Shown piece by piece: positions 1-64,000 of a DNA stretch of 64,000 nt. The DNA is from Halanaeroarchaeum sp. HSR-CO (GTDB lineage Archaea; Halobacteriota; Halobacteria; Halobacteriales; Halobacteriaceae). Both the position numbers and the translations under genes were made by a program. The notes under the pieces were generated by a model. The model did no database searches. It had not been told where the DNA came from and worked only from the letters and a program-made list of their open reading frames with translations. The stretch spans positions 1,860,001 to 1,924,000 of the forward strand of contig NZ_CP087724.1 in the NCBI RefSeq assembly GCF_024972755.1, given 5' to 3'. Each line of letters starts with the position of its first letter. The stretch's first letter is position 1.

Positions 1-711
1 TCCCGGACGGCCCGGGGGACCTCGGCGGTAAATCTCCTGAATCTGGACGACGAAGAGGAGATCAACGCGGTCGTCGCGACCGACGACTTCGAGGACGGCG
101 AGTACCTCACCATGGCGACCCGCGACGGCTACGTCAAGCGAACGGGCGTGGAGAACTTCGAGAACATCCTCTCGACCGGCATCATCGCCATCTCCCTCGA
201 AGACGCGGACGAACTCGTCGACGTCGAGGTAACGAACGGCGCCTCCGACATCGTCCTCGGGACCGAGACCGGGATGGCCATCCGCTTCGACGAGACCGAC
301 GTCCGGTCGATGGGTCGGAATGCCCGAGGCGTCCGCGGCATCAAACTCGAAGAGGGTGACCGGGTCGCCGGCGTCAGCGCGATCAGAGAGACAGACGATC
401 GCAACCTGTTGACCGTGACGAGACGGGGGTACGGCAAGCGGACGCCGCTCTCGGAATATCGTCCCCAGTCGCGCAACGGGAAAGGACTGGTCGATATCAA
501 GACGGCGGAGCGCAACGGGCGCGTCGCGGCGATCGAGGCGGTCGAGGACAGCGATCACGTCATCGCGATGAGCGAAGGCGGGCAGTTGACCCGCATCCCG
601 GTCGCCGAGATATCCTCGGTCGGCCGGAATACGAAGGGCGTCCACGTGATGGACATCGAGACGGGCGACAGGCTAGCGGGGATCTCCGTCTTCCCGGAGC
701 CAGAAGCGTAG
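1..711 (+). CDS. gyrA: DNA gyrase subunit A, C-terminal part (5' truncated by window)
   Basis: The reading frame is open from the first base to the TAG at 709-711, giving 236 residues of a protein whose start lies outside the window. The residues form repeated beta-pinwheel blades of the GyrA C-terminal DNA-wrapping domain. Examples are a TRDGYVKRT blade near the start, then [22 protein letters not shown] and a later [20 protein letters not shown]. Each blade carries the family's (M/L)x(T/S)xxGxxxR pattern and an RxxRG-like turn. This domain wraps DNA so that gyrase introduces negative supercoils using ATP bound by GyrB. An internal ATG at 112 is not the start, because homologous sequence continues upstream. 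The identification is firm. Confidence 0.93.
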
Positions 712-732
712 ACGGTCTACAGTCGATTCGTT

Positions 733-1107
733 CTACGAGAGATGGGCGGCGACGTCGCTGGAGGAGACCATGCCGACGAAGTCGTCGTCCACCACGGGGA
801 GGTGTTTGATGCCGTACGTCGTCAACATTGCGGCGACTTCCTCCATGTAGAGGTCGGGCGTGACCGTCTCGACTTCCTTGGTCATCACGTCCTCGACCGT
901 GAGTTCCGTCAGGTCCTTCCCGTCGGCGACGGCGGCGATGATGTCAGTACTCGTGATGATCCCGTGGCGGCTCGCCGTCACCACGAGGGCGGCGATGTCG
1001 TGTTCGCGCATGACCTCTGCTGCGGTCTGTACGGATTCGTCGGGAGCGATCATCTCCAGTGGTGTCGACATTACGTCTTCGACGCGTGTCGGTCCATCAG
1101 ATGCCAT
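733..1107 (-). CDS. CBS-domain pair protein
   Basis: A 124-residue protein made almost entirely of two CBS motifs. CBS1 covers about residues 8-62 (VEDVMSTPLEMIAPDESV to GIITSTDIIAAVADG) and CBS2 about 70-123 (VEDVMTKEVETVTPDL to GMVSSSDVAAHLS). Stand-alone CBS pairs bind adenine nucleotides or similar ligands and usually sense energy state. The partner is not visible here. The ATG at 1105-1107 is chosen because the longer open frame upstream has no CBS or other recognisable sequence. The gene is convergent with gyrA, with a 21-base gap. Confidence 0.85.
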   Translation of the reverse strand: MASDGPTRVEDVMSTPLEMIAPDESVQTAAEVMREHDIAALVVTASRHGIITSTDIIAAVADGKDLTELTVEDVMTKEVETVTPDLYMEEVAAMLTTYGIKHLPVVDDDFVGMVSSSDVAAHLS

Positions 1108-1195
1108 AGTGTGAACAGTGGGTCCGCAAACAATGGTGTTTCGACTTTTCCTCGGACGTTGATACGACGGCGCGGAGGTGACACGACCACTCGAC

Positions 1196-2104
1196 TCAGA
1201 GGATCCGCTTGCCGAGAGCGCTGGCCGCGAGTTCCGCGGCCATCTCCGCCGTCTGGTTGCGTTCGTCCAGGATCGGATTGACCTCCACGAGTTCCAGCGA
1301 TCGCAAGACGTCGTACCGGCGGTCGAGATCGGCGAGCAGTTCCATCGCGGCGTGGGCCTCGCGATAGGTGACGCCACCCCGAACCGGGGTCCCGACGCCC
1401 GGCGCTTCGTTGGGGTCGAGCCAGTCCAGGTCGAGACTGACGTGGATCCCCTCGACACCGTCTGCGGCGACCGCGAGGGCGTCCTCCACGACGGTGGTGA
1501 GCCCGCGTTCGTCGATGTCCGACATCGTGTAGGCCGTGACGTCGCTCGCCCGGATAGCTGCCCGTTCGCTCTCGTCCAGGTCGCGGAGGCCGACGAGTGC
1601 CACGTTCTCCTCGCTGAGCCCCGCTGCGGTGGCCCAGTCCATCTCCGCGAACTCGTCGAGGCCCAGAGCGGCCGCCAGCGGCATACCGTGGACGTTACCA
1701 CTCGGCGACGTCGAGGGCGTGTTGAAGTCGCCGTGAGCGTCGAACCACACGACGCCGGTAGGGTCGGTCCGGGCCGACCCGGCCATCGACCCGATGGCGA
1801 CGGAGTGGTCGCCACCGAGGACCAGCGGCACCTCGCCGTCCTCGATAGCTGCCGCGACGTCGTCGGCCAGACGGACGTTCACCTCCCTGACGGCGTCGAT
1901 GTGTCTGGCGTTCACGTCCGAGCCGTTCTCTCGTTCCTCCATCAGCGGTGCACGAACGTCGCCGATATCCGCACAGGCCGCTCCGGCCGCCCTTATCTGC
2001 CGGTCGAGGCCGGCGTATCTGATGGCCGACGGACCCATATCCACACCTCGTCGATTCGCGCCGTAATCGGTCGGCGCTCCGATGATTCGGACGGCATTCG
2101 TCAT
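1196..2104 (-). CDS. rocF: arginase / ureohydrolase family
   Basis: A 302-residue ureohydrolase that splits arginine (or a related guanidine) into urea and an amine, using two manganese ions. The metal motifs are all present: GGDHS at about residue 96, DAHGDFN at about 121-127, and SLDLDWLDP at about 221-229 ahead of GVGTPVRGG. The GNVHGMPLA stretch after the second motif fits arginase better than agmatinase, but substrate is inferred from family only. The ATG at 2102-2104 is chosen; the open frame runs 27 codons further upstream without conserved sequence. It lies downstream of the epimerase gene on the same strand, 64 bases apart. Confidence 0.85.
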   Translation of the reverse strand: MTNAVRIIGAPTDYGANRRGVDMGPSAIRYAGLDRQIRAAGAACADIGDVRAPLMEERENGSDVNARHIDAVREVNVRLADDVAAAIEDGEVPLVLGGDHSVAIGSMAGSARTDPTGVVWFDAHGDFNTPSTSPSGNVHGMPLAAALGLDEFAEMDWATAAGLSEENVALVGLRDLDESERAAIRASDVTAYTMSDIDERGLTTVVEDALAVAADGVEGIHVSLDLDWLDPNEAPGVGTPVRGGVTYREAHAAMELLADLDRRYDVLRSLELVEVNPILDERNQTAEMAAELAASALGKRIL

Positions 2105-2168
2105 GGGCGACCCTAACGGATGGATCGTGAAATCGCTTCGTGTCTCGACCGACTGCAGAAGGAGGGCC

Positions 2169-3086
2169 TTACTGGTAGGGGGCACAGACCCGCCGGATGC
2201 CCTCCTCGAAGGAGATGGACGGCGACCAACCGGTCGCGCCCTCGATCTTCGTGGCGTCAGCCATGGTGTCGTGGACGTAGACGTCCTCGGGGATGGGATT
2301 CTCGACGTAGGTCGGCTCGACCGCCGTTCCCAGTTCGTCGTTGATCATCTCGACGACCGTCTCGAAGTCGTACTGCTCGCCCGTCCCGACGTTGTAGATG
2401 CCGGTCAGTTCGTGCTCGGCCGCCTGGATGGTCGCCTCGACGACGTCCTCGACGTGGGTGAAATCCCGTGTCTGGGTGCCGTCGCCGTAGATCTCGGGCG
2501 AGCGACCGTTCGCGACGTCGTCGGCGAACTGCGCGATGATGTTGGCGTACTCCCCTTTGTGTTCTTCTGCCCCGTTGTACCCCTGGTAGACCGAAAAATA
2601 GCGCAGCCCGGCCATCGACATGTCGTAGTAGTTGGCGTAGTACTCCGCGTAGCGCTCGCGGGCGAGTTTCGACGCCTCGTAGCCGGTTCGGGCGTCGACG
2701 TCCATCGACTCCGGGGACGGTTCCGTCCGGTCCCCGTAGATGGACGACGTCGTCGCGTAGACCACGGTGTCGCCGCCATGGCGGCGGAACTGCTCGACGG
2801 CGTTGACGAATCCCTCGACGTTCACCCGAGCGCCCCGCTGGGGATCGTCTTCGTGCATCGCCATCGACGAGAGCGCGGCGAGGTGAAAGAGGACGTCCAC
2901 GTCCGCCGGGAGATCCGCTTCCAAAACGCTTCGCTCGTGAAACTCGACGGCGTCGTCGAGGTTCTCTTCGGTGCCGAGGAACAGGTCGTCGACAACGATT
3001 ACCTCGTTCTCGGTGGCGAGTGTATTGGCGAGATTCGACCCGATGAATCCGGCGCCGCCGGTGACGAGAACCCGTTGTCCATTCAT
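2169..3086 (-). CDS. NAD-dependent epimerase/dehydratase (UDP-glucose 4-epimerase-like)
   Basis: A 305-residue extended short-chain dehydrogenase of the GalE/RmlB type. The Rossmann motif GGAGFIG is at about residues 10-16, an acidic residue pair (VVDDLF) closes the second strand for NAD, and the catalytic YxxxK appears as YEASK near residue 140. TTSSIYG precedes it. Proteins like this interconvert or dehydrate UDP- or dTDP-sugars for cell-surface glycans. The exact sugar cannot be read from sequence. Length matches the family (300-330). The start ATG at 3084-3086 is directly followed by the Rossmann strand. Confidence 0.85.
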   Translation of the reverse strand: MNGQRVLVTGGAGFIGSNLANTLATENEVIVVDDLFLGTEENLDDAVEFHERSVLEADLPADVDVLFHLAALSSMAMHEDDPQRGARVNVEGFVNAVEQFRRHGGDTVVYATTSSIYGDRTEPSPESMDVDARTGYEASKLARERYAEYYANYYDMSMAGLRYFSVYQGYNGAEEHKGEYANIIAQFADDVANGRSPEIYGDGTQTRDFTHVEDVVEATIQAAEHELTGIYNVGTGEQYDFETVVEMINDELGTAVEPTYVENPIPEDVYVHDTMADATKIEGATGWSPSISFEEGIRRVCAPYQ

Positions 3087-3215
3087 ATGTGGCCTTCTGC
3101 CCGACGGTATGATAACCGCTTCGAATAGCGGCAGGTTCGGCCTACAGGGCTCGTCGCGCCCATCTGAGCCCGTCAGTCGGGGGTTTTATCTGCGGGAGGA
3201 ACCTCTATTCGAGAT

Positions 3216-3749
3216 ATGTCGTCAATCGAATTAACGGCCAGCCAAAAAACCATTCTCCGGGCACTCGTCGACCTCTACACCCAGCGCGAATCTGCCGTCA
3301 AGGGCGAGGACATCGCCGAGGAAGTAGACCGGAATCCGGGAACGATCCGCAACCAGATGCAGAGCCTGAAAGCACTCCAGCTCGTCGAGGGCGTCCCGGG
3401 CCCGAAGGGCGGATACAAACCGACGACCAACGCCTTCGAGGCACTCGAGATCGAACAGATGGACCGTCCCGCGAACGTGGACGTCTACCTCAACGGGGAA
3501 CTCATCGAGGAGGCAAACGTGCAGGACATCGATCTCTCCAGCGTTCACCACCCCGAACTCTGCCGTGCCGAAATCCAGCTTCGCGGCTCAGTCAGGGATT
3601 TCCACGAGGGTGACTCGGTCTCCGTCGGACCGACCCCCATCTCGAAACTCGTCGTCGAGGGGTCAGTCGACGGAAAGGACGACGCCCACAACATCGTCAT
3701 TCTCAAGATTGACGACATGACTGCACCGGCCGAAGAACCGGAGCACTAA
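3216..3749 (+). CDS. winged-helix transcriptional regulator, haloarchaeal type
   Basis: A 177-residue protein with an N-terminal winged helix (about residues 1-70: LTASQKTILRALVDLY, then GEDIAEEVDRNPGTIRNQMQ as recognition segment, and GGYKPT as wing). The C-terminal part (about 80-170) is a small acidic beta-rich domain with DVYLNGELIEEANV. I do not recognise its ligand. A box TTTTAT at 3184-3189 lies about 28 bases before the ATG and a GGAGG-like stretch sits between, so the start is well supported. It is divergent from the epimerase gene. Confidence 0.75.
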   Translation: MSSIELTASQKTILRALVDLYTQRESAVKGEDIAEEVDRNPGTIRNQMQSLKALQLVEGVPGPKGGYKPTTNAFEALEIEQMDRPANVDVYLNGELIEEANVQDIDLSSVHHPELCRAEIQLRGSVRDFHEGDSVSVGPTPISKLVVEGSVDGKDDAHNIVILKIDDMTAPAEEPEH

Positions 3750-3806
3750 CCGGCACGACTCCCTCCAAACGGAGGGGTTGTAAGGAGGCCGACCCGACGG
3801 ATAGCC

Positions 3807-4961
3807 ATGACCGACTCGGTCGTCGTTTTGGGTGGAGGCTACGCTGGAACCGCGGCCGTCACGCGATTGCAGGACCGGGCGATTGACGACTATTCTGTGA
3901 CCTGGATCGACGATACCGTGTATCACCTCGTACGTCACGAGCTCCATCGCGCCGTCCGCGACCCCCTGGTTCGCCACGACATCACGGTCCCCCTCGAGGC
4001 CATCGCTCGTGATGATACCACCGTCATACAGGGGGTCGTCGAGAACGTCGACGTGGACGATCGGACCGTCGGTCTCGCCGGTGGGACGACCGTCGACTAC
4101 GACTACCTCGTCGTCGCTATCGGATCCGAACCAGCCTACTACGGCATCGACGGCCTCGAGGACCACGCTTACCCCTTGTCCACACTCGAGGACGCCCTGG
4201 CGATCAACGACGCTATCGACGAGGCCATAGCGGGCGCCACTCGAAACGACCCCGTACAGGTCGTGGTGGGTGGCGGTGGCCTCTCGGGCATCCAGACGGC
4301 CGGCGAGATAGCACGATACCGCGACGAACGCGACGCCCCGATAGCGATCATCCTGGTCGAGGCACTCGATCGGATCCTCCCGAATGGCGACCCCGAATTA
4401 CGGGATGCCATCGAGGCCGCGCTGTCGGCGGCCGACGTTCGCATCCTGACGAACGATCCCATCGTCGAAGCCACCGCCGAGGCGGTCCAGTTCGATGCAC
4501 GGGATCCGATTCCGGCAGACGTTCTCGTGTGGACGGGAGGTATCAGTGGTCAGGCAGCGGTCGGCGCGACGAACGTGGAGAGCCAACACGACCGACTTCT
4601 CACGGCGGGTGATTTTCGGACGAGCGACGACAGCATCTTCGCTGTCGGAGACTCGGCGCTGGTGGACACGCCGAACGGACGGGCCCCGCCGACCGCCCAG
4701 GCAGCCATCCAGTCCGGAACTGCCGTCGCGGACAACGTATCGCGAGCGATCCGGGGAGAACCCCTCACCGAATGGACCCTCACCGATCGGGGGACGCTCG
4801 TGTCCGTGGGCGAGACGACGTTCGCCATCGACGTCCTCGGGCTGCCCACCGGCGTCGTCGGCGGGACCGTCGCGTCGGTGTTGAAAAAGGGCGTCGCCGC
4901 CCGGTGGCTGGCCACGGTGACCTCCTGGCCACGGGCGATGCGGGCCTGGAACTCGCTTTGA
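3807..4961 (+). CDS. FAD-dependent NADH dehydrogenase-like oxidoreductase (NDH-2 family)
   Basis: A 384-residue flavoprotein. The FAD motif GGGYAGTAA is at about residues 8-16 and the second dinucleotide motif GGGGLSGIQTAGEIA at about 151-165. A third FAD-contact ATG-like element appears as FAVGDSALV near residue 277. The pattern matches type II NADH dehydrogenases and related sulfide:quinone reductases. No paired redox cysteines are present, so it is not a classic SQR or thioredoxin reductase. It probably feeds electrons to quinone at the membrane surface. It converges on the uridine phosphorylase gene with a single-base gap. Confidence 0.8.
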   Translation: MTDSVVVLGGGYAGTAAVTRLQDRAIDDYSVTWIDDTVYHLVRHELHRAVRDPLVRHDITVPLEAIARDDTTVIQGVVENVDVDDRTVGLAGGTTVDYDYLVVAIGSEPAYYGIDGLEDHAYPLSTLEDALAINDAIDEAIAGATRNDPVQVVVGGGGLSGIQTAGEIARYRDERDAPIAIILVEALDRILPNGDPELRDAIEAALSAADVRILTNDPIVEATAEAVQFDARDPIPADVLVWTGGISGQAAVGATNVESQHDRLLTAGDFRTSDDSIFAVGDSALVDTPNGRAPPTAQAAIQSGTAVADNVSRAIRGEPLTEWTLTDRGTLVSVGETTFAIDVLGLPTGVVGGTVASVLKKGVAARWLATVTSWPRAMRAWNSL

Positions 4962-4962
4962 T

Positions 4963-5784
4963 TCAGTCCAGAGTCAGGCCCGCGTGCCAGTGGTCGACGC
5001 CAGCAGCACGTTTCGTCTCGTCCATCGCCGCCAGCAGGTTGACGGCCAGACTCGCGACTTCGGCCGCTCGTTCGTCGCCCTCTTTGCGGAACTCCCCGGT
5101 CACGCGGTTGGCGTAGACAGAACAGACGGCACCCGCTCTGAGCCCGTAGACGTTCGCCAGGGTGAGAATGGCGCTGGCCTCCATCTCGACGTTCGTGACG
5201 TTCGCGTCCTGGAGAGCATCGATCAGGTCCTCGCTTCCCGCCGCCTCGAACCCGCCGAATCCGGGGCGGCCCTGCCCCGCATAGAAACTGTCGGCGCTCA
5301 TCGTCAGACCGACGTGGTAGTCGTAGTCCAGCCGTTCGGCCGCCGCGACGAGTGCGGAGACGACCTCACGGTCGGCGACGGCCGGGTAGTCCTCCCGGAC
5401 GTACTCCGCACTGGTTCCTTCCTGCCGGACGGCCCCGCTCGTAATGACGAGGTCACCGACGTCCATTCCCGGCTGGATGGCACCACTCGATCCGACTCTG
5501 ATGAAGGTGTCAGCACCGATCCGGGCCAGTTCCTCGACGGCGATGGCGGCGGATGGACTGCCGATACCGGTCGAGGTGACCGATATCGGGACGTCCTCGT
5601 AGGTTCCGGTGACGGTCCGGTACTCGCGGTGATAGCCGCGTTCTGTCGCGTCATCCCAGAACTGCGTGATCCGGTCGACGCGTTCGGGATTGCCCGGTAA
5701 CAGTACGGCGTCGGCCACGTCGTCCGCGCCGACGTCGAGGTGGTACTGGACGTCGTCGCTGGGGTCCTCGCTAGTGGCGGGCAT
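4963..5784 (-). CDS. udp: uridine/nucleoside phosphorylase
   Basis: A 273-residue member of the purine nucleoside/uridine phosphorylase family, which cleaves nucleosides with phosphate to a free base and ribose-1-phosphate. It shows LLPGNPERV (phosphate loop), GIGSPSAAIAVEEL, RVGSSGAIQ, and the nucleoside-binding NVEMEASAIL, all in expected order. The ATG at 5782-5784 is chosen; the much longer frame upstream overlaps cdd in another frame and has no family sequence. It is the last gene of the nucleoside cluster, 44 bases after cdd, so cytidine deaminase would deliver uridine directly to this enzyme. Confidence 0.9.
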   Translation of the reverse strand: MPATSEDPSDDVQYHLDVGADDVADAVLLPGNPERVDRITQFWDDATERGYHREYRTVTGTYEDVPISVTSTGIGSPSAAIAVEELARIGADTFIRVGSSGAIQPGMDVGDLVITSGAVRQEGTSAEYVREDYPAVADREVVSALVAAAERLDYDYHVGLTMSADSFYAGQGRPGFGGFEAAGSEDLIDALQDANVTNVEMEASAILTLANVYGLRAGAVCSVYANRVTGEFRKEGDERAAEVASLAVNLLAAMDETKRAAGVDHWHAGLTLD

Positions 5785-5828
5785 CGATGGCTCGAATTCG
5801 CCTGCGATCCGCAAAGAAGCTTCGCCAC

Positions 5829-6215
5829 TCAATCGAGCAGTTCGTTCGAGAAGGCGTGTGGGAGAAGCTCGCCCAGCGAGTACTCGGTCACACCGTCGTC
5901 GTCCTCGGTGAACACGGTCAGTTCCGGGTCGGCGAACTCGGCCAGCGTCTGTCGACACATCCCACAGGGAGTGACCCCGTCGCGTTTCTCGGAGGTGACG
6001 GCGATACGGGAGAACGTCTCGTGGCCGGCCATCCGCGCCCTGACCAGTGCCACCTCCTCGGCGTGGAGGCTGTTCGAGAAGTTCGAGACCTCCATGTTCG
6101 TCCCCGTGAACACGGAACCGTCGGCCGTCTCGATGGCCGCACCGACGGGATACTCCGAGTAGGGGACGTAGGCCTGCGACGTGGCCTCCCGGGCCGCCGC
6201 CATGAGTTCGTGCAT
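5829..6215 (-). CDS. cdd: cytidine deaminase
   Basis: A 128-residue zinc enzyme converting cytidine or deoxycytidine to uridine or deoxyuridine. The HAE motif is at residues 51-53 and the zinc site PCGMC with Cys84 and Cys87, the standard arrangement of homotetrameric cytidine deaminases. The length is typical (about 130). It sits between the second permease gene (46-base gap) and udp in one co-directional cluster. The function is secure. Confidence 0.93.
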   Translation of the reverse strand: MHELMAAAREATSQAYVPYSEYPVGAAIETADGSVFTGTNMEVSNFSNSLHAEEVALVRARMAGHETFSRIAVTSEKRDGVTPCGMCRQTLAEFADPELTVFTEDDDGVTEYSLGELLPHAFSNELLD

Positions 6216-6260
6216 GGACGACGGTACGAAAGCGGGCGAAAAATACCTCCCGACTCCCGC

Positions 6261-7358
6261 TCACTCCTCGCCGGACTCGTAGTGTTCGCCGGCGGCCTTC
6301 GGGATGCGGGTTTTCCCGACGAGGGCGAGGACGACGATGACCGTCAGATAGGGGATGGTCCGCACGAGCGGTTTCGGGATGGCGAGCACGTCGCGAGCCT
6401 GGAGTGTCAACTGCACGGCGTCCAGACCGGCGAACAGGAGCGTCGAGAGCATCGCGCCGATCGGGTTGTAGTTCCCGAACAGGTAAGCGACGATGGCGAT
6501 GAATCCCTTCCCGTTGACCATCGTCGGACCGTTGCCCGTGAACTGGCCGAGGCTCAACGAGAGTGCCGCGCCGCCGATTCCCGAGAGCACACCCGACAGC
6601 ATCACGGCGGCATATCTGACCTTCCGGACGCTCACGCCGGCGGTGTCGAGGGCCTTCGGGTTCTCGCCGCTGGCGATGACCCAGCGGCCGAAGGAAGTGC
6701 GATAGAGCGTGTACCAGGAGGCCCCCACGGCGGCGAACATCAGATAGACGACGGGACTGGCGTCGAACAGCGCCCCGAAGAAGGGGATCTCCGAGAGATA
6801 GGGAATCGTGATACTGCTGAAGGTCTCGACGCTGTCGGTGTTCGGCCCACCGTAGATGACCTGGGAGAGGAACGGCGCGAGACCGAGCGCGATGAGCCAG
6901 ATAGCGAGGCCAGCGATGATCTGGTCCGCCCGAAACTCGATCGTCACGACGGCGAACAGGGCCGCGAGGATGGTACTCGCGAGCACGCCTGCCCCCATTC
7001 CGATCCAGATGCTCCCGGTGATATCGGTCGCGTAGACCCCGCCGAAGGCACCGATGATGAGCAGGCCTTCGAGACCGATGTTGATGACGCCGCTCTTCTC
7101 CGCGAAGATACCACCCAGGGCCGCGAAGGCGATGGGGACAGAGAGACGCAATGCGGACGCGAGCGTGCTCTTGTCAGTCAAGATGTCGAAGAGACGACCG
7201 GTCGTGGATTCGGGATTCAGCGCGCCGAAGACGCCGATCACCACCAGCACGAGGAGGGTGGCAACGACGAACAGCCCCCGATTGCCGATGCCGGCGAGGC
7301 GGCCCGGGAGTCGATCGGTGAGTGTGCCGGTCGCGTCGCGTCTGTCCGCTTCACTCAT
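6261..7358 (-). CDS. nucleoside-type ABC transporter permease (BPD_transp_2), second subunit
   Basis: A 365-residue membrane protein with about 8-10 hydrophobic segments of the branched-chain/ribose/BMP permease family. The signature stretch IFAEKSGVINIGLEGLLIIGAFGG is near residue 88, and GFIAIVAYLFGNYNPIGAMLS near 285 is the second family hallmark. It forms the channel with the neighbouring permease, whose 3' end it overlaps by 8 bases. Shorter than its partner, it matches the NupQ/YufQ-like role in nucleoside importers. Substrate is inferred from cdd and udp beside it. Confidence 0.88.
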   Translation of the reverse strand: MSEADRRDATGTLTDRLPGRLAGIGNRGLFVVATLLVLVVIGVFGALNPESTTGRLFDILTDKSTLASALRLSVPIAFAALGGIFAEKSGVINIGLEGLLIIGAFGGVYATDITGSIWIGMGAGVLASTILAALFAVVTIEFRADQIIAGLAIWLIALGLAPFLSQVIYGGPNTDSVETFSSITIPYLSEIPFFGALFDASPVVYLMFAAVGASWYTLYRTSFGRWVIASGENPKALDTAGVSVRKVRYAAVMLSGVLSGIGGAALSLSLGQFTGNGPTMVNGKGFIAIVAYLFGNYNPIGAMLSTLLFAGLDAVQLTLQARDVLAIPKPLVRTIPYLTVIVVLALVGKTRIPKAAGEHYESGEE

Positions 7359-8631
7359 CGTCGGTCACCTCCCCACCATCGGGCGCAGCCTGCTCCGGTT
7401 CGGCGATATTCTCGGGGAGGATGCGGGCGCCGATGAGCCGGAAGAACTCCGGCATCGCGACGAACAGGATGATGAGACCCCGGAGGACGCCCACGAGCTG
7501 TGGCGGAACGTCGGAGCCGACGTCCACGACGATGGACCCGCTCTTCAACACGCCGAAGAGCAAAGCGGCGAACCCGACCCCCAGCGGACTGTTCCCCGCG
7601 AGGATGGAGACGGTGATGCCGTCGAATCCGTAACTCGGGACACCCGTCTGGAAGTTCCCGAGCACCATCAACACGTAGACGGCGCCGCCGACACCTGCCA
7701 GGGCCCCGGAGAGCACCATGCTCGTCACGATGGTCCGCTCCGCGTCGACCCCCGCGTACTCGGCAGCCGTGGGCTGGATGCCACTGGTACGGATATCGTA
7801 GCCCAGCGCCGTCCGCGTGAGGAGGTACCAGATGGCGAAGACGAGCACGATAGCGAAGCCGAGTGCGAGCAGAGAGAAGTCGTCCCGGGGCTGGAAGACC
7901 ACGTTCGGGAAGAGGGCCACGTCGGGGAGGGCGACCGTCTGATTGGCGAAACTCTCGGGGTCCTTGAATCGGTTCGCGGCCAGGTACAGCGCGATGGCAG
8001 TCGCCACGAAGTTCAACATGATGGTCGTGATGACCTCGTTCGCCTCCGCGTACGCGAGCAGGGCGCCCGGAATCGCGGCGAAGGCACCACCGGCCGTCGC
8101 ACCGATGAGGATCCCGAGTGTGAGCAACACGAGGGTCCCGAATGCACCGGAGACGAACGGCGCGACGTAGAGGAGGACGATGGCCGTTGCGAGTGCCCCC
8201 ATCACGAGTTGTCCCTGTGCCCCGATGTTGAAGATGCCCGCTCTGAAGGCGACTGCGACGGCCAACCCCGCGAATATGAGGATGGTCGTCTCTGAGAGCG
8301 TCGTGGCCAGTTGCCCGTTGAGCAGGTCGAACCCCGGACGGATGATCGCACCGAACTCGCCTTGCAGGGGATTGAAATCCGGATTGATTGGGTTACCGAG
8401 TGCGCCGAGGAACAGTTTGTTGAAGACGAGGAACGGGTCGTAACAGAATCCGACGCCGAAGTAGGAGACCGCTGCCGTCCCGCAACTGGTCATCCGGCCG
8501 GCCATGAGGATGAGGACGAACCCCACCAGCACCGAGAGCAACAGCGATGCCGAACTGATCAGGATTCGTTCGGTCGCCGAGGCACGGACGAGACGGGCGA
8601 GGACGGCCTCCAGTCGGTCGCGGAGGCTCAT
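7351..8631 (-). CDS. nucleoside-type ABC transporter permease (BPD_transp_2), first subunit
   Basis: A 426-residue permease with about 9-10 membrane segments. The family hallmark AGIFNIGAQGQLVMGALA is near residue 130, and DGITVSILAGNSPLGVGFAALLFG near 345. It has a long hydrophobic N-terminal hairpin with a short loop containing two cysteines (TSCGTAAV and GFCYDPF), a feature of the larger NupP/YufP-type subunit. Its start overlaps the end of the ATPase gene by 4 bases (ATGA), so the two are translationally coupled. Confidence 0.88.
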   Translation of the reverse strand: MSLRDRLEAVLARLVRASATERILISSASLLLSVLVGFVLILMAGRMTSCGTAAVSYFGVGFCYDPFLVFNKLFLGALGNPINPDFNPLQGEFGAIIRPGFDLLNGQLATTLSETTILIFAGLAVAVAFRAGIFNIGAQGQLVMGALATAIVLLYVAPFVSGAFGTLVLLTLGILIGATAGGAFAAIPGALLAYAEANEVITTIMLNFVATAIALYLAANRFKDPESFANQTVALPDVALFPNVVFQPRDDFSLLALGFAIVLVFAIWYLLTRTALGYDIRTSGIQPTAAEYAGVDAERTIVTSMVLSGALAGVGGAVYVLMVLGNFQTGVPSYGFDGITVSILAGNSPLGVGFAALLFGVLKSGSIVVDVGSDVPPQLVGVLRGLIILFVAMPEFFRLIGARILPENIAEPEQAAPDGGEVTDDE

Positions 8632-10193
8632 GGCGAGCCCCCATCTACCGTGGCCCGGTGGTCGGCGTCTGCTATCGAGTCCGGGTATTCGCCGGCCATC
8701 AACAGCCCGAGTTCCTCCTCTGAGACGTCACTCGGATCCACGACGGCCATGAGTTCGCCTTCGTACATGACGGCGAGTCTGTCGGAGAGCCCCTGGACCT
8801 CGTCGAGTTTTGACGAGACCAACAACACGGCCGTGTCCTGTTCCCGAAGGCCGAGGATCCGTTCGTGGATGTACTCGGTCGAGCCAATGTCGACCCCCCG
8901 CGTCGGGTGGGTCGCGATCATGATTCGGGGCTCGCGCTCGAACTCCCGCCCGACGATGAACTTCTGCTGGTTGCCACCCGACAACGAGACGGCGTCCGCG
9001 GCGGTGTCCCCGGGACGAACGTCGTACTCCTCTACCACGTAGGTGGCGTGGCCGCTGGCCTCCTCCCAGTCGATGCGACCGGTCGACGCGAACGGTGGGG
9101 CGTGCTGACTGCCGAGGATGCCGTTCTCGACGAGGTCGAAATCCATGACGAGACCCCGTGATTGCCGGTCCTCGGGGATGTATGCCATCCCCGCTTCGAT
9201 CCGTTCGCGACGATGGCGGTCGGTGACGACCGCGTCGTCCAGCGTTATCGACCCCTCCGTCGGGGACCGAAGCCCGGTGATGGCCTCGACCAGTTCGGTC
9301 TGCCCGTTGCCGTCGACCCCGGCGATGCCGAACACCTCGCCCTCCTTGATCGAAAAGGAGACCTCGGAGACCGTCTCGACGCCACGTTCGTCGTCGACGG
9401 ACAGCGAATCGACATCGAGCACGACGTCACCCACCGCAGCTGGCCGTTTATCGACTTCGAGGAGAACCTCGCGACCGACCATCATCTCGGCAAGCGACTC
9501 CCGATCCGTCTCGGCTGCATCGACGGTCCCCACATTCCGCCCATCACGGAGGACCGTGATCTCGTCGGCAGCGGTCATCGCCTCGCCGAGTTTGTGGGTG
9601 ATGAAGATGACCGTCTTTCCCTGGTCGGTGAGTTCGTCGATGACGTCGAAGAGGTCCTCGACCTCCTGGGGAGTCAACACGGCGGTCGGTTCGTCGAGGA
9701 TGAGGACCTCGGCCCCGCGGTAGAGTGCTTTCAGAATCTCGACGCGCTGGCGCACACCGACGCTCACGTCGGCGATGGTGGCGTCTGGATCCACGTCGAA
9801 TCCGTATCGATCGCTGAGGTCGACGACCGCGTCCCGCGCGGCGTCCCGGTCGATAGCAAGGCCGCCCCACTTCCGTGGCTCGTTCCCGAGCACGATGTTC
9901 TCGGTGACGGTCATCGGTTCGACCAACATGAAGTGCTGGTGGATCATCCCCACTCCTGCGTCGATGGCGTCCCGTGGGGAATCGAAGTCGCGTCGCGACC
10001 CGTGGACGTGAACCTCGCCCTCGGTGGGCTGATACAGACCGTAGAGGACGTTCATCAACGTGGTCTTGCCAGCACCGTTCTCGCCGAGTAGTGCGTGAAC
10101 CGTGCCTTCGGCTACGGTCAGGTCGACGTCGTCGTTGGCCAGCACACCGTGGAACCGTTTCGTGATCCCCGCCAGTCGAACGGCTGTGTCCAT
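8628..10193 (-). CDS. nucleoside-type ABC transporter ATPase, two fused ABC domains
   Basis: A 521-residue ATPase with two ABC domains in tandem, as in ribose/nucleoside importers. Domain 1 has Walker A GENGAGKTT (about residues 38-46), VSVGVRQRVEILKAL as signature region and ILDEPTAVL as Walker B. Domain 2 has a degenerate Walker A, GVDGNGQTE, and the signature SLSGGNQQK, which is the usual asymmetry of this family. ATG at 10191-10193 is chosen because the ABC domain begins at once; the 39 upstream codons in frame are unconserved. It lies 34 bases after the BMP gene. Confidence 0.92.
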   Translation of the reverse strand: MDTAVRLAGITKRFHGVLANDDVDLTVAEGTVHALLGENGAGKTTLMNVLYGLYQPTEGEVHVHGSRRDFDSPRDAIDAGVGMIHQHFMLVEPMTVTENIVLGNEPRKWGGLAIDRDAARDAVVDLSDRYGFDVDPDATIADVSVGVRQRVEILKALYRGAEVLILDEPTAVLTPQEVEDLFDVIDELTDQGKTVIFITHKLGEAMTAADEITVLRDGRNVGTVDAAETDRESLAEMMVGREVLLEVDKRPAAVGDVVLDVDSLSVDDERGVETVSEVSFSIKEGEVFGIAGVDGNGQTELVEAITGLRSPTEGSITLDDAVVTDRHRRERIEAGMAYIPEDRQSRGLVMDFDLVENGILGSQHAPPFASTGRIDWEEASGHATYVVEEYDVRPGDTAADAVSLSGGNQQKFIVGREFEREPRIMIATHPTRGVDIGSTEYIHERILGLREQDTAVLLVSSKLDEVQGLSDRLAVMYEGELMAVVDPSDVSEEELGLLMAGEYPDSIADADHRATVDGGSP

Positions 10194-10227
10194 TGTTTCA
10201 AAGGCGACCGTTTGGTAGGTGTTCGCT

Positions 10228-11367
10228 TCAGACGTCGTCGGGGCTGGTCGGGACGGAAATGTCGCCGTCGATAATGGCCTGGCGGGCCGAATCGACGGTA
10301 TCGACGACATCGCTGGGAACGTCGGAGCCGATCTCGTCTCCGTAGACGAGCGCCACGCCCTCGTCCTGCAGACCGAGCGGGGTGACGTTTCCGCCCTCGA
10401 ACGTCCCCTCGACGACGCCGTCGATAGCGTTGTAGACGGCCGTGTCCACCCGTTTGACCATGCTCGCGAGGATGACGTCGGCGTAACTGTCCTTCGTCAG
10501 CGACTGATCGCGGTCGACGCCGATTGCGAAGCGGCCTTCTTCCTGTGCGGCCTGGAAGACGCCGGTCCCCGTGTTGCCCGCGGCGTGATAGACGAAGTCC
10601 GCCCCGTCACCGTACATCGTCAGTGCCGCCTCCTTCCCCCCGCTCGGGTCGTTGAAATCACCCACGTAGGAGGACTGGATCGATATCTCGTCGTCGATGT
10701 CGGCCACACCCGCACGGAAACCAGCTTCGAACTTCTCGATCAGGTCGGACTGGACGCCACCGACGAACCCGACCGTCTTCTCGTCGGAGACTGTCTCGGC
10801 CGCACCAGCGCTGAACTCCGTCGAGGTGAGCATCGCCACGAGCTGGCCAGCGAGGTACGAGCCCTCGTGCTCGGCGAAGACGTACGAGTTGACGTTCGGT
10901 TCCTCGACGACGCTGTCGACGATCATGAACTTCTGGTCCGGATAATCGGCCGCCGTCTCCGACAGGGCGTCGGCCTGCAAGAACCCGATCGTCGAGATGA
11001 GGTCGTATTCCGGATCGGTCGACTGGGCGAACTGTTCCTGGTAGTTCGCGAAGTCGGAGACGTTCTCCGGTTGGGCCTCCTCGTACGCGAGGTCCCATTC
11101 TTCGTTCGCGTCCTTCAAGCCGGACTGTGCCTGGTCGTTGAACGAACCGTCGCCGAGCCCACCAGTGGCGTACACCATGCCGATATTGGCGTCGACCTCG
11201 TCGGTCGACTGGGTCGTCGTTTCGTCGTCGCCAGAGCCACCGTCGGAGTTGTCAGTCGTTTCCGCTCCACCCGAGGGACCGCCGGAACAGCCTGCGAGTC
11301 CGCTGAGTGCCACGACGCTACTACCACCCGTCAGTTTGAGAAATTGCCGCCGGTCGAAGCCGGACAT
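10228..11367 (-). CDS. BMP-family substrate-binding lipoprotein
   Basis: A secreted binding protein of the BmpA/Med family that delivers nucleosides to the ABC permeases encoded downstream. The N-terminus has a twin-arginine signal (DRRQFLKLTGG), a hydrophobic core, and the lipobox LAGC followed by a Ser/Thr/Asp-rich linker, so it is probably exported folded by Tat and lipid-anchored outside. The mature part shows IGMVYATGGLGDGSFND, the family's first strand, and later GVDRDQS. ATG at 11365-11367 is preferred to one 10 codons upstream because it places the twin arginines properly. 379 residues. Confidence 0.9.
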   Translation of the reverse strand: MSGFDRRQFLKLTGGSSVVALSGLAGCSGGPSGGAETTDNSDGGSGDDETTTQSTDEVDANIGMVYATGGLGDGSFNDQAQSGLKDANEEWDLAYEEAQPENVSDFANYQEQFAQSTDPEYDLISTIGFLQADALSETAADYPDQKFMIVDSVVEEPNVNSYVFAEHEGSYLAGQLVAMLTSTEFSAGAAETVSDEKTVGFVGGVQSDLIEKFEAGFRAGVADIDDEISIQSSYVGDFNDPSGGKEAALTMYGDGADFVYHAAGNTGTGVFQAAQEEGRFAIGVDRDQSLTKDSYADVILASMVKRVDTAVYNAIDGVVEGTFEGGNVTPLGLQDEGVALVYGDEIGSDVPSDVVDTVDSARQAIIDGDISVPTSPDDV

Positions 11368-11435
11368 GTCTGTCCCGAAAACACCGTGTTTGTCCAATAA
11401 AGGCGTCGATAATCGCCGCTATCGGTCCGTGCTAA

Positions 11436-12833
11436 CTAGTCCACCGAATCGACGGTATCGGCGACGAGCGACCGGACCGTCTCGGCGAGGTCGTCGACTG
11501 CGTCGCTCTCCGCGTAGACCCTGATGTAGGGTTCGGTCCCGCTTGGACGAACCAGGACCCACGAACCGTCGTCGAAGTCCAGTCTGACGCCGTAATCGGT
11601 GTCGACGGCCGCCGCTGGGAACTGGTCGGGAAGCGAGTCCTCGAGCGCATCCATCACCGCCACTTTGCCTTCGTCGGGACAGTCGACGCTGATCTTTCGG
11701 TACGGTCGCTCCGTGATCGGTTCGCGGAGCGCATCGAGGCCTCCCGCCGTCGCCAGAAGTGTCGAGACGACCGCCGCACTCGTCACACCGTCGATCCAGG
11801 TTCCGAAGCCCGGATGGATGTGTTTCCAGGGTTCGGCTGCGAACACGACCGTTCCACCACTGGCCTGAACCCGTTCGATACCTTCGTGAAGCGCCCCGAG
11901 CCGGACCCGCTCTGTCCGACCACCGGCCGCCTTCACCCGTTCGTCGATCCGTCCGGAGGCATTCGGAGTGGTCACCATCACTGGGTCCGGCGCCGTTGCG
12001 GTCCGAACGTAGTGCTCCGCGAGCATGGCGACGATGGTATCCTCGTGGACCACGTCGCCGTCCCGCGCCACGATAACGATGCGGTCGGCATCTCCATCGT
12101 GGGCGATGCCCAGATCGAACTCGCCGTCTGCGACGAAAGCCCGAAGGTCGCTCACCGTCTCCGGCGTCGGCTTGCTCGGGCGCCCGGGGAAGTGCCCATC
12201 GACAGAGCAATTGAGCGTGACGACGCGGCCACCGAGGGCTCGAAGGACGAACGGGGTCGCGAGACTCGCCATTCCGTTGCCACAGTCGACCGCGATGGAG
12301 ACGCCCTCGAGTGGCGTCTCGAGCCGATTCGATCCCTGCGAGGCCGCCGGGTGCGACGGAGCGATGCGCTGTTCGACCGCGTAGTCGACGACGGCCTCAC
12401 GGTAGGCGGGAAGGACATCGACCGACTCGCTGTTCCCCCACCGGTTCCAGTCGGTCGGGGCGACATCGGCGTCGACTCGGTCGACGATCCGTCGCTCGGC
12501 GGTCGCGTCGTACTCCACCCCGTCCTCGAAGAGTTTGATGCCGTTATCCTCTGGGGGATTGTGTGAGGCGGTTATCATGACCCCTCGTCGTCCTCGCGAG
12601 GCGTACGCGACAGCCGGCGTGGGGACCACGCCGAGGGTCCGCACGTCGGCTCCGGCACTCTCGAGGCCCGCCTCCATCGCCGCGGTCAACGCTGGTCCGG
12701 TCACCCGGCCGTCTCGCCCCAGTACGAACTCGTCGCCGTCTTCACCGGCGGCCCGACCCACGGCAAGTGCCAGAGATGGCGTCACCGTCGTCGTGGCGTC
12801 GCCACGGATACCAGCCGTTCCGAAGAGGTCCAT
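11436..12833 (-). CDS. phosphohexomutase family protein (phosphoglucomutase/phosphomannomutase, possibly phosphopentomutase)
   Basis: A 465-residue alpha-D-phosphohexomutase. It carries the catalytic phosphoserine loop TASHNPP (about residues 86-92), the magnesium loop DGDADR (about 224-229), and the phosphate-binding RPSGTEP near the C-terminus. The FGTAGIRG start motif supports ATG at 12831-12833. Family members isomerise hexose-, hexosamine- or pentose-phosphates and sequence alone does not fix which. It is upstream of and co-directional with the nucleoside import and phosphorolysis genes (68-base gap to the BMP gene), which makes ribose-1-phosphate to ribose-5-phosphate conversion plausible as an inference. 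Confidence 0.85.
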   Translation of the reverse strand: MDLFGTAGIRGDATTTVTPSLALAVGRAAGEDGDEFVLGRDGRVTGPALTAAMEAGLESAGADVRTLGVVPTPAVAYASRGRRGVMITASHNPPEDNGIKLFEDGVEYDATAERRIVDRVDADVAPTDWNRWGNSESVDVLPAYREAVVDYAVEQRIAPSHPAASQGSNRLETPLEGVSIAVDCGNGMASLATPFVLRALGGRVVTLNCSVDGHFPGRPSKPTPETVSDLRAFVADGEFDLGIAHDGDADRIVIVARDGDVVHEDTIVAMLAEHYVRTATAPDPVMVTTPNASGRIDERVKAAGGRTERVRLGALHEGIERVQASGGTVVFAAEPWKHIHPGFGTWIDGVTSAAVVSTLLATAGGLDALREPITERPYRKISVDCPDEGKVAVMDALEDSLPDQFPAAAVDTDYGVRLDFDDGSWVLVRPSGTEPYIRVYAESDAVDDLAETVRSLVADTVDSVD

Positions 12834-12896
12834 AGCAGGTGGCTCGCCGGCGGAGTACTTAGAGGCTGTCGATGCTGTCACCGGTCACCGAGTACC

Positions 12897-13370
12897 CTAC
12901 AGTTCGACGCCGCTGGGAATGAGGCTGTTCGAGCGAAGGAGGTCGCCGTCCCTGTTGTACACCAGGAACGTCGACTTCTCGTAGGTGACGAAGTGTTCGC
13001 CCCCGAAGGCTATCTCGACGCGATACCGGGCGTCTCCGTCTGTCGCGTCTGCGTAGCGACGGGCTGCCGTGATGAACTCCAGGACGGCTTCGGCCTCGAC
13101 GTTCATCTCGAGGATGAAATCGCCAGTGAGCCGGTTCGTGACGGCGACGACGCCCTCGGCTTCTGGGTCGTCGACGGAATCTTGAAGACGGAATGCGACG
13201 TCGGTGTCCGCCGCGTCGAGGACGGCTCCTGCGTCGTCGGCGAATCGTGAACGGAGGGTCGATTCCGGTCCCTGGAAATCGATCTCAACAGTCGGTAAAC
13301 GAGGGTCCCCCTCCTCGTCGACCCAGTCGACGTTGCTGACGGACAGCGTGAAGTAGTCGCGCCTCATCAC
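12897..13370 (-). CDS. haloarchaeal protein of unknown function (possibly DUF5793)
   Basis: A 157-residue acidic protein starting MMRRDYFTLSVSNVDWVDEEG. It has no membrane segment, signal or cysteine, and an alpha/beta pattern with predicted long strands. I recall a haloarchaea-specific family, DUF5793, with this N-terminus, but that is from memory. Start may be either of two consecutive ATGs (13370 or 13367). It lies 63 bases upstream of the phosphohexomutase gene on the same strand and divergent from the pilus ATPase gene. No function can be assigned. Confidence 0.75.
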   Translation of the reverse strand: MMRRDYFTLSVSNVDWVDEEGDPRLPTVEIDFQGPESTLRSRFADDAGAVLDAADTDVAFRLQDSVDDPEAEGVVAVTNRLTGDFILEMNVEAEAVLEFITAARRYADATDGDARYRVEIAFGGEHFVTYEKSTFLVYNRDGDLLRSNSLIPSGVEL

Positions 13371-13473
13371 CTAGCGGCCGATTGGGCTTTGTGAGATTTG
13401 AACGTAACGGCGGCGACGGGCCGCCCGGCAGGTTTTATGCCCACCCTCTGCTTCATTGTAGACGAACGCCCCA

Positions 13474-15162
13474 ATGCCGCGCAACTCACGCGAAGAACCA
13501 TCGGACCTCGGCGGGTCCGGAAACCACTGGCTAGACGACGTCAGGTGGCGGTTGGCTCGGGTCGTCGAGGTACTTCGGGGCACGTCGATATCGGCCGACG
13601 AGTACGACCCGAACCAACACGGCCCGCTCATCTCGTTCGACGGGGTCGACGGCTACGAAGAAGTCGACCGATACTGGGTGAACGCGCCGTTCTCGTTCAT
13701 CTCGGTGAACCACGACGACGAGAAGAACGAGTATCTGTATCACGTGGTCGAACCGGAACTCACCGAGTTCGAACGAGGGTTACTCGAGGACCTCTTTGGC
13801 GACATCCGAGACACGCTGATCTATCGGGCCGCCTACGACCCCGACGACAGTCAGGCAATCCTCAGAGAACACCTGGAGACGTTGCTCGAACAGTACGGGG
13901 TCGACGTCGACACGAACACGTTCTATCGACTGTATTATTACCTCCACCGGTCCTTCGAGGGGTTCGAACAACTCGACCCGTTGATGGCCGACACCCACAT
14001 CGAGGACATCTCCTGTGACGGCTACGATATCCCGGTGTTCGTCTACCACGACGAGTACACCGACATCAAGACGAACCGCGAGTTCGGCCGGGAAGAACTC
14101 GATAGCTTCGTCATCAGACTGGCCCAGCAGTCGGGCCGACACATCAGTATCGGTGACCCAGTCACGGAGACAACACTCTCCGACGGAAGTCGTGCCGAAC
14201 TCGCCCTCGGGACGGAGGTGACCCCACGAGGCTCGGCGTTCACCATCCGGAAGTACGCGGACGAACCGTTCACGCCGGCCACCCTCGTCGACTTCGACAC
14301 CTTCGACCTGAACCAGATGGCCTACCTCTGGTTGGCCATCGAGAACAACAAATCACTCATCTTCGCCGGCGGGACCGCCTCTGGAAAGACCACGTCGATG
14401 AACGCAGTGTCGATGTTCGTCCCACCGCGCTCGAAAGTGCTCACGATAGAGGACACCAGGGAACTAACCCTCCACCACGAGAACTGGCTCTCCTCCATCA
14501 CCCGCGAGAGTCTGGGCGAAGGCGACGATATCACGATGTACGACCTCCTCCGGTCCGCGCTCCGTCACCGACCGGAGTACATCGTGGTCGGCGAGGTCCG
14601 GGGGGTGGAGGCGATGACGCTGTTCCAGGCGATGAACACCGGCCACACCACCTTCTCGACGATGCACGCCGACAGCGTCCAGACGACCATCAACCGTCTC
14701 GAGAACGAACCCATCGGCGTCCCGCGCGCGATGATCCAGTCCCTGGATATCCTCTCCGTCCAGACGCTCACCTACGTCGGCGACGAACGTGTTCGACGCA
14801 ACCAGGTCATCGCGGAGATAGAGGGGATCGACCAGCGGACCGGCGACCTCGATTACTCGACTGCCTTCGAGTGGAACCCGGAAAGCGACACGTTCTCACA
14901 GTTCGACAGCATCGTCCTGGAGGAGATCCGGGACGAACGCGGCTGGTCACGTGCGGAGTTGCTCCGCGAGTTTCGGAATCGAAAGCGGGTGCTCCAGTAC
15001 CTCGTCGAGCGAGAGGTGACGGATTTCCGGCGGTTCACCGCACTGGTAAACGAGTACTACGCAGACAAAGAGCGCGTCGTCGACCGGATCGACGGGCGAC
15101 TCGAGACCGACGTCGATGCGTCGATGCCAGGAAGTGACAGCGAGGACATCACGAGTAACTGA
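13474..15162 (+). CDS. archaeal type IV pilus / type II-IV secretion ATPase (PilB/FlaI-like)
   Basis: A 562-residue hexameric secretion ATPase that powers assembly or retraction of type IV pilus-like filaments. It has an N-terminal domain (1-250), Walker A GGTASGKTTSMN near residue 305, an Asp box (TIEDTREL), Walker B VVGEVRG near 370, and the His box GHTTFSTMHADS. ATG at 13474 follows a TTTTAT box at 13433-13438 by about 38 bases. Its TGA overlaps the ATG of the membrane core gene by one base. No pilin or prepilin peptidase gene lies nearby, so the substrate is encoded elsewhere. Confidence 0.9.
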   Translation: MPRNSREEPSDLGGSGNHWLDDVRWRLARVVEVLRGTSISADEYDPNQHGPLISFDGVDGYEEVDRYWVNAPFSFISVNHDDEKNEYLYHVVEPELTEFERGLLEDLFGDIRDTLIYRAAYDPDDSQAILREHLETLLEQYGVDVDTNTFYRLYYYLHRSFEGFEQLDPLMADTHIEDISCDGYDIPVFVYHDEYTDIKTNREFGREELDSFVIRLAQQSGRHISIGDPVTETTLSDGSRAELALGTEVTPRGSAFTIRKYADEPFTPATLVDFDTFDLNQMAYLWLAIENNKSLIFAGGTASGKTTSMNAVSMFVPPRSKVLTIEDTRELTLHHENWLSSITRESLGEGDDITMYDLLRSALRHRPEYIVVGEVRGVEAMTLFQAMNTGHTTFSTMHADSVQTTINRLENEPIGVPRAMIQSLDILSVQTLTYVGDERVRRNQVIAEIEGIDQRTGDLDYSTAFEWNPESDTFSQFDSIVLEEIRDERGWSRAELLREFRNRKRVLQYLVEREVTDFRRFTALVNEYYADKERVVDRIDGRLETDVDASMPGSDSEDITSN

Positions 15163-17249
15163 TGGTCCTCGAATTCGTCCCTCTCGCTGTCGTTCTCCTC
15201 GTCGGTGGCGCCATAATGCTCTCGCCGTACGTCGAGTGGGCCGAGACGCTCATCACACGATTGTCCCTCGTCGTCTTCGGCGATTTCGTTCGGCGCCGCA
15301 CGCCGAGCAATCATCAGCAACGCCAGTGGCTCGAATCGGCCCACGTGGGGACGACGTACCGAGTGTACGCCGCCAAGACGTACACCTTCGTGATCGTGGC
15401 AGCGGTCGTCGGAACGGTCCTGGGTGTGTATGCCTTTCGGGGAGCAGCAATCGTGCTTCGGACGACCGAGGGCGGGGGACGATTCGTCGAATCGATCGAA
15501 GCGACAATGCCAGGGGCCGGGGAGTGGGGACTGGTCACCCTCGCCCTGACCGTGCTGGTCAGCAGCGCAACCGTCGGCCTGCTCTCCGCCTTCGGGACCT
15601 ACCAGCTACGATGGGCGATTCCACGCTTCACCAGTGGCGAACGGGGGCGGCGGATCGACAATTCGCTCAAGCGGAACGTCGCGTTCATGTTCGCCCTGTC
15701 ACGCTCGGGGATGCCGTTCCCCGACATCCTCCGCGTGTTGGCCGACAACCGGGCCGTCTACGGGGAGACCGCCGACGAGGTCGCCGTGGCGGTCCGGGAC
15801 ATCGACCTGTTTGGAACGGACGTGCTCACGACCATCCGACGGCTCCGTGACCGCACACCGAGTCGGAATCTCGAGGACCTGGCTGAGAACCTCGCCAGCG
15901 TCCTCCAGAGCGGCCAGTCGCTCTCTGCGTTCCTCCGGGACCAGTACGAACATTACAAGGACGAGGAGGAAGCCCAGCAACAGGCCTTCCTGGAACTGCT
16001 CGGCACGCTCGCCGAGGCGTACGTCACGGTGTTCGTCGCTGGGCCGCTGTTCCTCATCACCATCCTCGTGGTCATCGGGTTGATGCTCGGGGGGACCCTC
16101 GAGTTCCTTCGGGTGCTCGTCTACGCGGTGATACCGCTGGCGACGCTCGGCTTCATCGTCTACCTGGATTCGATCACCGAGGACGTCAAGAATGTCACTC
16201 CCGATGATGACCACGATACGAACCTGGTCAGATTTTCGGACATCCGGGTCGTCTCAGAGGGAGACGCCGTCCCGATGACCGACGGCGGGAGGACCGCTAC
16301 CAAGGCAAATCGCTACCGATTGGAAATCTACCAGCGTCTCAGGCCGGTCCTGGAGAGCCTGAGGGACCCGTCGCGAATGCTGACCGAACGACCGTTGGTG
16401 CTCCTCTGGGCGACCATCCCCCTCGGCCTCCTCTGGACGTTCTTACAGTGGTTACCCCACCTCCAGGGCGGAGACCTGACCATCGCCTTGTACGACGATC
16501 CACTCGTCCAGGCGACGCTCTTCGTCGTCGGGACGTTTGCCATCACTTACGAGGTGGCAAACCGTCGAGTGAAGGCTATCGAAGCGGCGATCCCCGACTT
16601 CCTCGACAGACTCGCGAGCACGAACGAGGCGGGGATGTCCATCGTCGAGAGTTTCGGCCGGGTCGTCTCTTCGGACCTCGGGTCGCTCTCCACCGAACTC
16701 GAACGGACCTGGGCCGACATCACGTGGGGAGCCAGAGTCGAAGACGCCCTCCAACGCCTCCAACACCGCGTCGCAACGCCGGCGATAACGCGGGTCGTCA
16801 CCCTCACGACGAACGCGATGGAGGCCACGAACGACATCGGACAGGTGCTTCGCATCGCGGCCGACGAGGCCCAGGCGACCCGACGACTCGAGCGCGAACG
16901 TCGCAACGAGATGCTGACGTACACCGTCGTCGTCTACATCTCCTTTTTCGTGTTCCTGGTCATCGTCGTGGCCCTGGACACCATCTTCGTTCCGGCCATC
17001 CCGACCGGCGGGTTGGGCGGCGGTGGGACCGGCGGCGTACCGGGGGCCGGACTCCCCGGAGGCATCCAGCAACTCACCGAGGCCCAGAAGGACGCCTACA
17101 GCCTCGTGTTCTTCCACGGTGCGCTCATTCAGTCGGTCGCCTCCGGGTTCGTCGCCGGCCAGATGGGTTCGGGAAGCCTCAAGTCCGGCGCGAAACACGC
17201 AACCTTCCTGCTCGCCATCGCCTATGCTCTCTTCCTGGTGATCGGATGA
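15162..17249 (+). CDS. archaeal type IV pilus membrane core protein (PilC/TadC/FlaJ-like, double T2SSF)
   Basis: A 695-residue integral membrane protein with two T2SSF (GspF-type) domains, each a cytoplasmic helical bundle followed by paired membrane helices. Repeat 1 covers about residues 170-330 (FMFALSRSGMPFPDILRVLADN) and repeat 2 about 475-695 (LASTNEAGMSIVESFGRV). A Gly/Pro-rich loop near residue 610 links the last helices. It is the platform protein partner of the ATPase encoded just upstream. The one-base stop/start overlap upstream and the 4-base ATGA overlap downstream show tight coupling of three genes. Confidence 0.9.
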   Translation: MVLEFVPLAVVLLVGGAIMLSPYVEWAETLITRLSLVVFGDFVRRRTPSNHQQRQWLESAHVGTTYRVYAAKTYTFVIVAAVVGTVLGVYAFRGAAIVLRTTEGGGRFVESIEATMPGAGEWGLVTLALTVLVSSATVGLLSAFGTYQLRWAIPRFTSGERGRRIDNSLKRNVAFMFALSRSGMPFPDILRVLADNRAVYGETADEVAVAVRDIDLFGTDVLTTIRRLRDRTPSRNLEDLAENLASVLQSGQSLSAFLRDQYEHYKDEEEAQQQAFLELLGTLAEAYVTVFVAGPLFLITILVVIGLMLGGTLEFLRVLVYAVIPLATLGFIVYLDSITEDVKNVTPDDDHDTNLVRFSDIRVVSEGDAVPMTDGGRTATKANRYRLEIYQRLRPVLESLRDPSRMLTERPLVLLWATIPLGLLWTFLQWLPHLQGGDLTIALYDDPLVQATLFVVGTFAITYEVANRRVKAIEAAIPDFLDRLASTNEAGMSIVESFGRVVSSDLGSLSTELERTWADITWGARVEDALQRLQHRVATPAITRVVTLTTNAMEATNDIGQVLRIAADEAQATRRLERERRNEMLTYTVVVYISFFVFLVIVVALDTIFVPAIPTGGLGGGGTGGVPGAGLPGGIQQLTEAQKDAYSLVFFHGALIQSVASGFVAGQMGSGSLKSGAKHATFLLAIAYALFLVIG

Positions 17250-17905
17250 GCGAGGAGAGCGCGGGTAGCGATACGACGGCCAGCGACGTGGTCGCTACGT
17301 ACGACGAGATCGCCGCCCACTTCGCCACCAAGCGAAAGAACCCCTGGCCTGAAGTCACCTCGTTCCTCGACGGAGTCGAGAGTACCACGGCCCTCGACGT
17401 CGGGTGTGCGAACGGACGCCACACCGAGTTGCTCGCCGCCGTCGCCGACCGAGCGATCGGCCTGGACGCCAGCCGGGCATTACTGTCCGAAGCCGAATCT
17501 CGAAGGGACGACCACAATTTCGACGCCATTCTCCTCCAGGGTGACGCCAGTCGACTCCCCCTCCGCGAGGACAGCGTCGACCTCGCGACCTACGTTGCGA
17601 CGATGCACCACCTGCCGACGAGGGAGGCGCGAGTCGAAAGCCTCGACGAACTCGCACGCGTCCTGACGCCGGCCGGTCGTGCCCTGGTGAGCGTCTGGAG
17701 CACCGAACACGACCGGTTCGACGAGACCCAGGGGTTCGATACGACCGTGACGTTCACGATGCCGGACGGACGAGCGGTGCCCAGATACTACCACATCTAC
17801 GACCCGTCGGAGTTCGGTACCGACCTCGAGGCGAGTGCGGTAGGAGTCGAGCGAGAGTGGGTCTCGAATGGCAATTGCTATGCGGTGGTCACGGGGTCGG
17901 AGTGA
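17246..17905 (+). CDS. class I SAM-dependent methyltransferase
   Basis: A 219-residue methyltransferase. Motif I is LDVGCANGRH near residue 51, with an acidic residue at the end of strand 2 (GLDAS), motif II LQGDASRLPLREDSVD near 92, and a THHL-like stretch (TMHHLP) typical of the ubiE/Trm9 group. It resembles tRNA wobble-uridine methyltransferases and small-molecule methyltransferases; which one is not decidable. Its ATG overlaps the pilus core gene by 4 bases (ATGA), so it is translated from the same message. Any role in modifying the pilus system is inference. Confidence 0.82.
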   Translation: MSEESAGSDTTASDVVATYDEIAAHFATKRKNPWPEVTSFLDGVESTTALDVGCANGRHTELLAAVADRAIGLDASRALLSEAESRRDDHNFDAILLQGDASRLPLREDSVDLATYVATMHHLPTREARVESLDELARVLTPAGRALVSVWSTEHDRFDETQGFDTTVTFTMPDGRAVPRYYHIYDPSEFGTDLEASAVGVEREWVSNGNCYAVVTGSE

Positions 17906-17944
17906 TGATCGGTCCGGTTCGCCGAGTCGTGAATGGAAACGTCC

Positions 17945-17950
17945 TTATTT
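17945..17950 (+). promoter_or_regulatory. TATA-like box of tRNA-Gly
   Basis: TTATTT, with its centre about 26 bases before the mature 5' end of tRNA-Gly, the normal archaeal spacing. It suggests that transcription starts at or very near the mature tRNA 5' end and that the repeat array behind the tRNA would be read from this promoter. Confidence 0.55.
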
Positions 17951-17973
17951 GGGCAACCGGTAGACGAAAATGC

Positions 17974-18045
17974 GCGCCGATGGTCTAGCGGCTAGGACCT
18001 GAGCCTTCCAAGCTCATGGCCCGGGTTCAAATCCCGGTCGGCGCA
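17974..18045 (+). tRNA. tRNA-Gly (anticodon TCC)
   Basis: A complete cloverleaf of 72 bases. The 7-bp acceptor stem is GCGCCGA/TCGGCGC with discriminator A at 18045. The anticodon arm TGAGC-CTTCCAA-GCTCA gives anticodon TCC. The T-arm is CCGGG-TTCAAAT-CCCGG. CCA is not encoded. The last 22 bases (T-loop to discriminator) are the seed that is repeated in the array directly downstream. Confidence 0.95.
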
Positions 18046-18807
18046 GTTTTCCGAGCAGCCTGCGAGGAAAACGAGCACAGGGATTTGAATGACGGCAGGC
18101 GCAGCGCGAACGAAGTGAGCGACCGCCTGCAGGTGGTTCAAATCCCGGTCGGCGCAGTTTTCCGAGCAGCCTGCGAGGAAAACGAGCACAGGGATTTGAA
18201 TGACGGCAGGCGCAGCGCGAACGAAGTGAGCGACCGCCTGCAGGTGGTTCAAATCCCGGTCGGCGCAGTTTTCCGAGCAGCCTGCGAGGAAAACGAGCAC
18301 AGGGATTTGAATGACGGCAGGCGCAGCGCGAACGAAGTGAGCGACCGCCTGCAGGTGGTTCAAATCCCGGTCGGCGCAGTTCCAGGCAGCCGCAGGAAAA
18401 CAGCCTGAAATTTGAATGACGGCAGGCGCAGCGCGAACGAAGTGAGCGACCGCCTGCAGGTGGTTCAAATCCCGGTCGGCGCAGTTTTCCGAGCAGCCTG
18501 CGAGGAAAACGAGCACAGGGATTTGAATGACGGCAGGCGCAGCGCGAACGAAGTGAGCGACCGCCTGCAGGTGGTTCAAATCGGTCATCGCTTTGGATTT
18601 TCGAGCGGCCGCAAGGGAAAGCAGCACAGGGATTTGAATGACGGCAGGCGCAGCGCGAACGAAGTGAGCGACCGCCTGCAGGTGGTTCAAATCCCGGTCG
18701 GCGCAGTTTTCCGAGCAGCCTGCGAGGAAAACGAGCACAGGGATTTGAATGACGGCAGGCGCAGCGCGAACGAAGTGAGCGACCGCCTGCAGGTGGTTCA
18801 AATCCCG

Positions 18808-18822
18808 TTGGGCTTCGCCCAA
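18808..18822 (+). repeat. perfect hairpin before the terminal element of the tRNA-Gly array
   Basis: TTGGGC-TTC-GCCCAA: a 6-bp perfect stem with a 3-base loop, inserted where the last unit would continue from TTCAAATCCCG into the tRNA tail. The equivalent place in the tRNA-Arg array holds a different perfect palindrome (23652-23668). Confidence 0.85.
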
Positions 18823-18873
18823 CGACGTCCCCCTCACTTACTTCGCTCCCTCGCGGGACTCCCGGTCGGCGCA
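18823..18873 (+). repeat. terminal element of the tRNA-Gly array
   Basis: Runs from CGACGTCC through GCGGGACTCCC and ends in GGTCGGCGCA, the tRNA-Gly acceptor tail. A related block, CGACGT..CCC to GCGGGACTCCC ending in the tRNA-Arg tail GCCGCG, closes the second array at 23679-23721. GTCCC/GGGAC arms can pair in both. Confidence 0.75.
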
Positions 18874-18933
18874 GTTCTCCGAACCCAAATTACAGACTAG
18901 CCGGTCTGCCGCGTATTACCTGGGGAACGATGC

Positions 18934-19104
18934 CTACACGTCCTGTATTCCCGACCTGATGCCGGCGACGGTCTCCTCGTCCAGTTCCAGATCGGGGTGA
19001 GTACTCTCTGCGTGTTCCGCTGCCTCGCTCATGATTTCGTCTTCGGTCGCTGCCTCGAACGTCCGGTGACACCCATCGATCGGGCACTCGAGTCGTTTTG
19101 CCAT
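18934..19104 (-). CDS. DUF1059 family small protein
   Basis: A 56-residue protein starting MAKRLECPIDGCHRTFEA and continuing TEDEIMSEAAEHAESTHPDLEL. Cys7 and Cys12 with His29-30 and His36 positions give a small zinc-finger-like CxxxxC...H...H layout that is the hallmark of DUF1059. Family members are usually annotated as unknown; some haloarchaeal ones are thought to bind metal. The ATG at 19102-19104 has a minus-strand AT-rich box about 17-25 bases upstream. It lies just behind the tRNA-Gly array, convergent with it. Confidence 0.75.
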   Translation of the reverse strand: MAKRLECPIDGCHRTFEAATEDEIMSEAAEHAESTHPDLELDEETVAGIRSGIQDV

Positions 19105-19425
19105 GTGTCAACACACCATACTATGTTGCCGCGGAAAACGGTATCGAGGGCTGGAACGTACCTGGGACGTGTGAGCTACACATCCGGATACCGAACGAGT
19201 TCGGGGCCTCACGGATTCGCCATCGCGGGCCGCTCTACCGTCGACCCAATGGACAATTAGCACTGAGCCGACGGACCGCGACGTCGAGGATGTCGAATTC
19301 GCCTGGGAGGAACGTTCTCGTCACTAAAAGACGTTTAGATCCGTCTATGAACCGTCTCGGACGTTCTCCTCGCCCGATTTTCACCCATCCAGAGTAGTAC
19401 AAACCGGGTCCTCTGTCCATATGTA
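19105..19425. other. intergenic stretch, no gene seen
   Basis: 321 bases between the DUF1059 gene and the secreted protein gene, carrying both promoters. On the minus strand an AT-rich box near 19117-19126 fits the DUF1059 gene. Short open frames here have poor codon choice and no recognisable sequence. I see no RNA gene or strong repeat. Confidence 0.6.
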
Positions 19426-19941
19426 ATGCGACGAACCATCACTATCCTGCTCGTTGGAGCACTGGTCGCGGCTCTCGCCATCGGCGTGGTCGCCCCGGCC
19501 GTGAGTGCCCACGGCAGTACAGTCACACAACCGACGACGCCATATGACGACGGAGAGAACGCGACTGAAACGCAAGCGCAGTACATGACCGAGTGGATGG
19601 AGACCAGGATGGGGCCGGACGGTGTGGAATCCTTCGAGCAGCAGACCGGGACCACCGTCGAGGAGGTCGCTGCTGCGATGGCAGAACACATGGGTCCCAC
19701 GGACGGTACCTGGAACGCACCGGGGGATAGCCAGCAGTACGGTCCTAACGCTGGGCCTGGGTATCAGGCGCCCGGTTGGTGCCACGGTCCGATGATGCCC
19801 GGTGGGAACGGATACGGTCCCGGTCCGTGGAGTGGCAATGGCCCCGGTGCTGGCTACGGTAACGGTGGCGCCTACGGCCCCGGTGGCCACGGTCCCGGCA
19901 TGGGTGGACACATGGGTGGCGGGATGTTTGGCGGCTGGTAA
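19426..19941 (+). CDS. secreted Gly/Pro/Met/His-rich protein
   Basis: A 171-residue exported protein. Residues 1-28 are a Sec-type signal peptide (RR near the start, core ILLVGALVAALAIGVV, cleavage probably after AVSA). The middle (about 45-90) is an acidic helical stretch with TEWMETRMGPDGVESF and EEVAAAMAEHMG. The last 65 residues are low-complexity GPG/GYG/GGH/GGM repeats with several Met and His and one Cys (WCHGPMMPGG). Such tails can bind copper or other soft metals, but that is inference. It is not anchored: there is no lipobox and no C-terminal membrane helix. No family is recognised. Confidence 0.8.
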   Translation: MRRTITILLVGALVAALAIGVVAPAVSAHGSTVTQPTTPYDDGENATETQAQYMTEWMETRMGPDGVESFEQQTGTTVEEVAAAMAEHMGPTDGTWNAPGDSQQYGPNAGPGYQAPGWCHGPMMPGGNGYGPGPWSGNGPGAGYGNGGAYGPGGHGPGMGGHMGGGMFGGW

Positions 19942-20102
19942 GGTCCCCCCAGGTACACCAAACCCTCACCCAGTCAAGTACCCCTGAATCAGCTACATGC
20001 GGCGACTGCCTGAGTGACGGGTTTCTGGATTCTCGAACGCCATCGATCCCTCCGCCGTGTGGTAGCATAACAACAATGGGTACGAGCCCCCGATAGTAGC
20101 GC

Positions 20103-20669
20103 ATGAACGTCGCGTTCTGTGCCTACGACGGAATGACTGCCCTGGACTTCGTGGGCGGCTACGATCCCATCACTCGACTGCATCGGATGGATTTCCTCCC
20201 GCTCGAATGGGACGTCTGCGCCAGAACGGAGACCGTAACGACAGATGGGCTGACCCTCGATGTGGACCAGGTGAAGCCGGATCTGGGTTCCTACGACCTC
20301 GTCTTCGTCCCCGGCGGGATGGCGACGCGAGCCCTTCGTCACGACGAATCATTCGTCGAGTGGATCGGTACTGCGTCGGAGAGTGAGTACGTCACTTCCG
20401 TCTGTACGAGGTCGATACTCCTGGGTGCTGCTGGTCTCCTCGAGGGCAGGAGCGCGACGACACATCCGTCTGCGTTCGGCCTCCTCGAGAAGTACGCCGA
20501 GGTCGTCGATGACAGAGTCGTCCACGACGGACCGGTCATCACTGGCCGGGGCGTGTCCTCATCACTGGATCTCGGGTTGTACATCGTCGAGGAACTATCC
20601 GATAGAGACACCAGACGGGCCATCGCCGAGCAGATGGACTATCCGTACGACCCGCCATTCCAGGCGTAG
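20103..20669 (+). CDS. DJ-1/PfpI family protein
   Basis: A 188-residue class I glutamine-amidotransferase-like protein. The nucleophile elbow SVCTRSILLGAAGLL near residue 101 has the conserved Cys, preceded by DLVFVPGGMATR and followed by a HPSAF stretch in place of the usual histidine region. The sequence around the Cys is closest to the isonitrile-hydratase/ThiJ subgroup (CTGxxxLGAAGLL). The true substrate is unknown. Length is normal for the family. Confidence 0.85.
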   Translation: MNVAFCAYDGMTALDFVGGYDPITRLHRMDFLPLEWDVCARTETVTTDGLTLDVDQVKPDLGSYDLVFVPGGMATRALRHDESFVEWIGTASESEYVTSVCTRSILLGAAGLLEGRSATTHPSAFGLLEKYAEVVDDRVVHDGPVITGRGVSSSLDLGLYIVEELSDRDTRRAIAEQMDYPYDPPFQA

Positions 20670-20672
20670 ACT

Positions 20673-20698
20673 GTCCGCTGGGCAGTGATTGAGCGGAC
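20673..20698 (+). terminator. inverted repeat behind the DJ-1 gene
   Basis: GTCCGCT/AGCGGAC, a perfect 7-bp stem with a 12-base loop, starting 4 bases after the DJ-1 stop codon and followed by a short T-run further on (TCTTTT). It may serve as a terminator or only lie in the next promoter. Confidence 0.45.
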
Positions 20699-20712
20699 GA
20701 AGAGCCACAGTC

Positions 20713-20720
20713 TTTTATAC
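20713..20720 (+). promoter_or_regulatory. TATA box that decides the start at 20744
   Basis: TTTTATAC centred near 20717, 27 bases before the ATG at 20744. The GTG at 20726 would lie only about 10 bases from the box, which cannot be transcribed and translated normally. The leaderless ATG start at 20744 is therefore preferred. Confidence 0.7.
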
Positions 20721-20743
20721 CGACCGTGCGACCGTTTCAACGA

Positions 20744-21490
20744 ATGCGGACGTACCGATTCGTACGATTCCTGGGTGACCGCGTCGAGGCGGCGAGCCAG
20801 GAAGTCGCGCGGAACACGTCGGATTCGCGAGAGCCGGTCGAACGAATCACGAGCGGTGACGGCGACCCCCACGAGACGGTCCGCCGGGCCGTTCCGCGAA
20901 CCATCGCGAACCACGTGGACGGTACCTCGAAGTCGGCAGCCCGGTTTCAGGCCATCTCGGTCACGTCCGATGCAGACACCGAGACAGCGTCCCAAACGGA
21001 TCCCGACCTCGGGGTCGTGTTCCACGCGTCCGTCCCCGATTTCGAGCAGGTCACCGGGCTGGTCGCGAAGACAGTCGATGCGCGGGCACTCGCCGACCCC
21101 GAGTACAGCCTCGCAGAGATGAACGAAAGCGAGGCGCTGGACCGACTGCTCGCCATCACCGCGGATGCGTTCGTCCTCGTAGTTGGAGAGCGACGGGTCC
21201 ACGTCGTCCCGGCACAATCGGTTGCCGCGTTGACCGACCCGCAGCGACGACAGTCACCGCATCGCGAACTCTACTCGAGACAGCTCGGTCGGACGTTCGA
21301 GGAATTCACGGAGGGATTCATCGGTGACGTGACGATCGCACCCGACCTCTCGGCCGCCGATAGCCGCGCCGAGACGGAGCGGAAACTCCGTTCCTGGGCC
21401 GAGGAGACCGACCTCAAACAGGCGCTCGCGATCCGCGTGACAGCGACGACGGGGGAGACCGAGGCCACGCTGCAGGACTTCGTCGAGTGA
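20744..21490 (+). CDS. haloarchaeal protein of unknown function
   Basis: A 248-residue soluble acidic protein starting MRTYRFVRFLGDRVEAAS. It has no cysteine, signal or membrane segment. The centre (about 85-170) contains DLGVVFHASVPDFEQVTGLV and FVLVVGERRVHVVPAQSV, a predicted alpha/beta core. The C-terminal third is Glu-rich helix. The start is set by the TATA box at 20713-20720. I do not recognise the family. It is convergent with the HD-domain gene, 10 bases apart. Confidence 0.7.
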   Translation: MRTYRFVRFLGDRVEAASQEVARNTSDSREPVERITSGDGDPHETVRRAVPRTIANHVDGTSKSAARFQAISVTSDADTETASQTDPDLGVVFHASVPDFEQVTGLVAKTVDARALADPEYSLAEMNESEALDRLLAITADAFVLVVGERRVHVVPAQSVAALTDPQRRQSPHRELYSRQLGRTFEEFTEGFIGDVTIAPDLSAADSRAETERKLRSWAEETDLKQALAIRVTATTGETEATLQDFVE

Positions 21491-21500
21491 GGAGGGGCCA

Positions 21501-22337
21501 TCAGAGTTCGATGCGTTCGACGAGCTGGTCGTCTTTCGCGCCGATGTTGACCGCGACGATGCGGATGTCGTCCTCGAGCCCGGATTTTTCCAATTTCTCC
21601 TTGAGGAGTCCGTCCACCTGGTAGACGCCGGCGGCGTTCCGCATCCTGATCTCGACGAGGACGGGTTTTCCGTCGCCCTCGACGAGCGAGACGCTCTCGA
21701 TAGCCTGACTGGAGATGGTGTTGATACCTCTGCCACCCCGCTCGTACGGTATCCTGGAACGCCCCCGTTCCATGTCGAGGCCATCCGCGATCCGAATGAC
21801 GCCCGCCTCCGTCGTCAGGGGGTCTTCCGGCGTGTGATGACAGAGGATGGCGTGAAGCACCTCCGACTTCACGCGAACGGCTGCCTCCACGTCGTAGAAC
21901 TCGGGGAGGATTCTATCGAGGATGTCCGAAGCGAGGGGGATCGAATAGTAGGTGTGATCGTCTCGATGGACGACGTGACCGATATCGTGGAGGGTGGCCG
22001 CGAGCGCGATGATGACCGACTCGTCGGCTTCCTCCAGGCCCTGGTCGGCAGCGCCATTGAACTCGACATCACCCTGTTTCAGCAGTTCGTACAGGCGAAG
22101 CGCCCGGTTGCGGACGATCTGGATGTGTTTGGACCCGTGGTCGTTGAAACCCTTCCGAGCGACGGGGTTGACGTTCTGTGCGGACAGATAAGCCGTCACC
22201 TCGGGGTCCGAGAGAATGGTCTCGAGGACGGCGTTGAGGCGTTCGTCCGGAAACGCATGTTCCGCGTCCGGATCGTACTCCCGGCCATCACTGGGTGGAT
22301 CGTCGGTTGGCGGGCTGTCGTTGCGCATGTCGTACAC
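21501..22337 (-). CDS. HD-domain metal-dependent phosphohydrolase
   Basis: A 278-residue HD-superfamily protein. The metal-binding HD doublet is in ATLHDIGHVVHRDDHTYY near residue 128, with a further histidine pair in HAILCHHTPED and the Asp-containing IADGLDMERGRSRIP near 198. That RIADGLDM stretch is typical of archaeal HD proteins acting on nucleotides or phosphoesters. An N-terminal acidic region (1-35) is variable. The start may be this ATG or the one 3 codons in. Substrate unknown. Confidence 0.85.
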   Translation of the reverse strand: MYDMRNDSPPTDDPPSDGREYDPDAEHAFPDERLNAVLETILSDPEVTAYLSAQNVNPVARKGFNDHGSKHIQIVRNRALRLYELLKQGDVEFNGAADQGLEEADESVIIALAATLHDIGHVVHRDDHTYYSIPLASDILDRILPEFYDVEAAVRVKSEVLHAILCHHTPEDPLTTEAGVIRIADGLDMERGRSRIPYERGGRGINTISSQAIESVSLVEGDGKPVLVEIRMRNAAGVYQVDGLLKEKLEKSGLEDDIRIVAVNIGAKDDQLVERIEL

Positions 22338-22381
22338 GAAGGACGTGCCCGATGAAAAGTAGTGGTATCTGCTGTACTCGC

Positions 22382-22858
22382 TTACGCGGCCTCTTCAGCG
22401 GCCGTTTCGACGGCGTCGTAGTCTGGCTCGACGCCCGGATCGTCGCTGACCCACCGATAAGTTACTTCACCGGTCTCGTCGACGACGAACACCGCTCGTT
22501 TGGCCACGCCGTAGTAGCCCAGGTCGGCGAAGTCCATTGCCACGTCGTAGGCCTCGATGGCCGATTTCTCGTGGTCGCTGATCAGACCGAACTGCAGGTC
22601 GTGCGCGTCGCGGAATTCGTTCAGCGAGAAGGGCGTGTCCACGCTGATGCCGAAGACCGTCGCGCCGACCTCGTTGAACTGCGCCATCTCGTCCCGAAAG
22701 GTACACATCTCGTCGGTGCAGACGCTCGTGAACGCCCCCGGGAAAAAGGCGAGGACCACAGGCCCATCGTCGAGTTCGTCGGAAAGGGAGAATGCTTCGA
22801 TGTCTCCGTTCGCGAGCGGCGCACTGATTTCTGGTGCTTCGTCACCGATTTCGACCAT
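22382..22858 (-). CDS. peroxiredoxin (AhpC/TSA family)
   Basis: A 158-residue thiol peroxidase that reduces hydrogen peroxide and organic peroxides. The peroxidatic motif PGAFTSVC is at residues 40-47 (Pro40, Thr44, Cys47), and a second Cys at 52 could be the resolving residue as in BCP-type enzymes. Arg near 123 (YRWVSDDPG region) matches the family's later conserved positions. ATG at 22856-22858 is chosen since MVEIGDEAP is the normal N-terminus; 24 upstream codons in frame are not conserved. Cytoplasmic. Confidence 0.9.
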   Translation of the reverse strand: MVEIGDEAPEISAPLANGDIEAFSLSDELDDGPVVLAFFPGAFTSVCTDEMCTFRDEMAQFNEVGATVFGISVDTPFSLNEFRDAHDLQFGLISDHEKSAIEAYDVAMDFADLGYYGVAKRAVFVVDETGEVTYRWVSDDPGVEPDYDAVETAAEEAA

Positions 22859-22975
22859 ATATATTGGAGGGAGGAGAGCCCAATGACGGTTGTGCAAGGG
22901 GCGAGACGCTCTTCGATTCGGCAATATCACCGAGCAAAAAGCCTATAATCAGCAATAGGCTACGAACGAATAGAG

Positions 22976-23245
22976 ATGATCGACGCACTACCACTGTTCG
23001 TGGGCGGGATGCCAGGCGGGATGGAGCTGGCCGTCATCCTGCTGATCGCCGTCTTGCTGTTCGGCGCGAACAAGATTCCGAAGCTCGCCCGCTCTACGGG
23101 GCAGGCGATGGGAGAGTTCCAGAAAGGCCGCGAAGAAGTCGAACAGGAGTTAGAGGAGATCCGCGAAGGTCCTGGCGAGGCGACCTCGGAGGCCCTGGGC
23201 GAGGAGTCGTCCGAAGCCGAAAGCGAATCGTCAACCGAAGCGTAA
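22976..23245 (+). CDS. tatA: twin-arginine translocase subunit TatA
   Basis: An 89-residue TatA/E protein. It has a short hydrophobic helix (MELAVILLIAVLLFG), the FGxxKxPxLxR hinge as FGANKIPKLAR, an amphipathic helix (STGQAMGEFQKGREE) and a highly acidic, Ser/Glu-rich tail. TatA forms the pore for folded proteins with twin-arginine signals. Haloarchaea send most of their exported proteins this way, including the BMP lipoprotein in this window. No tatC is nearby. Confidence 0.92.
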   Translation: MIDALPLFVGGMPGGMELAVILLIAVLLFGANKIPKLARSTGQAMGEFQKGREEVEQELEEIREGPGEATSEALGEESSEAESESSTEA

Positions 23246-23278
23246 TCGTTTTTCGCGGTAGCGTCCGATTACCTGGTA

Positions 23279-23351
23279 GGGCGCGTGGCCTAGCGGATAG
23301 GGCGAGAGGTTCCTAACCTCTCGATCGCGGGTTCAAATCCCGCCGCGCCCG
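23279..23351 (+). tRNA. tRNA-Arg (anticodon CCT)
   Basis: A complete 73-base cloverleaf. The acceptor stem is GGGCGCG/CGCGCCC with discriminator G at 23351. The anticodon arm AGAGG-TTCCTAA-CCTCT gives anticodon CCT. The T-arm contains CGGG-TTCAAAT-CCCG. CCA is not encoded. It lies 33 bases after tatA, with a T-rich stretch (23249-23253) at promoter distance. Its 3' end seeds the array downstream. Confidence 0.95.
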
Positions 23352-23721
23352 TTTTGCTGCGAACAAACCGTGAGCAGCAAACGGCGGGGGATTTGAGCCC
23401 TGAAAGACGAACGAAGTGAGTCTTTCTCTGGTTCAAATCCCGCCGCGCCCGTGCAGCGACCGGAGGGAGCGAACCGGCACGCGGGATTTGAATCAGAGAG
23501 TGAAAGAAGCGGAGTGACTGGAACGACCGTGGTTCAAATCCCGCCGCGCCCGTGCAGGGAGGAGCGTAGCGCCGACCGAACCGGCGCATGGGATTTGAAT
23601 CAGGGAGGAGCTTTGCTCCGACCGTGGTTCAAATCCCATCGAGTCCGTTCACGATTTCGTCGAAATCGCTCACTTCCCCGACGTAGTCCCACTCGCTTGC
23701 GTTCGCGGGACTCCCGCCGCG
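23352..23721 (+). repeat. array of diverged tRNA-Arg-tail units with terminal element
   Basis: Three units of about 100 bp (23352-23451, 23452-23552, 23553-23647) end in a copy of the tRNA-Arg T-loop plus acceptor 3' strand; the third copy has drifted to TCCCATCGAGTCCG. Each unit carries an antisense ATTTGA segment upstream of a variable hairpin. Unit 1 opens with GTTTTGCTGC/GCAGCAAAC, like the GTTTT hairpin of the tRNA-Gly array, and has GAAAGAC/GTCTTTC capped by GAACGAAGTGA. After unit 3 come a perfect palindrome (23652-23668) and a block (23679-23721) related to the terminal element of the other array, ending in TCCCGCCGCG of tRNA-Arg. Unit sequences differ greatly while the design is kept. 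Confidence 0.9.
23652..23668 (+). repeat. perfect palindrome before the terminal element of the tRNA-Arg array
   Basis: CGATTTCG-T-CGAAATCG, an 8-bp stem with a single central base. It takes the same place as the TTGGGC hairpin in the tRNA-Gly array. Confidence 0.8.
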
Positions 23722-23884
23722 TTCGTTCACGTATCCAATCGCCACCAGCGAGTGATCCGAATGGTTCGGACCCACACAATATCGCCCCTCGCCTTATACC
23801 ACCGGACCTACTGTCTCGAATTATGTGACGCGTGGCAAGTGGATCGGGATCCACGACCGCGCGGACGAATGCCGTCAGACAGAT

Positions 23885-26458
23885 ATGAAACGACTCATCT
23901 CCCGTCCGAACACCCGGTTCAAGATCTCCGAGAAGGTGACGGTCCTCCTGCTCGTGATGGTCCTCGTCGCGCTCGTCAATATCACGGTGATCTACTCGTA
24001 CCACCAGCAGGTCGAAGACGACGGCAACTCCGTGAACATCGCGGGACAGCAACGGATGTTGTCCCAGCGGATGCTATGGTTCGCCAGCGATATCGCCCAC
24101 GGCGAGAATCCCGACCAGGCGCGCGACCGACTCCGTGTGAGTATCGACCGATACGACCGAAATCTCAACGCGCTGCTGTACGGCGGGCGGGTGACTGATA
24201 CGCAATTGAATCCAGAGAGCGAGACGGACGATACCATGCCATCGGTAGTTCTCCGAGGTGAATCGTTACAGGAACCACCGGCGGCTGCAAAGGACGAACT
24301 CGCCACCCAGGCCGAGGTCTGGGAGGAGTACAAACCACACATCGTCACCGTCCTGAACGCCGACCCCGAGTCCGAAGCCTTCCAGGAATCGCTGGCGTAC
24401 GTCCGCGCGGAGAACGATCGGTTGCTCGCGACGAGCGACGCGGCCACTGCCGAGTTGACCGAGGTCATACGGGTCGAGCGCCAGGCCCTCCAGCGGATGC
24501 TCGTGGTGTTGCTGGGCGTCGACGTCCTCGTGGCGTTGCTCGGGAGCATGTTCGCCAGACAGTACCTCGGAAAGCCCATGGCTGCCATCGCGACGAAGGG
24601 TCTTCGGCTGGCAGAGGGTGAACTGGACGACGACGCGGCGCCGGATCCACCGGTCGACCATTCGATGCCGCTCGCGGACCAACGCTCGGAACTCGCCAGG
24701 TTGAGTCGTTCGTGTGCCGAGGTCCAGGAGTATCTGCAGACGGTCTCCGGCCAATCGCGAGCGCTCGCAGCCCGGGATTTCGACGCGGACGTATTCGAAG
24801 CCGAGGTGCCGGGCGAGCTCGGGGTCGCCCTCGAGACGATGCACGACGACATCCAGGAGTACATCCACGACCTCCAGACGACGACGGAGAAACTGGATGC
24901 GATCATCGAGGCCTCACCCGCTGCGATCTACATCACGGACACCCGCGGAAACGTACAGCGATGGAATCCGGCAGCAAGCCGGATGTTCGGCTGGTAGGAG
25001 TCCACTGTACTTGGCCAGCACGATCCCACGATCCCCGACGACGGTCGAGACGACTATCGGACCCTCCGTTCGCGGGTGCTGGCGGGCGAATCGCTCACGG
25101 GCGTGGAGCGTCGCCGGATCACGAAATCGGGCGAGAGAATCGACGTGAGCATCTCGACGGCGACGGTCGCGGACCCGGACGGGGACATCGAGGGAGTCAT
25201 GACCGTCGTCGAGGACATCAGCGAGCGCAAGGAGCGCGAGCGAATGTTACGCCGGCAACGCGACGATCTGGAACTCATGGATCGAGTGACCGACATCGTC
25301 CTCGATATCACGCGCGAACTCGTCGACTCCTCGGACCAGGACCGGATCGAGGAACTCGTGTGTACGCAACTCGCCGATGCGGAGCGGTACGCCACCACCT
25401 GGATTGCCGAATCGGTGGGCAGCCCTGACGAACTCGCCTTGCGCATCGGTGCGACCGAGTCGGGCGCGGTCATCGAAGACGATGAAGAGCGTATCGAGAT
25501 GAATATCGGCCACCGAGTCGGCATCCAGGCGATGGAGTCAGGCGAGGTCCAGGTTCGGGAGGTTCCCGACGAGGCGACAGGCGAAAACGAGGAACCGGAT
25601 ACCGCGGCAGCCGAAGAGGTCGCCGCATTCCCGCTCTCCCACCGTGGCTCGGTCTACGGCGTACTCGTGGTCCAGACACTGGGCGGCTTCTCGTTCAGAG
25701 AGCAGGAACTCGCCGGGTTGGCCACCCTCGGCAAGACCATCGGATTCGCCAGGAACGCCATCACGAACAAGAAGTTGCTGTTCGCGGACAGCGTCGTTGA
25801 CCTCAGGTTCACGGTGGACGAGACGGCAGTCCCGTTCGTCGAGACGACCGCCAATCTCGACTGTCGAGCATGGCTCGACGGGCTCGTCGTCTCGACGACC
25901 GACGACTCGGTCACGGTCTATCTCGGCATCGATGAGACCACACCGGCCAAATTCGTGGAGACCGTAGTCGATGAGCGAGACGTCAGCGAGGCCTGGGTTA
26001 TCGCCGACGAATCCAATCACAAACGGGTCGGCGTCACGCTGGACGACGATGCTTCGATGGGTCGACTCTCCCACCAGGAGGTGACCCTCCACCATATCGA
26101 TATCGAGGCGGGATCCGGAGATTACGGCTTCGAAGCGCCGTTGTCAGTGGATGTCTCGGCACTCGTCGAAGATCTACAGGAGTGGTATCCGGGTATTCAG
26201 TTGCAGGCGAAACGGGAGAAGGACAAACCGGTCACCACGGCGGCGGACGTAGCCACGACGATGGAGTCCACGCTCACCGATCGACAGTACGAGATATTCG
26301 AGACGGCCTACTACGGTGGCTACTTCGAGTGGCCGCGGGACAGCACCATCGAGGAGCTCGCGGACAGTCTCGACATCGCTGGATCGACGTTCCACCATCA
26401 CCTGCGTCATGCGCAGCGAAAACTCGCGACCGCGCTCGTTCGCCGGGAAGAGGACTGA
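23885..26458 (+). pseudogene. membrane PilJ-type/HAMP/PAS/GAF/Bat regulator interrupted by an in-frame amber codon
   Basis: One continuous frame of 857 codons broken only by TAG at 24995-24997. The N-terminal part (370 residues from ATG 23885) has a membrane helix (VTVLLLVMVLVALVNITVIY), a PilJ-type sensor region (NIAGQQRMLSQRM), a second helix (MLVVLLGVDVLVALLGSMF), a HAMP-like linker and the first half of a PAS domain ending RMFGW. Without any frame change the sequence resumes ESTVLGQHD and completes the PAS (RRITKSGERIDVSIS, then VEDISERK). It continues with a GAF domain, a Bat central domain and a C-terminal HTH_10 (IEELADSLDIAGSTFHHHLRHAQ). The downstream half could start at GTG 25076 (460 residues) or ATG 25199. 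GC3 and composition stay normal after the stop, so the break is recent, is read through, or the halves work separately. Confidence 0.8.
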
Positions 26459-26684
26459 CAGAGAATGCCCGACTGCGTCGGGTCGTACCCCTCCAGTCTA
26501 GAGATATAGATGCCAAGCGTTGGGCCGATGGTAGACATATAGATTGCATCTACTCCCCGGTGGAGGTCTCGTGGTAGAGTATGTGCCAAGGATATGTTCG
26601 ACCCCGCCGAACTCCCGCGGCGCGGAGCGGTTCCATTCCACCAATGGGGTGGCGGCCAGGGCTCCTAGATGGTGGTGAGTGGCC
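26459..26684. other. intergenic stretch
   Basis: 226 bases between the split regulator and the Cys-rich regulator. Two similar short segments, GATATAGATGCC (about 26504-26515) and CATATAGATTGC (about 26536-26547), could be promoter boxes. There is no gene. Confidence 0.45.
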
Positions 26685-27353
26685 ATGAGTCGGAGCGAAC
26701 CTACACCCACACAGTCGCCGGGAGAATCGCTCCAATCGGCTTCTGAACGAGATTCGGGACACGAGCTATGGGTCGAACTCGGAATCGATGTCGGATGCTC
26801 TCAGGGCTGCCCCCTCGGGGGACGAAGGGGGTCTATCGAACGAGCAACGGTACAACTCCTCGGGACAACCTGTCACATCGCCGTCGAGGAGTCCGAGACG
26901 AGTGCCGACGCGATGAAAACTGTCTCGACAGGCATCGACAATGGGTGTCTTTGTCCGTCACTGTGCGAGGCGGGCCTCACACCAGTAGAGATGGCCGTCG
27001 AGGGCGGGGCACTGATCGTCAGCGGCTACAGTTCGGATCGCGAGGGTCTCGGCGAGGTCATCTCGGAGTTAGAGGGGAAGGCCGACCGGTGGCGTCTCCG
27101 CCGCCTCGCTGCGGCGAACGGGGAACGACACCACTCGGACCGGGGGAGCGCCGGCCATCCCGAAGAGCTGAACCTCACCGAGAAACAACGAGAGGCCATC
27201 CAGTTGGCCGTGGAAGAAGGATACTACGACCGCCCTCGCGACGTCTCGCTCGGCGACCTCGCAGACCGCCTCGACATCACCCGGTCGGCGCTGTCACAGC
27301 GCCTCAACGCGGTCGAATCGAAACTCGTCACGGATCTCACGCGCCATCTGTAA
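26685..27353 (+). CDS. Cys-rich Bat-like HTH_10 transcriptional regulator
   Basis: A 222-residue protein. The C-terminal 60 residues are an HTH_10 domain (LNLTEKQREAIQLAVEEGYYDRPRDVSLGDLADRLDITRSALSQRL) as in the bacterio-opsin activator Bat. The N-terminal part is a small domain with seven cysteines in the groups CSQGC, C, CLCPSLC, suited to binding metal or a thiol redox switch. The ATG at 26685 or the one two codons earlier may start it. It follows the split Bat regulator on the same strand and precedes the respiratory island, so a redox or metal role is a fair guess but not shown. Confidence 0.8.
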   Translation: MSRSEPTPTQSPGESLQSASERDSGHELWVELGIDVGCSQGCPLGGRRGSIERATVQLLGTTCHIAVEESETSADAMKTVSTGIDNGCLCPSLCEAGLTPVEMAVEGGALIVSGYSSDREGLGEVISELEGKADRWRLRRLAAANGERHHSDRGSAGHPEELNLTEKQREAIQLAVEEGYYDRPRDVSLGDLADRLDITRSALSQRLNAVESKLVTDLTRHL

Positions 27354-27419
27354 TCAGTTCGGGGCTCGGAGTGTCGGAGGTGGTGGTCGATGTGCCGTTT
27401 GGGCTGAATCGAGTGCCGT

Positions 27420-27677
27420 TCAGCCGACGATGGAGTACGTGAAGAGGAAGCCGAAGTAGATCACCACCAGTACGCCCACGGCGATCAACCGGAACCGCCA
27501 CAGAGCGTCGGATTCCGCCTCGTACTCGGTTCGGTACCGGTCTCGTTCCCGTTCGGTCGCCTGCTCCCAGTGTTCTTCCCCGATGTGGAGTGCGAGCAAC
27601 TGCGTGGTCTGTTCCGGTCGGCCACAGTAGGGACAGCGATGGACGGTCGCGGTGTCGTCGGGTTGCTGGTCCGTCAT
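27420..27677 (-). CDS. small C2H2-type zinc finger membrane protein
   Basis: An 85-residue protein with an N-terminal single zinc finger, CPYCGRPEQTTQLLALHIGEEH (C-x2-C-x12-H-x4-H; quoted here only as pattern positions about 15-36), a charged helical linker, and a C-terminal membrane helix (LIAVGVLVVIYFGFLFTYSIVG). Its ATG overlaps the end of the large membrane protein gene by 4 bases, so the two are co-translated. Similar small finger-plus-helix proteins accompany oxidase genes in haloarchaea. Function unknown. Confidence 0.78.
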   Translation of the reverse strand: MTDQQPDDTATVHRCPYCGRPEQTTQLLALHIGEEHWEQATERERDRYRTEYEAESDALWRFRLIAVGVLVVIYFGFLFTYSIVG

Positions 27678-29089
27678 AGATAGGGGAGGGGTATCGACGG
27701 TTGGAAGACGATTCCGATGCTCGCCATCGTGTAGAGAACCATGGCGGCGGTGTAGGTGTACTGACTGCGCAGTGGCTGGAGCCGTCCCGTGAAGCTATCG
27801 AAGGCGATGCCGTGGGCGACCCAGATGGCCACCACGTGTCCGACGAGGACGAAGACGAGTTGGACGGTTCCGAACCAGTCGGGAACCACGAGAATCGGCA
27901 GTTGCGCCGGGGGCGACAGTGGATTCGCCGAGAGCACGGCGACCGATGGGACGAACTGGAGGAAGTAAGCCAGGTAATGCGCGAGGTGATAGCCGGCCGC
28001 GATGGGAAGCAGCGCCTGGGCAAACCGAATACCCACGGTAGTCTCGTCGAGGCCCGTGATGGCGAGCCGTTTCGCGTATCGAGAGGCGAGGAAGTACGCG
28101 CTTGCGAAGACCACGAATCCCGCGATGAGTAATCCGACGTACCCGAACAGGGGCGGGACACCGACGTCGACGAGGGGCGTGATGATCGCCTTCCAGGCCG
28201 GCGTTGCCACGAAGCCGTCGAACGTCGTCAACCAGAGCAACCCGATGACGAAGGCCACGTCGTCGATCCCGGTCACGAGACCGTCGTCGACGAGGTGCCA
28301 CCCGGGCAGACCAGCCCGAAGTCCCTGGTCGGTCCGCTGGACCGGTGCGATCCACCCGAAGAAGTGGAATACCCTGGAGATCGGGTCGACGTTCTCGAAC
28401 CACACCCCGGTCCCGAAGACGACCGCGCCCGCCACGGTGACGAGGGAGTAGCCGGCGACGACTGCTGCGAGCAACGCGGGTCGTTCGGCGATCGGATTCG
28501 TCACTTCGACCCACACCAGGACGAAGAGACCGGCGAGACTCGGCCACGATCCGAGGCGGGACGGATACCGAACGTCGAAGGAGACGGGTATGATATCGGC
28601 GAGGAATCGCCACGGATTGAGGGTTGGCCAGGTGTTCCCCAGCAGATAGACCGACATGGCATAGCCTGCCCACCAGAGCGACCAGACGAAGAGGACGAGG
28701 AGGTTCGCCGACCCGGTTTGCGGCCCGACGAACCCGATGTAGAGAAGAGTTACCAGGACGCTCACGCCGACTGCACCGCCAACCTTCGGCAGCCAATCCC
28801 GGCGATTGATATCGAACGAGAGGCCCGACTCGTTGATCGAGTCGATAAACTGCCGGTCGGTGACCATGCTCACCAGCAGGAAGGAGGCACCGATTACAGC
28901 GCCACCCGTGAGCAAGACGAGCCACGTCGGAATGGCCACCGACTCACGGGAACCATCGAGTCCGCTCGCGTGCGCGAGGACTGGTCGGCTGACCACGATC
29001 AGAATCAGGAGTGTCGTCGTGGTCAGCAATGCCCCACGTCGTCCACGACGAGCGGTCGTCTGTCGGTCGGGTCGAGAAATCCAGGTCAT
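27674..29089 (-). CDS. polytopic membrane protein of unknown function next to the oxidase genes
   Basis: A 471-residue protein with about 10-12 hydrophobic helices. A possible signal segment with RRGRR precedes the first. The central part holds WSLWWAGYAMSVYLLGNTWPTLNPWRF and the C-terminal half several membrane histidines (YHLAHYLAYFLQ, VGHVVAIWVAHG), a pattern seen in heme- or metal-handling membrane proteins. I do not recognise the family. It is in an apparent operon with the 115-residue membrane gene upstream (7-base gap) and the zinc finger gene downstream, transcribed away from the cytochrome oxidase genes. Confidence 0.78.
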   Translation of the reverse strand: MTWISRPDRQTTARRGRRGALLTTTTLLILIVVSRPVLAHASGLDGSRESVAIPTWLVLLTGGAVIGASFLLVSMVTDRQFIDSINESGLSFDINRRDWLPKVGGAVGVSVLVTLLYIGFVGPQTGSANLLVLFVWSLWWAGYAMSVYLLGNTWPTLNPWRFLADIIPVSFDVRYPSRLGSWPSLAGLFVLVWVEVTNPIAERPALLAAVVAGYSLVTVAGAVVFGTGVWFENVDPISRVFHFFGWIAPVQRTDQGLRAGLPGWHLVDDGLVTGIDDVAFVIGLLWLTTFDGFVATPAWKAIITPLVDVGVPPLFGYVGLLIAGFVVFASAYFLASRYAKRLAITGLDETTVGIRFAQALLPIAAGYHLAHYLAYFLQFVPSVAVLSANPLSPPAQLPILVVPDWFGTVQLVFVLVGHVVAIWVAHGIAFDSFTGRLQPLRSQYTYTAAMVLYTMASIGIVFQPSIPLPYL

Positions 29090-29096
29090 CGCTGCT

Positions 29097-29444
29097 CTAG
29101 AACCGCTCCGTGACCGGTGTGTTCACCAGACAGCGGTGCTGGCTTCGCGCGGCGTAGATGGCCCCGATCAACAGCACAGCCATCAACAGATCCAGGCCGT
29201 GTTCGATGACGTGGTGGATCCCGAGGTCGAGAAGTCCGACCACCGTCAGCCCCCCGATGAACGCCTTCAACGCGAGGACCACGAGGGCGGCGGCGACGAG
29301 GAAGTACGAGAGCGACGGACGTCGTCTGAACGCCTGTATGCCGATGATCGCGAGTGCTAGCGACACGATCCCGGAGAGTATCACGAGGGTCGCCACCACG
29401 AGTGGATCCCCGAACGACGGCACCTCGAGAGCGAACACGGCCAT
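29097..29444 (-). CDS. small membrane protein of unknown function
   Basis: A 115-residue protein with about three to four membrane helices. It contains DLGIHHVIEHGLDLLMAVLL, with three histidines and a glutamate in or beside a helix. The ATG at 29442-29444 is preferred to the frame 21 codons longer, whose extra residues look non-coding. It is the first gene of a three-gene minus-strand operon divergent from coxA and shares the 301-base control region with it. Confidence 0.72.
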   Translation of the reverse strand: MAVFALEVPSFGDPLVVATLVILSGIVSLALAIIGIQAFRRRPSLSYFLVAAALVVLALKAFIGGLTVVGLLDLGIHHVIEHGLDLLMAVLLIGAIYAARSQHRCLVNTPVTERF

Positions 29445-29600
29445 CGGAGTCGGTCGAACCGATGGAAGATATCCTAAAGATGGTTGTGGCCCAAACCTCG
29501 AATCCACTCGTGCGACGAGTATCGATCGATTGGCTCGGCTGTGTCCGCCACCACGGACAGCGTTGACTGCGTATCACGCGAATCGGCAGAGGGAGCTAGG

Positions 29601-29620
29601 TTACCACAATATAGTGGTTA
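29601..29620. promoter_or_regulatory. palindrome A in the oxidase control region
   Basis: TTACCACAATATAGTGGTTA, a 20-base imperfect palindrome (6 of 7 arm pairs match) with an AT core, 126 bases before the coxA start. It is related to palindrome B at 29737-29751 through the core CCA-AATAT-GG. Confidence 0.6.
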
Positions 29621-29736
29621 TGCCTGGATCGAAAGGGCCGACACAGTGACCCACCAAGGAGGCCAATTAGTAGTCGACATCGCGAAGACTTTCGACACGC
29701 ATACCAGAACCATCTTTTTGTGGTGCCCGCAAGTAG

Positions 29737-29751
29737 CACCATAATATGGTG
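29737..29751. promoter_or_regulatory. palindrome B overlapping the coxA start codon
   Basis: CACCATAATATGGTG, a perfect 15-base palindrome whose right arm contains the ATG of the oxidase subunit I gene (29746-29748). Just before it TGGTGC (29721-29726) and GCACCA (29736-29741) form another inverted repeat. A repressor site here would block transcription or early translation. Confidence 0.6.
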
Positions 29752-31497
29752 GGCGCTACGCAGGCCACACTCTCGATCGCGACCGGCGTGCTCCTCCTGG
29801 GGGCCACCGCCTGGCTCGCTCGGGTCGAGAACTGGACTGCTTCACCGGCCGGAGGCGGAGCAGAAGGGACAGTTGGAGAGAGATCACAGACGGGGTACGG
29901 GCATGGCCACGAGAAGCCAACTGGTGTTCTCCGGTGGCTCACGACCGTCGACCACAAGGACATCGGAATCATGTACGGCATCTACGCGATCATCGCCTTC
30001 GCGTGGGCCGGATTCTCGGTCCTCCTGATGCGGACCGAACTGCTGACGCCGGACGCGACGATCATCGAGATCGGCACCTACAACGCGCTCATGACGTCCC
30101 ATGGGACGACGATGCTCATCGTCTTCGGGACGCCAGTCATGGCCGCGTTCGCGAATTACTTCCTGCCCTTGCTCATCGGCGCCGACGACATGGCCTTCCC
30201 CCGGGTGAATGCCATTGCGTTCTGGTTACTCCCGCCCGGAGCACTGCTCATCTGGGCCGGCTTTTTCCTCCCGGAGATGCAGGGCTCACAGACGGCCTGG
30301 ACGATGTACACGCCACTGGCCACGCAATCGAGCAATCCCGGCGTGGACCTCTTCTTGCTCGGACAGCACATCATCGGGGTGAGTGGCCTGCTGAGCGCCA
30401 TCAACTTCATCACGACGACCTTCACCGAGCGCGACGTCTCCTGGAAGGAACTGGACATCTTCTCCTGGACGGTACTCGCCCAGGCCGGCCAGATCCTCTT
30501 CGCGTTCCCACTCCTCGGTGCGGCGTTGATCATGCTCATCATGGATCGCAACTTCGGCACCACGTTCTTCGCGGTCGAGGGCGGGAGTCCGATCCTCTGG
30601 CAACACCTCTTCTGGTTCTTCGGTCACCCGGAGGTGTACATCCTCATCCTGCCGCCGATGGGGCTCATCAGTCTCATCATCCCACGCTTCTCCGGCCGGA
30701 AGCTGTTCGGGTTCAAGTTCGTCGTCTACTCGACGCTCGCGATCGGGGTCCTCTCGTTCGGCGTCTGGGCCCACCACATGTTCACGACCGGGATGGACCC
30801 GCGGCTCCGCGCCAGTTTCATGGCGGTCACGCTGGCTATCGCCGTCCCGAGTGCGGTGAAGACGTTCAACTGGATCACGACGATGTGGGACGGGAAACTG
30901 GTCCTGAAAACGCCCATGCTGTTCGCTGTCGGCTTCCTCTCTAATTTCATCATCGGCGGCATCACCGGCGTGTTCCTCGGGTCGATTCCCATCGACATGT
31001 ACGTCCACGATACCTACTACATCATCGGCCACTTCCATTACATGTTGATGGGCGGGACCGTGTTCGCCCTCTTCGCGGGCTTCTACTACTGGTTCCCGAT
31101 GTTGACCGGTCGGATGTACCACGAGACGTCCGGGAAGATCCATTTCTGGCTCTCGCTGATCGGGACGAACGTCACGTTCTTCGCGATGCTCGTGCTGGGA
31201 TGGGGCGGCATGCCTCGCCGGTATGCGACGTACCTTCCGCAGTTCGCCGACTTGCACGTCCTGGCGACCGTCGGAGCGTTCATCATCGGCATCGGACAGG
31301 TCGTCGTCCTCATCAACCTGCTCGTCTCGTACCGGTATGGTGAGCGGGTGACGACTGGCGACCCGTGGGATCTGGAGTCGGACGGCCTGCTGACACCCGA
31401 CTGGGAGTGGTTCGAGAGAGAGCGCGTTCGCCCGATGGCGGACGGCGGAACGCCCGAGACCGATGACGGGGTCACGGAGACGGAGGAAGCACAATGA
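29746..31497 (+). CDS. coxA: cytochrome c oxidase subunit I, A-type heme-copper oxidase
   Basis: A 583-residue catalytic subunit with about 12-14 membrane helices. The low-spin heme ligand His119 (TSHGTTML), the CuB/Tyr site in GHPEVY (His294, Glu296, Tyr298), CuB histidines His343-His344 (AHHMF) and the heme pair GHFHY (His429, His431) are all present. The Glu of HPEVY marks the A1 type with a D-channel. It reduces oxygen to water and pumps protons. An extra membrane segment and glycine-rich linker precede the usual LTTVDHKDIG start (about residue 65). The next gene overlaps by 4 bases. Confidence 0.95.
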   Translation: MVGATQATLSIATGVLLLGATAWLARVENWTASPAGGGAEGTVGERSQTGYGHGHEKPTGVLRWLTTVDHKDIGIMYGIYAIIAFAWAGFSVLLMRTELLTPDATIIEIGTYNALMTSHGTTMLIVFGTPVMAAFANYFLPLLIGADDMAFPRVNAIAFWLLPPGALLIWAGFFLPEMQGSQTAWTMYTPLATQSSNPGVDLFLLGQHIIGVSGLLSAINFITTTFTERDVSWKELDIFSWTVLAQAGQILFAFPLLGAALIMLIMDRNFGTTFFAVEGGSPILWQHLFWFFGHPEVYILILPPMGLISLIIPRFSGRKLFGFKFVVYSTLAIGVLSFGVWAHHMFTTGMDPRLRASFMAVTLAIAVPSAVKTFNWITTMWDGKLVLKTPMLFAVGFLSNFIIGGITGVFLGSIPIDMYVHDTYYIIGHFHYMLMGGTVFALFAGFYYWFPMLTGRMYHETSGKIHFWLSLIGTNVTFFAMLVLGWGGMPRRYATYLPQFADLHVLATVGAFIIGIGQVVVLINLLVSYRYGERVTTGDPWDLESDGLLTPDWEWFERERVRPMADGGTPETDDGVTETEEAQ

Positions 31498-32222
31498 CAC
31501 GAAAGCACGTGCGTCGTGGTGTGACGGTGGGCCTCGCCGGCCTCATCGCCACGGTCGTATTCACCACGCCAGTCGTCGCACAGTCGACGACCAGAGACCT
31601 CATCATGGGGTTGAACAGGGACCTCCTGTTGCTCGCAGTGCCCATCGCCATCTTCATGGAGGGACTGTTGCTCTACACGGTCCTCAAATTCCGGAACAAC
31701 GACGAGGCCAAACCCACGCCCGAGAACAAGGGTCTCGAGATTTCCTGGACGGTGGCGACGGCCCTCATCCTCGTGTTCGTCGGGTTCGCCTCCTACCAGG
31801 TGCTCGCCCATCCCGACGTGACGCCGTCGCCGGAAGCCGAGGCGCAACTCCCCGACGACGCCGTGGTGGTCGACGTGACTGCACGACAGTTCCTCTGGGA
31901 GTTCGACTACCAGGACGAGAACGTCTCGACGCTCAACGAGATGGTGGTCCCGACGGACCGGCCGATTTACTTACGGGTGCACTCGGCGGACGTGATACAC
32001 GCCGTCCACGTGCCGGAACTCGCGTTGAAGGTCGACGCCATCCCGGGACAGACCAACAGGTTACAGACGACGATAACCGAGGAAGGCACCTATCAGCTAT
32101 ACTGCGCGGAGTACTGCGGTCAGGGGCACTCCAAGATGCTCGCGACCGTCGAAGTCGTGAGTAGCGCCGAGTACGAGGAGTGGCTCGACGAACAACAGAG
32201 CGACGACGAGGAGGACGACTGA
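31494..32222 (+). CDS. coxB: cytochrome c oxidase subunit II
   Basis: A 242-residue subunit that takes electrons into the CuA centre. It has a signal-like N-terminal helix ending VVAQ, two membrane helices (about 42-65 and 85-105) and a cupredoxin domain outside. The CuA ligands are complete: His169 (ADVIH), Cys204, Glu206, Cys208, His212 and Met215 in YCAEYCGQGHSKM. ATGA overlap with coxA shows coupling. The C-terminus is very acidic. The donor is likely a halocyanin encoded elsewhere. Confidence 0.95.
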   Translation: MTRKHVRRGVTVGLAGLIATVVFTTPVVAQSTTRDLIMGLNRDLLLLAVPIAIFMEGLLLYTVLKFRNNDEAKPTPENKGLEISWTVATALILVFVGFASYQVLAHPDVTPSPEAEAQLPDDAVVVDVTARQFLWEFDYQDENVSTLNEMVVPTDRPIYLRVHSADVIHAVHVPELALKVDAIPGQTNRLQTTITEEGTYQLYCAEYCGQGHSKMLATVEVVSSAEYEEWLDEQQSDDEEDD

Positions 32223-32223
32223 G

Positions 32224-33075
32224 ATGAGCGTCGGAGACTCCGAGACGGTCGACGGATCGAGTAGCGAGCCACACCTCCCTGCACCGGACGACTGGCCTCG
32301 AGCCTTCGGAGAGGCGTCCTGGTGGCCGTTCGTCGCGGCACTCGGTGCGGCCGCGATCTACACCGGATTCGGCCTCTGGCTCGTCTTCCTCCAGGGTTGG
32401 GCTGCCCTCCCCGAGATGGCCGGTGCGGCCGTCATCGTTCTGGGAGTCGTCGTCTTCATCGCCGGTCTCTACGGGTGGCTCTACCAGGCGTTCATCGCCC
32501 ATTTCTGGAATCGCCCCGGGGACGCGGCCAAATTCCGGTGGGGGATGATCCTGTTCCTCGCCACCGAGGTGGCCACGTTCGGAACGGGGTTCGTGTACTA
32601 CTTCTTCATCCGCGTCGGGCCGTGGCCACCGGGTGAACTCCCACACCTCCTCACCTCCCTGGTCGCCGCCAACACGGCGATACTGATCACCAGCAGTTTC
32701 ACGCTCCACTTCGCGCACACGGCGCTCCGCGACGGTAACAGACAGCGCTTTCGCACCCTGCTCGGCACCACCGTCGTCCTCGGCGTGGTCTTCCTCGCCG
32801 GACAGGCCTACGAGTACTTCCAGTTCGTCGTCACCGAAGGGTTCGGACTGGCCAGTGGCCCGTTCTACAGTGCCTTCTTCGGGTTAACCGGTCTCCACGG
32901 ACTCCACGTTTTGCTCGGCGTGGTTCTCCTCCTGATCCTCTTCGTCAGAGGGATAGCCGGGCAGTTTTCGGCCGATCGACACACGTCCGTGGCCACGGTG
33001 ACGATGTACTGGCACTTCGTCGACGCGGTGTGGATCTTCCTGGTCACGACGCTCTACGTGGGGGCGGTCGTCTGA
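32224..33075 (+). CDS. coxC: cytochrome c oxidase subunit III
   Basis: A 283-residue membrane protein with about seven helices. Family marks are WGMILFLATEVATFGTGFVYYFF (Glu in helix 3), LHFAHTALRDGN, GQAYEYFQF and FFGLTGLHGLHVLLGVVLL, then YWHFVDAVWIFLVTTLYV at the end. It stabilises the oxidase and protects subunit I. It starts one base after the coxB stop and shares an A with the next gene's ATG. Confidence 0.93.
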   Translation: MSVGDSETVDGSSSEPHLPAPDDWPRAFGEASWWPFVAALGAAAIYTGFGLWLVFLQGWAALPEMAGAAVIVLGVVVFIAGLYGWLYQAFIAHFWNRPGDAAKFRWGMILFLATEVATFGTGFVYYFFIRVGPWPPGELPHLLTSLVAANTAILITSSFTLHFAHTALRDGNRQRFRTLLGTTVVLGVVFLAGQAYEYFQFVVTEGFGLASGPFYSAFFGLTGLHGLHVLLGVVLLLILFVRGIAGQFSADRHTSVATVTMYWHFVDAVWIFLVTTLYVGAVV

Positions 33076-33512
33076 TGGTCGCAAACGACGACGGGGCTTC
33101 GAACCACGATGGCCCAACTGGTATCCCCGGAAGTCGGGAGCTGATGAGCGCGTGGCCACCCTTCGTCGCCCTCGGACTGGTGGTCGCCGAGATTGGAATC
33201 GTCATGAACCTGGTCCCGCTGTCGATCGGTGGTATCCTGCTGTTCGGCGGGAGTGTCGCCGGCATCCTGCAGGATGCAGCGATGATAGAGCGGCCCTGGT
33301 ACGCCCTGGCCGTGGTCGGCGTGCTCTTCGCCCTTTTCGGCGGCGGGCTGTGGTGGACACAGCTCGAATCGCTCGCTCTCGCCCACGTCCTGAGCGTGGG
33401 GGCCGCGAACCCGATCGCCATCCGCGGTGAGGCCATCCTCCTCGCGGGTGTGCTACTCGTCGTGGGCGCCGTCGCAGGTACAGTCTACGAACCACTCCGC
33501 AACTCCCCCTAA
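33075..33512 (+). CDS. membrane protein of the cox operon, unknown function
   Basis: A 145-residue protein with about four membrane helices after an acidic N-terminus. The TGA of coxC overlaps its ATG by one base, so it is part of the oxidase operon. There is no conserved metal-binding set: no Cys and few His. Possibly a subunit IV-like or assembly factor specific to haloarchaea. I do not recognise a named family. Confidence 0.75.
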   Translation: MVANDDGASNHDGPTGIPGSRELMSAWPPFVALGLVVAEIGIVMNLVPLSIGGILLFGGSVAGILQDAAMIERPWYALAVVGVLFALFGGGLWWTQLESLALAHVLSVGAANPIAIRGEAILLAGVLLVVGAVAGTVYEPLRNSP

Positions 33513-33518
33513 CTACCC

Positions 33519-33737
33519 ATGGCATCCCAACCCTGGACGACAGAAACGCTACTGGACATCTCGGTAAACGTCGTACCCCTGGTGGTCCTCGCCGCCTTCC
33601 TGGTACTCATCATGGGGGTGGCGTACTGGGGGATGAATCTGACCATAGTGCCGATCCTGGCGATCGGACTCATCGTCGTCCCGGCGATCATCCTCGCGTA
33701 CGTCACGTACGTCGCAGCTATCAAAATCGAGTCGTAA
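33519..33737 (+). CDS. small membrane protein of the cox operon (possibly DUF6684)
   Basis: A 72-residue protein with two membrane helices (VVPLVVLAAFLVLIMGVAYWG and VPILAIGLIVVPAIILAYV). It starts 6 bases after the preceding gene. From memory, small proteins of this form next to haloarchaeal cox genes are called DUF6684. It may be a small oxidase subunit. Confidence 0.72.
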   Translation: MASQPWTTETLLDISVNVVPLVVLAAFLVLIMGVAYWGMNLTIVPILAIGLIVVPAIILAYVTYVAAIKIES

Positions 33738-33786
33738 GACGGACTGGATCGCTAACCGATTAGTCGAGAGAGTCCCCGCCGACCCG

Positions 33787-33873
33787 TTACCCGAGGACGA
33801 GGATGAAGCCGGTCGCGAACATCAGGAATGCGAGTCCACCGAGTATCAAACCGAGGATCGTTTTCTCTTTCAT
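33787..33873 (-). CDS. 28-residue single-helix membrane protein
   Basis: MKEKTILGLILGG followed by LAFLMFATGFILVLG and a TAA stop: two lysines then one hydrophobic helix. It lies at the 3' end of the minus-strand regulator operon, 9 bases after the 69-residue membrane protein gene. The length and composition resemble the single-helix accessory subunits of terminal oxidases. Being so short, it rests on position and composition only. Confidence 0.55.
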   Translation of the reverse strand: MKEKTILGLILGGLAFLMFATGFILVLG

Positions 33874-33882
33874 TGTCGTCGA

Positions 33883-34092
33883 TTAGCGGTCGTCGAAGTC
33901 GTTCGTGAAGGCGATCCAGCCGAGCAACGTCATGAACAGGATGGGTGGCAGGATGACGAATCCCCAGAGCGGATCGATCCCCCACACCAACAATAGGACG
34001 ACGTCAGCCAGCCCGAGTAGGAGGAACGGGCTGACGAGCAGGGCGGCCTGCTTCCGATTCCGGGACGCCGAACCGACGTTCGGTGTGCTCAT
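33883..34092 (-). CDS. 69-residue two-helix membrane protein
   Basis: A small protein with a basic N-terminal segment (SASRNRKQ) and two membrane helices (AALLVSPFLLLGLADVVLLL and FVILPPILFMTLLGWIAF), ending in an acidic tail. ATG at 34090-34092 overlaps the regulator's stop codon by 4 bases, so it is translated with the regulator. The longer frame upstream is a shadow of the regulator gene. Function unknown; possibly an oxidase or assembly subunit. Confidence 0.7.
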   Translation of the reverse strand: MSTPNVGSASRNRKQAALLVSPFLLLGLADVVLLLVWGIDPLWGFVILPPILFMTLLGWIAFTNDFDDR

Positions 34093-34613
34093 GACTGATT
34101 CTCCTCCGCGAGCATACGGTCGACCAGCCGGGTGAACCGGGAGACCATCATCCCGAGCAATGTCGGATCTGCGTTCCGGACGAGTTCGATGGTGTCGGCT
34201 GGCCGAGCGAGCTCGACGGTCACCTGGTTTCGCGCTGAGTGTCGCTTGTTGACGACCGCCTGTTCGACGAGGTGGTCGAGATGCCACTCGAGCGTGCTCC
34301 GGGCGAGATCGAGTTCCTCGGCCAGCGCGTTCGGGCGGACCGGTCCGGACTCGAGCAACGCGGCGACGACGTCACGCGTCGTCTCCCGACGCAACAGCGC
34401 CAGCGTCCGGCGTTCCCAGTCGTCGTACGTATCGGGGAAGTAGTGAGTCCGGCCGTAGAGTTCCGTCTTGACGACCTCGTCGGTCGAGTCCAGTTGTTTG
34501 AGGTGGTACTGGACCTGCCCGGTAGCGAGGTCGAGTGAACGAACGAGCCCGTTGAAGTGTATCCCCGGCTGGGTCCGGACCGCTTCCGCGATCCGCGCTC
34601 TGGTCTCTGCCAT
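34089..34613 (-). CDS. two-domain ArsR-like winged-helix regulator
   Basis: A 174-residue DNA-binding protein with two winged-helix domains in tandem. The first is about residues 1-75 (RIAEAVRTQPGIHFNGLVRSLDLATGQVQYHLKQL) and the second about 85-150 (RDVVAALLESGPVRPNALAEELDLARSTLEWHLDHL). ATG at 34611-34613 is chosen over one 20 codons upstream. It sits between the cox operon and the cytochrome b operon and diverges from the latter, so it is the natural candidate regulator of one or both. It has no Cys, so no thiol sensor is evident. Confidence 0.8.
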   Translation of the reverse strand: MAETRARIAEAVRTQPGIHFNGLVRSLDLATGQVQYHLKQLDSTDEVVKTELYGRTHYFPDTYDDWERRTLALLRRETTRDVVAALLESGPVRPNALAEELDLARSTLEWHLDHLVEQAVVNKRHSARNQVTVELARPADTIELVRNADPTLLGMMVSRFTRLVDRMLAEENQS

Positions 34614-34859
34614 AGTTGTTTTCCCAAGTATGTTCGGTACTTTATCTCGTATTGGATCCTTCTGCCCTGTCAATGATAAACAATGGGGTAGCGGCGGTGT
34701 ATACGTCGAGTGACCACGGGGTCATCACGGGCGTATCATCCCCAGTCTTGGTATGCCCTCCCAGACCTGTAAATGTAGGGCCTCGTGTAGTACAAACCTC
34801 ACATTTCCCCCAACCGTTATTTACCCGAGACACCTCGTTATTGGAAAGGTGACCGTGGT

Positions 34860-35021
34860 ATGCGACAACTGAGCCAGGCAACCGATTACCCCCTGATATT
34901 TGGGGATGTGCTCGCCGCACTGGAGGCCTACGAGATCGGCGCCATCGCCTTCGCGTTCGTCGGCGTCATCCTCGTTGTGAGTTACCTCCTGGAGAAGTGG
35001 GGGGTTGGCCTCCATGCGTGA
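34860..35021 (+). CDS. 53-residue single-helix protein at the head of the cytochrome b operon
   Basis: MRQLSQATDYPLIFGDVLAA, then an acidic turn and one membrane helix (IGAIAFAFVGVILVVSYLL). Box TTATTTA at about 34817-34823 lies roughly 40 bases upstream. Its last 8 bases overlap the next gene's start. It is probably a small subunit of the quinol:acceptor oxidoreductase, by position. Confidence 0.65.
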   Translation: MRQLSQATDYPLIFGDVLAALEAYEIGAIAFAFVGVILVVSYLLEKWGVGLHA

Positions 35022-35265
35022 GATCATCTCGAGGGTCCCCCCGTCGAACTCCACGATGCTCGAAGGCGCGTTCATCGCGGTCAGTCTGCTGTTGACCGCC
35101 GCCGCAATCGGGTTCGGCGCCGGCATCTTCCTGGACGTTTCGACTCCGGTCCTCGGGACACTCCTGGCCGTATCGTTCGCCTCGATAGCCGTTATGGCGG
35201 TCCTCTACCACCGACTGTTCCACGACCACCGCATCGTCATCGAATACGACGAAGACCTCTGGTGA
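35014..35265 (+). CDS. 83-residue two-helix membrane protein, cytochrome b operon
   Basis: A small protein with two membrane helices (AFIAVSLLLTAAAIGFGAGIF and LGTLLAVSFASIAVMAVLY), followed by HRLFHDHRIVIEYDEDLW with three histidines. It overlaps the preceding gene by 8 bases in another frame and ends 4 bases before the Rieske gene. No known family recognised; by context an accessory subunit of the b-type complex. Confidence 0.7.
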   Translation: MREIISRVPPSNSTMLEGAFIAVSLLLTAAAIGFGAGIFLDVSTPVLGTLLAVSFASIAVMAVLYHRLFHDHRIVIEYDEDLW

Positions 35266-35269
35266 ACCC

Positions 35270-35911
35270 ATGAGTAGCACAGATTCACCGACGACCGACG
35301 AGGAACTGTCCAGTAATAACACCCTGCGACGCCGCATCGTCCAGACGTTCGGCGGCATCGGCGTGGTGAGTTTCGCGGCCGCGATGCTCACCCCCCTCAA
35401 GACGCTGGGTATCAACGCCGAAGGTGGAGGAGGGACGGAACTGGCGGGGCAAACGCTGGTTCTCGCCGAACGGTACCAGCCACCCGACGGAGACACGACC
35501 TTCGAGGTCGGTGACCCGGTGACCGTGGAGATGATGGACATGCCGGATTCGATCCTTACCTTCCCGGAGGAGCTGGTCGATTCGAACAACGACATGATTC
35601 GACTCCACCGGCTTCCCGAGGACCAGATCACCGAGCCGACGAACCCCGACTGGACAGCCGAGGGGTACGTCGCCTATTCGGCCATCTGTACGCACCTCGG
35701 CTGTACCGTCGACTGGGACACCAGCGACGAGACCGCGACGGGCCGGCCAACCGACCACTGTTTCTGCCACGGGAGCCAGTTCGACCCCTACGAAGGAGCG
35801 AAGGTCGTCCACCCGCCCGCGGAACGGCCGCTGCCACAGATCGGGCTGGAGGTCGGCGAGGACGACGTCATCCAACTGACCTCGGACTTCGGTGATAAGG
35901 TGGGTCCGTGA
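35270..35911 (+). CDS. petA: Rieske iron-sulfur protein
   Basis: A 213-residue Rieske subunit. The 2Fe-2S ligands are complete: Cys140-Thr-His142-Leu-Gly-Cys145 and Cys164-Phe-Cys166-His167-Gly-Ser. An N-terminal helix (about 26-45, preceded by RRR) anchors it and may act as a Tat-type signal anchor. It passes electrons from quinol oxidation on cytochrome b to the next carrier. It is followed after one base by the cytochrome b gene. Confidence 0.94.
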   Translation: MSSTDSPTTDEELSSNNTLRRRIVQTFGGIGVVSFAAAMLTPLKTLGINAEGGGGTELAGQTLVLAERYQPPDGDTTFEVGDPVTVEMMDMPDSILTFPEELVDSNNDMIRLHRLPEDQITEPTNPDWTAEGYVAYSAICTHLGCTVDWDTSDETATGRPTDHCFCHGSQFDPYEGAKVVHPPAERPLPQIGLEVGEDDVIQLTSDFGDKVGP

Positions 35912-35912
35912 G

Positions 35913-37208
35913 ATGGCCGACGGAGGCGATTCACGACTCGATCTGGATCGACTGTTCGGTCACTTCGAGCGTAAGGTCTTCCCGCTACACGGGACCTTCC
36001 TTCTGGGCGAACTGGCGCTATTTTCGTTCACGGGTATCGTCGCGACCGGCATCTTCCTGGGTCTCTTCTACGAACCGAGTACGACGACGGTAACGGTCAA
36101 CGGCGAGGAACTCCCGGCCGCGTACGCGAGCGTCCTCCAGTTGAACGGCCTCGCAATCGGGCAACTCGTCCGACGCATCCACCACTGGAGCGCACACATC
36201 ATGCTAGCGACGCTGGTCGTTCACATGGCTCGCGTCTACGTCACCGGGGCGTACCGGGAACCCCGAGACATCAACTGGCTTATCGGTACTGGCCTCCTGG
36301 GACTGACCGTCCTCGCCGCGTTCGTCGGGTACCTCCTGCCCTTCGACCAGTTCGCAGTCACGGCAACGGCCATCGGCTACCAGATAGCCACGTCCGTCCC
36401 GTGGGTGGGACAGGACCTCGCGAACCTGGTCTTCGCCGGCCCGTTCCCCAATCCCCAGACCGTCCCCCGCTTTTACACCCTCCACATCCTGCTCATTCCG
36501 GCCGCACTGGTGGGGCTGATCTCGGTCCACCTGCTCCTGATACTCAAGATAAAACACACCCAGGATCCCGGCATCACCGGTCGCCTGAAACAGCAGGCCG
36601 GCTCCGTGAAGAAGGGGCTCGTCGGCATCCCGATGTGGCCCGAGCAGGTCGTCGTGATGATCGGCGTGTTCTTCGCGTACGCGACCGGCGTTACCCTCCT
36701 CGCTGCGTTCGTTCCGGTCCACCCGATAGAGGTCTATGGCCCGCCTGGCGGCAGTACGCCAGCCGTAAAACCTGACTGGTATCTCCTCTGGGTCTATGGC
36801 ATCCTGCGCGTGATGCCGCCCGTCGACGTCACCATCTTCGGCGGGACGATCGGTGCTCGCTTCCTCGCCGGCGTCGTCGTCCCAGGAGTGGTCGGCGGGG
36901 CCATCGCGTCGGTCCCGATCGTCGACAAACTCGTCACCGGAAGCGAAGTCGACGACCGCGATTACACCAGTATCGAACACCCCTTCGATCGGCCGGGCCG
37001 AACCGCCATCGGCATCGGCGCCGCGGCGTTTTTCGTGGTCACCGCAGTGGCCGGGTACTACACGGAACTCGGCATTCCCGGGAACACGATGCGAGCACTG
37101 ATCGTCTTCGTCCCGCCGGCGGTCGGGCTCGTCGCCTACCTCGGCATCAAGGAGCGATTCGCGACGCGGACACCCGAGACACCCTCGACCGTCGAAGAAG
37201 AACACTGA
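35913..37208 (+). CDS. petB: cytochrome b/b6-type subunit (full-length fusion of b6 and subunit IV regions)
   Basis: A 431-residue membrane protein with about eight to nine helices. Heme ligands are His90 and His104 (RIHHWSAH, LVVH; spacing 14) and a second pair in TLHILL and ISVHLLL with spacing 15, the b6-type spacing. The quinol site motif is PDWY (VKPDWYLLW), a variant of PEWY. It therefore combines b6-like spacing with the one-piece form of bc1 cytochrome b. ATG at 35913 is chosen over the frame's earlier ATG inside the Rieske gene. Confidence 0.93.
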   Translation: MADGGDSRLDLDRLFGHFERKVFPLHGTFLLGELALFSFTGIVATGIFLGLFYEPSTTTVTVNGEELPAAYASVLQLNGLAIGQLVRRIHHWSAHIMLATLVVHMARVYVTGAYREPRDINWLIGTGLLGLTVLAAFVGYLLPFDQFAVTATAIGYQIATSVPWVGQDLANLVFAGPFPNPQTVPRFYTLHILLIPAALVGLISVHLLLILKIKHTQDPGITGRLKQQAGSVKKGLVGIPMWPEQVVVMIGVFFAYATGVTLLAAFVPVHPIEVYGPPGGSTPAVKPDWYLLWVYGILRVMPPVDVTIFGGTIGARFLAGVVVPGVVGGAIASVPIVDKLVTGSEVDDRDYTSIEHPFDRPGRTAIGIGAAAFFVVTAVAGYYTELGIPGNTMRALIVFVPPAVGLVAYLGIKERFATRTPETPSTVEEEH

Positions 37209-37214
37209 CCCACG

Positions 37215-38636
37215 ATGATGACCACGGCCATCCGCAAACTCGCGACGATACTCGAAGACCGGTTGACGATGCTCCTCGCCGCGTCGGCGATCGGGGTCTA
37301 CCTGCTCGTACTCGTCGGTGCGACGACGTCACTGCTCCACGCGAACGACGCGTGTACGACGTGGCCCACGTGTAACGGGTCCCTGATCGCGGTGAGTTCG
37401 CCGGCGATGGCGATCGCCTGGGGACACCGGGTGCTCGCCATCGTCGTCGGCGTCCTCATCGCCACGACGGCCGTCGTCGCGTGGTATTCCAGTGGACCCC
37501 GGATCGGCGGCATCGTCGCTGTTGCCGCGTTACTCTACCCTGTGCAGGCAGCCCTCGGCGCACTCATCGCTCTCGAAGGGGCCTCGAGACTGCTGACGGC
37601 GGGCCATCTCACGGTCGCGGTCTCCATCTTCAGCGCCATCCTTCTCGGATTGCTGTGGCGTCTGGAGTCCCGACACGGGGCCCCAACGCGACAGCCCTCG
37701 ACGGCGAATCAATCGTTCGAGGACCTGGAACCCAGGTCCAGCGAGACGGCCGGCCAGGAGTCGTACGGCTGGGGGACCATCGCCATGGCGTACTTCCGGA
37801 TGACGAAACCGCGGTTGATGTGGTTGCTCGCCCTCGTGGCGATGGCTTCGATGGGACTCGCCGCTGGCCCCGCCCTCGAAGCGGAGACGGTGGTCTGGAC
37901 CATCACCGGTGGTGTTCTCGCGGTCGGTTCGAGTGGGACCTTCAATCAAGTCCTCGAACGCGACCGTGATCAGTACATGGACCGCACGTCGGACCGACCG
38001 GTAGTGACCGACGTCATCCCGCCGAGACGAGCCATCGCCTTTGGAGTCGCGCTCGCGGGCCTGTCGGTCGTGGTCTTCCTGGCCTTCGTCAACCCGCTTG
38101 CGGCGGCCCTCGGCGTGCTCGCCATCCTCTTTTACACGGTCGTCTACACGATGATCCTGAAACCGCACACGGAGCACAACACCGTCCTCGGTGGCGCGGT
38201 CGGGGCGTTCCCCGCACTCATCGGGTGGGCCGCCGTGACCAACGAGGTCGGGATGCCCGCCGTCGTGCTCGGTCTCGTCGTGTTCCTCTGGACCCCGGCA
38301 CACTTCTACAACCTCGCACTCGCCTACAAGGACGACTACGCCCGCGCCGGCTACCCCATGCTCCCGGTCACCGCCGGCGAAGCTGTGACGCGTCGTCACA
38401 TCCTCGGCTACCTCGGGGCGACACTCGTTGCATCGGTCGTCCTGGGAACGGCCAGCGAACTCGGGTGGGTGTACGCCGTGGGAACCGTCGCGGTCGCCGT
38501 CGTCTTCCTGCTCGCGGTAGTCGGTCTCTTCCGCGAGCAGACCGAGAACGCCGCCTTCAGAGCTTTCCACGCGTCCAACGCGTACCTCGGTATCGTCCTC
38601 CTGGCAATCGTCTTCGACACCCTCCTCGTCGCATGA
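37215..38636 (+). CDS. ctaB: heme O synthase fused to a CtaA/COX15-like half domain
   Basis: A 473-residue membrane fusion. Residues 1-150 form four helices resembling one half of heme A synthase, with single histidines in WGHRVLA and TAGHLTVA and a conserved loop with two Cys (ACTTWPTC). Residues 190-473 are protoheme IX farnesyltransferase: NQVLERDRDQYMDRT supplies the Asn/Asp diphosphate site and FLWTPAHFYNLAL with DYARAGYPMLP the second. The protein would farnesylate heme B to heme O for the A-type oxidase and may also take part in heme A formation. The next gene overlaps by 4 bases. Confidence 0.9.
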   Translation: MMTTAIRKLATILEDRLTMLLAASAIGVYLLVLVGATTSLLHANDACTTWPTCNGSLIAVSSPAMAIAWGHRVLAIVVGVLIATTAVVAWYSSGPRIGGIVAVAALLYPVQAALGALIALEGASRLLTAGHLTVAVSIFSAILLGLLWRLESRHGAPTRQPSTANQSFEDLEPRSSETAGQESYGWGTIAMAYFRMTKPRLMWLLALVAMASMGLAAGPALEAETVVWTITGGVLAVGSSGTFNQVLERDRDQYMDRTSDRPVVTDVIPPRRAIAFGVALAGLSVVVFLAFVNPLAAALGVLAILFYTVVYTMILKPHTEHNTVLGGAVGAFPALIGWAAVTNEVGMPAVVLGLVVFLWTPAHFYNLALAYKDDYARAGYPMLPVTAGEAVTRRHILGYLGATLVASVVLGTASELGWVYAVGTVAVAVVFLLAVVGLFREQTENAAFRAFHASNAYLGIVLLAIVFDTLLVA

Positions 38637-39334
38637 GTAGCGGGTATTCATCCCTGAACCCCAGACGGTTCGACGGTGAGACGGTCGCGACGTGGACGCT
38701 CGTGGTATTCACGGAGTTCCTCCTCGTCGCGGGATTCCTGGCAGTCTCCTCGACCAGCGTCGATCAGCTACGGTACGTCGTCTACCCGTTCGTCTGGATC
38801 AACACCGGGCTGCTCGCGGTGAGCGCCATCGAGACCACGCCACAGAACTGGCGACACCGCGCGGTCGGTATGACTGTCGCCGTCGGCTATTACCTGGTAC
38901 TCATGTACGCGGCCGGCAACCTCGGTGGGACGCCGGCAGGGACCGACTGGTCGCTTCGCGTCTCGATGCTCATGCCGGGATGGGGGCCCTCCATCGTCGC
39001 TGCGGGGCCCACACTCCGGGTGTCGATGGTCCCTTTCGAGGTCATCGGCTACGCCGCGCTTTCGTACCTGCTGTACGCGAACGTCCTCCGTATCTCCCGG
39101 GGACTCCTCGCCGGAGCGCTCGGCCTGGTCACCTGTGTGGGCTGTACCGTTCCCATCCTCGCTCCGCTGATCGGTCTCCTCGGTGGTCCGGCGTCCGGAT
39201 TGACGTCGACGGCGTACCAGTACTCCTACGACGTCGGAACCCTGCTGTTCGTACTCACCGTGGGAATCCTCTACGCGTCTGCGACGGGCAGGGTCGGCAC
39301 CGTCGACGGGTTAATACGAAGGATTCGCCAATGA
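38633..39334 (+). CDS. membrane protein with intramembrane CxxC, unknown function
   Basis: A 233-residue protein with about six helices. One helix carries LVTCVGCTVPIL, a CxxC pair ahead of a proline, as in some thiol-disulfide or copper-handling membrane proteins. ATGA overlaps with both ctaB and the ABC ATPase gene put it in one translation unit between heme O synthesis and an exporter. I do not recognise the family; a role in oxidase cofactor delivery is inference. Confidence 0.72.
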   Translation: MSSGYSSLNPRRFDGETVATWTLVVFTEFLLVAGFLAVSSTSVDQLRYVVYPFVWINTGLLAVSAIETTPQNWRHRAVGMTVAVGYYLVLMYAAGNLGGTPAGTDWSLRVSMLMPGWGPSIVAAGPTLRVSMVPFEVIGYAALSYLLYANVLRISRGLLAGALGLVTCVGCTVPILAPLIGLLGGPASGLTSTAYQYSYDVGTLLFVLTVGILYASATGRVGTVDGLIRRIRQ

Positions 39335-40308
39335 CAGCCCACGTGACGGGACAGCGAACGGCGGACGCCGAGACGGTAGACGCGCCCGAGACGGTCCGAA
39401 GAGAGACTGCTGGCGATCCGGTGATCGTCACCGACGGTGTCGCCAGGACCTACGGCAAAACGGTGGCCCTCGATGGGGTCTCGGCGACCGTCAGATCGGG
39501 CGAGATATTCGCGCTCGTGGGTCCGAACGGCGCCGGGAAGACCACCTTCGTACGAACACTGACGGGAACCGTCAGCCCCGATAGCGGGACCGTGTCCGTC
39601 TTCGGTGGTCCGCCGTCCGCTGTCGACTCGGAACGTGTCGGGGTCCTCCCGCAGTCGTTCTCACCGCCGGGGAGACTGACCGCTCGCGAAATCGTCTCGT
39701 ACTACGCCGGCCTGTACGAGAGCGCCAGGGACCCGAGTGCGGTCCTCGAAGATGTGGGACTGCGACCGGACCGGGAGACCTTCTACGAGGACCTCTCCGG
39801 GGGGCAACAGCGACGGGTCGCCGTCGCGGCGACCCTGGTGAACGATCCCGAACTCGTCTTTCTCGACGAACCGACGACCGCCATCGACCCGGCGGGTCGC
39901 CATCGCCTCTGGGAGCACTTCGAGGAGGTGGCCGCTGACGGCCGGACCATCGTCCTGACGACACACGACATGGCCGAGGCGGAACGGCTTGCCGACCGAG
40001 TCGGCTTCCTGGCCGCCGGCCGTCTGTTGAAAACTGGTTCGCCGGCCGATCTCGTGGGGCGGTACGGTGGAGAGAGCCGACTCGTCGTGAAGACGGACGA
40101 CGCTCCACCCGAAGTCGACGGCTACGAAGTGACCTATTCGAGAGACGGACTCGTCGTGACCGGTATCGGCCCGGAGCAGATCGGCGACGTCGCGCGGACG
40201 TTGACGGACGAAGGCGTGAGCTTCGACGCCCTCTCCTGGCGAGAACCGACACTCGAAGACGCATACCTCTCGTTGGTCGGCGACAACGAACGGGAGGGCG
40301 AGGAATGA
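39331..40308 (+). CDS. ABC transporter ATP-binding protein
   Basis: A 325-residue ATPase of the ABC-2 exporter type. Walker A is GPNGAGKTT near residue 66, the signature is LSGGQQRR near 155, Walker B LVFLDEPTTAIDP near 175 and the switch His in TTHD. The C-terminal 80 residues resemble the regulatory extension of CcmA/NatA-like ATPases. It overlaps both neighbours by 4 bases. It pairs with the permease downstream; substrate unknown, but it is embedded in cytochrome assembly genes. Confidence 0.88.
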   Translation: MTAHVTGQRTADAETVDAPETVRRETAGDPVIVTDGVARTYGKTVALDGVSATVRSGEIFALVGPNGAGKTTFVRTLTGTVSPDSGTVSVFGGPPSAVDSERVGVLPQSFSPPGRLTAREIVSYYAGLYESARDPSAVLEDVGLRPDRETFYEDLSGGQQRRVAVAATLVNDPELVFLDEPTTAIDPAGRHRLWEHFEEVAADGRTIVLTTHDMAEAERLADRVGFLAAGRLLKTGSPADLVGRYGGESRLVVKTDDAPPEVDGYEVTYSRDGLVVTGIGPEQIGDVARTLTDEGVSFDALSWREPTLEDAYLSLVGDNEREGEE

Positions 40309-41093
40309 GCGGCGTGATCGCCGCTCGCTCCCGTCGTGTCAGGGCGGAAGCCGTCGCCTCGTACAAGACCTTCCTTCGGCGTCGGACGGCCGTGTTCTTC
40401 ACGTTCGTGTTCCCCGTGGTACTGGTGGTCATCTTCGCCGGACTGGTCCAGACTGACCCGACCGGGTCGGGACTCTTCGCGAAGCCCACCGGCTACTACG
40501 TGCCCGGCTATCTGGCGGTCGTCGTCCTGTTCACGCCGCTGTCCAGGGTTGGCAGCGAGGTCGCCAGGTATCGCGAGGACAACCGGTTCGAGAAACTCGC
40601 GTCGACTCCCCTGACCCGGTTCGAGTGGCTGGCCGCCCAGAGCCTCGTGAACGTCGCACTGATCCTCACGGCGGCGGTGGTACTCGTCGTCTCGCTGGCG
40701 CTGCTCGGAACCTCGATGACGCTGTCCCCGTGGCTTGTGGCCTTCGTCGTGGTCGGATCGGTCCTCTTCTGTGGCATCGCTGCAGTGATCGGGCGCGTCG
40801 CGAGTTCGCAGGACGGCGCCATCTCGATGTCGAACGGCATCGCACTCCCGCTGTTGTTCGTCTCGGAGACGTTCATCGCTCCGGAGCAGTTCCCGGCCTG
40901 GTTCGAGTCGGTCCCGTTGCTCTCCCCACTCACGTACTTCTCGCGGGGCGTTCGCGCAGCGGTCTACGCGCCACCCGAGTCGACGGCCGTCCTGCCGGCG
41001 CTCGGCGTCGGTGGATATCTGGCAATCCTGACCGGCCTCGCCGTCCTGTCCTTCGTCGCCGGTGGCACGGCGCTCACCTGGACCGAGAACTGA
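40305..41093 (+). CDS. ABC-2 type transporter permease
   Basis: A 262-residue permease with six helices. An initial cytoplasmic helix (SRRVRAEAVASYKTFLRRRTAVFFTFVFPVVLVV) leads into the first membrane helix, and the family stretch SNGIALPLLFVSETFIAPEQFPAW with SPLTYFSRGVRA is near residues 172-222. It works with the ATPase just upstream. Convergent with the DUF420 gene, with no gap between stop codons. Confidence 0.87.
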   Translation: MSGVIAARSRRVRAEAVASYKTFLRRRTAVFFTFVFPVVLVVIFAGLVQTDPTGSGLFAKPTGYYVPGYLAVVVLFTPLSRVGSEVARYREDNRFEKLASTPLTRFEWLAAQSLVNVALILTAAVVLVVSLALLGTSMTLSPWLVAFVVVGSVLFCGIAAVIGRVASSQDGAISMSNGIALPLLFVSETFIAPEQFPAWFESVPLLSPLTYFSRGVRAAVYAPPESTAVLPALGVGGYLAILTGLAVLSFVAGGTALTWTEN

Positions 41094-41783
41094 TCACCGA
41101 CGGATCCGTTCGGCCCACGAGCGGACGATCGTCGTCGCGGGCCGCGAACCGAAGACGAAGAGGAGTGCCGCTCCGCGAATCCGTTCCCAGTCGTAGATGT
41201 GGTTCAACATGAGATACGTCAGGATGCCGAGTGCCAGGCTCGTCGTCCAGGCGGCGACCGCGATGCGACCCACGGTCGGGTGGGCCGTCTCCGGGAGTTC
41301 CTCGACTGGTCGAGTGAGTCCGAGCACGAGCGCGTGAACGACGAACGGAACGGCGACGATAGAGAGGAGGATGTGGATGGCGAGCATGACGAGGTACGCC
41401 CCAGAGACGATCCCTGCGTACCCCCCGAGGAGGTGTCCCTCCGTCACCACGAGTCCCTTGGTGAACCCGCCCGCTTGCTTCCACACGTAGAGAACGAGGA
41501 ACAGAAGAATGAGCCCGAACGCGATGAGCATCGACCGGCGATGCCGGTCCACGTCGCCCCGGCGGACGAAGACGACACCGGCGACGAGCACCGACAGGGC
41601 GACGGTGTTGATGCCGGCGATAAGATGCGAGAGGAGGTTCACCGTCGCCGGTTCCAGTGCCGGGAGCGAGACGAGATCCGTGAACGAAGCGATGACGACG
41701 GCGTAGCCCACGAGGCTCACGGTCACCGTCACGATTCGCGGGTGCGCCGCCGCCCATGATCGGTCCGTTCCGGAAGCGTCCAT
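41094..41783 (-). CDS. DUF420 membrane protein (CtaM/YozB-like oxidase assembly factor)
   Basis: A 229-residue protein with about six helices, matching DUF420 with its conserved membrane histidines (LLSHLIAGINTVAL, RHRRSMLIAF, AIHILLSIVAVPFVVHALV, HPTVGRIA, YLMLNHIYDWE). In Bacillus the DUF420 protein YozB (CtaM) is needed to build cytochrome c oxidase, probably the CuB site. The same job here is inferred from family and from the neighbouring cox and ctaB genes. Transcribed against the exporter genes. Confidence 0.85.
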   Translation of the reverse strand: MDASGTDRSWAAAHPRIVTVTVSLVGYAVVIASFTDLVSLPALEPATVNLLSHLIAGINTVALSVLVAGVVFVRRGDVDRHRRSMLIAFGLILLFLVLYVWKQAGGFTKGLVVTEGHLLGGYAGIVSGAYLVMLAIHILLSIVAVPFVVHALVLGLTRPVEELPETAHPTVGRIAVAAWTTSLALGILTYLMLNHIYDWERIRGAALLFVFGSRPATTIVRSWAERIRR

Positions 41784-41871
41784 CGTACTATCGCCAGACG
41801 CGGGGCGTGCCTATCGGTGTTGTGGCCGAGGCATCGACCGCCGTCGACTCGGTCACGGCACCGGGATGCAC

Positions 41872-43617
41872 TCACTCGGGAGCCAGTCCGACCGTCTCCC
41901 CGGCCCTGATGTCCGCGTATCCGTCGAAGCCGAGTTTGAGGGACGGAACGCCGACGAACGAGAGTGTCTGTATCCCCAACATCGGCCGGTCGGCATCGAC
42001 GCCCAGGTCACGGATAGCCGCCTCGATGGCGTCGTACCGCTCCGCGGTCTCCTCGACCGGTCGGCGCGAACAGGTCGCCCCGACCGGGGTCGGATGGGTG
42101 GCGATGACGTCGCCACCGTCGACGACGACCCAGCCACCGCCCATCCCCGCCAGCGTACCGATCGCGTCGACCATGTCCCCTTCGTTGGTCCCGACGGCGA
42201 CGACGCCGGCGGTCTCCCAGGTGACGCTGGTCGCGATGGCTCCCGACTCGAGGCCGAACTCGGTGAGGTACCCGACGAAGCCACCCCCGTCCCGCTCGGG
42301 ATGCCGATCGAACAGGGCCACCTTCGCGAGCGAGGGCGGGTCCACTTCGAACGCCCCGTCCCGAACGGGCGGTTCGACGACGTCGTGTTCCGTCAACAGG
42401 CCACCGCCATATTCGATGGCGAGGACGGCGCCGTCCTGACCTGCATCGACAGGAACGACCAGATCGTCGGCGGAGACGTCGACGTTCACCGCATCGGTGA
42501 ACCCGTCCGGATACGAGACCGTAGGCGCCATCGGTCGTCCCGGGTCACCGCCGTCGTACACCACCTCCCCGTCGATCATCGTCGTCTCCACGTCGAAGGT
42601 CTGCAGGTCGGAGAAGATCGTCAGGTCGGCGGGCGTTCCGGCCCGGAGCGTCCCCAGTTCCGCCAGTCCGAAGTGGCGAGCCGGCGTCAGGGTGGCCATC
42701 ACCACGGCGTCGACCGGATCGACCCCGGCGTCGACGGCCCGCCGGAGGACGGCGTCCATATATCCCATCTCGACGAGCTCCCGCGGCCACATGCCGTCCG
42801 TGGACAGCGAGAGCTCCGACGCGTCCAGCTCCTGATACGCCGCCCCGATGGCGTCCATATCGTCCCGGATCGTCCCGAACCGGCCGACTGCGTGGATACC
42901 GGCGTCGACCCGTTCGCGAATTCCGTCGCCGCTGATCGCCTCGTGATCGTCGTCGACCGCCGTGGCGAACGCCTGGAGTTTTTCGCCCCGACAGCCCGCC
43001 CCGTGGCCCGTGACGACCGTCCCCCGATCGTGGGCGGCATCGTAGAGCGTCTCGGCAGGGGTCTCTCGACCGACGATCCGGGGCCAGGCCGTTTCCCCGA
43101 CGCCGACGATACGGTCCCGATCGAGCAGGGCTCGAAGGGCATCTCGTTCCGTCTCGTCCGCCCAGGCCGGTTCGAACATGTCGAAGACCGGCTGCGGGGG
43201 GACCGTCGCGTAGACCCGCAGCGGGATGTCGGCCGTCGCGGCGAGGAAGGTCTTCACGCCGTCCGCCCCGAAGGACGGGCCGAACGCTGCGACTTCCGAG
43301 ACGACGGTCGTCGCGCCACCGGCGACCATCCGGTGGTAGGACGTTTCCACGGTCTGATGCAGATCGAGGTGCGTGTGGGCGTCGATCAGTCCCGGCGCGA
43401 CCACCGCATCGGTGGCGTCGACGATACTCGTGTCCGTCCCGACGATCGCCTGGCTATCGTCGAAGAGCCCGGCGATCTGCCCGTCGACGATGGCGACATC
43501 CCGACGCGTTATCGACCGCGTCGTCGGGGAGAGCACGCGACCGCCACGGACAACCACGTCGGCCGGGGACCGGCCGAGCGTTACCGATTGAACCTCGTTC
43601 ACTGTATCCACCTGCAA
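41872..43617 (-). CDS. ade: adenine deaminase (amidohydrolase family)
   Basis: A 581-residue enzyme turning adenine into hypoxanthine and ammonia. The metal motif GLIDAHTHLD near residue 75, GETAWPRIVG with the bridging acid, TGHGAG near 205, and LSTDGMWP near 273 follow the bacterial Ade order. The C-terminal half includes MGGGWVVVDGG, also family-specific. An N-terminal beta-sandwich surrounds the barrel. It stands alone between the DUF420 and cydA genes; nothing ties it to respiration. Confidence 0.9.
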   Translation of the reverse strand: MQVDTVNEVQSVTLGRSPADVVVRGGRVLSPTTRSITRRDVAIVDGQIAGLFDDSQAIVGTDTSIVDATDAVVAPGLIDAHTHLDLHQTVETSYHRMVAGGATTVVSEVAAFGPSFGADGVKTFLAATADIPLRVYATVPPQPVFDMFEPAWADETERDALRALLDRDRIVGVGETAWPRIVGRETPAETLYDAAHDRGTVVTGHGAGCRGEKLQAFATAVDDDHEAISGDGIRERVDAGIHAVGRFGTIRDDMDAIGAAYQELDASELSLSTDGMWPRELVEMGYMDAVLRRAVDAGVDPVDAVVMATLTPARHFGLAELGTLRAGTPADLTIFSDLQTFDVETTMIDGEVVYDGGDPGRPMAPTVSYPDGFTDAVNVDVSADDLVVPVDAGQDGAVLAIEYGGGLLTEHDVVEPPVRDGAFEVDPPSLAKVALFDRHPERDGGGFVGYLTEFGLESGAIATSVTWETAGVVAVGTNEGDMVDAIGTLAGMGGGWVVVDGGDVIATHPTPVGATCSRRPVEETAERYDAIEAAIRDLGVDADRPMLGIQTLSFVGVPSLKLGFDGYADIRAGETVGLAPE

Positions 43618-43989
43618 CCGTCTTCGACCCGGAGATTCTTCAGTTTACGGACATACGTTCGGGGTCGGCGGACCCGGTCCGATGTGGACCCTGTCGACCA
43701 ATATTCCATCATATCGGGGGAGTAGTACCCCGCCATTCTCTGGGATACATGCCGCCTTGTGTCGGCAACAATGGCCGCCTTCGAGTTGCGTTTGAAGGCA
43801 CCGCCGTCGTGAGGTTTTCATCCGACGTCGATTCCCAGTCTTCGGGAACGGCCCCGTGCTATTATGAGAAGGTTCGAGAACCACAATAGTATGGACGATT
43901 GGATCGACGAGCGACGATCGGTCGCGGAGTCGCTACCCTGGCGTATCGAAGCGAAAACGATTACGGCAAACCAATCAGATAGGTGAAAC
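43618..43989. other. control region upstream of cydAB, no gene seen
   Basis: 372 bases divergent between ade and cydA. Open frames here look non-coding. Noted elements are GGTTC-GA-GAACC at 43871-43882, CTATT (43859-43863) with AATAG (43885-43889), and CCACAATAGTATGG at 43881-43894, which resembles the palindromes before coxA. GGGG/CCCC arms around 43717-43732 could also pair. Confidence 0.5.
43881..43894. promoter_or_regulatory. CCA-N8-TGG motif upstream of cydA
   Basis: CCACAATAGTATGG, 96 bases before the cydA ATG. Five of seven arm pairs match. It shares CCA, an AAT core and a closing TGG with the two palindromes before coxA (29601-29620 and 29737-29751). Confidence 0.4.
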
Positions 43990-45390
43990 ATGGTAGACCC
44001 AGTATTGGCAAGTAGGTTGCAGTTCGCGTGGACGACTGCAATCCACATCATCTTTCCCACGTTGTCCATGGGACTCGCACCGTTCCTCGTCTACTGGACG
44101 TGGAAGGAAGTCCGTGGCGACGGGGAAGTGTACGCCAGACTGCGACGGTTCTGGGCGAAGATATTCGCGTTGACGTTCGTCTCCGGAACCGTGACGGGTA
44201 TCGTCCTCGAATTCGAGTTCGGAACGAACTTCGCCGCGTACTCCTCGATAGTCGGTGGCATCTTCGGCGGGCCGCTGGCGACCGAGGGACTGATGGCCTT
44301 CATGCTTGAATCGACGATGCTCGGCATCTTCCTGTTCGGACGTGACCGGGTCTCGGACCGAATGTACCTGGTGTCCGCGTTCCTCGTCGGCCTCGGATCG
44401 TGGCTGTCGGCTGTCTGGATTCTCATCGCCAACGCTTGGATGCAGACTCCCGCCGGCTTCGAGATGGGGACGCGCGCGGGAGAAGAGGTCGCCGTCATCA
44501 CGGACCCGGTTGCAGCCTACCTGACGCCGCGATTCTTCTACATGTTCACCCACATGCAGACGGCCGCGGTGCTCTCCGCGGCGTTGTTCATCGCGGGGAT
44601 AGCGTCCTATAAATTGCTCACCACCGACGACCGCTCGGCGTTCTGGAAAAAGACGATGAAGGTAGCCCTCATCGCGATGATCATCACCGCGCCCCTGCTG
44701 GCAGTGCAGGGTGACGCCTATGGTCGACACGTCCACGAAACCCAGGAGTCGAAGATGGCCGCCATCGAGGCGATCTGGGACACCGAGGCATACGCGCCGC
44801 TGCACCTCGTGGCGGTCCCGACGAGCACCGATAACGTCGTGGCACCGGCCGAGGAGGACCTGTTCACCATCGGGATACCCTGGGTGGGGTCGATGCTCGC
44901 AGGGGCGGGCGATCCAGCAACCGTGATCACCGGCTTCGAGGACATCGAACACGACCTCCCACCGTACCTGCTCGTGTTCTACTCGTTCCGAGCCATGGTC
45001 GGACTCGGGTTCTGGTTCATCTTCCTGGCGCTCTGGGGCGTCTATCGCTGGCGCCAGGGCGACCTGTTCGATGACACGCTCCTCCAGAAGGCGATGGTGG
45101 CCTCGACGGGCCTCGGCGTCCTGGCCGTCGAGTTCGGCTGGATGGTGACGGAGATCGGTCGACAGCCGTGGGCGGTCCAGGACGTCCTTCTGGTGTCGGA
45201 TGGCGTCTCCCCTGGCCTGACCGGCGGTGAAGCGACGCTGACCCTGGTCGGGTTCATCTTCGCCTACACCGCGCTGTTGTCCATCTGGGCGTATCTCGTC
45301 TTCCGCATCGTCCGGACGGGACCGGAACCACCGAGCGACGGGACGGCGCCGACCACGACCGATGGTGGAGCGGAGGTGCCCGCCAAATGA
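43990..45390 (+). CDS. cydA: cytochrome bd-type quinol oxidase subunit I
   Basis: A 466-residue subunit with about nine helices that carries hemes b558, b595 and d and reduces oxygen with electrons from quinol. The N-terminal RLQFAWTTAIHIIFPTLSMG holds the helix I histidine, EFEFGTNF the helix III acidic region, THMQTAAVLSAALF the b558 His, and EIGRQPWAVQDVLL the conserved GRQPW. The Q loop is of the short type by length. ATG at 43990 overlaps nothing; the cydB gene starts inside its last codons (4-base overlap). Confidence 0.94.
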   Translation: MVDPVLASRLQFAWTTAIHIIFPTLSMGLAPFLVYWTWKEVRGDGEVYARLRRFWAKIFALTFVSGTVTGIVLEFEFGTNFAAYSSIVGGIFGGPLATEGLMAFMLESTMLGIFLFGRDRVSDRMYLVSAFLVGLGSWLSAVWILIANAWMQTPAGFEMGTRAGEEVAVITDPVAAYLTPRFFYMFTHMQTAAVLSAALFIAGIASYKLLTTDDRSAFWKKTMKVALIAMIITAPLLAVQGDAYGRHVHETQESKMAAIEAIWDTEAYAPLHLVAVPTSTDNVVAPAEEDLFTIGIPWVGSMLAGAGDPATVITGFEDIEHDLPPYLLVFYSFRAMVGLGFWFIFLALWGVYRWRQGDLFDDTLLQKAMVASTGLGVLAVEFGWMVTEIGRQPWAVQDVLLVSDGVSPGLTGGEATLTLVGFIFAYTALLSIWAYLVFRIVRTGPEPPSDGTAPTTTDGGAEVPAK

Positions 45391-46382
45391 TGCCACTCTC
45401 GCTCGCCGACACGTACCTACTGGGCCTGCCGCTGGTCGAGATGTGGTACGTCGTGATGTTCCTCACGCTGGCCATGTTCCTGTGGCTCGACGGATCGAAC
45501 TTCGGCATCGGCATCCTGTTCGGGGTGGTCGACGACGAGGAGATCAAAGAATCGATGCTCACCGCGGTCGCGCCGCTCTGGGACGGGACGGAGGTCTGGC
45601 TCATCGTCTTCGGTGGCGCGATGTTCGCGGTCTTCCCCGACGTGTACGCCGGCCTCTTCAGCGGGAACTACCTGCTCATGTTCCTGATCCTGGGCGCGCT
45701 CATCATCCGGGGCGTCTCGCCCGAATTTCGCGAACAGCGCCACGACGAATCCTGGCAACGCCTCTGGGGCGTCCTGTTCGTCGCCGGGAGCACACTCGCA
45801 CCCTTCTTCCTCGGGGTGTTCACCGCCAACTGGCTGATCGGGTCGACGAGTCTCGTCTCCCTGCCCGGGATCGTCGTGGGTCTCGTGGTGGTGACGCTCT
45901 CGGCCGTCGAGGGCGCTGCGTTCACCAACATGAAACTCGAGGAGAAGTCCGCGATGGTGAGCACCTACGGCACCATCGCGCAAGTCGCCTATCTGGTGCT
46001 CGCTGTCACGACCGTCGGCTACCTCTACCTGTTCGTCGAGGGGATGGCTGCCAAGGTCCTGAGTCCGTTCGCCCTCCTCCTGGTAGCGCTGACGGCACTC
46101 CTGGGTATCGCCTACATAGTCCTGCTACGCACCGGTCAGTCGCTTCCTGCCTTCGTGACCGCGGGCGTCCAGACCTTCGGGCTCATCGCGCTCGTTGGCT
46201 ATCTGCTCTACCCGACGATCTACCCCATCGACGGACTGCTGGTCCAGGACGCCGCCGTCTCGGTGCTGGCGATGAACGTGATGACCGTCGTCCTGGTCAT
46301 CTTCCTGCCGCTCGTCTTGCTCTACTTCGCGGTCCTGTACAACGCCTTCCGTGGTCCGGTACAGGCTGGCGAGGGGTACTGA
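45387..46382 (+). CDS. cydB: cytochrome bd-type quinol oxidase subunit II
   Basis: A 331-residue partner subunit with about eight to nine helices. Family marks are FLWLDGSNFGIGIL near the start, APLWDGTEVWLIVFGGAMFAVFPDVYA in helices II-III and RGVSPEFREQ. It is overlapped by cydA's end (ATGA). No cydX-like small subunit is obvious in the 47 bases after it. Confidence 0.94.
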   Translation: MMPLSLADTYLLGLPLVEMWYVVMFLTLAMFLWLDGSNFGIGILFGVVDDEEIKESMLTAVAPLWDGTEVWLIVFGGAMFAVFPDVYAGLFSGNYLLMFLILGALIIRGVSPEFREQRHDESWQRLWGVLFVAGSTLAPFFLGVFTANWLIGSTSLVSLPGIVVGLVVVTLSAVEGAAFTNMKLEEKSAMVSTYGTIAQVAYLVLAVTTVGYLYLFVEGMAAKVLSPFALLLVALTALLGIAYIVLLRTGQSLPAFVTAGVQTFGLIALVGYLLYPTIYPIDGLLVQDAAVSVLAMNVMTVVLVIFLPLVLLYFAVLYNAFRGPVQAGEGY

Positions 46383-46429
46383 GCGGCGAGAATCGCGCCG
46401 CCGAACCCGTCGTTCTTTTCTGCCGCGAG

Positions 46430-46627
46430 TCAGGCGCTGGCTTCGTAGCCGGCCGCTTCGACGGCAGCGATCAGGTCCCCGACGGGTGCGTCGCCCTCGA
46501 TTTCGGCCTCGTCCGCCTCGTTGTCCGCCGTCGCACTCCGAACACCATCGACCGATTCGAGGGCGTCGGTGACGGTCTGTTCACAGTGGCCACAACTCAT
46601 ACCGGTGACGGTGATCGTCGTCGTCAT
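46430..46627 (-). CDS. heavy-metal-associated domain protein (CopZ-like copper chaperone)
   Basis: A 65-residue single HMA domain. The metal site GMSCGHC has Cys12 and Cys15, followed by a helix (EQTVTDALESVDGV) and the fold-typical ending AVEAAGYEASA. It carries Cu(I) to ATPases or oxidase assembly factors. Its place beside two terminal oxidase loci fits copper delivery, although copper is not needed by the bd oxidase itself. Confidence 0.9.
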   Translation of the reverse strand: MTTTITVTGMSCGHCEQTVTDALESVDGVRSATADNEADEAEIEGDAPVGDLIAAVEAAGYEASA

Positions 46628-46758
46628 TGCACACGAAGAAAGGTCCCCGGTAGTTTTCCCGGTTGTGGCTGTGATTCGAAGGCCAGCGAACCTCGATACT
46701 TCGTATCCAAAAGCCGGCCGAGCGTGAAGGGTAAGCCAGGTGGGGGCGAACCACGGAT

Positions 46759-47382
46759 ATGCACGTCGTCTTCGACCTCGACGGAGTCCTGCTCGACTCG
46801 GAGTCGAATCTCTCGTGGCTCGACCGGGCGATGGGCGAGACGCTCGAGGCGGTCGGTCTCGAGGACACCGAGGAGAACCGGGCGTCCCTCTTTCCGCCGA
46901 CCGAGGCGTCGATACGGTCGGTTGCGGACGCCGCCGGAGTACCGGTGGAGCGCCTCTGGACGATCCGAAACCGTCGATACATCGACGCGAAACTCGCGGC
47001 GATGGAATCCGGAACCATCGGCCCCTATCCCGACGCCGACGTCGTCCCCGAACTGGCCGACCGATACCCGCTGGGCATCATCAGCAACTCGCCGCAGGTC
47101 GTCGTCGAGACGTTCGTCGAACAGGTCGCTCTCGATGGCGTCTTCGAGGTCCTCGTCGGCCGTGGCACCGCCCTCGCGGATGTCTCACGGCTGAAACCCG
47201 ATACGCACCTCTACGACCGCCTCCACGAGCAGACGACCACCGACGAGTACGTCTACGTGGGCGATCAGGAGTCCGATCGCCGATTCGCCGAGCGGACCGG
47301 GATGGCTTTCATCCATCTGGACCGGGAGCGAGGGCCGACCCGAACCCTGTACGACGTCCGGGACAGACTGGCGGAGTACTGA
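46759..47382 (+). CDS. HAD-superfamily hydrolase (phosphoglycolate phosphatase-like)
   Basis: A 207-residue HAD phosphatase. Motif I is FDLDGVLLDSE (residues 5-15), motif II ISNS near 97, the motif III lysine in RLKPDTH, and motif IV YVGDQESDRRFAE near 165-177. The cap lies between motifs I and II, so it is the Gph/beta-PGM subclass. Its substrate is not determinable. Upstream of and co-directional with the thioesterase gene. Confidence 0.86.
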   Translation: MHVVFDLDGVLLDSESNLSWLDRAMGETLEAVGLEDTEENRASLFPPTEASIRSVADAAGVPVERLWTIRNRRYIDAKLAAMESGTIGPYPDADVVPELADRYPLGIISNSPQVVVETFVEQVALDGVFEVLVGRGTALADVSRLKPDTHLYDRLHEQTTTDEYVYVGDQESDRRFAERTGMAFIHLDRERGPTRTLYDVRDRLAEY

Positions 47383-47442
47383 GGACGACGTGGTCGTTCG
47401 GACGACAGAACCGTTTTGGGGCCCCCCGGAGAACGACGAGTG

Positions 47443-47850
47443 ATGACCGACATGCCCTACGAGGCCACGGTGCCGGTCCGCTACTCGGACCACGACACCC
47501 TCGGCCACGTCAACAACGCGGCCTACGCGACCTTCCTCGAGGAGGCGCGCTTTTCTTACTTCCTCGACGTCCTCGAGGAACCGTTGACCGACATGTCGAT
47601 GGTGGTCGCCCACATGGAACTGGACTTCCACGCGCCGGTCACGTCCAGGACGGTCGACATCGGCGTTGCCGTCACCGACGTCGGCGAGCGGAGTTTCACG
47701 ATCGAGTACGCGGTCGAATCCGACGGGGAGGTCGCGGTGACCGCCTCGACAGTCCAAGTTCCCATCGACCAGGAAACCGGTGAGGCGGTCCCGGTACCCG
47801 AGCAGTGGCGGGCAGCCTTCACGGCGGATAATCCGACAGTCGAGAACTAG
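47443..47850 (+). CDS. acyl-CoA thioesterase, 4HBT hotdog fold
   Basis: A 135-residue hotdog-fold thioesterase of the YbgC/4HBT type. The active-site stretch is RYSDHDTLGHVNNAAYATFLEEAR near residue 12, with the catalytic Asp in SDHD and the HVNN segment. ATG at 47443 directly precedes the domain (MTDMPYEATVPVRYSD); an in-frame GTG/ATG 9 codons upstream is less likely. Convergent with the EamA gene. Confidence 0.86.
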   Translation: MTDMPYEATVPVRYSDHDTLGHVNNAAYATFLEEARFSYFLDVLEEPLTDMSMVVAHMELDFHAPVTSRTVDIGVAVTDVGERSFTIEYAVESDGEVAVTASTVQVPIDQETGEAVPVPEQWRAAFTADNPTVEN

Positions 47851-47868
47851 CGGGTTGATGGCGCTCGT

Positions 47869-48798
47869 TCAGACCTGGCGGGCCCGTGCCGTGACGAAGA
47901 TACCGAGCAGGACGACAGACCCACCCACCACGGTGGCCGTCCCGGGAATCTCGGTGAAGATGAACAACGCCAGGATGGCGCTACCGACCGGTTCACCGAG
48001 CAGTGAGACGCTGATGACACTCGATTCGACGTACTTCAACGCCCAGTTGATGAGCGTATGGCCGAGGAGTCCGGGGCCGACGGCCATCGCGACGAACAGG
48101 ACCCACTCCCTGGGCGGATAGCCCGACAGCGCGGCCCCCTCAATCACCACGAAGCCGAACAACGCCACCGCTGCCACGCCATAGACTACGAGTACGTAGG
48201 GAACGAGCGGGAGTCGTTGCCGGAGCGACCGCCCGGCGAGGACGTAGCCTGCCGCCATGATCGCACCGACGATCGCCAGCAGGTTCCCGTACAGTGGATT
48301 TGCGCCGACGACGCCCTCGCCGAGAAGTCCCGCGCCCGAGAGGATGGCCGCGCCCACCAAGGCGACGAGGATTCCACCGACCATCCTGGCGTTGAGGTGT
48401 TCGTCGAGGAGTGCCCAGGCACCGACCGCCACGAAAATCGGCTGGACCTGGACCAGGGTGACCGAGGCCGCCACACTGGTCCACTCGAGGGACTCGAACC
48501 ACGCCGCAAAGTGGACGGCGAGTGCGATCCCCGAGACCACGGCGAAGAGGAGATCCCGGCGGCCGATGCGCCCGAACGCTTCGCGATAGCGACCGGCGAA
48601 CGGGAGGATGAAGGCCGTGGTGAACAGGACGCGGTAGAAGGCCTTTACGAGGCTGGGCGCCTCGCTCAGGCGGACCAGAATGGCGCTCGTACTGACGGCG
48701 ACGATAGCGACAGCCACGACCGCCATCGGCGGAACGCGCTCTTCGACGAACGACGAGGGCCACGAGAGCACGACCGGGTCGTCGCCGAGAACTGGCAA
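47869..48798 (-). CDS. EamA/DMT-family transporter
   Basis: A 309-residue membrane protein with ten helices in two EamA repeats. Repeat 1 shows LVKAFYRVLFTTAFILPF and ASVTLVQVQPIFVAVGAWALLDEHLN; repeat 2 VESSVISVSLLGEPVGSAILALFIFTEIPG. These carriers export or import amino acids and other metabolites. The substrate is unknown. The true start could be an internal ATG about 24 codons in (MAVVAVAIVAVSTSA). Confidence 0.86.
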   Translation of the reverse strand: MPVLGDDPVVLSWPSSFVEERVPPMAVVAVAIVAVSTSAILVRLSEAPSLVKAFYRVLFTTAFILPFAGRYREAFGRIGRRDLLFAVVSGIALAVHFAAWFESLEWTSVAASVTLVQVQPIFVAVGAWALLDEHLNARMVGGILVALVGAAILSGAGLLGEGVVGANPLYGNLLAIVGAIMAAGYVLAGRSLRQRLPLVPYVLVVYGVAAVALFGFVVIEGAALSGYPPREWVLFVAMAVGPGLLGHTLINWALKYVESSVISVSLLGEPVGSAILALFIFTEIPGTATVVGGSVVLLGIFVTARARQV

Positions 48799-48830
48799 AG
48801 AAGTTGCTATTCGGGTCGGTGCGAGGAGGG

Positions 48831-49412
48831 TTACTCGGCGTCCGCGGGCGTGTCGAAGTCGTGGAAGTGCTCGCCTTTCTCCTTCGAGAGGATATTGAGG
48901 GCCGCCGCGCCACCGTCACCCGCGGCGATAATGGCCTGCCACTCCTCGGGACGAACCATTGCCCCCGTCGCGTAGGCGTCCTCGACGCTCGTCTCCATCG
49001 AAACGTCAACGTCGATGACGCCATCGTCGGTGAACGCGACCCCGAGTTCTTCGCCGAGTTCGCGGTCTGCACCCGTTGCCAGGATTACGTACGGGGCCGC
49101 GTATGCGCCGTCGTCGGTCTCGACCTCGAAGCCGTCCGCCGTCGCAGTGACGCCGGTCACTTCCTCCTCACGCGTCTCGACCCCGAACGCGGCCGCCTGC
49201 GACCGGGCCCGCTCCACGAACGCCGATCCGTCGAGACTCTCGATACCGAGGTAGTTGAACAGATGGGCCTTGTGCATCCAGGTCTCGTCCGTATCGAAGA
49301 CGAGGGTGTCGAGGCCGTTTTTCTCGGTGAGCAGTGCAGCACTCAGGCCGGCGGGGCCACCGCCAGCGACGATTACGTCGGTCACGTTCGAGGGGTCGGG
49401 AGTACGGGGCAT
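48831..49412 (-). CDS. FAD-binding protein, shortened thioredoxin-reductase-like
   Basis: A 193-residue flavoprotein with VIVAGGGPAGLSAALLTEKNG near residue 12 as FAD motif, VILATGAD near 115, and DAYATGAMVRPEEWQAIIAAGDG near 155-175 as the closing FAD segment. Thioredoxin reductases are about 310 residues; here the NADPH domain and the redox CxxC are absent. Only the FAD domain remains, as in some haloarchaeal stand-alone proteins. Start at MPRTPDPSN (49410-49412) is chosen. Its electron donor is unknown. Confidence 0.82.
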   Translation of the reverse strand: MPRTPDPSNVTDVIVAGGGPAGLSAALLTEKNGLDTLVFDTDETWMHKAHLFNYLGIESLDGSAFVERARSQAAAFGVETREEEVTGVTATADGFEVETDDGAYAAPYVILATGADRELGEELGVAFTDDGVIDVDVSMETSVEDAYATGAMVRPEEWQAIIAAGDGGAAALNILSKEKGEHFHDFDTPADAE

Positions 49413-49504
49413 AAGCGTCAGTGTGGAGGAACGTCTCGCAGGTATGTGAACACTCAACACCATACGCGGACGGCTGTGACAGGCAAGCATTGACGACCGT
49501 GGTA

Positions 49505-49512
49505 TCTTTATA
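49505..49512 (+). promoter_or_regulatory. TATA box of the aminotransferase gene
   Basis: TCTTTATA-type box about 30 bases upstream of ATG 49540, normal haloarchaeal spacing for a nearly leaderless message. The Lrp-family regulator encoded at the other end of the gene may act here. Confidence 0.5.
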
Positions 49513-49539
49513 GGCCGGCCCACCTTTGACCCGAGTGCA

Positions 49540-50706
49540 ATGCCCTCGAAGCGTGCGATGGAAACGTCGCCATTCTCGGCGATGGACGTCCTCGAACGGG
49601 CCAGTGAACGAGAGGGAGTCGTCCACATGGAGGTGGGCGAACCCGACATCGAACCCCCGGCCGCAGCAACCGAGGCAGCCATCGCATCGCTCCGCGAGGG
49701 GAATCTGGATTACACCTCCTCCCGGGGAAAGCCGGAACTGCGGAAATCGATCGCCGACTACTACGACCGGACCTACGGCGTCGACGTCCCACCGGAACGG
49801 ATCATCGTGACGCCCGGTTCGTCGCCCGCGCTCCTCGTGACGATGCTGACCACGGTGAATCCGGGCGAGGAGGTCGTCCTCACCGATCCGTACTACGCCC
49901 CCTATCCGAACTTCGTCCGACAGGCCGACGGCCGGGTGAGCACGGTCACACTCGATCCGGGCCGGGATTTCGAACCGCGCGTCGAGGACTTCGAGGCCCA
50001 GGTCACCGACGAGACGGCCGCGATGATGTTGAACTCGCCGGCGAATCCGACCGGCGCCGTCATGTCGGGTGATACCATCGCGGAACTCGTCCACCTCGCA
50101 GAGCGAACCGGGACCCGAGTCATCTCCGACGAGATCTACCACGGCCTCGCCTACGACGCGCCAGAACACTCCGTCCTCGAGTACACGGACGAGGCGTTCG
50201 TCCTCGACGGCGTCTCGAAGCGGTACGGGATGACCGGGTGGCGACTCGGCTGGGTGGTCGCCCCACCCGACGAGGTCGAGGCGTTCAATCGGCTGGTACA
50301 GAACGTGCTCATCTGTGCCCCGAACTTCGTCCAGGACGGCGCCCGCGCTGCGATCGAGACCGAACCGTCGTGGCTCGACGATGCCCGCGAGACCTATCGG
50401 GAGCGCCGCGACCTGTTACTCGACGCGGCCAGGCGGTGGGGCATCGACATGGGCTATACGCCCGCGGGCGCGTACTATCTACTGCTCGACGTGAGTGACC
50501 TGCCCGGCGACGCCTTCGAGGTGGCCGACGTGTTCCTGGAAGAGGCGAACGTGGCGATGACACCGGGGCCGGACTTCGGATCGATGGCAGAGGACACGCT
50601 CCGTGCCTCTTACGCGACGAGCACGGAGGACATCGAACTCGCCATCGACCGCCTCGACGACCTGCTGTCTGAGTTCACCGCGGAGACTCACTTGAGTCGT
50701 TCCTGA
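49540..50706 (+). CDS. aspB: PLP-dependent aminotransferase, aspartate-aminotransferase family
   Basis: A 388-residue fold-type I aminotransferase. It shows LDYTSSRGKPELRKSIADYY, NSPANPTGAV near 170 (PLP ring contact), SDEIYHGLAYD near 205 (Asp to the pyridine nitrogen), the lysine in GVSKRYGMTGWRLGW near 227, and a C-terminal Arg region. It transfers amino groups between aspartate-type amino acids and 2-oxoglutarate. Its 3' end overlaps the convergent Lrp gene by 19 bases. The same pairing of aspB3 with lrpA1 is known in Halobacterium, where the Lrp protein controls it (from memory). Confidence 0.9.
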   Translation: MPSKRAMETSPFSAMDVLERASEREGVVHMEVGEPDIEPPAAATEAAIASLREGNLDYTSSRGKPELRKSIADYYDRTYGVDVPPERIIVTPGSSPALLVTMLTTVNPGEEVVLTDPYYAPYPNFVRQADGRVSTVTLDPGRDFEPRVEDFEAQVTDETAAMMLNSPANPTGAVMSGDTIAELVHLAERTGTRVISDEIYHGLAYDAPEHSVLEYTDEAFVLDGVSKRYGMTGWRLGWVVAPPDEVEAFNRLVQNVLICAPNFVQDGARAAIETEPSWLDDARETYRERRDLLLDAARRWGIDMGYTPAGAYYLLLDVSDLPGDAFEVADVFLEEANVAMTPGPDFGSMAEDTLRASYATSTEDIELAIDRLDDLLSEFTAETHLSRS

Positions 50707-51116
50707 AGGAAGGACGGGTGGGCGGCGGTGACGCCCTCGATGCCGAGGATCGACTCGCGGATGACCTCGCCCAGGGCGTCGCCATCCGGAGCGCGCACCT
50801 CAGCCATGAGCATATGGTCGCCACTCGACGTGTACAGCGTCTTGATCGCGTCGAGATCTTTGAGTTCGCTCGTTGCCGTGACGTAGTGATCGCTCTCGAC
50901 GGAGATGCCGACGAGTGCGATGCTCTGTCCGGAGAGTTTCTTCGGATCGACGTCGGCCGAATAGCCGACGACGACGCCCTCCGCCTCGAGTTCGTTGATG
51001 TACTTTCGGACCGTCGGCTTCGAGACGTCCGCTCGCTCGGCGATATCCGCGTACGACGCCTTCGCGTCCGCTTCGAGTACCTCGAGGATCCGGTCTTTCG
51101 TCGATTCGGCGCTCAC
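50688..51116 (-). CDS. lrpA1: Lrp/AsnC-family transcriptional regulator
   Basis: A 142-residue regulator with an N-terminal HTH (KDRILEVLEADAKASYADIAERADVSKPTVRKYINEL) and a RAM ligand-binding domain (about 65-140: LVGISVESDHYVTATSELKDLDAIKTLYTSSGDHMLMAEV). The start codon is GTG at 51114-51116. The neighbours aspB and porBA match the lrpA1 locus of Halobacterium, so the symbol is given by synteny. It likely senses an amino acid and acts on aspB and perhaps porAB. Confidence 0.85.
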   Translation of the reverse strand: MSAESTKDRILEVLEADAKASYADIAERADVSKPTVRKYINELEAEGVVVGYSADVDPKKLSGQSIALVGISVESDHYVTATSELKDLDAIKTLYTSSGDHMLMAEVRAPDGDALGEVIRESILGIEGVTAAHPSFLQERLK

Positions 51117-51176
51117 GCCAATCCTTTTGCGTTCACGGAAAAAATACCTACCGAATCGGAAAGACGACGTGACTGA

Positions 51177-52112
51177 TCAGGCGTGCCGGTCGAGGAGGTC
51201 GTACGAGCGCTCCCACTCGTAGTCGTCGTCGAAGTAGCGCTCGACGAGCGGTTCCTCGGGCATCTCGCCACGCATCCGTTTTTCTTCCTGGTAGGTCCGC
51301 CGGTCCTCTTCTTTGTAGTACCGACCGGTGAGGACCTTCCCGTCGTAGAGGGAGTTCTCGGTCTCGTACATCATCCGGAAGGCCTCTTCTCGGTCGGAGA
51401 TGTCGAAGTCGTAGTCGTCGGAGTCCTGCACGTCGATGTACGGGACGTACTGACGGGCGTCCTTGTTCCAGGTCGGACACTGCGTGAGGAAGTCGACGTG
51501 GGCGAAGCCGTCGTGCTCGATCGCTTCGACGAGGATCTCCTGTGCCTGGCGCGGGTTGACCGCGGCCGTGCGCGCGATGTAGGACGCGCCGGCGGACAGG
51601 CCGAGCGACAGCGGCCGGACGGGGTCCTTCGCGACGCCTTTCTTCTGGGTCTTCGACTTGTGGCCTTTCGGACTGGTCGGCGAGGACTGGCCCTTGGTGA
51701 GGCCGAAGACCTCGTTGTTGAACACGATATAGGTCATATCGTGGTTCTCTCGGGCCGAGTGGGTGAAGTGGTTCCCGCCGATGCCGTAGCCGTCGCCGTC
51801 GCCGCCCGCGGCGATAACCTCGAGACCGGGGTTGGCCATCTTGGCCGCCCGCGCGATCGGGAGGGGGCGTCCGTGGATGGAGTGGAACCCGTAGCTGTCG
51901 AAGTAGCTGTTCGTCTTCGAGGAGCAGCCGATACCGGTCACCAGCAGGATCTCCTCGGGGTCCTTGCCGAGTTCGGCGAGGGCGCCCTTCAGCGCTTTGA
52001 GGACGGCGAAGTCCCCACAGCCTGGACACCAGGTGGCCTGCGGTTCGATCTCGGGGGTGTAGTCGTCTCGCTGTACGTCCGGTTCCGAGCTGATTGCGTT
52101 GAATCCACTCAT
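51177..52112 (-). CDS. porB: 2-oxoacid:ferredoxin oxidoreductase beta subunit (pyruvate type)
   Basis: A 311-residue TPP-binding subunit. WCPGCGDFAVLKAL starts the domain near residue 28, GIGCSSKTNSYFDSYGFHSIHGRPLPIA supplies an Fe-S/TPP region, and GGDGDGYGIGGNHFTHSARRN-like sequence near 103 is the TPP-Mg motif, then GLTKGQSSPTS. Together with the alpha subunit it oxidises pyruvate to acetyl-CoA with ferredoxin. The 311/628 lengths match haloarchaeal PorB/PorA rather than the shorter KorB/KorA pair. Confidence 0.9.
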   Translation of the reverse strand: MSGFNAISSEPDVQRDDYTPEIEPQATWCPGCGDFAVLKALKGALAELGKDPEEILLVTGIGCSSKTNSYFDSYGFHSIHGRPLPIARAAKMANPGLEVIAAGGDGDGYGIGGNHFTHSARENHDMTYIVFNNEVFGLTKGQSSPTSPKGHKSKTQKKGVAKDPVRPLSLGLSAGASYIARTAAVNPRQAQEILVEAIEHDGFAHVDFLTQCPTWNKDARQYVPYIDVQDSDDYDFDISDREEAFRMMYETENSLYDGKVLTGRYYKEEDRRTYQEEKRMRGEMPEEPLVERYFDDDYEWERSYDLLDRHA

Positions 52113-52115
52113 GGT

Positions 52116-54002
52116 CTAGTCACCTGCTGCTGGCTGAAGGGTCACTTGCGCGGTGGGTTCACCGCCCCCATTCAGCTCGAGGTCGACCGCTTCGACGATC
52201 TCCGAGGACCGGAAGGGCTCCCCGTTGTACTTGAGCAGGCTCGATAGCTTCTCGCCGTACGTGCCGAGTTCCTTCTGGACGAGTCCGCGGAACTGGGCGC
52301 TGGCGTTCATCTCGACGATCAGGACCTCGTCGACGCTCTCGATGAACTCGGTGACCTCCGACTTCGGGAACGGCATGATCTCGCTGACGCCGAGTCCCTT
52401 GACCGGTTTCCCGTCGGCGGCGAGTTCTTCGACGGCCTCCTCGGCCGTGTCCTGGTGGCTGCCCCAGGCGATGACGCCGATCTCCGCGTCGTCGGCGCCC
52501 CAGTAGGACTGGTAGGACTCGTCCATCGCGTTCAGGTCCTCGCGGATCGAGTCGAGCTTGCCGAGTCGCCGGTGGACCTGTTCGACGCGGTTCGTCGGGT
52601 CCTCAGCGATCTGGCCGTTCGGCCAGTGCTCGTTGCCGGTCGCGAGATACCGACCGTTCTTCTGGCCGGGCAGCGAGCGCGGGCTCACGTCGACGTCGGT
52701 CTGGAAGCGCTGGAAGCGTCCCGTGTGGTCGTGGGGCGCGTCCTCGAGTTCCGCTTCCGTCAGGGTGGCGCCGAGGTCCGGGTTGGGTTGCTGATCGAAG
52801 AAGCTCTTGGGGACGTTGCGATACTCGCCCTGGAGCTTCTGATCGTAGATGACGATGGCCGGAAGCTGGTACTCCCAGGCGATCTCGAACGCCTTGCGCG
52901 TCTGCGTGTAGCACTCGAGCGGATCGCTCGGGGCGAAGGCGACGCGGGAGTGGTCACCCTGTGAGGAGTACAGGACGTGTTCCAGGTCGGCCTGTTCGGT
53001 CTTCGTCGGCATACCGGTCGAGGGACCGGCCCGCATCGCCTCGACGAGCACGAGAGGCGTCTCCGTCATCTCGGCGAGTCCGAGCGGTTCGGACATCAGG
53101 GCGAAGCCACCGCCGGAGGACCCGGACATGGCCTTCGCACCCGCGTGGCTGGCACCGACGGCCGCGGCAGCGGCGGCGATTTCGTCTTCGACCTGCTCGG
53201 CGACGCCGCCCATCTCCTCCAGTTCCTGGGACAATATCGTGAACACGTCGGTCCACGGCGTCATGGGATACCCGGAGATGAACCGGCAGCCCTCGTCTAT
53301 AGCGGCGTAGGAGATGCCGTGGCTCCCGGAGAGCAGCACCTGTTCCTCGTCGTGTTCGCCCTCGGGGACGCTCAACCCGGTATCGGTGTCGAACTCCGCT
53401 GTGACGTGATCGTAGGCGTCCTGGAGGACGGACAGGTTCGCCTCGAGCATCTCCTCGCCCATGGCCTCCCGCATGAGTTCCTCGATGGGGTCGAGTTCCA
53501 TGTCGATGAGCGCGGCCGTCACGCCGACACCGGCCGTGTTCCGCATGATCTCGCGCCCGTGTTCCTGGGCGATGGAACGGAGGTCGATGGGATAGACCTG
53601 CCAGTCGTGTTCGTCCGCGCGCTCCTCGAAGTCCGGGATGTCGGCGGCGTCGATCTGACCCGTGTCGTAGACGATGATTCCGCCGTCGTGGAGTTCGTCG
53701 AGGTTCTCGGAGAGCGGTTTGATCTCCTCGTCACCGTAGACGGCAGTCTCGTCCTCGTTTCGGGCGAAACTGTCACCGAGTGCGAGGAGGAAGTTGAAGC
53801 CGTTGCCCCGAGATTTTACGGGCTCGTCAGATGCCCGAATCTCGACGTAGGTGTGACCGCCGCGGATCCGCGACGGATAGTGTCGATGCGTGAATACGTG
53901 TAGGCCCGACCGCATCAGCGCCTTCGTGAAGTTCTGGCTCGTCGAGTCGACTCCGTCGCCGGAGCCCCCTGCAACTCGCCAGATGAGTTCGTCAGTAGTC
54001 AT
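52116..54002 (-). CDS. porA: 2-oxoacid:ferredoxin oxidoreductase alpha (gamma-alpha fusion) subunit, pyruvate type
   Basis: A 628-residue fusion. Residues 1-190 are the gamma domain (VAGGSGDGVDSTSQNFTKAL), residues 230-400 the pyrimidine-binding alpha domain (GSHGISYAAIDEGCRFISGYPMTPWTD, then SGSSGGGFALMSEPLG and EMTETPLVLVEAMRAGPSTGMPTKTEQADL), and the C-terminal domain closes the CoA/TPP pocket. ATG at 54000-54002 is chosen, since the frame upstream runs into the AT-rich promoter. It precedes porB by 3 bases on the same strand. Confidence 0.9.
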   Translation of the reverse strand: MTTDELIWRVAGGSGDGVDSTSQNFTKALMRSGLHVFTHRHYPSRIRGGHTYVEIRASDEPVKSRGNGFNFLLALGDSFARNEDETAVYGDEEIKPLSENLDELHDGGIIVYDTGQIDAADIPDFEERADEHDWQVYPIDLRSIAQEHGREIMRNTAGVGVTAALIDMELDPIEELMREAMGEEMLEANLSVLQDAYDHVTAEFDTDTGLSVPEGEHDEEQVLLSGSHGISYAAIDEGCRFISGYPMTPWTDVFTILSQELEEMGGVAEQVEDEIAAAAAAVGASHAGAKAMSGSSGGGFALMSEPLGLAEMTETPLVLVEAMRAGPSTGMPTKTEQADLEHVLYSSQGDHSRVAFAPSDPLECYTQTRKAFEIAWEYQLPAIVIYDQKLQGEYRNVPKSFFDQQPNPDLGATLTEAELEDAPHDHTGRFQRFQTDVDVSPRSLPGQKNGRYLATGNEHWPNGQIAEDPTNRVEQVHRRLGKLDSIREDLNAMDESYQSYWGADDAEIGVIAWGSHQDTAEEAVEELAADGKPVKGLGVSEIMPFPKSEVTEFIESVDEVLIVEMNASAQFRGLVQKELGTYGEKLSSLLKYNGEPFRSSEIVEAVDLELNGGGEPTAQVTLQPAAGD

Positions 54003-54357
54003 AGTGTGGCCTCGGTCCGGATGGACCGCTACCTCGAAATATGGGGGCCCTCGTACTAAATCGTTTGCCATCCATTGACATTAAATGATTATGAAGGATT
54101 CGGGGGGTACCCCGGACATTTCACGGGTTCGGCCGCTACAGGAGGGGCATTCGTAACTACTGATTGACAGTATATGCCGAGGCCCGTACGACCGGCCAGT
54201 ACCGGTGGTCGGTACGTGACCGCACCGGACACCATCATAGCACGTGTATCGGTAGTCTGATGTGTCGGCCGGGTCGGCCGTCGGTTCGACTGTACGCTAT
54301 CGATGCCGCTACCGTCTCTGAAGGGACCAAAAACGCGAGGGCCGACGACAGGTTACG
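54003..54357. other. control region upstream of porAB, no intact gene
   Basis: About 355 bases. An AT-rich part (54034-54100) holds likely minus-strand promoter boxes for porA. GGGGTACCCC at 54104-54113 is a perfect 10-base palindrome, and GTACCG-GTGGT-CGGTAC at 54199-54215 a perfect 6-bp hairpin. Open frames here look random. Either palindrome could be an operator, for instance for the Lrp protein. Confidence 0.5.
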
Positions 54358-54569
54358 ACTCCCGTTTCCCCCGCTCCGGGATCTGCAGTATCGTGCGCAT
54401 GGTGCCGTAGATGGCCGCCGGCGTGGTCTCCACGGACTCGTCGTAGCGATCGTTCGTCCGCCTGATCGTCGCCGCAAGCCGCTCGGCCGCCGAACTCCTC
54501 TGGGCCCCGGAGGTCGGCGGCTACCGCACGGTTGATGCCGCGTTGCTCCTCGTCGGTGGACGCTATTGC
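54358..54569 (-). pseudogene. frameshifted remnant of a small gene behind mrp
   Basis: Directly after the mrp stop codon the minus strand reads STDEEQRGINRAVAADL and GPEEFGG in one frame. After about 54495-54475 a different frame continues SSAAERLAATIRRTND and RYDESVETTPAAIYGTMRTI, ending LQIPERGKRES and TAA at 54358-54360. Both parts have normal haloarchaeal composition and GC3; neither frame is good across the whole. No ATG or GTG starts the first part. The picture fits a decayed gene of about 70 residues with one small indel and a lost start. No family recognised. Confidence 0.45.
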
Positions 54570-55646
54570 CTATTGAGAGTGCTGTTGTCGGTTGAGGATG
54601 CCGACCATGTCCGCGGTCTCGGCGACCATGTCGCGGAAGGCCTGGCCGGTCTCGCTGTCGTCGTCGAGGACGATCGGCTTGCCCTCGTCACCGCCGGTGC
54701 GGATGCTCGGGTCCAGCGGAATGGCGCCGAGGAACGGCATCTCGTTGTCCGCCGCAAACGACTCCCCGCCGCCCGCGCCGAAGATGTCGTGTTCGCTGCC
54801 ACAGTCCGGGCAAACGAACGTGCTCATGTTCTCGACGATGCCCAACACCGGTGTGTCGTGGCGGGCGAACATCTGGAGGCCGCGGCGGGCGTCGTCGATG
54901 GCGACCTCCTGGGGCGTCGTGACGATTACCGAGCCGGTAATCGGAACCGACTGCAAGAAGGTCAACTGCGTATCCCCCGTCCCCGGCGGGAAGTCGACCA
55001 CCATGTAATCGAGTTCGCCCCACTCGACGTCGTCGATGAGTTGCGTGATGGTGTTGTGCACCAGCGCGCCGCGCCAGATGACCGGGTCGTCCTCGCCGAC
55101 CATCAGCCCGATGCTCATCAGCTTCATCCCGTACGCCTCGGGCGGGATGATCTTCTCGTCCTCCGTCGCCCGCGGTTGCCCGGTGGACCCCAGCATCCGG
55201 GGAACGTTCGGGCCGTACATGTCCGCGTCGAACAGCGCGACATCCGCGCCCTGCGCTGCCAGGCCCGCCGCCAGGTTGACGGAGATCGTACTCTTGCCGA
55301 CGCCGCCCTTCCCGGAGGTGACCGCGATGACGTTCGTCACGCCCGGGAGTGGCTCGGCGTCGCCTTCGGCGTCCGGACCGAGCGACTCGACGCCGATGGC
55401 GTCGTCATCGGTATCGTCGTCAGCTGTGGTCAGCGTGACAGACAGTCCCTCGGCCTCCAGCGTCTCCACGATGGAATCCGAAAGTTCGGCCTCGACCGGC
55501 GATCCCGGCGCCTCGAGGGCCACTTCGACGGTCACCTCGTCTCCGGCGACGGTGACGTCGCCGACGAGTCCTAGCGAGACGATGTCGTCGCCAAGATCCG
55601 GATCCTCGATGCCAGCGAGTACTTCTCTAACCGCATCTTCGTCCAT
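54570..55646 (-). CDS. Mrp/ApbC-type Fe-S cluster carrier ATPase
   Basis: A 358-residue MinD-like ATPase that carries Fe-S clusters to target proteins. Residues 1-75 are a DUF59/MIP18 domain (VREVLAGIEDPDLGDDIVSLGLV), followed by an acidic linker and the ATPase: Walker A SGKGGVGKST near 112, switch DADMYGPNVPRML, and FPPGTGDTQLTF. The cluster ligand pair is CPDC near 282. ATG at 55644-55646 is chosen because DUF59 begins there; the in-frame extension is unconserved. Confidence 0.9.
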   Translation of the reverse strand: MDEDAVREVLAGIEDPDLGDDIVSLGLVGDVTVAGDEVTVEVALEAPGSPVEAELSDSIVETLEAEGLSVTLTTADDDTDDDAIGVESLGPDAEGDAEPLPGVTNVIAVTSGKGGVGKSTISVNLAAGLAAQGADVALFDADMYGPNVPRMLGSTGQPRATEDEKIIPPEAYGMKLMSIGLMVGEDDPVIWRGALVHNTITQLIDDVEWGELDYMVVDFPPGTGDTQLTFLQSVPITGSVIVTTPQEVAIDDARRGLQMFARHDTPVLGIVENMSTFVCPDCGSEHDIFGAGGGESFAADNEMPFLGAIPLDPSIRTGGDEGKPIVLDDDSETGQAFRDMVAETADMVGILNRQQHSQ

Positions 55647-55737
55647 GCTCGTGCGTAGGGAATGAACCACCGATAAGGATTGTGGCATAGATGTCGTAAC
55701 CAATGATGGTTACGTTTCCCCGAACGACGCCACCGAA

Positions 55738-55744
55738 TTTAATA
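55738..55744 (+). promoter_or_regulatory. TATA box of moaA
   Basis: TTTAATA centred 27 bases before the moaA ATG (55768), so the message is probably leaderless. It supports the chosen start. Confidence 0.65.
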
Positions 55745-55767
55745 CGATTCGGTACCGAGACTGGAGT

Positions 55768-56742
55768 ATGCTCGTCGACGGATTCGGTCGCGAGGTGAGC
55801 CAGGTCCGCATCTCCCTCACCGATCGATGCAATTTCGACTGTGTCTACTGTCACAACGAGGGGCTGGGGGACACCAGAGGTCCGATGGACGCCCAGGACC
55901 ACGAGATGTCGGCAGACGACGTCATCCGCTTTCTCGAGGTCGCCGAAGAGTTCGACATCGAGAAGGTGAAATTTACGGGTGGCGAACCGATGCTCCGCGA
56001 TGATCTGGAGGAGATCATCCGGCGGACTCCGGCGTCGATAACCCCCTCGCTGACGACGAACGGGTCCTTCCTCCCCGACCGCGCCAACGACCTCAGGGAA
56101 GCGGGACTCGAACGCGTCAACGTCTCGCAGGATGCCCTCCAGCCCGAAGAGTTCAAAGAGATTACCAAAAGCGGTGCGTACAACCAGGTGATGGATGGGG
56201 TGAAAGCCGCCGTCGAGGCGGGGCTCACGCCAGTGAAGTTGAACATGGTCGTCTTCGAACGCACGGCAAGCTACGTCCCGGAGATGGTCGATTACGTCGC
56301 CGAGAACGACGGGCTCCGCCTCCAGCTCATCGAGTTCATGCCCGAACTGGTCGACGAACCGGAGTGGGCCATCGACATCGAGCGCGTCCACGACTGGCTC
56401 ACCGACCGGGCCGACCGAGTCGAAGTGCGAGAGATGCACCACCGGCGTCGGTACTTCGTCAACGGCGGGATGGTTGAAATCGTCGATCCCGTCGAGAACG
56501 GCGACTTCTGTGCCAACTGCCATCGGGTGCGGGTGACCCACGACGGGAAACTCAAGGGCTGTCTCAACCGGACCGACGATCTCCGGTCGATGGGAGAGAT
56601 GACCAAAGCGGAGATTCGGGAGACCTTCCGCGAGACGGTCGCGAACCGCGTCCCCTATTACGGCGAATACAAGGTACAGACGGCGGACGGGGAGTGGGAG
56701 CGAAACGAGAAGTACGTCGAGGCACCGCTGGCGTCGGACTGA
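55768..56742 (+). CDS. moaA: GTP 3',8-cyclase (molybdenum cofactor biosynthesis MoaA)
   Basis: A 324-residue radical-SAM enzyme making the first ring-opened GTP product of molybdopterin synthesis. The SAM cluster ligands are Cys21, Cys25 and Cys28 ([13 protein letters not shown]), with [10 protein letters not shown] as the SAM-binding turn near 72. The C-terminal second cluster uses CANC with a third Cys in KGCLNR near 250-270. The usual C-terminal GG tail is not seen; the protein ends APLASD. No other moa gene is in the window. Confidence 0.88.
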
Positions 56743-56845
56743 TTTTCGACGGAGGCACCTCGGTGCTCCAAATCCGACCAGATCACCGACGACGAACACC
56801 CGTGTTTCGAGGGGTTTAAGTGACGGCGCAGGGTACGACCAACCG

Positions 56846-56905
56846 CGTTGCACTGTAGGGGTGCTAGGCCCCGAGTCCGCAAGGGCGGAAATAACGAACG
56901 AGCGC
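56846..56905 (+). promoter_or_regulatory. structured leader before tRNA-Ser and the ribosomal genes
   Basis: Between a TTTAAG box (56815-56820) and tRNA-Ser lie two short hairpins: GGGG/CCCC at 56858-56872 and TCCGC-AAGG-GCGGA at 56876-56889. Distance from the box leaves about 60 bases of transcribed leader, unusual for this leaderless-prone group. These may guide processing of the tRNA from the transcript. Confidence 0.4.
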
Positions 56906-56988
56906 GTCGTGGTAGCCTAGCCTGGTCAAGGCGCAGGGTTGCTAACTCTGTGGCGTAAGCCTCCGGGGTTCAAATCCCCGCCACGACG
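56906..56988 (+). tRNA. tRNA-Ser (anticodon GCT)
   Basis: An 83-base class II tRNA. Acceptor stem GTCGTGG/CCACGAC with discriminator G at 56988, anticodon arm CAGGG-TTGCTAA-CTCTG giving GCT, and a long variable arm (GGCGTAAGCC region). The T-arm is GGGG-TTCAAAT-CCCC. CCA is not encoded. It ends 19 bases before the uS13 start. Unlike tRNA-Gly and tRNA-Arg it has no tail copies behind it. Confidence 0.94.
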
Positions 56989-57007
56989 CATTCCGACAAC
57001 CCAAACT

Positions 57008-57520
57008 ATGAGTTCGGAAGAACAAGAAGAAGCGGACGAGGACATTCGATACTTCGTCCGTATCGGACAGACGGACCTCGACGGGACGAAGACCGTCGAG
57101 CGTGCCCTCAACGGAATGGACGGCATCGGCCGACGAGCGGCGAGAGTCATCGCCGAAGCGGCCGACGTCGACCGGACCGCGACCCTCGGACGACTCGACG
57201 ACGACGTCATCGACGACGTCATCGAGTCGGTCGAGAACTTCGCAGACCACGCCCCCGACTGGATGGCCAATCGCCAGAACGACTTCTACACCGGCGAGAC
57301 CACCCACGTCACGGGCAACGATGTCGAGCTGACCCGGAACCAGGACGTCAACCGCATGCGGATGATCCGATCGTACAAGGGCATCCGTCACGAGCGGGGA
57401 CAGAAGGTTCGCGGGCAGCGCACGAAGTCCACCGGTCGGACCGAGGGTACCATCGGCGTGAACGTCGAGGCAATCCGTGAAGAACAGGCAGAAGAAGAAG
57501 CGGCGGAGGAAACTGAATAA
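57008..57520 (+). CDS. rpsM: 30S ribosomal protein uS13
   Basis: A 170-residue uS13 with the archaeal layout: [33 protein letters not shown] at the N-terminus, and [24 protein letters not shown] near residue 117-140, the basic tail near the P-site. The end is acidic ([13 protein letters not shown]), as in halophiles. ATG at 57008 begins MSSEEQ; the longer frame upstream reads into the tRNA. Its TAA overlaps the ATG of uS4. Confidence 0.95.
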
Positions 57521-58032
57521 TGGCACTCCCCGGTGAAAACACCAAGTTCTACGAGACGCCGAATCACCCCTACCAGGGTGAGCGCATCGCCGAGGAAGCG
57601 GACCTCGTCGGGCGCTACGGCCTGAAGAACAAAGAGGAACTCTGGCGTGCACAGTCCGAACTGCGATCGTACCGACGCGAGGCCCGACGCCTCCTCGGTC
57701 GCACCGGCGAGGAGTCGGCCGACGAGTTCGTCTCCCGACTGGCCCGCATCGGCGTCCTCGACGAGGACGACGATCTGGACGCCGTCCTGTCACTGGACGT
57801 GACGGACGTGCTGGAACGCCGTCTGCAGACGGTGGCCTACCGCAAGGGCCTGGCGAACACGGTCGATCAGGCTCGCCAGTTCGTGACCCACGGCCACATT
57901 CTGGTCGGCGATGCACGCGTGAGTGCCCCGTCCTACAAGGTCGCCGTCGACGTTGAGGACGACATCAGGTTCGACGAGACCAGCCCACTCGCGGACGAAC
58001 TGCACCCGGAACGGGCATCCGCACAGGAGTGA
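57520..58032 (+). CDS. rpsD: 30S ribosomal protein uS4
   Basis: A 170-residue uS4 (archaeal short form). It begins [22 protein letters not shown] and has the S4 RNA-binding domain at about 100-150 ([37 protein letters not shown]). One of the first proteins to bind 16S rRNA. It overlaps uS13 by one base and precedes uS11 by 6 bases. Confidence 0.95.
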
Positions 58033-58038
58033 TTTCGC

Positions 58039-58422
58039 ATGGCTGAGGACACAAAATGGGCCATCGCCCACATCCACGCCTCGTTCAACAACACCATCCT
58101 GACCATCACCGACCAGACCGGCGCCGAGACGCTGGCGAAGTCGAGCGGTGGCGCGGTGGTCAAGCAGAACCGCGACGAGGCGTCCCCGTACGCTGCGATG
58201 CAGATGGCCGAACAGATCGCCGAGACGGTACAGGAACAGGGAATCGAGGGCGTGCACGTCCGCGTGCGCGGTCCCGGCGGCAACCTGCAACGGAACCCCG
58301 GCCCAGGCGCACAGGCCGCCATCCGGGCGCTCGCACGAGCCGGCCTGGAGATCGGGCGCATCGAAGACGTGACGCCCATCCCCCACGACGGCACCCGCCC
58401 GCCGAAAAACAGCGGATTCTAA
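58039..58422 (+). CDS. rpsK: 30S ribosomal protein uS11
   Basis: A 127-residue uS11. Marks are [48 protein letters not shown] and the C-terminal [11 protein letters not shown]. It lies on the platform of the small subunit near the E site. Normal length and unbroken. Confidence 0.96.
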
Positions 58423-58423
58423 C

Positions 58424-59170
58424 ATGGCAGGAGACTTCGACGTCGAATTCATCGACCACGAGGCCCGGGACGCCCGGTTCCTCGTCCGCGGTATCACGCC
58501 AGCGCTCGCCAACGGCATCCGACGCGCGATGCTGGCCGACGTCCCGACGCTCTCGATCGACACCGTTCGGTTCATCGAGAACTCGAGCGTGATGTTCGAC
58601 GAGCAACTCGCACTCCGCCTGGGGCTGGTCCCGCTGACCACCCCACTTGACGAGTTCGAGGAGGGTGAGGAGGTCACCCTCGCACTCGACGTCCAGGGAC
58701 CTGGCACCGCCTATTCGGGCGACCTGGTCTCTGCCGACGAGATGGTCGAGCCAGCGGACAAGAACATCCCGATCATCGAGCTCAAAGAGGACCAGCGCCT
58801 CGAACTCGAGGCCGTCGCCGTCCTCGGTCGTGGTCGCGACCACGCCAAGTTCCAGGGCGGCGTCGGCATCGGATACCGCAATCTCCAGCACGTCGAGGTC
58901 GTCGGCGACGCCGCCGAATACGGTGACGGCGATCCGGAAATCGTTCGCGGCGTCATCGAGGAGGATGGCGAGCTGATCCCCGCAGAGTCGTTCGACAACG
59001 ACCTCCGGAATCGATATCCGGACAAGGAAGTCGAAGTGAGCGACGTCGAAGGCGCGTTCGTCTTCCACGTCGAGACGGACGGTTCGATGTCCGTCGAATC
59101 CCTGGTACTCCGCGCAGTCCAGTCGCTGTCGGACCGCGCAGCGGAGCTCGAGCAGGCCGTCCAGCTGTAA
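58424..59170 (+). CDS. rpoD: DNA-directed RNA polymerase subunit Rpo3 (RpoD)
   Basis: A 248-residue assembly-platform subunit, counterpart of bacterial alpha N-terminal domain. It has [42 protein letters not shown] and [13 protein letters not shown] in the dimerisation part, and [20 protein letters not shown] near the end. The protein contains no cysteine, so the Fe-S cluster found in Rpo3 of some archaea is absent here. It starts one base after uS11. Confidence 0.95.
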
Positions 59171-59293
59171 TCATGACACCCCCGATCCACCACCAGACCG
59201 CGGCGCCCGCCCCGACCCCAGGAGCGGCTGCCCCGGTGCCTGCAATCGAAATTGGTTTCAAGGGTCGGGGGCAAGGAGGTATTGCCCAACGAA

Positions 59294-59310
59294 CCACGCG
59301 TTTTGCGTGG
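59294..59310 (+). promoter_or_regulatory. hairpin 4 bases before tRNA-Leu
   Basis: CCACGC-GTTTT-GCGTGG, a perfect 6-bp stem with a 5-base loop, in the 144-base gap between rpoD and tRNA-Leu. It could separate transcription units or help 5' processing of the tRNA. Confidence 0.45.
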
Positions 59311-59314
59311 GCGT

Positions 59315-59399
59315 GCAGGGATAGCCGAGTCAGGCCAAAGGCGCAGCGTTCAGGGCGCTGTCCCGTAGGGGTTCGCAGGTTCAAATCCTGCTCCCTGCA
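59315..59399 (+). tRNA. tRNA-Leu (anticodon CAG)
   Basis: An 85-base class II tRNA. Acceptor stem GCAGGGA/TCCCTGC with discriminator A at 59399, anticodon arm CAGCG-TTCAGGG-CGCTG giving CAG, a long variable arm and T-arm GCAGG-TTCAAAT-CCTGC. CCA is not encoded. Its place between rpoD and the eL18 gene is conserved in haloarchaea. Confidence 0.94.
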
Positions 59400-59438
59400 C
59401 TCCCGTATTCAGCTCATTACTGCCAAGGAGTTTGTAGC

Positions 59439-59792
59439 ATGAGCAAGACAAGTCCGAGACTTAGCAGCCTCATCGCCGAGCTTAAATCCGTCTCCCGAGA
59501 CTCGGGAGCGGACGTGTGGCGTGACATCGCCGGGCGGCTGGAGAAGCCGCGCCGGTCCCACGCCGAAGTCAATCTGAGTCGCATCGAGCGGTACGCCACC
59601 GAAGGCGAAACGGTCGTCGTCCCGGGGAAGGTCCTCGGGTCCGGCGCCCTCCAGAAGTCGGTCACCATCGCGGCGGTCGACTTCTCCGCGAGTGCGAAGA
59701 CGAAGATTGAGCACGCGAACGGCGAGGCACTACATCTAGAACAGGCGATGGAACAGTATCCCGAAGGAACCGACGTGCGGGTGATCGCATGA
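59439..59792 (+). CDS. rpl18e: 50S ribosomal protein eL18
   Basis: A 117-residue eL18, an archaeal/eukaryotic protein of the uL15-like fold. Marks are [31 protein letters not shown], then [26 protein letters not shown]. It overlaps the uL13 gene by 4 bases (ATGA). Confidence 0.94.
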
Positions 59793-60226
59793 GCCTCGCA
59801 GAGTTCGACGCCGACGTCGTCATCGACGCGGCCGACTGCATCATGGGTCGCGTCGCGACGAACGTGGCGGAGCGCGCCCTCGACGGTGAGCGCGTCGCGG
59901 TCGTCAACGCCGAAGACGCGGTCATCACCGGACGCACCGAGGACGTCCTCGCGAAGTACGAGAAGCGCTCCGAGATCGGGTCCGATCGTGGCCCGGCCTA
60001 CCCCAAGCGCCCCGACCGCATCTTCAAGCGTGCCATCCGCGGGATGGTCCCGTACAAAAAACAGCGCGGTCGCGAGGCGTTCAGCAACGTCCGCGTGTAC
60101 GTCGACAACCCGTACGACGACGACGGCGAGGTGCTCGACGGCACGTCCATCGACAGGCTCTCGAACACCCGCTTCGTCACGCTCGGCGAAGTGTCAGACC
60201 ACCTGGGAGCGAACGTCACATGGTAA
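59789..60226 (+). CDS. rplM: 50S ribosomal protein uL13
   Basis: A 145-residue uL13. The archaeal marks [54 protein letters not shown] and the C-terminal [17 protein letters not shown] are present. Early assembly protein of the large subunit. The uS9 start codon lies within its last codons. Confidence 0.95.
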
Positions 60227-60618
60227 CCAACACTAGTGGGAAGAAGAAAACGGCCGTCGCGCGCGCTACCGTGCGCGACGGGAAGGGTCGCGTTCGAATC
60301 AACTCGAGACCGATCGAACTGGTCGAACCGGAGATGGCCCGTCTGAAGATGCTGGAGCCGTTCCGCATCGCCGACGAGGACCTCCGCGACCAGGTCGACG
60401 TCGACGTGAACATCCAGGGCGGCGGGTTCGCCGGTCAGGCGGACGCGGTCCGCACGGCCATCGCCCGTGGACTGGTCGAGCATCGAAACGACGCCGAACT
60501 GCGGGACGCCTACATGGCGTTCGACCGCACACTGCTCGTCAACGACGTGCGCCAGTCCGAGTCCAAGAAGTGGGGCGGCCCCGGCGCTCGTGCCCGCTAC
60601 CAGAAATCCTACCGCTAA
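60220..60618 (+). CDS. rpsI: 30S ribosomal protein uS9
   Basis: A 132-residue uS9. [41 protein letters not shown] starts it, [22 protein letters not shown] is central, and the C-terminal tail [14 protein letters not shown] reaches the P-site tRNA. It overlaps uL13 by 7 bases. Confidence 0.95.
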
Positions 60619-60630
60619 GGTGATTCAGCC

Positions 60631-60831
60631 ATGATGGTACCCGTCCGATGTTTCACGTGCGGTAATCCGGTGGCCGAGTACTGGGACGAATACAAGGCTC
60701 GTGCCAACACGCACGACGGTGACGAAGACCCCGAGGAGGTACTCGACGACCTGGGACTGGATCGGTACTGCTGTCGCCGTATGCTCGTCTCACACGACGA
60801 CCTGGTCGACGTCGTCTCACCCTACCAATAA
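60631..60831 (+). CDS. rpoN: DNA-directed RNA polymerase subunit Rpo10 (RpoN)
   Basis: A 66-residue zinc protein. The CFTCG near residue 7 and the CCRR pair near 50 form the atypical Cx2C...CC zinc site of Rpo10/Rpb10. Starts at either of two adjacent ATGs (60631 or 60634). It helps hold Rpo3 on the large subunit Rpo2. Confidence 0.95.
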
Positions 60832-60836
60832 CGAGC

Positions 60837-61010
60837 ATGTCACAGACATACAATCGGTACGAGAAGGCACGCATCATCGGGGCACGGGCCCTGCAGGTCT
60901 CCTACGGGGCACCCGTCCTGATCGACACCGACCAGACCGAACCGATCCTCATCGCGGCCGAGGAGTACGACGAAGAGATCCTCCCCTTCACGGTCCGGAG
61001 GGAGGTCTGA
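60837..61010 (+). CDS. rpoK: DNA-directed RNA polymerase subunit Rpo6 (RpoK)
   Basis: A 57-residue subunit, the archaeal counterpart of Rpb6 and bacterial omega. It shows [24 protein letters not shown], the family's [14 protein letters not shown] core, and ends LPFTVRREV. It starts 5 bases after rpoN and its TGA directly abuts the enolase ATG. Confidence 0.94.
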
Positions 61011-62210
61011 ATGACCCGCATCGAGCAGGTCAGCCTCCGTGCGATACTCGATTCGCGCGGGAACCGCACCGTCGAAGCCGACGTCCTGACCGAGTCGGGC
61101 GGGTTCGGTCGTGCCGCCGCACCGAGCGGCGCGAGCACGGGCGAACACGAAGCGATAGAGTTGCGGGTCGACGAGGCCATCGCGGCCGCACGAGAGAAGG
61201 CCGTTCCGCGACTCGAACAACGGGTCTTCGCGGGCGACCAGCGTGCGGTCGACGCCGCCCTCCACGCGGCGGATGGCTCGGAGAACTTCTCCGACATCGG
61301 CGCCAACAGCGCCGTCGCCATCAGCATGGCCGTCGCCAAGGCGGCAGCCGACGTGCTCGGTGCTCCGCTGTACCAGCACCTCGGAGGAGCCTTCCGCGGT
61401 CGTAATTTCCCGATCCCGCTCGGAAACGTGATCGGCGGCGGCGAACACGCCGCCGACGCGACCTACATCCAGGAGTTCCTCGCTGCACCCGTGGGCGCCC
61501 CGAGCGTCCGCGAGGCGGTCTTCGCCAACGCGAGGGTTCACGGCGCCGTCGGCGAGATCCTCACCGACCGCGACATCCCCGCCGCGAAGGGTGACGAAGG
61601 TGCCTGGGCGCCGTCGATCGACGACGCGGAGGCGTTCGATATCGTCGCCGAAGCGACCGACCGCGTGACCGACGAAGTCGGTTTCGAGATCGGTTTCGGC
61701 CTCGACGTGGCCGCCGCCGAACTCTACGACGACGGCGTCTACCGCTACGGCGACGAGGAGCGCTCGACCGCCGAGCAGGTCACGTACGTCGCCGACCTCG
61801 TCGAGGAGTACGACCTGGTCTACGTCGAGGACCCACTCGACGAGAACGATTACACCGCCTTCGCCGACCTCACCGACCGCGTCGGCGAGAAGACACTGAT
61901 CTGCGGCGACGACCTGTTCGTCACCAACACCGACCGCCTCGCCCACGGCATCGACGTGGGTGCGGCCAACAGCGTGCTCGTCAAGCCGAACCAGATCGGG
62001 ACGCTCTCAGACGCGTTCGACGCGATCGAGATGGCCGTCGCAAACGGCTACGACCCGGTCATCTCCCACCGGAGCGGCGAAACCGAAGACGCAACGATCG
62101 CCCACCTCGCCGTGGCGACGGACGCCCCGTACATCAAGACGGGTGCGGTCGGCGGCGAGCGAACCGCGAAGCTCAACGAACTCATTCGCATTGCCGAGGA
62201 GGCACAATGA
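61011..62210 (+). CDS. eno: enolase
   Basis: A 399-residue glycolytic enzyme converting 2-phosphoglycerate to phosphoenolpyruvate. Present are the [10 protein letters not shown] loop near residue 40, metal ligands in [15 protein letters not shown] (Asp near 226), EDPLDENDY and CGDDLFVTN, the catalytic Lys in [13 protein letters not shown] near 330 and SHRSGETED near 360. The ribosomal/polymerase context is conserved in haloarchaea. It overlaps the uS2 gene by 4 bases. Confidence 0.96.
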
Positions 62211-62920
62211 GCGAAAACGAACCAACAGACGACACCGACCTCGAGGCTCCCGACGACGCGGAACCGGCAGCCGAGCCGGACGCCGCCGAGGACGCGGAGC
62301 CACAAGAACAGCCAGAGGACGTGATGGCCGACGAGGACGCCGACCTGCTGATTCCCGTCGAGGATTACCTCGGCGCCGGCGTCCACATCGGCACACAGCA
62401 GAAGACCAAGGATATGGACCGGTTCATCCACCGCGTCCGTACCGACGGTCTGTACGTCCTCGACGTGAGTACGACAGACAGCCGCATCCGCACCGCGGCG
62501 GACTTCCTCGCGAACTACGACCCGGAGCAGGTCCTGGTCACGTCCTCGCGACAGTACGGCCGATTCCCGGCCGAGAAGTTCGCCGAGGCGGTCGGCGCCC
62601 GAGCGCGAACGGGTCGTTTCATCCCGGGCACGCTCACCAACCCGCAGTACGACGGCTACATCGAACCGGACGTCGTCGTGGTGACCGACCCCATCGGTGA
62701 CGCGCAAGCCGTCAAGGAAGCCATCACCGTCGGCATCCCGGTCATCGCGATGTGCGACTCGAACAACTCCACGAGCAACGTCGACCTCGTCGTTCCGACG
62801 AACAACAAGGGTCGACGCGCGCTCTCGGTCGTCTACTGGCTTTTGGCCAACGAGACCCTCGACCGCCGCGGGGCCGAACCCGCCTACGCGCTCGAGGATT
62901 TCGAAGACGACGAACTCTGA
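62207..62920 (+). CDS. rpsB: 30S ribosomal protein uS2
   Basis: A 237-residue uS2 with a very acidic N-terminal extension of about 45 residues, common in halophiles. The core has [59 protein letters not shown], and [38 protein letters not shown], all archaeal marks. Confidence 0.95.
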
Positions 62921-62957
62921 TCCGGCGCGGAACGTCCTTTCTGCGGTCGCCGATCGA

Positions 62958-63770
62958 TCAGCGCCGGCTCACGACACCGAGCTGGTGGTCGAATCCCTCG
63001 AAGAAGGCGAGACGACGGTCGAACAGGGACCGCCCGCCGGTGAGCGGGAACTGGTCGGTGGCCCGGTCCATCTCGGCCGAGAGGAAGAGTGCCGCCGGTC
63101 CCGGACCGGACGACTCGAGGCGATCCAGGAGTGGCTCGTCGGTGGGCTCGGCGAGGACGAACGCCTGCTCGGGGAACCACGCCATCTCGCCGAAGTGGGT
63201 GTCCACGTCGGTCTCCGGTTCGGGGAGTCTGTACAGCCGGGCGAACTGCTCGATGGCCGACGCGAGGTCCCGAACGGCGATGACGACCCAGCCGACACCC
63301 GAAAGTGGACTGCCGTAGAGCTCCGAGTCCGGAACCCGATACTCCCTCGGCGTTCGGTCGGCGATCAGGAACGGAAGCACCTCGCGCTCGTCGGAGCCGA
63401 GAAAGCCCATGTCCCACTCGACGTGGGTACCGTCCGGCCGATCACGGCTCGCTCGCTGTGGGCCGTCGACCCGGACGTCGTGGGTGATGAACCGCTGGAG
63501 CTCGGTGTGGACGCTTCCGGTCTGGACACACCAGGCACAGGGACCGTCACCTGCCTCGATCGCCGCCGGCCAGAAACCGGGCTCGCCCTCGCCGGTCGCG
63601 GCGATGAGTTCGACGTACGTCCCATCCGGCAACGGGACGAGGGCCATCTCGGTCGCTCCGTCACCGTGGGTGCCGCCGTACATGGGCGCAAGCCCCACTC
63701 GTTCGAACCGGGCGATGGCCTCGTCGAGGTCGCGGACGGCGTAGGGGACGTGGTCGACGACGGGTCGCAT
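62958..63770 (-). CDS. VOC (glyoxalase-like) family protein
   Basis: A 270-residue protein of the Glyoxalase_3/VOC type. The N-terminal module starts [45 protein letters not shown] and a second module follows near residue 160 ([25 protein letters not shown]). A metal-type His appears in DHVPYA and THVEWD. ATG at 63768-63770 is preferred to the frame 32 codons longer. Its substrate is unknown. Divergent from mevalonate kinase. Confidence 0.82.
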
Positions 63771-63858
63771 AGGCGACGATTCGCCGGCCAGACCGATAAG
63801 CGCCGGTGGTGCCCGTCGAAGCCGCATCCATTTTAGTGACCGGCGACCACCCATCGGT

Positions 63859-64000
63859 ATGGCCACCGCATCCGCCCCGGGAAAGGTCTACCTCTTCGGG
63901 GAGCACGCCGTCGTGTACGGCGAACCGGCCGTCCCCTGTGCCATCGAACGTCGGGCGACGGTGACGGTCGAGGAACGAGCGGACGACAGACTCCGAATCG
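63859..64000 (+). CDS. mvk: mevalonate kinase (3' truncated by window)
   Basis: The first 47 codons of a GHMP kinase, running off the window end. [21 protein letters not shown] is the exact N-terminal signature of mevalonate kinase (APGKxxLFGEHxVVYG), which phosphorylates mevalonate on the way to isoprenoid ether lipids. The order rpsB-mvk is conserved in haloarchaea. The ATG at 63859 is 88 bases from the divergent VOC gene. Confidence 0.9.

Follow-up and report, generated by a model that had tools for sequence, protein, structure and literature searches.

Repeats of the rtT/tyrT type are tandem units that lie after a tRNA gene and carry its last ~19 nucleotides, and a stable RNA of ~170 nucleotides is released from them. 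Casposons, in turn, insert at the 3′ ends of genes, including those of tRNAs, with duplications of 14 to 15 bp. Several short repeats are known from haloarchaea, among them SMRs, PATEs (Haloquadratum), and MITEs; they are non-coding and rich in palindromes, and some of them occur without target duplication (PMC3119063). The 3′ ends of tRNA genes are classical integration sites in archaea (PMC8371274), and the att sites of pT26-2 plasmids have in common a palindrome that is formed from the two T-stem strands (PMC6972569).

The array that directly follows tRNA-Gly(UCC) in the window (the whole 64-kb stretch of DNA that was analyzed, to which the coordinates of this array refer) fits the tyrT-type layout, with tandem units after a tRNA that carry its last ~19 nucleotides. 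The parallel with the tyrT locus of Escherichia coli, which had been drawn in the original prediction, is right and is closer than was claimed: the 178-bp tyrT/tyrV unit (strain K-12, NC_000913.3, positions 1286900-1288200) also carries an antisense segment of its own tRNA (GGGGAAGGAT, to be compared with the tRNA-Tyr tail ATCCTTCCCC). In both systems, a tail, a spacer, an antisense segment, a spacer, and a tail follow one another in tandem after the tRNA. However, the E. coli arrangement is confined to a single locus, whereas the haloarchaeal one is found at about half of the tRNAs in a whole class. The E. coli copy extends from AATCC through CCA and on into the trailer, whereas the haloarchaeal copy stops at the discriminator. 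The tyrT repeat also differs in having no sequence relation to the haloarchaeal units, a spacer of ~130 nucleotides, and an overlap with the small ORF tpr and with the annotated small RNA RttR.

Other described systems resemble the units in part. SMRs, PATEs, and MITEs are likewise short, non-coding, and palindrome-rich, but their termini are fixed, whereas the units keep to the 3′ ends of tRNAs and take both their tail copy (T) and their antisense segment (T′) from the host site. Because T and T′ differ from one host tRNA or protein gene to the next, transposable elements whose ends are constant, such as a MITE, SMR, or PATE, were rejected as an explanation. The att sites of tyrosine integrases that target tRNAs (SSV, SNJ2, and pT26-2) share with the units the use of the 3′ part of the tRNA and the rebuilding of that tRNA, but the units measure ~100 bp rather than kilobases, contain no integrase gene, include an internal inverted half-site, and stand in tandem. 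CRISPR arrays and casposons also have arrays of repeat units with duplication of the repeat; in the units, however, the inner segments are structured, repeated, and palindromic rather than unique spacers, and the tail of the host gene serves as the repeat, which led us to reject a CRISPR array at the tRNA.

We tentatively assign the array to a family of DNA cassettes that is specific to haloarchaea and located at tRNA 3′ ends; the cassettes would be short, palindromic, and non-coding. As far as the open-access literature shows, this family is unreported, since no description of haloarchaeal tRNA-tail arrays was found there.

Units downstream of tRNA genes in the source genome

The gene for tRNA-Gly(UCC) lies on the forward strand at 17974..18045 (ARAGORN; Rfam RF00005, 66.6 bits), and its tail, which comprises tRNA positions 54-73 and serves as the template of T, occupies 18026-18045 of the same strand. 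Seven units of ~111 bp had been predicted directly 3′ of this tRNA, and both their sequence and their coordinates were confirmed, with TRF reporting a period of 111, 7.1 copies, and 92% matches (score 1373) at 18024-18807. A full unit has the order T - A - T′ - B - T, where A and B are hairpins, T is the tail of the unit's own tRNA (positions 54-73), and T′ is the antisense of positions 54-65. Across loci, units are about 75-250 bp long.

All units of this array are on the forward strand. Unit 1 (18046..18156; 111 bp) consists of an A hairpin at 18046-18073, T′ at 18080-18089, a B hairpin at 18090-18136, and a T copy at 18137-18156. Unit 2 (18157..18267; T′ at 18191, T copy at 18248-18267) and unit 3 (18268..18378; T′ at 18302, T copy at 18359-18378) are identical to unit 1, at 111 bp each, and this predicted identity upholds the view that the array is young or homogenized. 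Unit 4 (18379..18483; 105 bp) has a damaged A and T′ (CTGAAATTTGAA) and an intact T copy at 18464-18483. The T copy of unit 5 (18484..18594; 111 bp; T′ at 18518), located at 18575-18594, is diverged (TTCAAATCGGTCATCG...), and unit 6 (18595..18705; 111 bp; T′ at 18629) has a variant A hairpin and an intact T copy at 18686-18705. In unit 7 (18706..18816; T′ at 18740), the T copy that begins at 18797 is intact only over TTCAAATCCC and then passes into a different hairpin. A terminal variant (18817..18873) completes the array; TCCCGGTCGGCGCA, a final T-stem/acceptor copy that ends at 18873, closes its hairpins.

The exact 20-base tail TTCAAATCCCGGTCGGCGCA is found in the tRNA itself at 18026 and in copies at 18137, 18248, 18359, 18464, and 18686, and the antisense GGGATTTGAA is found at 18080, 18191, 18302, 18518, 18629, and 18740. 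The T-arm antisense is present in the units as claimed (damaged in unit 4), but it spans tRNA positions 54-65 only and not the whole acceptor strand. Each unit had been described as a palindrome around one inner hairpin, but it contains both an A and a B hairpin, and its antisense could base-pair with either of the neighboring tails. In an Rfam cmscan of 17400-24000, tRNAs alone scored above the threshold, and there was no match to the rtT family.

A second array follows tRNA-Arg(CCU) (23279-23351) at 23352..23647 of the forward strand. Copies of that tRNA's own tail are located at 23432-23451 and 23533-23552, a third copy at 23628 is diverged, and T′ is found at 23388, 23483, and 23590. When the source genome was searched with the Gly(UCC) array, Gly, Ser, Lys, and Met tRNAs were found to have their own versions of it. 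Each tRNA locus was analyzed as an individual stretch, and a tRNA was counted as occupied if at least one own-tail copy lies within 800 nucleotides downstream. By this measure, own-tail copies are located 3′ of 24 of the 43 tRNA genes in the source genome, in comparison to 1 of 43 in the upstream control, and their presence is not due to chance. Ten copies of the A hairpin TTTTCCGAGCRGCCTGCGAGGAAAA are present in this genome; every one immediately follows the tail of a tRNA, with four tRNA species represented. Units of the terminal-variant type, in which a long hairpin (e.g., CCCGCTCGTTTCACTCGCGGGAGTCCC) stands in place of the T-loop and is closed by a T-stem/acceptor copy, are also found after the Arg(ccg), Gly(ccc), Gly(gcc), and Glu(ctc) tRNAs of the source genome.

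Occurrence across haloarchaea and the fit of units to their sites

Similar arrays had been predicted in related genomes, and this expectation was strongly borne out in a comparative set of one genome per species. Own-tail copies are located downstream of 28 of 45 tRNA genes in a congener (G001), 21 of 44 in Haloferax sulfurifontis (L189), and 20 of 39 and 17 of 37 in two Natrinema species; among 48 tRNAs of the phylum's other classes, none has such a copy. The tails of tRNAs other than the own one match the same stretches less (5-9% for T and 12-23% for T′), the latter range being not negligible because T-loops are alike. Between congeners, the occupancy of tRNA genes is significantly associated (21 occupied in both, 13 in neither, and 6 discordant; P = 3e−5), whereas occupancy in the source genome and in Haloferax is uncorrelated (P = 0.33). 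The arrays are therefore inherited yet turning over. Crowding by downstream genes, as judged by a crude ORF test, does not clearly differ between tRNAs with and without arrays. Four arrays (L097, L186, L193, and L196) have a tRNA tail remnant and no tRNA detected nearby, and were probably split off by an integrated element.

The B hairpins form families, in which the feet are conserved and the tips variable across tRNA species and genera: B1 (TCAGGGA...GACCGTGG), B2 (GTCGCAG...GACCGTC), B3 (GACCGAGGTTCTGCG...GGTTCTCGG), and B4 (GAGAGAA...CGTTCGCGT). Many units (99 of 182) fall outside B1-B4. The B1 core is present in 188 of the 294 genomes of the class and in 61 of its 78 genera (reversed-pattern control, 0), and in a scan of 84,980 species genomes, the matches listed are from haloarchaea only. 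Among sampled B1 copies, 147 of 161 lie within 400 nucleotides 3′ of a same-strand tRNA, against a background in which just 7% of positions fall within 1 kb. B modules inverted relative to the tRNA were found in 0 cases, which removed simple flipping of B by an invertase from consideration. Inspection of the units by eye revealed no kink-turn, BHB, or attC-like motifs.

Both T and T′ are specific to the tRNA that they follow. In 142 distinct B1 units, the T copies match their own tail at ~94% per position, with 76 of them perfect, and T′ has 1046 Watson-Crick matches to positions 57-65 of its own tRNA, in comparison to a permutation mean of 843 (sd 10.7, maximum 877; z = 19); the B1-based statistics are conditioned on the conserved B core, and related units are not fully independent. 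The complementarity of T′ to its own tRNA peaks at the universal T-loop core, falling from 0.94 at position 57 to 0.52 at position 65. In the B1 units, antisense to the acceptor strand at positions 66-69 is at chance level, and positions 70-73 show a second, weak own-specific match (24 versus 8.7). One extra base is found inside the T-loop of 20 T copies (TTCAcAATCC, TTCAAtATCC, etc.), the remaining tail being mostly intact; these copies belong to Thr, Leu, Gly, His, Ile, and other tRNAs from several genera (e.g., L132, L149, L150, L188, and L231).

One array is located at a protein-coding gene. In Natronorubrum texcoconense (L091:950-1300, reverse strand), three units lie at the end of such a gene, with no tRNA. 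The codons CGG TTC GAA CCG GTC TGA of this gene mimic a T-arm (GGTTCGAACC; gene end, ...GGTTCGAACCGGTCTGA), and the encoded protein of 119 amino acids, whose gene adjoins a thiolase-like gene, ends in ...DWDGYRFEPV, a conserved C-terminus. The T copies reproduce the local sequence (the full ones contain the stop codon too), and T′ reads GCCGGTTCGAA. The array is also present in a sister species and in another genus (L238, L239, and L242); homologues across the family are mostly without it (e.g., ...GGTTCGAACCGGTCTAG). Given that an array at a T-arm-like end of a protein gene copies the sequence found there, it is the T-arm-like site that counts, and the copied sequence is whatever local sequence this site holds. 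The direct repeat is ~22 bp at tRNAs and ~15 bp at the protein gene, a difference that argues against a fixed target duplication.

Changes in paired positions

In comparisons of sister species, double changes kept pairing in 31 cases and broke it in 4 (22:2 and 9:2 in two sets). Single changes in paired positions gave 14 G-U and 15 A-C pairs (small counts), in comparison to 4 G-U and 0 A-C in the stems of tRNAs of the same species, which were used as a control. The T-loop of Lys(ttt) is TTCAAGT or TTCAACT depending on the species, and both T′ and the T copy follow (GGGACTTGAG / GGGAGTTGAG). Because selection on transcript folding would tolerate G-U more than A-C, the 14:15 ratio indicates that pairing in the units probably persists for a reason other than folding of the sense RNA. 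Although the difference is modest, pairing may well be preserved in the DNA itself, either because the palindrome is selected or because one arm is copied from the other.

These counts bear on the hypothesis, which we consider unlikely, that the units work as RNA that is co-transcribed with the tRNA and acts in 3′ processing, termination, or tRNA folding or as a decoy of enzymes. If tRNA folding were affected (a variant that we include in the same judgment), T′ would compete for the tRNA's own T-arm, and the distal T would sequester T′. Compensatory pairing in A, in B, and between T′ and T is in agreement with a role as RNA, as are the orientation of the units, which is strictly that of the tRNA, and the overlap of the E. 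coli counterpart with RttR. The predicted RNA fold of tRNA-Gly(UCC) with unit 1 (z = −4.7) is also in its favor, because in the minimum-energy structure the 5′ strand of the tRNA pairs with the distal acceptor copy. Furthermore, the sense strand folds better than the antisense strand: A hairpins are more stable as RNA on the tRNA-sense strand than on the other strand in a ratio of 85:28, and B hairpins are likewise sense-favored. However, G-U pairs in A are fewer on the sense strand (72 versus 111), and the bias of A, which by this counting does not come from G-U pairs, was dropped as proof of selection on RNA. The balance of G-U and A-C among single changes, set against 4:0 in tRNA stems, also argues against RNA, and so do the absence of units from half of all tRNA genes, the lack of relation between occupancy in the source genome and in Haloferax, and the T-runs (terminators), which do not differ between tRNAs with and without arrays. 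In particular, the original prediction that a read-through RNA would act as a decoy for RNase Z or the CCA-adding enzyme is unsupported, given the near-equal G-U and A-C counts and the array at a protein gene that has no tRNA. If the units did act as RNA, they would represent a new layer in the biology of tRNA 3′ ends.

Gain, loss, and exchange of units

At the Thr(tgt) locus of Natrinema, a filled allele (L171/L268) was compared with two empty ones (L269/L270), with flanks that are 94% identical. The difference between filled and empty is exactly A-T′-B-T, with the direct repeat GGTTCAAATCCCCGCCCTGGCTT. Other Natrinema congeners have remnants of A at this locus, and the empty alleles are therefore likely losses by recombination between the direct repeats. 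At Gly(gcc), sister species differ by an exact unit in the same way. One species has an extra tRNA-proximal unit relative to its sister at Val(cac) and at Met, an extra distal unit distinguishes sister species at Glu(ttc), and several units in one species correspond to one in its sister at Arg(cct). A search for a recent donor of the extra Val(cac) unit gave no near-identical sequence, the best match being the Trp locus (79%). Units are gained and lost between sister species as precise T-to-T blocks, and they amplify in tandem. At Arg(tct), A, T′, and T are kept, and B belongs to B1 in one species and to B4 in its sister; at Ser(tga), A from one unit is joined to B from another. Different tRNA loci have A and B modules in common or have exchanged them.

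The direct repeat of the tRNA 3′ end that flanks the insertion at Thr(tgt), seen when filled and empty alleles are compared, would also fit integrative-element scars, in which a virus or plasmid integrates at the tRNA and, on imperfect excision, leaves a T copy behind as its attR. Such elements commonly integrate at archaeal tRNA 3′ ends (PMC8371274), and the few tRNA-less arrays with a tail remnant look as if they were displaced by integration. We nevertheless find this origin highly improbable, because the units, at about 75-250 bp, are structured and too short for integrase or element genes, because their own-specific antisense and conserved B motifs are unlike att scars, and because they are nearly absent from viruses (1, 0, and 0 matches of three B types to 2.9 million viral contigs). 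Scars of one single integrated element fail as an explanation, since the units occur at many tRNAs in many genera and each fits its own tRNA. The sole viral contig with B1 (L087; IMGVR_UViG_3300000875_000004) has tRNA-Glu(ttc) and its unit near the contig end, perhaps as the host flank of a provirus.

A purely mutational origin would involve neither a recombinase nor a function: palindromes next to tRNAs would be subject to template switching and to slippage during replication, slippage would duplicate T, and quasi-palindrome correction would make T′. The precision of T-to-T deletion is consistent with this process, and so are the large excess of kept over broken double changes without a G-U bias and the complementarity of T′, which weakens with distance from the universal T-loop core (from 0.94 at position 57 to 0.52 at position 65). 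However, the B families are conserved across tRNA species and genera, and A hairpins are common to unrelated tRNAs. To be common to different tRNA loci, modules must travel from one to another, and local mutation does not bring this about. Given also the restriction of the units to haloarchaea, we judge mutation alone to be a distinctly unlikely source of the arrays.

Under the hypothesis of palindromic DNA cassettes, a cassette would be composed of hairpin A, T′, hairpin B, and T, with T copying the part of the host site that begins at the T-loop and ends with the tRNA, and T′ representing the reverse complement of the host T-loop and T-stem strand. It is quite possible that cassettes use the T-arm as their site of insertion or recombination and stay matched to the host site. 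The T-arm palindrome (GG-TTCRAAY-CC) would be recognized during insertion or recombination, as happens with several tyrosine integrases of archaea, and the responsible enzyme would act in trans; no transposase or integrase linked to the units was identified. Each T-to-T event would rebuild the tRNA and would therefore be of little cost to the cell, and the direct repeats would allow the array to grow and shrink. Hairpin-templated repair or template switching between the inverted arms, or compensation, may match T′ to the host T. More doubtful is the stronger proposal that the unit is a gene-free, self-renewing palindrome of ~100 bp, which rewrites its own T and T′ to fit its tRNA or tRNA-like site and is upheld across the class by dedicated recombination. 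Several observations count against cassettes: the units are linked to no transposase or integrase, viral contigs have almost no matches, B is never inverted, the sense strand of A folds better, which hints at a strand-specific role, and the direct repeat differs in length between tRNAs and the protein gene. In addition, the empty Thr(tgt) alleles may be losses, the extra Val(cac) unit has no near-identical donor, and the G-U and A-C counts are small.

If the cassette hypothesis is correct, an unannotated genetic element is present at about half of the tRNA genes of an archaeal class, and the little-studied tyrT repeats of E. coli become a case of a general phenomenon. The units would then offer a candidate reason for the attraction of mobile DNA to tRNA 3′ ends. 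They would also provide a testable system for DNA that stays complementary to a host site, in which compensation without a G-U bias points to copying at the DNA level, and dozens of natural test loci would be available in culturable Haloferax and Natrinema.

At the Thr(tgt) locus, nine further Natrinema sequences (L273, L275, L278-L281, L284, L286, and L292) have a different conserved trailer just 3′ of the tRNA, TTGAATCC..AGGTTCAAAGC, which is again a palindrome made from GGTTCAA.

Follow-up and report, generated by a model that had tools for sequence, protein, structure and literature searches.

Displaced copies of tRNA 3' ends are usual for elements that integrate at tRNA genes. They have been described for Haloquadratum (PMC3119063). 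Another arrangement is that of the rtT repeat in the E. coli tyrT operon (Rfam RF00391), for which the Rfam consensus has an inverted tail, GGGGAAGGAT, base-paired with the tail. RtT is reported to be freed from tRNA primary transcripts and has been linked to the stringent response (PMC4986893). We have analysed a 64,000-nt stretch of DNA from Halanaeroarchaeum sp. HSR-CO (the window), in which tRNA-Arg(CCT) and tRNA-Gly(TCC) are each followed by an array of units made of hairpins and tail copies. A literature search of partial coverage found no description of such arrays in haloarchaea. The original prediction concerned the Arg(CCT) locus and held that three units each end in a copy of the tRNA tail, with arms and inner stems that change in a matched way. 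This array is real and is part of something far larger than one locus. The arms of units 2 and 3 and the inner stems GAAAGAC/GTCTTTC (unit 1) and GGAGC/GCTCC (unit 3) are present as claimed, at the positions given in Table 1. Two of the three tails are indeed exact copies, but the third agrees with the Arg(CCT) tail at only 16 of 20 bases and is no copy of it. The 443-nt region as a whole has a folding z of -9.2.

Table 1. Features of the two tRNA-anchored arrays in the window
Feature	Position	Strand	Basis
tRNA-Gly(TCC), anchor of the second, longer array	17974..18045	+	ARAGORN; Rfam
tRNA-Gly(TCC) array, units of about 111 bp	18046..18880	+	
Gly array, exact cognate tails	18137, 18248, 18359, 18464, 18686	+	
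Gly array, inverted tails	18077, 18188, 18299, 18515, 18626, 18737	+	
Gly array, terminal partial tail	18860	+	
tRNA-Arg(CCT), array anchor	23279..23351	+	ARAGORN; Rfam RF00005
tRNA-Arg(CCT) tail T54-N73, 20 nt, TTCAAATCCCGCCGCGCCCG	23332-23351	+	coordinates
Unit 1 interior (80 nt): T-rich L1 hairpin, inverted tail, core hairpin	23352..23431	+	
Unit 1 inverted tail GGGGGATTTGA	about 23383-23396	+	
Unit 1 core hairpin, GAAAGAC-ACGAACGAAGTGA-GTCTTTC	within 23352..23431	+	
Displaced tail copy 1, 20/20 vs tRNA-Arg(CCT)	23432..23451	+	
Unit 2 interior (81 nt): L1, inverted tail, class A core TCAGAGA...GACCGTGG	23452..23532	+	
Unit 2 inverted tail GCGGGATTTGAA, partner arm TTCAAATCCCGC	23481-23492 (inverted tail)	+	
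Displaced tail copy 2, 20/20 vs tRNA-Arg(CCT)	23533..23552	+	
Unit 3 interior (75 nt): L1, inverted tail, class A core TCAGGGAGGAGCTTTGCTCCGACCGTGG	23553..23627	+	
Unit 3 inverted tail ATGGGATTTGAA, partner arm TTCAAATCCCAT	23588-23599 (inverted tail)	+	
Unit 3 tail TTCAAATCCCATCGAGTCCG, 16/20 vs Arg(CCT); non-cognate, Arg-isoacceptor-like	23628..23647	+	
Degenerate module of a second kind, outside unit 3	23648..23725	+	
Second-kind module, hairpin GTCCCAC...GCGGGAC	23686-23711	+	
Second-kind module, end: last 14 nt of a tail only	23712-23725	+	

The units share a common plan, consisting of the tRNA tail (T54 to base 73), a hairpin (L1), an inverted tail, a core hairpin and a tail copy. The start of L1 is T-rich, with 44% T in the first six bases after the tail against 18%. 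L1 often prolongs the inverted copy into the flank, so that tail, L1 and inverted tail make up one long hairpin. The direct repeat has a sharp left edge (identity 1.00 at position 53, 0.81 at 52 and 0.30 at 51) and on its right side fades gradually beyond the tRNA 3' end. Displaced tails carry no CCA, and in its acceptor part the inverted tail is no more than loosely cognate. The core hairpins fall into several classes that are common to various tRNAs and species; the core of unit 3, for example, has identical copies at other tRNAs, including Arg(CCG), in its own genome and in other genomes. Tails are mostly separated by about 75-150 nt, and these intervals hold no genes, the ORFs listed over them being mechanical read-throughs of the repeats. 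The 111-bp units of the Gly(TCC) array (17974-18880) are nearly identical, i.e. a recent tandem expansion. One Ala(CGC) unit has its innermost hairpin in flipped orientation (CTCGCTACGCTC in place of GAGCGAAGCGAG) within an unchanged stem (L074 versus L068). Modules of the second kind, which end in the last 14 nt of the tail, occur in the outer part of many arrays and have the opposite strand bias (23648-23725; also L294, L264, L011 and L017); related ones lie behind Arg(CCG), Arg(TCT) and Arg(CCT) in relatives.

The palindrome was searched for with the pattern GGATTTGAAN{15,45}TTCAAATCC, with the reversed pattern as control. The 10 matches in the Halanaeroarchaeum genome, against 0 for the control, show that the palindrome is not due to chance. 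All matches whose surroundings were read lie behind a tRNA on the same strand, with one exception at 443070, which lies inside a dead tRNA copy. This is a tandem copy of tRNA-Arg(CCG) that has lost its T-loop (L011 1021-1140, corresponding to C1:443020-443139 of the same genome), apparently by a deletion between the CGCGGG of the T-stem and the CGCGGG of the inverted tail; cassette units would thus be able to destroy a tRNA gene copy. A tRNA-by-tRNA search, in which the T-stem/acceptor strand of the gene itself served as query, found displaced cognate tails behind 24 of 43 tRNA genes in this genome, and behind 23/43 and 23/44 in the relatives G009 and G003. Genome G020, which has no match to the pattern, has such tails at 12 of its 30 tRNA genes (non-cognate tails occur in 3% of comparisons). 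Taken over all tRNA genes examined in haloarchaea, about half have cassettes downstream.

In a phylum-wide sample, the pattern occurs in 40 of 43 genomes of the order (Halobellus, Natronococcus, Natrialba, Halorubrum, Natrinema and Halorarius are among the named carriers) and in 2 of 203 genomes elsewhere. At least one of these two matches, in G195, is a tRNA-like sequence and no cassette unit. For the most part, bacterial matches to the exact palindrome are either tRNA-Ser genes or copies of an alphaproteobacterial repeat that is unrelated. A dispersed palindrome of Alphaproteobacteria and others, CTAGTGTGGT..GGATTTGAAGTTC..GAACTTCAAATCC, fits the pattern and has no relation to tRNAs (L081, L092, L104 and others). 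Two single candidates were seen outside haloarchaea: a metagenome contig labelled 'bacterium' has one isolated unit behind tRNA-Ser(GCT) whose tail is exactly cognate (L093), and a Woesearchaeota genome has a candidate unit following tRNA-Leu(TAA) whose tail has diverged and whose T-loop arm contains a T.G pair (L143). Plasmid homologues amount to a single weak match in Natronorubrum. A scan of IMG/VR gave only tRNA-Ser genes or unrelated palindromes, and no units in viral contigs.

Since displaced tRNA 3' ends are typical of integrating elements, the arrays might be ordinary remnants of viruses or islands integrated at attachment sites in tRNA genes. We regard this as highly improbable. No integrase-bearing element lies between a tRNA and its displaced tail, and the units, at about 75-130 nt, are too short for genes and contain none. 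Their cores are shared, they are found behind many tRNAs of almost every genome, and they are absent from the viral contigs scanned.

Covariation was assessed in an alignment of 32 class A units from many tRNAs and species, with shuffled and slid controls in the place of R-scape and with phylogeny not fully corrected for. Double-sided changes are present in 71 cells, compared to 32.8 +/- 4.4 after shuffling, which ignores relatedness; the covariation score is 0.259, compared to 0.118 +/- 0.012 for shuffled alignments and at most 0.071 for slid controls. The expectation that arms and inner stems keep pairing while their sequence changes is thus borne out well beyond the original locus. The inverted tails also match the particular tRNA behind which they lie. 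For 103 units drawn from four genomes, the summed cognate match is 929, a value reached in 0 of 5000 permutations (mean 834, sd 6.6). The T-loop portion of the inverted tail agrees with the cognate tRNA in 51 of 53 cases for A57, 10 of 10 for G57 and 5 of 5 for TTCAATT, and 11 of the 12 units behind tRNAs with a rare T-loop in the four-genome set carry the matching rare inverted tail. At the Arg(CCT) locus there is true co-change. The orthologous units share L1, and their inverted tails, ATTTGAA here and ATTCGAA in G003 and G009, follow the A57/G57 difference between the tRNAs themselves (TTCAAAT here, TTCGAAT in G003 and G009). Because the inverted tail tracks the cognate tRNA even for rare T-loops, the tRNA, and not one of the arms, looks like the master copy. 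The interpretation first given is supported in part: arms and inner stems do covary, but the proposal that one arm serves as template for the other leaves out the third partner, the tRNA, and is not supported.

The difference between units 2 and 3, from which the prediction of drifting arms had started, has a different probable origin. The L1, arm and core of unit 3 are 94% identical over 54 nt to a Natrinema mahii unit behind tRNA-Arg(TCT), a tRNA whose T-stem reads CCCAT. This match suggests that unit 3 probably came from another Arg-type array, both arms arriving together, in which case the two units provide no evidence of drift in place. Drift of unit 2 into unit 3 is contradicted by the Arg(TCT)-like sequence of unit 3 as well as by its non-cognate tail, and on these sequences the difference would mostly not be of that kind.

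Covariation in itself is what would be expected if the cassettes were chiefly structured RNAs, with read-through tRNA transcripts cut by a tRNase Z-like activity into functional hairpin RNAs of ~100 nt whose fold is under selection. In the cases read the cassettes lie on the tRNA strand, each tail is followed by the T-rich start, and the plan is that of Rfam RtT, in which inverted tail and tail pair in the consensus and which is itself reportedly freed from tRNA transcripts (PMC4986893). The details of the hairpins argue otherwise. Isolated G.U and A.C mismatches number 9:18 in the tail-L1-tail hairpins, 4:14 in the outer arms (a ratio that is weak by itself because the composition of the G-rich inverted tail can favour A.C) and 17:10 in the cores; the pooled ratio of 30:42 differs from the 21:5 found in the tRNA acceptor stems of the same set (Fisher p = 6e-4). 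Among the apical loops, GNA triloops are 6.5x over shuffled sequences and GNRA loops only 1.1x, and in DNA, GNA mini-hairpins are extraordinarily stable (PMC4686876). Cassette number and type, moreover, turn over between sister species. We therefore consider a chiefly RNA role unlikely, and selection on RNA in particular, one of the alternatives first put forward, is not favoured, A.C being as common as G.U, unlike in tRNA stems, and the loops being GNA rather than GNRA.

GNA loops and tandem G.A steps are almost confined to the tRNA-sense strand, and the tandem G.A is invariant at columns 21-22/51-52 of the class A alignment. This restriction to one strand suggests a role for a folded single strand as well. 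The sense strand folds better with DNA and RNA energy parameters alike, which do not discriminate between the two; the balance of the mismatch and loop data leans towards a single DNA strand over RNA.

Comparison of the sister genomes G003 and G009 provides some clues about how cassettes are gained, since cassette number differs at many orthologous tRNAs and type turns over as well. At Glu(CTC), G003 is longer than G009 by exactly 102 bp, made up of an 82-nt cassette and a second 20-nt tail. The flank directly beyond is collinear, and an older decayed unit farther out is common to both. Val(GAC) has a similar filled/empty site with collinear flank, and Gly(TCC) another, but with 26 extra flank bases. 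We infer that the filled sites are insertions, deletions between tails being the alternative; a Glu(CTC) gene of Halanaeroarchaeum carries no cassettes, an outgroup support that is weak because its flank is not homologous. The nearest tail is more like the tRNA than the farthest one in 27 arrays and less so in 3. Such polarity fits gain next to the tRNA; in part, a similar pattern could arise from loss between tails or from conversion that is stronger close to the tRNA. Together, the exact filled/empty site and the best-kept nearest tails argue for accretion at the 3' end of the tRNA combined with homogenisation. As a hybrid, the Glu(CTC) cassette takes its L1 from one Glu(TTC) unit and its core from a second; the cassette at Val(GAC) and a Val(CAC) unit share 93% identity over 74 nt. 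On the strength of these two cases, cassettes seem to be passed between isoacceptors whose tails are nearly equal.

Growth adjoining the anchor, and a tail block T54-N73 with its sharp edge at G53/T54, would also suit site-specific accretion, with the tails as attachment sites of a tyrosine recombinase crossing over in the T-loop and inverted tail, core and tail as an attC-like folded single-strand site. Structure that is kept while sequence varies, the one-strand bias and the variable terminal hairpin point the same way. We nevertheless find this improbable: the cassettes contain no genes and no recombinase or transposase was found tied to them, and the post-gain Glu(CTC) tails are both of the recipient type, an outcome not expected from one crossover with a circle of the Glu(TTC) type. 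Y1 transposases (PF01797), as in IS200/IS605 or RAYT-mobilised REP, showed no correspondence to cassettes, being absent in G226 and G116 (13 and 4 pattern matches) and present in several genomes with 0 pattern matches. A broader possibility, that a folded ssDNA hairpin templated on the tRNA T-arm is the recombination site of a class-wide archaeal system, with an integron-like array at each tRNA and arms rewritten to match, seems quite unlikely.

Mutation alone might also produce such arrays. Fold-back template switching at the replication fork would make tails in plus-minus-plus order, as found, and would time and again correct one arm from the other, without any function; wobble intermediates are in fact few, and long near-perfect inverted copies run into the 3' flank, e.g. 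at Cys. Copying of arms would, however, erase the shared core classes with their invariant tandem G.A, and it accounts neither for the one-strand bias nor for whole cassettes moving between isoacceptors. We judge it distinctly unlikely as the full explanation.

The reading that we favour, and hold to be somewhat more probable than not, is that these are tRNA-anchored cassette arrays of Halobacteriales with an rtT-like plan, in which gain duplicates the tail, the tails evolve in concert and the sense strand is kept foldable. A cassette (T-rich L1, inverted tRNA tail and core hairpin) would be gained at the border between the tRNA 3' tail and the flank, duplicating the 20-nt tail T54-N73; gain at this border would leave the tRNA intact and push older cassettes outward. 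Both arms of the core hairpin would derive from the T-arm/acceptor 3' strand of the tRNA, and they would stay matched through concerted evolution of the tRNA, inverted and displaced tails, in which the tRNA is the master copy. Such evolution could proceed by exchange of cassettes between isoacceptors with the same tail, probably along with gene conversion. Gene conversion is highly efficient in the polyploid haloarchaeon Haloferax volcanii (PMC8223754); in the literature found, it is not documented over arms of 10-20 nt or in inverted orientation. The tRNA-like strand would be kept foldable through its tandem G.A steps, GNA loops and covarying stems, and a single-stranded hairpin may tie up the extra tail, which would then not compete with the real one.

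The arrays can be compared to several known systems. As at the tRNA attachment sites of integrative elements, a block of identity runs from the T-loop to the tRNA 3' end, the tRNA is intact and a displaced 3' end lies downstream; the gene-free units of about 100 nt, the inverted tail and the shared core hairpins are different. With REP/RAYT and other palindromic mobile repeats they share dispersed intergenic hairpins and a one-strand bias, but they are bound to tRNA tails, with the cognate tail duplicated, and Y1 transposases are absent from a genome with 13 pattern matches. Integron attC arrays likewise grow by a fixed anchor, with sites conserved as folded hairpins and not in sequence, and with a one-strand bias, whereas the cassettes described here contain no genes and have arms copied from a tRNA; near the two arrays of the window no integron integrase was noticed. 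The most complete likeness is to rtT (RF00391). The layout is the same: tandem units behind a tRNA gene, each closing with a copy of the tRNA 3' end, an upstream inverted tail paired with the tail, which the haloarchaeal units also have, and G.A-rich hairpins in between. By sequence, the arrays fall outside the rtT family; its model gave no match to either array of the window at E up to 5. No other Rfam family matches the arrays. Unlike rtT, they are archaeal, known from DNA sequence alone, without CCA in their tails, and associated with about half of the tRNA genes that were examined, the arms fitting the tRNA in each case. Cassettes that turn over fast and copy the tRNA end in both orientations behind half of the tRNA genes of these genomes provide many natural replicates of a sequence bound to track an essential gene. 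Concerted evolution, the upkeep of palindromes, the processing of tRNA 3' ends and the question of where rtT came from thereby become directly testable in genetically tractable archaea. The poorly understood rtT repeat of E. coli is also linked to a widespread architecture.
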